From: a bacterium
GTDB taxonomy: Bacteria > JAHJDO01
DNA: 13,564 bases
NCBI GenBank assembly: GCA_030611945.1
Contig: JAUWOV010000051.1
Coordinates: 1 to 13,564 of the forward strand
Direction of reading: 5' to 3'
How positions within the stretch are numbered: the stretch's first letter is position 1; each line of letters starts with the position of its first letter. A model generated the notes under the pieces. The model was not told where the DNA came from, searched no databases, and was given only the letters and a program-made list of their open reading frames with translations. A program made the translations under genes and the position numbers. This document shows positions 1 through 13,564 of this stretch, piece after piece.

Positions 1-219
1 TTGAATATATAATGCCATAAATGAAGGACAAAACAACACGATATGGATCGAATTTAAATTACCAATAGTGCGTTAAATGAATTTCTTGAATTATGGGACT
101 TTTATTGCCTCTTGGCGTTTGGTTATGACACAGTCTCTTGACCGCAGAATCCAGATATTTATTGATTTGATCGTGGGTTTTGAAAAAATGATGCGGTGCC
201 GTTTATTTTCTTTTAGATT
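1..219. other. Left-edge stretch with no supported gene
   Basis: I see no convincing gene, RNA gene or terminator here. A plus-strand open frame from 77 to 319 exists, but its product is rich in F, C, S and R, has no recognisable motif, and overlaps antisense the better-supported gene at 220-402. Minus-strand frames are interrupted by stops. The stretch would be the 3' flank of the minus-strand unit ending at 220, but no strong hairpin plus U-tract is visible after that stop. Confidence 0.5.
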
Positions 220-402
220 TTACCGAATTAGTATTATGTCCCCTGATTTCCCTGCAATTGCCAATTTTCTGTTTTCTTCTAGTTGCCTTTTTGTCTTTAA
301 ATTTCTATGCCTTTTATGAGTAGCATAACAACTTGAACAGCGCCCTTTGCTTGCGTTATAATCCTTACGGCCACAGTCAATACACTTAATCAAAGTAGCC
401 AC
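220..402 (-). CDS. Small zinc-knuckle protein of unknown function
   Basis: This is a 60-residue basic protein. Two CxxC pairs (Cys7/Cys10 and Cys22/Cys25), 11 residues apart, should bind one zinc ion. The segment KGRCSSCY resembles the zinc knuckle often found in small phage proteins and at the N terminus of HNH nucleases, but no nuclease residues follow. The rest (about 26-60) is Lys/Arg-rich and probably helical, so nucleic-acid binding is plausible but unproven. The start is GTG at 402, chosen because AGAGGGG lies four bases upstream. It follows the DnaA-like gene by 76 nt on the same strand and could be the last gene of that unit. No function is assigned. Confidence 0.6.
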   Translation of the reverse strand: MATLIKCIDCGRKDYNASKGRCSSCYATHKRHRNLKTKRQLEENRKLAIAGKSGDIILIR

Positions 403-478
403 TTCGCCCCTCTTATAACCATAAAACTTACACTTATTTCAAAACACACACTTAATATTCCCATGCCTAGTCAGACCT

Positions 479-766
479 CTACCTTCGCCTCCTTAAAATA
501 CGATCAATGCCTCTAATCCCGCCAAGATATGCAATAATTGTGTTATTATCTCTATTACCAAGAGCTGCGCCGATCTCGCTAAAAGAAGCGCCGTTTAAAT
601 TGGCAAAATACGCAAAAGCTTTCCGAGCAGTAACTAAGGTTTTACTCTTGGAACGCCCCCGGATATCCTCTTGCGACACACCATAAACCCTGCACATTCT
701 AAGAAGCAAGTTTGGAAGATCTTCATTAAATCGACCAACAGCAAAATCCTTTTTTCGCTTAGTCAT
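479..766 (-). CDS. Stand-alone DnaA domain IV-like DNA-binding protein
   Basis: This 95-residue basic protein matches only the C-terminal DNA-binding domain (domain IV) of the replication initiator DnaA. Residues about 18-88 follow the family pattern: a helix leading into YGVSQEDIRGRSKSK, then TARKAFAYFA, then FSEIGAALGNRDNNTIIAYL. The last part is the helix-turn-helix with the DnaA signature, where GRDHTT is replaced by NRDNNT, so the usual His is Asn. There is no AAA+ ATPase domain, so it cannot act as an initiator alone; sequence-specific DNA binding is the likely role. Its ATG overlaps the stop of the FHA-PilZ gene (TAATG), with GGGGTG upstream, implying translational coupling. DnaA-IV modules also occur at the C terminus of some REP-associated transposases, so an ancestral fragment is possible, but the intact frame and coupling argue for a working gene. 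Confidence 0.75.
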   Translation of the reverse strand: MTKRKKDFAVGRFNEDLPNLLLRMCRVYGVSQEDIRGRSKSKTLVTARKAFAYFANLNGASFSEIGAALGNRDNNTIIAYLGGIRGIDRILRRRR

Positions 767-1746
767 TACTGGTCACCCCTATTCACATAATCAATAATAT
801 ATTTTCTTTCTTCATCAAAAATATCAGTAAAGCGGATTCCTGTATCAAAATCGTTGTCCATTTTTCTTTTTCTTGAGTACATAACACACGCAAGCGCATT
901 AATTGGAGAGCTATAACCGGGAATTTCTATTTCCAGTTCAATGATTGTGCCCCTTGTTATGCAGTTAGCTGTCTTTATGCAAACTCCTCCGCCGCCTACA
1001 TTTTTTGTATGAGTTTGATTCTCCTTCATGCCTGTTGGAAAATATGCAAGGTAATTGACAGTTGCTTCCATATTTAAACGAGGGTACTTTCTGTGCTCAG
1101 CGCCGGTATATGCTTTCTTTTTTTCTTTGGTATCTATCTTAACTATTTCTTCGTCTTGTTTTTTGAAGATAATATTTATATTTATACGTGCGATTCCTAT
1201 TTCATCGCCTGTTTTTAATATGTGAGATTGAATAAGCTTCCCATTTACGAATGTGCCGCCTTTGGAGTTTAAATCATATATTACGTATCCATCTGTCTGC
1301 GACCTAATCTTTGCGTGTCTTCTTGACACAACTGATTCCTCTAGAATTAATTGGTTATCCTCATCTCTGCCAATCCAAAATTCCTTTCTTGTGGTTATAA
1401 GAAATTCTTTGACTTTCCCCTCTGCTTCTTTCACAATCAATCTTGCATCTGGCAAGGATATGTCTCTGAACTTGCCTGCTGGAATTTCAGGTTTTTTTGG
1501 CGCTTTCTTCTTGCCTGTTATAAGAGCGCTGATTGCCTTGAAGATAGCCTTGTAATAGCTCAATAGTAACAAGACACCTACAAAAACTCCGCAAACGCCA
1601 AAGATTACGAAACTGAATTTAACAGGATGGTCCTTTAACATTCGTTCAATTTTGCTGATTGCAAGAACGCTCTTTGGAGAAAATAGAAACGTGATAACTT
1701 GGAGTACGAAAAATCCGTACATAAAATTATGATGCTTTTCCTGCAT
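766..1746 (-). CDS. Membrane-anchored FHA and PilZ domain protein
   Basis: This is a 326-residue two-domain signalling protein. Two hydrophobic segments (about 8-28 and 43-66) anchor it in the inner membrane. A short Lys/Pro-rich linker leads to an FHA domain (about 102-195) with WIGRDEDN, SVVSRRHAKI and DLNSKGGTFVNG, which keep the Gly-Arg, Ser-Arg-Arg-His and Asn residues used for phosphothreonine recognition. A PilZ domain follows (about 217-322): it starts with HRKYPRL, giving the RxxxR c-di-GMP motif (Arg219, Arg223), and has NVGGGGVCI where the second motif is normally D/NxSxxG, so the Ser is Gly. Binding of c-di-GMP is therefore plausible but not certain. The ATG at 1746 follows a perfect AGGAGG and lies three bases after the PDZ gene stop; the downstream gene overlaps by one base. 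It may link Ser/Thr phosphorylation to c-di-GMP at the membrane (inference). Confidence 0.88.
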   Translation of the reverse strand: MQEKHHNFMYGFFVLQVITFLFSPKSVLAISKIERMLKDHPVKFSFVIFGVCGVFVGVLLLLSYYKAIFKAISALITGKKKAPKKPEIPAGKFRDISLPDARLIVKEAEGKVKEFLITTRKEFWIGRDEDNQLILEESVVSRRHAKIRSQTDGYVIYDLNSKGGTFVNGKLIQSHILKTGDEIGIARININIIFKKQDEEIVKIDTKEKKKAYTGAEHRKYPRLNMEATVNYLAYFPTGMKENQTHTKNVGGGGVCIKTANCITRGTIIELEIEIPGYSSPINALACVMYSRKRKMDNDFDTGIRFTDIFDEERKYIIDYVNRGDQ

Positions 1747-1749
1747 CCC

Positions 1750-2700
1750 TTAATTCCTCCTAATTTTGTGTTTTTCAACAGGCATTCTAATTAAGATAAT
1801 ATCCCTTCTTATTGCCAGGCTTAATTGCCCGAATGATCTCTGTTTTATACCTTTTACTACCTGCTTCATGTTCATGTATCTTGTGTTCTTCCCATTTATT
1901 GCTGCTATTCTATCTCCAGCTTTCAGTCCTATTATCTCTGCCGTACTATTGTATATTACTTCTGTTATGGTCAAACCTGTTTGTTTTATTTCTATTCTTA
2001 TTCCCAATCTTCCGGATTCGGTTATTCTTATATCCCTTTCGATTGTGAGCTTTACTTTTCCTGTTTCTGAACCTATTAAATACTTCCGTATATTTGCCAA
2101 AGACATATACTTTGCTGGTTGGTTATATATGGCTACTAATTTATCACCTGTCTGAATTCCGTTTTTTATTGCTGGACTGTCAGGATATATATACATCTTA
2201 TATGAGCTGTCTACTTCTATTCCAAGCATCTTTCTTAACATAATTTCCGACTCTTCTCTTATTTTCTTTAATAATTCTTCTTTCTTTTGCCTCTCCATTA
2301 CCTGCGATTTTTTTCTGTCTTCTAATTTTAATAACGCATCCTTTACCTGTTGAAAATCAGGTTTTATTTTCAGAGCTCTTTTATATAATTGAGATGCTTT
2401 ATTAAATTGTTTCTTCTCAAGGTATTTATCTCCCATTTGCAAGTAATTTTGCTCAGGCTCATCAAATTTAATACGTGATATTCTGTTTCTGTATATTCCT
2501 ATTTCACCACCGGGAACACTGATGATTACTCTATCTTCATATTGCTGTGTTACTATGCCTTTAATAGAATCTCCACGTTCTAGAAATATCGTGTCCGCAA
2601 ACAGGCTTACACTGTTTATTGCGACTGTTATCACGAATATAGTATATAATGGTAACTTCTTAATTTTTTCAAATTTATTGACAAGCAACAATTGATGCAC
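1750..2700 (-). CDS. Exported TPR and double-PDZ domain protein
   Basis: I call a 316-residue protein from GTG at 2700, because GAGGAG sits six bases upstream and the product then begins with a signal peptide: a basic stretch, hydrophobic residues about 17-32, and likely cleavage after SLFA (residue 35). The open frame extends back to 2799, but that part overlaps the structured leader RNA and codes for nothing recognisable. The mature protein has a small beta-rich segment (about 36-80, IFLERGDSIKGIV...VPGGEIGIY), one TPR-like repeat pair (about 84-120), a charged helical linker (about 120-157) and two PDZ domains (about 158-228 and 231-306), each with a GIQTGDKLVAI or GLKAGDRIAAING core. No protease catalytic domain is present. 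It probably works as a periplasmic or envelope scaffold. It is the first gene of the unit with the FHA-PilZ and DnaA-like genes. Confidence 0.85.
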   Translation of the reverse strand: MHQLLLVNKFEKIKKLPLYTIFVITVAINSVSLFADTIFLERGDSIKGIVTQQYEDRVIISVPGGEIGIYRNRISRIKFDEPEQNYLQMGDKYLEKKQFNKASQLYKRALKIKPDFQQVKDALLKLEDRKKSQVMERQKKEELLKKIREESEIMLRKMLGIEVDSSYKMYIYPDSPAIKNGIQTGDKLVAIYNQPAKYMSLANIRKYLIGSETGKVKLTIERDIRITESGRLGIRIEIKQTGLTITEVIYNSTAEIIGLKAGDRIAAINGKNTRYMNMKQVVKGIKQRSFGQLSLAIRRDIILIRMPVEKHKIRRN

Positions 2701-2713
2701 AACCTTCTCCTCT
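2698..2713 (-). promoter_or_regulatory. Ribosome binding site deciding the GTG start of the PDZ gene
   Basis: On the minus strand AGAGGAG precedes GTG with a six-base spacer. This is the only strong Shine-Dalgarno in the first 110 bases of the open frame, and it is followed directly by a signal-peptide sequence. The upstream ATG at 2799 lies inside the folded leader RNA and has no such site. Confidence 0.75.
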
Positions 2714-2741
2714 TTTGATTGCTTTGTCACCCCAATAAAAA

Positions 2742-2869
2742 AGGGGCGCAAACATCTGTTACCGGCCACAACCAAGTAAATCCAGTAAGAGACTGCCACC
2801 CCTTCGCCATCCCGAAGGACAGCGACGCGACAGTTTCACCCTACTTGGTTGTGAGAAGCCGAAGCTTCT
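2742..2869 (-). ncRNA. Structured 5' leader RNA, candidate riboswitch of unknown class
   Basis: Read as minus-strand RNA, 5' to 3', the elements are as follows. Hairpin A (2869-2854) is AGAAGC, loop UUCG, GCUUCU. It abuts P1, a perfect 12-bp stem pairing 2853-2842 with 2778-2767 (CACAACCAAGTA in DNA terms). Inside P1 is P2, six pairs joining 2834-2829 with 2797-2792. Inside P2 is P3, nine pairs joining 2825-2817 with 2812-2804, capped by a UUCG tetraloop closed by C-G. The six unpaired bases between P3 and P2 (AGGGGU, 2803-2798) can pair with GCCCCU at 2747-2742, extendable to eight pairs, as a pseudoknot; a U-rich run follows at once. The UUCG loops (CGAA on the other strand) favour the minus strand, matching the promoter upstream and the PDZ gene downstream. 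I could not fit it to c-di-GMP, cobalamin, glycine or other known riboswitch consensus sequences. The ligand is unknown. Confidence 0.6.
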
Positions 2870-2922
2870 TTAAGATAAAACTAAAAAAATGACTAATTTT
2901 AAAAGAACAAAATTTCTATTAA

Positions 2923-2951
2923 ATGATACACACTATAGATTGTTTTGTCAA
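2923..2951 (-). promoter_or_regulatory. Sigma70-type promoter of the PDZ / FHA-PilZ / DnaA-like unit
   Basis: On the minus strand TTGACA (2951-2946) is followed after exactly 17 bases by TATCAT (2928-2923), a perfect -35 and a 4-of-6 -10 at optimal spacing. Transcription would start near 2916, giving a leader of about 215 nt that contains the structured RNA. It lies just after the terminator of the efflux operon, so the downstream unit is independently transcribed. Confidence 0.7.
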
Positions 2952-2972
2952 AAAATTTGATTTGATTTCTGG

Positions 2973-2998
2973 ATTGCCACGAAAGCTTTCGGGGCAAT
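2973..2998. repeat. Near-perfect 26-bp inverted repeat
   Basis: ATTGCC-A-CGAAAG is followed directly by CTTTCG-G-GGCAAT, giving 13-base arms with one mismatched pair. It sits 22 bp upstream of the -35 box of the PDZ unit. It could be an operator, but sequences of the form ATTGCC...GGCAATGAC are also typical of dispersed intergenic repeats, which I consider at least as likely. Only one copy of this repeat is in the window. Confidence 0.55.
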
Positions 2999-3003
2999 GA
3001 CAT

Positions 3004-3030
3004 AAAAAAAGGGCACAGCACGCTGTGCCC
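3004..3030 (-). terminator. Intrinsic terminator of the efflux operon
   Basis: On the minus strand a GC-rich hairpin (GGGCACAGC pairing with GCTGTGCCC, 3030-3011) is followed directly by seven T (3010-3004). It lies about 125 nt after the stop of the RND gene and before the next promoter. The form GTAGGGGCACAGC...GCTGTGCCC also looks like a dispersed intergenic repeat that may have been adopted as a terminator. Confidence 0.8.
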
Positions 3031-3154
3031 CTACAAAAGCCAAATAATTTTTTGCGTTCATGCGTGCAAATTGTCACATAGTAATATCTGGATTCTGAAT
3101 AATTGAAATCCTTTATTCGGATTGATCTCCTGTGGTATTTGTCTGGATTAAATT

Positions 3155-6100
3155 CTATTCCTCATCCTTTTTTACCGTTGTGTGTCCGGCAATCTTGAGT
3201 GTTATATCATCAATAATAGCATAGATACACGGGAGGACAATCAGGGTTAGCAGAGTGGCGCAAACAATGCCCCATACAATAGTGAGTGCCATGGGTCTTA
3301 GGAATGGGTCGTCTCCCCAGATGCCATATGCTGTTGGCGCAAGACCTAAAGCTGTTGTGATTGTTGTGAGCAGGACGGGTCTTAGTCTTAACTGTCCGCT
3401 CTGGATGAGAGAAGCTCGCCTATTCACTCCTTTTCTGCGTAGATTATTGACGAATTCTACAAGCACAATAGAATCGTTTACTACAATACCGTTGAGGCCT
3501 ACAATACCCATCATCATAAAGAAACTTATAGGAAGCTGATGGAAGAAAAATGCCCAGATAACACCTATCAGGCCAAAAGGAATCGCCATCATTACCACAA
3601 TGGGCTGAATCAATGAATTGAAATTAGCGGCTAAGATCAGGAATATTAAGAAGAATGCCAGACCAAAGGCTTTGACAAAGCTGTTAACCATTTTGATATT
3701 TTCTTCTTGCTCACCTGTGTATTTTATATCATAACCCGGATACTTCCCCGGGATGTACTTAAAGTTTTCAGCTAAAAGTTGATTGGTCTTTGAAGAAGTT
3801 ATCTTTTTGGTATCAACACCAGCGCGTATTGTAATTACCCTCTTTCCGTCTAAATGGCGGATACGAGTTATTGAGATTTTATCTTCCAGACGCGCAACTT
3901 TTTTTAGCGGGATAAGATTGCCGAATTTGTTTGATATAAATATTTTGTCAAAGGTTTCTTTTTTACTGCGGGAGGTCTCAGGGAAACGAACAAGCACATC
4001 GATTTCTTCCTCAGCTTTGGTCGGTTTAATAGATGTAGCCAGTCCTCCTTTGAACGCAGAACGGATAGCGGAGGCAATCTCTTTTACCGAAAGATAGGAA
4101 CACGCTGCCTGTTCTTCATTAATTACAACCCGAATCTCGTCTCTTCCCACTTCATAATCAGAGTCAATATCCGTTACTCCTTCTATATTCTTTAGAAAGG
4201 GAAGTATCTCGTTGGAGATTTTTTCTAATACAGAGAAGTCTTCTCCGCGAATTCTAATCGCCACAGCTTTTCCAACAGGCGGTCCTTCTTTGGGTATTTC
4301 AAGATAAATTTTTTCAAATCCTTTGACATCTTTAGTTCTGTGTCTCAAGTCCTCTGTGATTTGACCAACGTCTCTTTTGCGATCAGTATTTGGAGTAAGA
4401 TAAACTACAACCTGCGCTACATGAGAACCTGACTTTCCATAAGGGTCAAACATCCATGTATCTCCTGAGGAACCAACCTGAGTTGTATAGGCATCCAGCT
4501 CGTTTTCAGGAAGCTGCGCTACTTTTTCCTCAATCTGTTTTACTAATTTGTTTGTAGTATAAAGGTTTGTACCTGATGGAGCTTCTACACGTATAAAGAA
4601 CTGCTCTATACCTTCAGATCCAAAAAGGATAAAAGGCATTTTTTTACCTAATGCAAAAGTTAATAAAAGCACCACGATAACGCCAGAGAGTACCCAATAG
4701 CGCCGATTCAGAGCTTTGTTAATTATTCGTGTATAAGATTTGAGCAATGTCTTGAACCATGGCAGGTCCTTCTTTGAGCGGTATTTCCTATTTTTACCTA
4801 TTCCAACAAAATCCGCAAAATGAGAAGGGAGAATTATTAAAGCTTCAAACAGCGATGCGATTAAAGCGATAATTACAACTATCGGTATGCCCCATATAAA
4901 TTTACCGATTATCCCTTCTATGAGTAAAAGCGGACTAAAAGCTACAATAGTTGTAATTATTGTAGCTGTAACAGGTTTAACAACTTCCTGTGTCCCGATG
5001 ATGGCTGCCTGATGAGAATCTAAGCCTGTCTCCAGATGACGCGCGCAATTCTCTGCCACAATAATCCCATCGTCCACTAGCATTCCCAGAACTATGATAA
5101 GTCCAAGCATAGTTATAAGATTTATACTTAAACCCATAAATGCCATGACTACCAGTGTAGCGCAAAAAGCAATAGGAATTCCCAATGCGGTTAGTAAAGC
5201 TACCCGATGGTTAAGGAATAACATAAGAACGCATACAACCAGAACCAATCCGATAATCCCGTTATTTCTTAATACGCCCAACCGTCTTGTAATATAAAAA
5301 GACATGTCATTGATGTATGAGACCTTTAATTTCGGACCTGACGCATGAATAAAGTCAGCTGTTTTCTCCTTAACAATCTTAACGATCTTGACTGTATCTC
5401 CTGCCGATTTTTTGATTACAGTCAGATTGATTGAACGAGTTCCAAAGCTTTTATTGATCACATCCTCTTCCTTAAAAGAAAAACGAACGGATGCAATGTC
5501 TTTTATACGCAGCCAATTGCCAAGGTCATTGGCGCGTATGATCACGTTTTCAATCTCCTGCTTTTTGTGAAATTCCCCGGTAGTGCGGATGCTGAATTCT
5601 TTTTCTCCTCGCAGTTTTCCGCCCGGAATGCTGATGTTTTTCTCACGCAAAGCATTCATTACTTCTTTCATGCTGACGTGAAGGTCTTTCATTTTATCAG
5701 GATCCACCTCTACCCATACTTCTTCATCTCTCCAGCCTCGTTTGACAATAGAAGAAACGCCGGGTATATCCGCAAAGATATCCTCAAGAGTTTCTGCGTA
5801 TTTTCGCAGTTCAGTCTCCGGCAAATCCCCGCTCAGCGCGATCTCAATTGTTGGAATTTCACCCGTAGTAATTTCTGTTACAACTGGATCTTCAGCATCG
5901 TCAGGAAGACCCCGAACCTGATCAACAGCCCGGCGAATATCATTTACAACCTTGTCTTTGTCTTTTGCATCGTGGTTAATATTGATAATGATAGTAGAAA
6001 CATTTTCATCAGATATGGACTGCATCTCTTTAATTCCGTCTACGCCCTTGAGCTCTTTTTCAATAGGTACCGTTACTAACTTTTCAGTCTCTTCAGGAGG

Positions 6101-6268
6101 AGCGCCCGGATAAGCAGTGCTAATAACTACCGAATCCATTGAGACTTCAGGGAAAGCCTCTTTTCTTATTTTATAGATGTATAATGTATAGAAACCCGCA
6201 ATCAGTATGAAAACTGAAATGAGATTAATTAAAAGAGAATGTTTAACTGAGAATTCAGATATTTTCAT
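3155..6268 (-). CDS. RND efflux transporter, AcrB/HAE1-like inner-membrane pump
   Basis: This is a 1037-residue proton-driven exporter of the AcrB type. The start is ATG at 6268, overlapping the upstream stop as ATGA with GGAAAG before it; a TTG at 6283 is also in frame but less likely. Length and layout are complete: TM1 at about 12-33, first periplasmic porter domain to about 330, TM2-6 (about 335-480), TM7 near 530, second porter domain to about 860, then TM8-12. TM4 carries GMLVDDGIIVAEN with the two proton-relay Asp residues (about 399-400). In TM10 the Lys of AcrB (Lys940) is Asn in VVNDSIVLVEF, a pattern I know from many AcrB relatives outside the drug-pump core. The substrate cannot be read from sequence. 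It works with the outer-membrane protein encoded upstream, but no periplasmic adaptor gene is in the window. Confidence 0.93.
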   Translation of the reverse strand: MKISEFSVKHSLLINLISVFILIAGFYTLYIYKIRKEAFPEVSMDSVVISTAYPGAPPEETEKLVTVPIEKELKGVDGIKEMQSISDENVSTIIININHDAKDKDKVVNDIRRAVDQVRGLPDDAEDPVVTEITTGEIPTIEIALSGDLPETELRKYAETLEDIFADIPGVSSIVKRGWRDEEVWVEVDPDKMKDLHVSMKEVMNALREKNISIPGGKLRGEKEFSIRTTGEFHKKQEIENVIIRANDLGNWLRIKDIASVRFSFKEEDVINKSFGTRSINLTVIKKSAGDTVKIVKIVKEKTADFIHASGPKLKVSYINDMSFYITRRLGVLRNNGIIGLVLVVCVLMLFLNHRVALLTALGIPIAFCATLVVMAFMGLSINLITMLGLIIVLGMLVDDGIIVAENCARHLETGLDSHQAAIIGTQEVVKPVTATIITTIVAFSPLLLIEGIIGKFIWGIPIVVIIALIASLFEALIILPSHFADFVGIGKNRKYRSKKDLPWFKTLLKSYTRIINKALNRRYWVLSGVIVVLLLTFALGKKMPFILFGSEGIEQFFIRVEAPSGTNLYTTNKLVKQIEEKVAQLPENELDAYTTQVGSSGDTWMFDPYGKSGSHVAQVVVYLTPNTDRKRDVGQITEDLRHRTKDVKGFEKIYLEIPKEGPPVGKAVAIRIRGEDFSVLEKISNEILPFLKNIEGVTDIDSDYEVGRDEIRVVINEEQAACSYLSVKEIASAIRSAFKGGLATSIKPTKAEEEIDVLVRFPETSRSKKETFDKIFISNKFGNLIPLKKVARLEDKISITRIRHLDGKRVITIRAGVDTKKITSSKTNQLLAENFKYIPGKYPGYDIKYTGEQEENIKMVNSFVKAFGLAFFLIFLILAANFNSLIQPIVVMMAIPFGLIGVIWAFFFHQLPISFFMMMGIVGLNGIVVNDSIVLVEFVNNLRRKGVNRRASLIQSGQLRLRPVLLTTITTALGLAPTAYGIWGDDPFLRPMALTIVWGIVCATLLTLIVLPCIYAIIDDITLKIAGHTTVKKDEE

Positions 6269-7746
6269 AACGCATCTTTCCAATATTTATCAAGCAGTGT
6301 ATTTTTTGCCAGATCCAGGTCAATAAGGCTGACCCTGTATTTGAATAGTGATGATGCCAGATTCAGATTGGCTTGTAATAAGTCTTCTTCATAGCGAATA
6401 ATGGTATCTGAACTTGAACGCCCATAACTGAGGTGCTTCATTTCTTCTTTTAGTTTGTTTTCCTGCAATTTGCTAATTGAAGTAAGCAGTTCAACACGAT
6501 TCTTCAGGCTGTTTACTTCTTTAACTTTGTTGTTGATATCTTTTAATATGAGCCGTTCGGTACGTTTAAGGAAAAGAAGCAGCTGTTCTTGGTTTAGCCT
6601 TGCCTTTTCGAGATCTGCCTTTGCTGAGCGGTTTCCAAGCGGTATTCTGAAGGTAATTCCTGTAAAGAACTCATAGTTGTTTTCTTCAGCCGTTTCATTC
6701 CATGAATCTTGATAGTTTGAAGCCAGTCCATTCTTCAAAAAACTGGCTTCCAGATCAATTTCAGGCCATAAAGCATTCTTTTTTATTTTTATATCTATGT
6801 TTTGCGATTCTATCTTATTCTTTATGATCTTATAGTCCCTGCGATACGAGATTGCTTCTTTCAGCGTTTTATATACATCAACGTTGCGCAGAGTGGTTGC
6901 CAGTGAGTCAACAGGCTGCAGTTGAATATCCGTGTCTTCTTCGTTAAGCAGGAATAACAAATTGTTTTTTGCGATTTCCTTCTCAAGATGAGCTATAAGA
7001 ACTTCGTTCTTTCGCGCGCGCATATTGACTTCAACTGCAAACAAGTCTCCCTTTTCAGCCGTTCCTCTTTCATAGTTTTCTTTGTATATTGAATATAGCT
7101 TTTCAGCTTCTTTGAGCATATCAGATTTTATATTGAGTTCTTTTTCTTTGAGAACGATGTTCCAATAAGCGGACTGAGCTTTATAAAGAGTATTTTCTAT
7201 TTCATCTAAAGAAGAATATTCTGCATTATCTATATTGATTTTTGTTATCTTAATATTAGATCGGTCAGTTAGACCAAAAAAGTTTTTCCCCAGTGATTGA
7301 TTGAGAGAAAACTTTAAACTCGATTCATTATAGTTGTTTATTGCTGAAGAAGACGAGTTGGCATCAATTAATGAATGTTCTGCATCTATCTTAAGGCTAG
7401 ATCCTGTTGGAAGTTTTTTCTCAACGCCAAGTGAATATTCATTCGTAGCGGTTTTTGTTCTTGAGAGAGTTGTTGCAGACTTTTTTTTATCATCCTCATA
7501 GCTTGCCCCTGAATTCACAAATGTATCAAAGATTGATTTTGCCTTTCCAAGAGATGTTCTCTCTTTATATGCATCAATTCTTGCAATCTGGATATCCAAT
7601 GAATTTTCAATCGCTAGTCTGGTAACATCGGCAATTGAAATTTGTTTCATAGGAGATGTATTATCAGCAATTTGTTCCGCATATGAAATTTGTAATTGCA
7701 AGAGTAAAAATAATAGTGTTGTTATGAGAATAGCCTTATTTTTCAT
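6265..7746 (-). CDS. TolC-family outer-membrane efflux protein
   Basis: This 493-residue protein carries a signal peptide cleaved after about residue 23 (QISYA). The mature chain shows the duplicated outer-membrane efflux protein pattern: two long helical, coiled-coil-rich halves (about 35-270 and 290-490). The second half has the typical NALWPEIDLEASF (324-336) and FRIPLGNRSAKADLEKA (366-382). It should form a trimeric channel across the outer membrane and periplasm and export what the downstream RND pump delivers. GGAGG lies ten bases before the ATG at 7746. Its stop overlaps the pump start by four bases, so the two are co-translated. No clear promoter is seen upstream; weak TA-rich boxes occur around 7770-7800. 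Confidence 0.9.
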   Translation of the reverse strand: MKNKAILITTLLFLLLQLQISYAEQIADNTSPMKQISIADVTRLAIENSLDIQIARIDAYKERTSLGKAKSIFDTFVNSGASYEDDKKKSATTLSRTKTATNEYSLGVEKKLPTGSSLKIDAEHSLIDANSSSSAINNYNESSLKFSLNQSLGKNFFGLTDRSNIKITKINIDNAEYSSLDEIENTLYKAQSAYWNIVLKEKELNIKSDMLKEAEKLYSIYKENYERGTAEKGDLFAVEVNMRARKNEVLIAHLEKEIAKNNLLFLLNEEDTDIQLQPVDSLATTLRNVDVYKTLKEAISYRRDYKIIKNKIESQNIDIKIKKNALWPEIDLEASFLKNGLASNYQDSWNETAEENNYEFFTGITFRIPLGNRSAKADLEKARLNQEQLLLFLKRTERLILKDINNKVKEVNSLKNRVELLTSISKLQENKLKEEMKHLSYGRSSSDTIIRYEEDLLQANLNLASSLFKYRVSLIDLDLAKNTLLDKYWKDAL

Positions 7747-7855
7747 CTCGAAATAACCTCCGTATCAGTCTTGCTAATTAAGAATATACACTATTTTTAC
7801 CAAATAGTCATTTGCTTTTGTCCAGAAGTGTCTTCAAAAATCACACATTAAAATT

Positions 7856-7907
7856 CCCCCTTTGAAGGGGGATTCAGGGGGATGTAATTGTAGGGGCGGG
7901 GGAGGGG
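7856..7907 (-). terminator. GC-rich hairpin and G-run repeat after the gcv operon
   Basis: In the 163-bp spacer between the lipM-like stop and the efflux operon, CCCCCTT and AAGGGGG (7856-7871) form a short hairpin. Read on the minus strand it is followed by AATTTTAA, a weak U-tract, so it may terminate the glycine-cleavage operon. On the plus strand five runs of four or five G occur between 7867 and 7907. The wording CCCCCTTTGAAGGGGGATTCAGGGGGAT is typical of dispersed intergenic repeats in several bacterial groups, so a repeat-derived terminator is my best reading. The remainder of the spacer holds nothing recognisable. Confidence 0.45.
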
Positions 7908-7909
7908 AC

Positions 7910-8638
7910 TCAGGTGAGATGTTTGGTTTTTTCGAGCTGCCTAGATAATTTTGTTTCGCATTCAGTCAAGTCGGAGGGGACTAGTTTTATAGAAAATTCC
8001 TTCTCAAATCCTTGTATAATGGCGTTACTAATTTCTTCAAATTTGATCTCTCTTTGCAGAATGGCGTTTATAGAAGTAGCTCCGTTGAGATTTTGATCAT
8101 CAAGCAGAATAGAGCCATGATGCATGAGAATTCCATTTTTTCTTCTCTGGGCGCTTCCAACCAGTTTCTTCCCTTTAAATAATATATCAGATGAAGAAGG
8201 TCTGCTAAAACAGAAAAAGGGTTGATTATTTTTAGATAATGAAGTTTTGACTTTTCCTCTTATTTGCGCATTTATTCCCAAAAAAGTTAATCCATTAACA
8301 ATAGCTTGACAAATTGCATTGTACGAATTAAAAACTTTTTCTGGAATAACCGAATTTTTGATTGGAGCAACCAGACAAAAAGTAAGTTCTTTATCATGAA
8401 GAATAGCTCCTCCTCCTGTCATACGCCTAACAATATCTATTTTTTTATCAAATTTTATATCTTCTGCTTTTTGAAAATAACCAATTGATATTGCAGGTGG
8501 GTCCCATCCGTATAATCTTAAAGTTGAAGGCACATCCTGGGTTATTTTGTGAATAAACATGACCTCATCTATAGCCATGTTAGTATATCCGTTAAGAAAA
8601 CCCGACCGTATCAGTCGCCATTTCACTATTTTGTCCAT
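7910..8638 (-). CDS. lipM: LipM-like octanoyl/lipoyl-protein transferase
   Basis: This 242-residue enzyme of the BPL/LplA/LipB fold attaches octanoate or lipoate to a lysine on carrier proteins, here most likely GcvH. Visible motifs are [16 protein letters not shown] (71-86), [11 protein letters not shown] (156-166) and HHGSILLD (173-180). CFSRPS places Cys143 where the octanoyltransferase LipM has its acyl-accepting cysteine, which favours LipM over an ATP-dependent lipoate ligase; no C-terminal ligase accessory domain is present. If it is a LipM, a lipoyl synthase (LipA) elsewhere would be needed. The ATG at 8638 overlaps the end of gcvPB by 13 bases with only a weak GAGA upstream, so translation is probably coupled. 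The gene symbol rests on motif reading, and LplA-type activity cannot be excluded. Confidence 0.8.
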
Positions 8639-10074
8639 CGTAATTTGGGTTCTCTTGCAGCTTTTACTTCATCTAATCTGGATATACCCAGGTTATGTGG
8701 GGCAGTTTTAGTGATTTTTGGATTTTCATCTGCTTCCTTGGCAATCTTAATCATAATATCAATAAATTTATCCAGGGTTTGTTTGGATTCAGTTTCCGTA
8801 GGCTCAATCATTATTGCTTCCTCAACAATGAGAGGGAAGTATACAGTCGGTGCATGAAAGCCAAAATCCATGAGTCTCTTAGCAATATCAACTGCTCTTA
8901 CGCCGTTTTTCTTTTGTTTAACAGCTGATATTACAAATTCATGCATACAAGTACGCATGTAAGGAAGGTGATAATAAGGCTCAAGTTTTTTCATAATATA
9001 ATTTGCATTAAGCACAGAATTTTCAGCTACTCTAGTTAAGCCCTTTTGGCCTAAGAGTAAGATATAAATATAGGCTTTAAGTATAACGCCAAAATTCCCA
9101 TAAAATGGGGCTATATATCCAATAGATGAAGGGTAGTTGTATTCAAGAGCATAAGTCCCATCAGTTTTTTTAACTACTCGAGATATGGGAAGAAATTCCA
9201 CAAGATTTTTCTTTACGCCTACAGGACCGGCGCCTGGTCCACCACCTCCATGTGGTGTCCCAAAGGTTTTATGTAAATTTACGTGGACAATGTCAAATCC
9301 AATATCTCCTGGACGTATTTTACCGAGAATGGCATTGAGGTTAGCGCCGTCATAATACATCAGACCGCCTGCCTCATGTGTTTTATCCGCTATTTTTTTT
9401 ATCTGAGTATTGAATAAGCCCAGTGTGTTAGGGCAGGTAAGCATCACAGCAGCAGTTTCTTTATCAAGCGCCTTTTTGAATTCGTCTAGGTCTATGACTC
9501 CCTCAGCATTAGAGGGAACTGAAACAACCTCGTATCCTGCAATTGCTGCGCTTGCAGGATTAGTTCCGTGTGCAGAGTCAGGAATAATCACTTTTTTTCT
9601 CTTTTGTCCTCGTGAGGCATGATAAGCAGCAATCATCATTGTTCCTGTTAGTTCTCCGTGAGCTCCTGCCAAAGGCTGCATGGTGAATTCTGCCATGCCT
9701 GTAATTTCCGACAGGAACTGTGAAGTCTCGTATAGCACCTGCAGAGCTCCCTGTGTGAGTTTATTTCCATCAGGCAGCTGCGGGATCAGTGGATGCAGAT
9801 CAGCAAGCCCTTTATATAAGACAGCTTCCTCGCATATTTTCGGATTGTATTTCATGGTACAGGAACCCAAAGGATAAAAGTTAGTATCTACTCCCATGTT
9901 ATGCTGGGATAATTGGGTAAAATGTCTCACAGTGTCCAATTCAGATACCTCAGGAAGTTCTGCATAGTTTTTACGTTTAAGTCCATCAGGAATGTTACAA
10001 GCAGAAGGAACATCACGTTCTGGAAACCTAACGCCTCTTTTTCCCGATATACTCTTTTCAAAAATAAGTCTCAT
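8626..10074 (-). CDS. gcvPB: Glycine dehydrogenase (decarboxylating) subunit 2, P protein
   Basis: This 482-residue protein is the PLP-binding half of the glycine-cleavage P protein. It decarboxylates glycine and passes the aminomethyl group to the lipoyl arm of GcvH. The PLP lysine is Lys269 in [17 protein letters not shown] (265-281). Other family landmarks are [13 protein letters not shown] (66-78), GAHGELTG (137-144), [12 protein letters not shown] (165-176) and CPNTLG (214-219). I start at ATG 10074, which overlaps the gcvPA stop as ATGA and follows GGAG at good spacing; the frame extends upstream to 10152 but that part is out-of-frame gcvPA. It needs subunit 1 to form the active heterotetramer. 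The two-subunit form is usual in Gram-positives, thermophiles and many anaerobes. Confidence 0.96.
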
Positions 10075-11405
10075 AAAATTTCTCCTAACGACTCGGCGAA
10101 AAAATCTATTTCCTTTTTTGTTCTTTTTTCGCTTAAAGCTACCAGTATACAATTTTTCATATTTTTGTAATAACGTCCGAGAGGGAATCCTGCCATTATT
10201 CCCTTATGCACAAGTTTGCTGATAACATCTTCTGCATTGGCTGGAAGTTCCAGTGTGAATTCATTAAATATTGGGCTGTCAAATTTCTGCTTTATTTCAG
10301 GTATTTCCAAAAATCTTTTACGGGCATAACATGCCTTGACATTGCAGAGTTCAGCAAGTTCTCTCAATCCGTGTTTGCCTACCAGTGTGAGATATACCAA
10401 TGCAGAAAGAGCACAGAGAGCTTCATTAGAACAGATATTTGACGTGGCTTTTTCCCTCCGAATATGTTGTTCCCTTGTCTGAAGCGTAAGAACAAATCCT
10501 CGCTTGCCATTCTTATCTGCTGTTTCGCCTACAATGCGACCTGGCATCTGCCGAATGTATTTTGAGCGTGTCGCCATCAATCCGAGATATGGACCACCAA
10601 AACAAAGCCCAAGACCCAAGCTCTGACCTTCACCTGTAGCAATATCCACATTCATTTCTCCCGGAGATTTCAGTATTCCCAAAGACACAGGATACGTTGA
10701 AAGAATTATTAAACTGCCTGATGTATGAGCTAGGTCAGCCAGATCGCTTACATCATCTATGCATCCGAAAAAATTCGGGTTTTGCAGTACTATACAGGCA
10801 GTATTATTATCCAGTTCGGATTCTATTGTTTTTCTATCTGCTCTGCCGTCTTTTCCTACAGGCACATCTATAGATTCAAAATTCAGATTTGCGGCATAAG
10901 AGTGTAACATCTTACGATATATAGGATTTACTGCCTCATCTACGATTATCTTTTTTTTTCGTGTAATTCGCACAGCCATCATTATTGCTTCACAAATCGC
11001 AGTTCCTCCGTCATATAAGGAAGCATTAGTTACATCCATTCCTGTTAATGACGAGATAACAGATTGATATTCGTAGATGGATTGAAGTGTTCCTTGTGAA
11101 ACTTCTGCCTGATATGGAGTATAAGCAGTATAAAACTCACTACGTGATGTAATTGCCCCTACAGCTGCGGGGACAAAGTGGTCATAAAAACCTCCACCGA
11201 GAAAGCAAATCAAATCAGTGATGTTTTTTGAGGCAAGCTCTTTTATGAAACGTCGGACTTCCAATTCTGATTTACCCTTGGGAAGATTAAACGAAGAAGA
11301 CATTAACTCAGGAGGGATATCTTTAAATAGTTTCTCAATAGAGTTTAATCCTAATTCAGCCAACATTTTTGCTCTTTCTTCATCTGTATTGGAAATATAT
11401 GGCAT
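10071..11405 (-). CDS. gcvPA: Glycine dehydrogenase (decarboxylating) subunit 1, P protein
   Basis: This 444-residue partner of GcvPB corresponds to the N-terminal half of single-chain P proteins. It keeps the PLP-enzyme fold but does not supply the Schiff-base lysine. Family features are the start [17 protein letters not shown], then [15 protein letters not shown] and [14 protein letters not shown] in the first third, and [14 protein letters not shown] and [11 protein letters not shown] in the middle. The length is normal. The ATG at 11405 shares one base with the gcvH stop (TAATG) and follows GGTGAGG. Its own stop overlaps gcvPB as ATGA. This overlap pattern ensures stoichiometric synthesis of the two P subunits. 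Confidence 0.95.
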
Positions 11406-11803
11406 TAGTGTTCCTCACCTTTTTCATTTAGAAAACCTTCATATACAGACGCATTCATTAGAGATTCAAATTCATTCTTATTCTCTATTTTTATTTTTAT
11501 CATCCATCCCTGTTCATAAGGATCTGTATTTAACAATTCTAAATTATCTGTAATCTGCTGATTTGTCTCGATCACCTCTCCAGTTACAGGAGAGGTCAAA
11601 TCAAATACTGCCTTGATAGATTCAATAGCTCCAAAAGGAGAGTCTTTTTTTATTTTATTGCCAGCTTCAGGTAATTCCAAAAAAGCAATATCTCCTAGCT
11701 GCTTAACAGCATGATCCGTAATTCCAACAATTACCACGTCTGTGTTTTCTTCCATCTTTGCCCACTCGTGTGTCTTTGTGTATTTTAATTCATCTGGAAA
11801 CAT
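11405..11803 (-). CDS. gcvH: Glycine cleavage system H protein (lipoyl carrier)
   Basis: This 132-residue protein is the mobile carrier that shuttles the methylamine group between P, T and L proteins on a lipoyl arm. The modified lysine is Lys64 in GAIESIKAVFDLTSPVTGEV (58-77). The start KYTKTHEWAKM and the tail NTDPYEQGWMIKIKI are also typical. I choose ATG 11803, 14 bases inside the end of gcvT, because AGAGGGG lies just upstream and the product then begins exactly where the family does; a longer frame from 11851 adds 16 unrelated residues. The LipM-like enzyme at the operon end is its likely modifying enzyme. Confidence 0.96.
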   Translation of the reverse strand: MFPDELKYTKTHEWAKMEENTDVVIVGITDHAVKQLGDIAFLELPEAGNKIKKDSPFGAIESIKAVFDLTSPVTGEVIETNQQITDNLELLNTDPYEQGWMIKIKIENKNEFESLMNASVYEGFLNEKGEEH

Positions 11804-12950
11804 GTTTTCCCCTCTTTCTTTTTGGCATAAAGCAGGACACAATAACTCCATCTATTCTTCTGCCTCTGACATCAATATTTAGAATGTCGCCTATCTTGAG
11901 ATTACTGTCAAGAAGTCCCAGACAGATAGCATGCAGCCTCTTTATATTGTTTTTCATGTATGGCACCATGGTGCCGCTTGTTATAAATCCTACATATTTT
12001 TCTTTTTTAAACACCTTACATCCTTCTCTAGCAATTCCTTTACCCAACACAGCTACAGACATAATAGTTCTTGGAAGATTTTCTATGGAGGAATATTGTT
12101 TTGCGAGCGCTTTCTTCCCAATAAAATTATCTTTTAATGACGAGAAACTAACAGCGAACTTAGAAAGCGGACACGAAAAAATAGGTATTTCTTTCCCTTC
12201 CTGGTCAATGCCAAGTTCATGTCCATATAAAGGCAGACCGGCTTCAAGTCTTAGTGTATCTCTGGCTCCCAAACCTACTGGGATCGCTCCATTTTTGAGC
12301 AAAATATCCCATAGCATTGGGCCGTTTTCTCTTTTTGTGAAAAGCTCAAAACAGATAGGTTCTCCTGTATAGCCTGTGCGCGCAATTTGAACATCATATC
12401 CATTTATTTTTGCATTACTGAGCGCGTTTCTCTTTTGCTCTGGAAGACTGCCTGAATTAATAATACTAGTAAGAATATGTTCTGAGATTGGTCCCTGAAG
12501 AGCGAGCATAGCTATATCTTCAGATTGATCTATTATTTCTACTTTATTAAAATCTTTGATTATGCCTTTAAAATGTTTCCAGTCTTTTTCTCTATTTGAC
12601 GCATTTACTACAAGAAGATATTTATCATCAGAGAAGCGGTAAAGATAGGCATCGTCAATTGCGCCACCTACAGCATTTGGAATAATAGTATATTGAGAGT
12701 GGTTTATATTCAGAGAAGAAGCGTCATTAGAAAGAACATGTTGAAGAAATGGAATAGTATTTTTTCCGCGAAATAAAAATCTTCCCATATGAGAAACATC
12801 AAAAAGTCCTGCTTCTCTTCTAGTTGCAAGATGTTCTTCTACAATTCCTAACCTGTAGTATAGAGGCATTTCCCACTCTTCAAACTCTATCATATTTGCT
12901 CCAAGAGCCACATGTCTGTCATAGAAAAGAGTTCTATGAGATTTGGTCAT
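11790..12950 (-). CDS. gcvT: Glycine cleavage system T protein (aminomethyltransferase)
   Basis: This 386-residue tetrahydrofolate-dependent enzyme releases ammonia from the aminomethyl-GcvH intermediate and forms 5,10-methylene-THF. It shows the family landmarks: RREAGLFDVSHMG near the N terminus, AIDDAYLYRFSDDKYLLVVNASNREKDW (97-124 region, with the conserved Asp99/Asp100 pair equivalent to the catalytic Asp101 of E. coli), ALQGP, and ARTGYTGE in the folate-binding domain. The C-terminal barrel with FITSGTMVPYMK is present. The length is slightly above the usual 360-375. The ATG at 12950 follows GGGAG at nine bases. It is the first gene of the operon, and its end overlaps gcvH by 14 bases. 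Confidence 0.95.
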   Translation of the reverse strand: MTKSHRTLFYDRHVALGANMIEFEEWEMPLYYRLGIVEEHLATRREAGLFDVSHMGRFLFRGKNTIPFLQHVLSNDASSLNINHSQYTIIPNAVGGAIDDAYLYRFSDDKYLLVVNASNREKDWKHFKGIIKDFNKVEIIDQSEDIAMLALQGPISEHILTSIINSGSLPEQKRNALSNAKINGYDVQIARTGYTGEPICFELFTKRENGPMLWDILLKNGAIPVGLGARDTLRLEAGLPLYGHELGIDQEGKEIPIFSCPLSKFAVSFSSLKDNFIGKKALAKQYSSIENLPRTIMSVAVLGKGIAREGCKVFKKEKYVGFITSGTMVPYMKNNIKRLHAICLGLLDSNLKIGDILNIDVRGRRIDGVIVSCFMPKRKRGKHVSR

Positions 12951-13090
12951 TCTAACAATCTCCCGAATTGCCTAATCAAAATTCACACGAAATTGTATCA
13001 TTGCCTCACGTAAAAATCTACAATTATATTGCAAATGAGCAGGATTTATATTATACTCCAAATTCAATAAGGGAAAATTTAATTTTGCAG
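12951..13090. promoter_or_regulatory. Divergent intergenic region between gcvT and a membrane-protein gene
   Basis: These 140 bp must hold promoters for both directions. Towards gcvT there are two TATAAT boxes (minus strand, 13055-13050 and 13028-13023), but neither has a good -35 at normal spacing. Towards the right-hand gene TTGCCT (13001-13006) and TATATT (13025-13030), 18 bases apart, form a modest sigma70-like pair. I see no glycine riboswitch sequence in either orientation, although such elements often precede gcv operons. Confidence 0.4.
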
Positions 13091-13564
13091 ATGGAAAATA
13101 GAGATAAACAAGTAGGTCTAAAGAGTTTCATAATAGGCGCGTTGCTGTGTTTTCTTATACCGGTAATGGCGCACTACTCCATAGGTATTGTTCATGGCTC
13201 CTATATGGCAATAGACTTCATGCCTGCAGGAGCAATATTCCTGTTTTTCATACTGGTTGGTGGAGTTGCGGTTATACTCAAATTAATAAGTAAGAGAATA
13301 GCTCTTAATTCATCAGAGCTTCTGGTAATATACATCATGATGCTTGTAACCTCTTCAGTAGCAACAATGGGACTTGGCGCGCAGCTATTTCCGATAATCA
13401 CAGCGCCATTCTACTTTGCAACGCCGGTAAACAGATGGGCAGAGTTAATACAACCGCATATAAAAAGCTGGATGGTGCCGCAGGGCAAGGAGGTAATAAG
13501 ACAGTTCTATGAAGGCATGCCAAAGGGAGCGAGTATACCATGGGCAGCATGGCTCAAACCGATA
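13091..13564 (+). CDS. Multi-pass membrane protein, DUF6785-like, N-terminal part
   Basis: The first 158 residues of a larger protein are cut by the window end with no stop. Hydrophobic segments at about 13-34, 43-66 and 77-108 indicate inner-membrane spans. The segments SSELLVIYIMML, FYFATPVNRWAELIQPHI, SWMVP and VIRQFYEGM...WAAWLKP match what I remember of a large membrane-protein family (DUF6785) found mainly in Planctomycetes, Poribacteria and similar uncultured lineages, sometimes labelled as transporters; its function is unknown. The ATG at 13091 has only a weak GGG about 17 bases upstream; no better in-frame start is seen. It is divergent from gcvT and is the only plus-strand gene here. 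Confidence 0.7.
   Translation, partial: MENRDKQVGLKSFIIGALLCFLIPVMAHYSIGIVHGSYMAIDFMPAGAIFLFFILVGGVAVILKLISKRIALNSSELLVIYIMMLVTSSVATMGLGAQLFPIITAPFYFATPVNRWAELIQPHIKSWMVPQGKEVIRQFYEGMPKGASIPWAAWLKPI

Follow-up and report, generated by a model that had tools for sequence, protein, structure and literature searches.

The 5' leader analysed here, on the minus strand of a DNA stretch of 13,564 nt (the window), can adopt two folds that compete for the same strands. We put at roughly 0.7 the probability that it is a cis-acting transcription attenuator heading a PDZ/FHA-PilZ/DnaA-C operon and belonging to an RNA family unlisted in Rfam 15. The computations yield both folds, show that each covaries and that the two exclude one another, and place a coding sequence immediately downstream. 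The overlap of terminator and antiterminator, which escaped the original prediction, is the main evidence for regulation; that prediction was correct and important as an observation and half right as an interpretation. Few attenuator RNAs keep both competing folds so visibly, and this leader is common to unrelated lineages. If it is a sensor, it would reveal the signal controlling surface proteins, PilZ proteins and DNA methylases in those bacteria.

Architecture of the leader and its two folds

The leader structure lies at 2869-2742 of the minus strand, at the start of a bacterial mRNA. The order from 5' to 3' is promoter, about 49 nt of leader, P0, P1, P1b, P2, P3, tail, U6, GGGG, Shine-Dalgarno sequence and GTG start codon, with the following features:

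2951-2923, minus: sigma-70-like promoter TTGACA-17-TATCAT, 11/12 consensus bases; the -10 box ends 49 nt before the RNA core
2869-2854, minus: P0 hairpin AGAAGC-UUCG-GCUUCU, 6 bp, adjoining P1; all cells paired, two-sided changes in two pairs among nine members
2853-2842, minus: P1 5' arm, 12 nt; two-sided changes in nine P1 pairs among nine members
2840-2836, minus: P1b 5' arm, 5 bp; partner 2788-2784
2834-2827, minus: P2 5' arm, of 6 bp or, when extended, 8, with its partner at about 2799-2792; in the extended form P2 masks part of GGGGU
2825-2804, minus: P3 hairpin, 9 bp, UUCG loop; dispensable, being missing from both G076 members
2802-2782, minus: T 5' arm GGGGUG-GCA-GUCU-C-UUACUGG, overlapping P2 and P1b
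2778-2767, minus: P1 3' arm, within the loop of T
2765-2743, minus: T 3' arm CCGGUAA-C-AGAU-GUUUG-CGCCCC (second fold)
2742-2737, minus: U6 tract immediately 3' of T; all members have an aligned U-tract
2733-2730, minus: GGGG 3' of the U-tract, could pair with CCCC of T; found in most members
2712-2703, minus: Shine-Dalgarno sequence GAGGAGAAGG
2700-1750, minus: TPR/PDZ protein, first gene predicted to be controlled, GTG start at 2700; its paralogue at G000:C41 (75% identical) lacks the leader
1746-766, minus: FHA and PilZ protein, second gene (coding sequence)
766-479, minus: DnaA C-terminal (helix-turn-helix) domain protein, third gene (coding sequence)

The conserved tail between the P1 3' arm and U6 reads GCCGGUAACAGAUGUUUGCGCCCC in the window, and an upstream terminator (3032-3009) separates the leader from the RND gene. 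The stems originally drawn by eye, namely P1 of 12 bp, P2 of 6 bp, P3 of 9 bp with a UUCG loop and the abutting UUCG hairpin P0, are all present in the minimum-energy fold of the window's minus strand (-59.4 kcal/mol). Shuffled sequences average -42.7 (z -4.4), with 0 of 200 as stable, and the P1-P3 hairpin alone gives a z of -5.5. The well-spaced upstream promoter was also correctly read, while the ribosome-binding site announced about 60 nt downstream is actually about 25 nt beyond the U-tract. Features beyond the first reading are the 5-bp P1b, the 8-bp extended P2 and an exclusive hairpin, T (2802-2743), followed by U6.

Covariation supports the claim of a compact structured cis-regulatory leader. 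The nine-sequence alignment (A5) was fitted to the P0-P1-P1b-P2-P3 structure, and its numbers therefore lean towards that fold: 95.3% of cells are paired, and two-sided changes occur in 18 pairs (shuffled mean 11.4) and 53 cells (shuffled mean 16.9), neither value being reached in any of 500 shuffles. Covariation events are fewer than cells, since members of the same lineage are akin. When the partners are slid along the alignment as a control, pairing falls to 31-54%. Folding each sequence singly, with no alignment, recovers P0, P1 and P2 in all members but G277. The size of the effect and these unaided folds speak for a genuine antiterminator structure despite the fitted alignment.

The strand GGGGUG-GCA-GUC..UUAUCGG, part of which belongs to P2 and P1b, can alternatively pair with CCGAUAA..GAU..CGCCCC, itself followed at once by a U-tract. 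The resulting hairpin T ends in GCCCC plus the U-tract in most members. Its arms pair as UUAUCGG/CCGAUAA in G140, UUACUGG/CCGGUAA in the window and CUCAG/CUGGG in G212. On A5, which was not fitted to T, 97.6% of the cells of T pairs are paired; two-sided changes amount to 8 cells against 2.7 in shuffles (0/500 reach this), in 3 pairs, the latter a count not beyond shuffles. T has an energy of -19.6 to -26.3 kcal/mol in eight members (z -2.1 to -4.3) and is followed by U5-7 in eight of the nine; G076:C81 has instead a local GGGGUG/CGCCCC hairpin with a UGUUUU tail.

T and the antiterminator are mutually exclusive because each needs the strands of P2 and P1b; the P1 3' arm makes up the loop of T. 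P2 in the members gains two or three pairs into GGGGU, which sets it in direct competition with the base of T. A pseudoknot containing both P1 and T was considered; it is compatible with length estimates, but T breaks P2 and P1b, and the two were treated as exclusive. With P1 formed, the full fold is better than the T state by 4.7-11.6 kcal/mol, whereas once P1 is left out, T with P3 is clearly favoured over P2 with P3 (seven members compared), in a comparison that takes in neither kinetics nor protein effects. From these energies P1 is predicted to be the deciding arm.

Near the end of the hairpin, the segment CCCC-U6-AUU-GGGG (window 2730-2743) leaves the CCCC of T also able to pair with the GGGG after the U-tract. 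A leader peptide, MFAPLFYW from AUGUUUGCGCCCC, was discarded, as it has no Shine-Dalgarno sequence and its frame varies among copies, and so was an integron attC site, there being no core boxes at the stem ends.

Relatives of the leader

The window's phylum is represented in our sample by one genus of five genomes. Besides the window's copy, a full copy precedes a DNA methylase gene on contig C68 of the same genome (80% identical) and another precedes genes of small membrane proteins at G004:C24 (82% identical), while G003 keeps a deletion remnant before a homologous membrane protein gene. There (G003:C104; L005 1485-1545) the deletion joins the -35 region to the element's tail, a natural loss of P0-P3 and the T 5' arm. 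A four-bp block of P1 differs in each of the three full genus copies (AACC, TGAC and CGCA), every time with an exact partner (GGTT, GTCA and TGCG), and nearly everything outside it is constant. P1 is thus hypervariable yet always complementary, unlike even between two copies in one genome, which leads to a clear prediction on how the switch is set. Such variability could stem from diversifying selection or from the repair of palindromes. The block comprises the middle four bp of P1 (window 2842-2853 / 2767-2778, compared with L002 and L004), the neighbouring stems being constant, and the two G076 copies are also unlike in P1.

A covariance model built from only the three window-genus copies (R1) was run over 385 genomes and matched G140 (97 bits, E 7e-31), G212 (61 bits), G076 (49 bits) and G277 (34 bits). 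These four have only the domain in common with the window's genome and represent three lineages outside its phylum, G140 and G277 being of one genus of a small phylum. As the first four matches outside the genus took no part in building R1, they are an out-of-sample result. A refined model from seven sequences (R2) added two members, G388 and another copy in G076. The full members number only nine, all from computed alignments fitted to the model. Weak promoter-only matches in the genus turned out to be chance, as did the pattern-scan matches in viral contigs and, at a stage before the family was known, in genome contigs; the phage and plasmid collections contained nothing convincing.

The original prediction had matched the leader to no known riboswitch, in agreement with our search of Rfam 15, where neither the window leader nor the other members gave a match at gathering or permissive thresholds, the c-di-GMP families included. 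The family is new relative to Rfam 15. It is best described as a new family of an already known kind of device, the bistable attenuator leader.

A leader at G002:C115, ahead of a type III restriction-modification operon (L104 about 2490-2720; L036 1480-1720), shares its promoter and first transcribed bases with the genus copies. It is built on the same plan, its P1 having 13 bp and an exclusive hairpin GCCCGUCUUC/GGAGACGGGC reaching -32.8 kcal/mol. It differs from them in having another sequence and only a weak U-rich run, and it is missed by the covariance model.

Downstream genes and alternative readings

The PDZ, FHA-PilZ and DnaA-C genes overlap or are almost contiguous and are probably a single operon. 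The element does precede the PDZ gene, as had been proposed, but it is not a conserved leader of PDZ genes and precedes unrelated genes elsewhere: upstream regions differ and the RNA is absent at the paralogue in the same genome (G000:C41) and at the orthologues G001:C22 and G002:C134. Collecting the leaders of PDZ orthologues, the test originally suggested, would therefore have missed an RNA that is real. Products encoded downstream in the window's genus are TPR/PDZ and FHA-PilZ proteins (window), a DNA methylase (C68) and small membrane proteins (G004). Elsewhere they are a PilZ-ketoacyl synthase fusion (G212), a PD40 lipoprotein (G277), a TPR lipoprotein (G388), a coiled-coil protein and a membrane protein (G076) and a secreted protein (G140). 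No single pathway emerges from these genes; PilZ is seen twice, in the window and in G212.

An autonomous trans-acting small RNA, in which T would only end transcription and the freed RNA would refold to P0-P1-P2-P3 with the downstream genes incidental, is unlikely. It would fit the element's own promoter, own U-tract and extremely stable final fold, as well as a promoter-like match (TTGGGA-17-TATAAT) past the U-tract in G004 and G003, and neighbouring genes are unlike at nearly every locus, which tells against it. In all nine members a same-strand coding sequence starts about 10-70 nt past the U-tract, mostly leaving no room for a second promoter, and in six of the nine the -10 box ends 49-55 nt before the core. 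The coding sequence close behind and the fixed -10 distance together point to a leader arrangement and against a free small RNA.

The same regular placement bears on a mobile palindromic DNA repeat of MITE type with no RNA role, its stems perhaps kept matched by template switching at the palindrome. Copies at unrelated loci in the genus, including sites near AbiE-like and DUF1016-like genes, and the deletion remnant in G003 are what such a repeat might leave; however, each genome has 0-2 copies, in the same orientation and always between promoter and start codon, no terminal repeats are seen, T covaries too and the core is conserved between phyla. We regard this explanation as very improbable, and the scattered mobile repeat named at the outset as a possible refutation was not borne out.

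With its two hairpins side by side, close to the promoter and at a constant distance from it, the leader also recalls antitermination RNAs that modify the polymerase (HK022 put or EAR type); here P0 and the stacked P1-P3 would act on the polymerase shortly after initiation and make it ignore T and later terminators. HK022 putRNA, which acts on RNA polymerase itself, likewise has paired hairpins at the transcript start and read-through as the outcome, but the hairpin here competes in cis with an overlapping terminator (PMC9378689). Two of the genus copies have a boxA-like TGTTCTTTAAAA past the promoter, and TGTTCTTTGACA occurs in the rRNA leader of the genome; yet the boxA-like sequence is confined to the window's genus and imperfect in the window itself, P1 is hypervariable in sequence, and strand competition with T already accounts for the conserved sequences. 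This reading is quite improbable, and boxA antitermination as a general mechanism was rejected, boxA not being seen outside the genus.

Proposed mechanism and comparison with known systems

Under the attenuator reading, RNA polymerase would initiate some 45 nt ahead of P0. During synthesis of the leader, P1 (about 10-13 bp) would close over P1b, P2 and P3 and hide GGGGUGGCAGUC..UUAUCGG, acting as an antiterminator and allowing read-through. Were the P1 5' arm unavailable, the strand would pair with CCGAUAA..GAU..GCGCCCC to give T beside the U-tract, and transcription would stop. We infer that T terminates and that P1 is the control arm, with a predicted default state of ON that would turn OFF when P1 cannot form. 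Because minimum-energy folding predicts read-through by default, a trigger must be assumed; it may be a small ligand, a protein or an RNA that blocks P1. Conservation of both folds makes constant read-through or constant termination unlikely, and selection for both argues for a regulated switch.

Counting against an attenuator, besides the need to assume a trigger, the downstream genes have no common pathway and the PDZ orthologues do without the leader. Two members also deviate. One is G277, where the most convincing promoter on visual inspection, TTGACA-17-TATATT, falls across the P1 position; its transcript may therefore be without the P1 5' arm, leaving P2 to compete with T. The other is G076:C81, where GGGG and CCCC pair within a self-contained local hairpin lying 3' of the switch region, and the strand overlap has thus been lost or rebuilt. 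These two exceptions and the small number of members are the main weaknesses of the attenuator reading.

In transcription-terminating ON riboswitches such as the pbuE adenine riboswitch, the P1-closed domain hides the 5' strand of the terminator, giving read-through when P1 is formed and termination when it is open. The P1 domain here likewise hides the terminator 5' strand, with the state of P1 deciding read-through in the proposed scheme. Unlike pbuE, the leader is without a known aptamer core or ligand and without a match in Rfam, its P1 should be stable enough to form unaided, and the genes downstream point to no one metabolite. A new riboswitch class, in which a small molecule or second messenger bound by the P0/P1 region or by the conserved P2-J3 core decides between P1 and the terminator, with horizontal spread alongside varied accessory genes in several little-studied phyla, is a tentative suggestion that we hold to be rather doubtful. 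PilZ being downstream twice hints faintly at a possible second-messenger link. The orphan structured leaders of comparative-genomics screens (PMC8632094, PMC11109978, PMC7266159) similarly combine a covarying leader with an expression platform; relative to these, the present motif is matched to no Rfam 15 family.

Several neighbouring elements were noted along the way. An AbiEi/AbiEii-like toxin-antitoxin pair (assigned by eye; L101 7890-9369) lies near the C68 leader copy. The RND gene of the window ends in the palindrome GGGCACAGCGTGCTGTGCCC followed by T7 (3008-3035), and a similar element is found near the C68 copy (L002 about 2958-2990), which suggests a dispersed repeat serving as terminator. 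The rRNA leader mentioned above has its boxA after the promoter TTGACA..TATAAT (L044 1400-1470, L045 1400-1470). At G004:C67 (L038, minus strand, 690-560), the same promoter as that of the genus copies is followed by TAAACGTAAACGAATCGGAGAAAATATAACGATAA, common to G002:C115; this leader is then interrupted by a repeat with TTATGCGTGCAG ends, of which more copies occur in G002 and G004.
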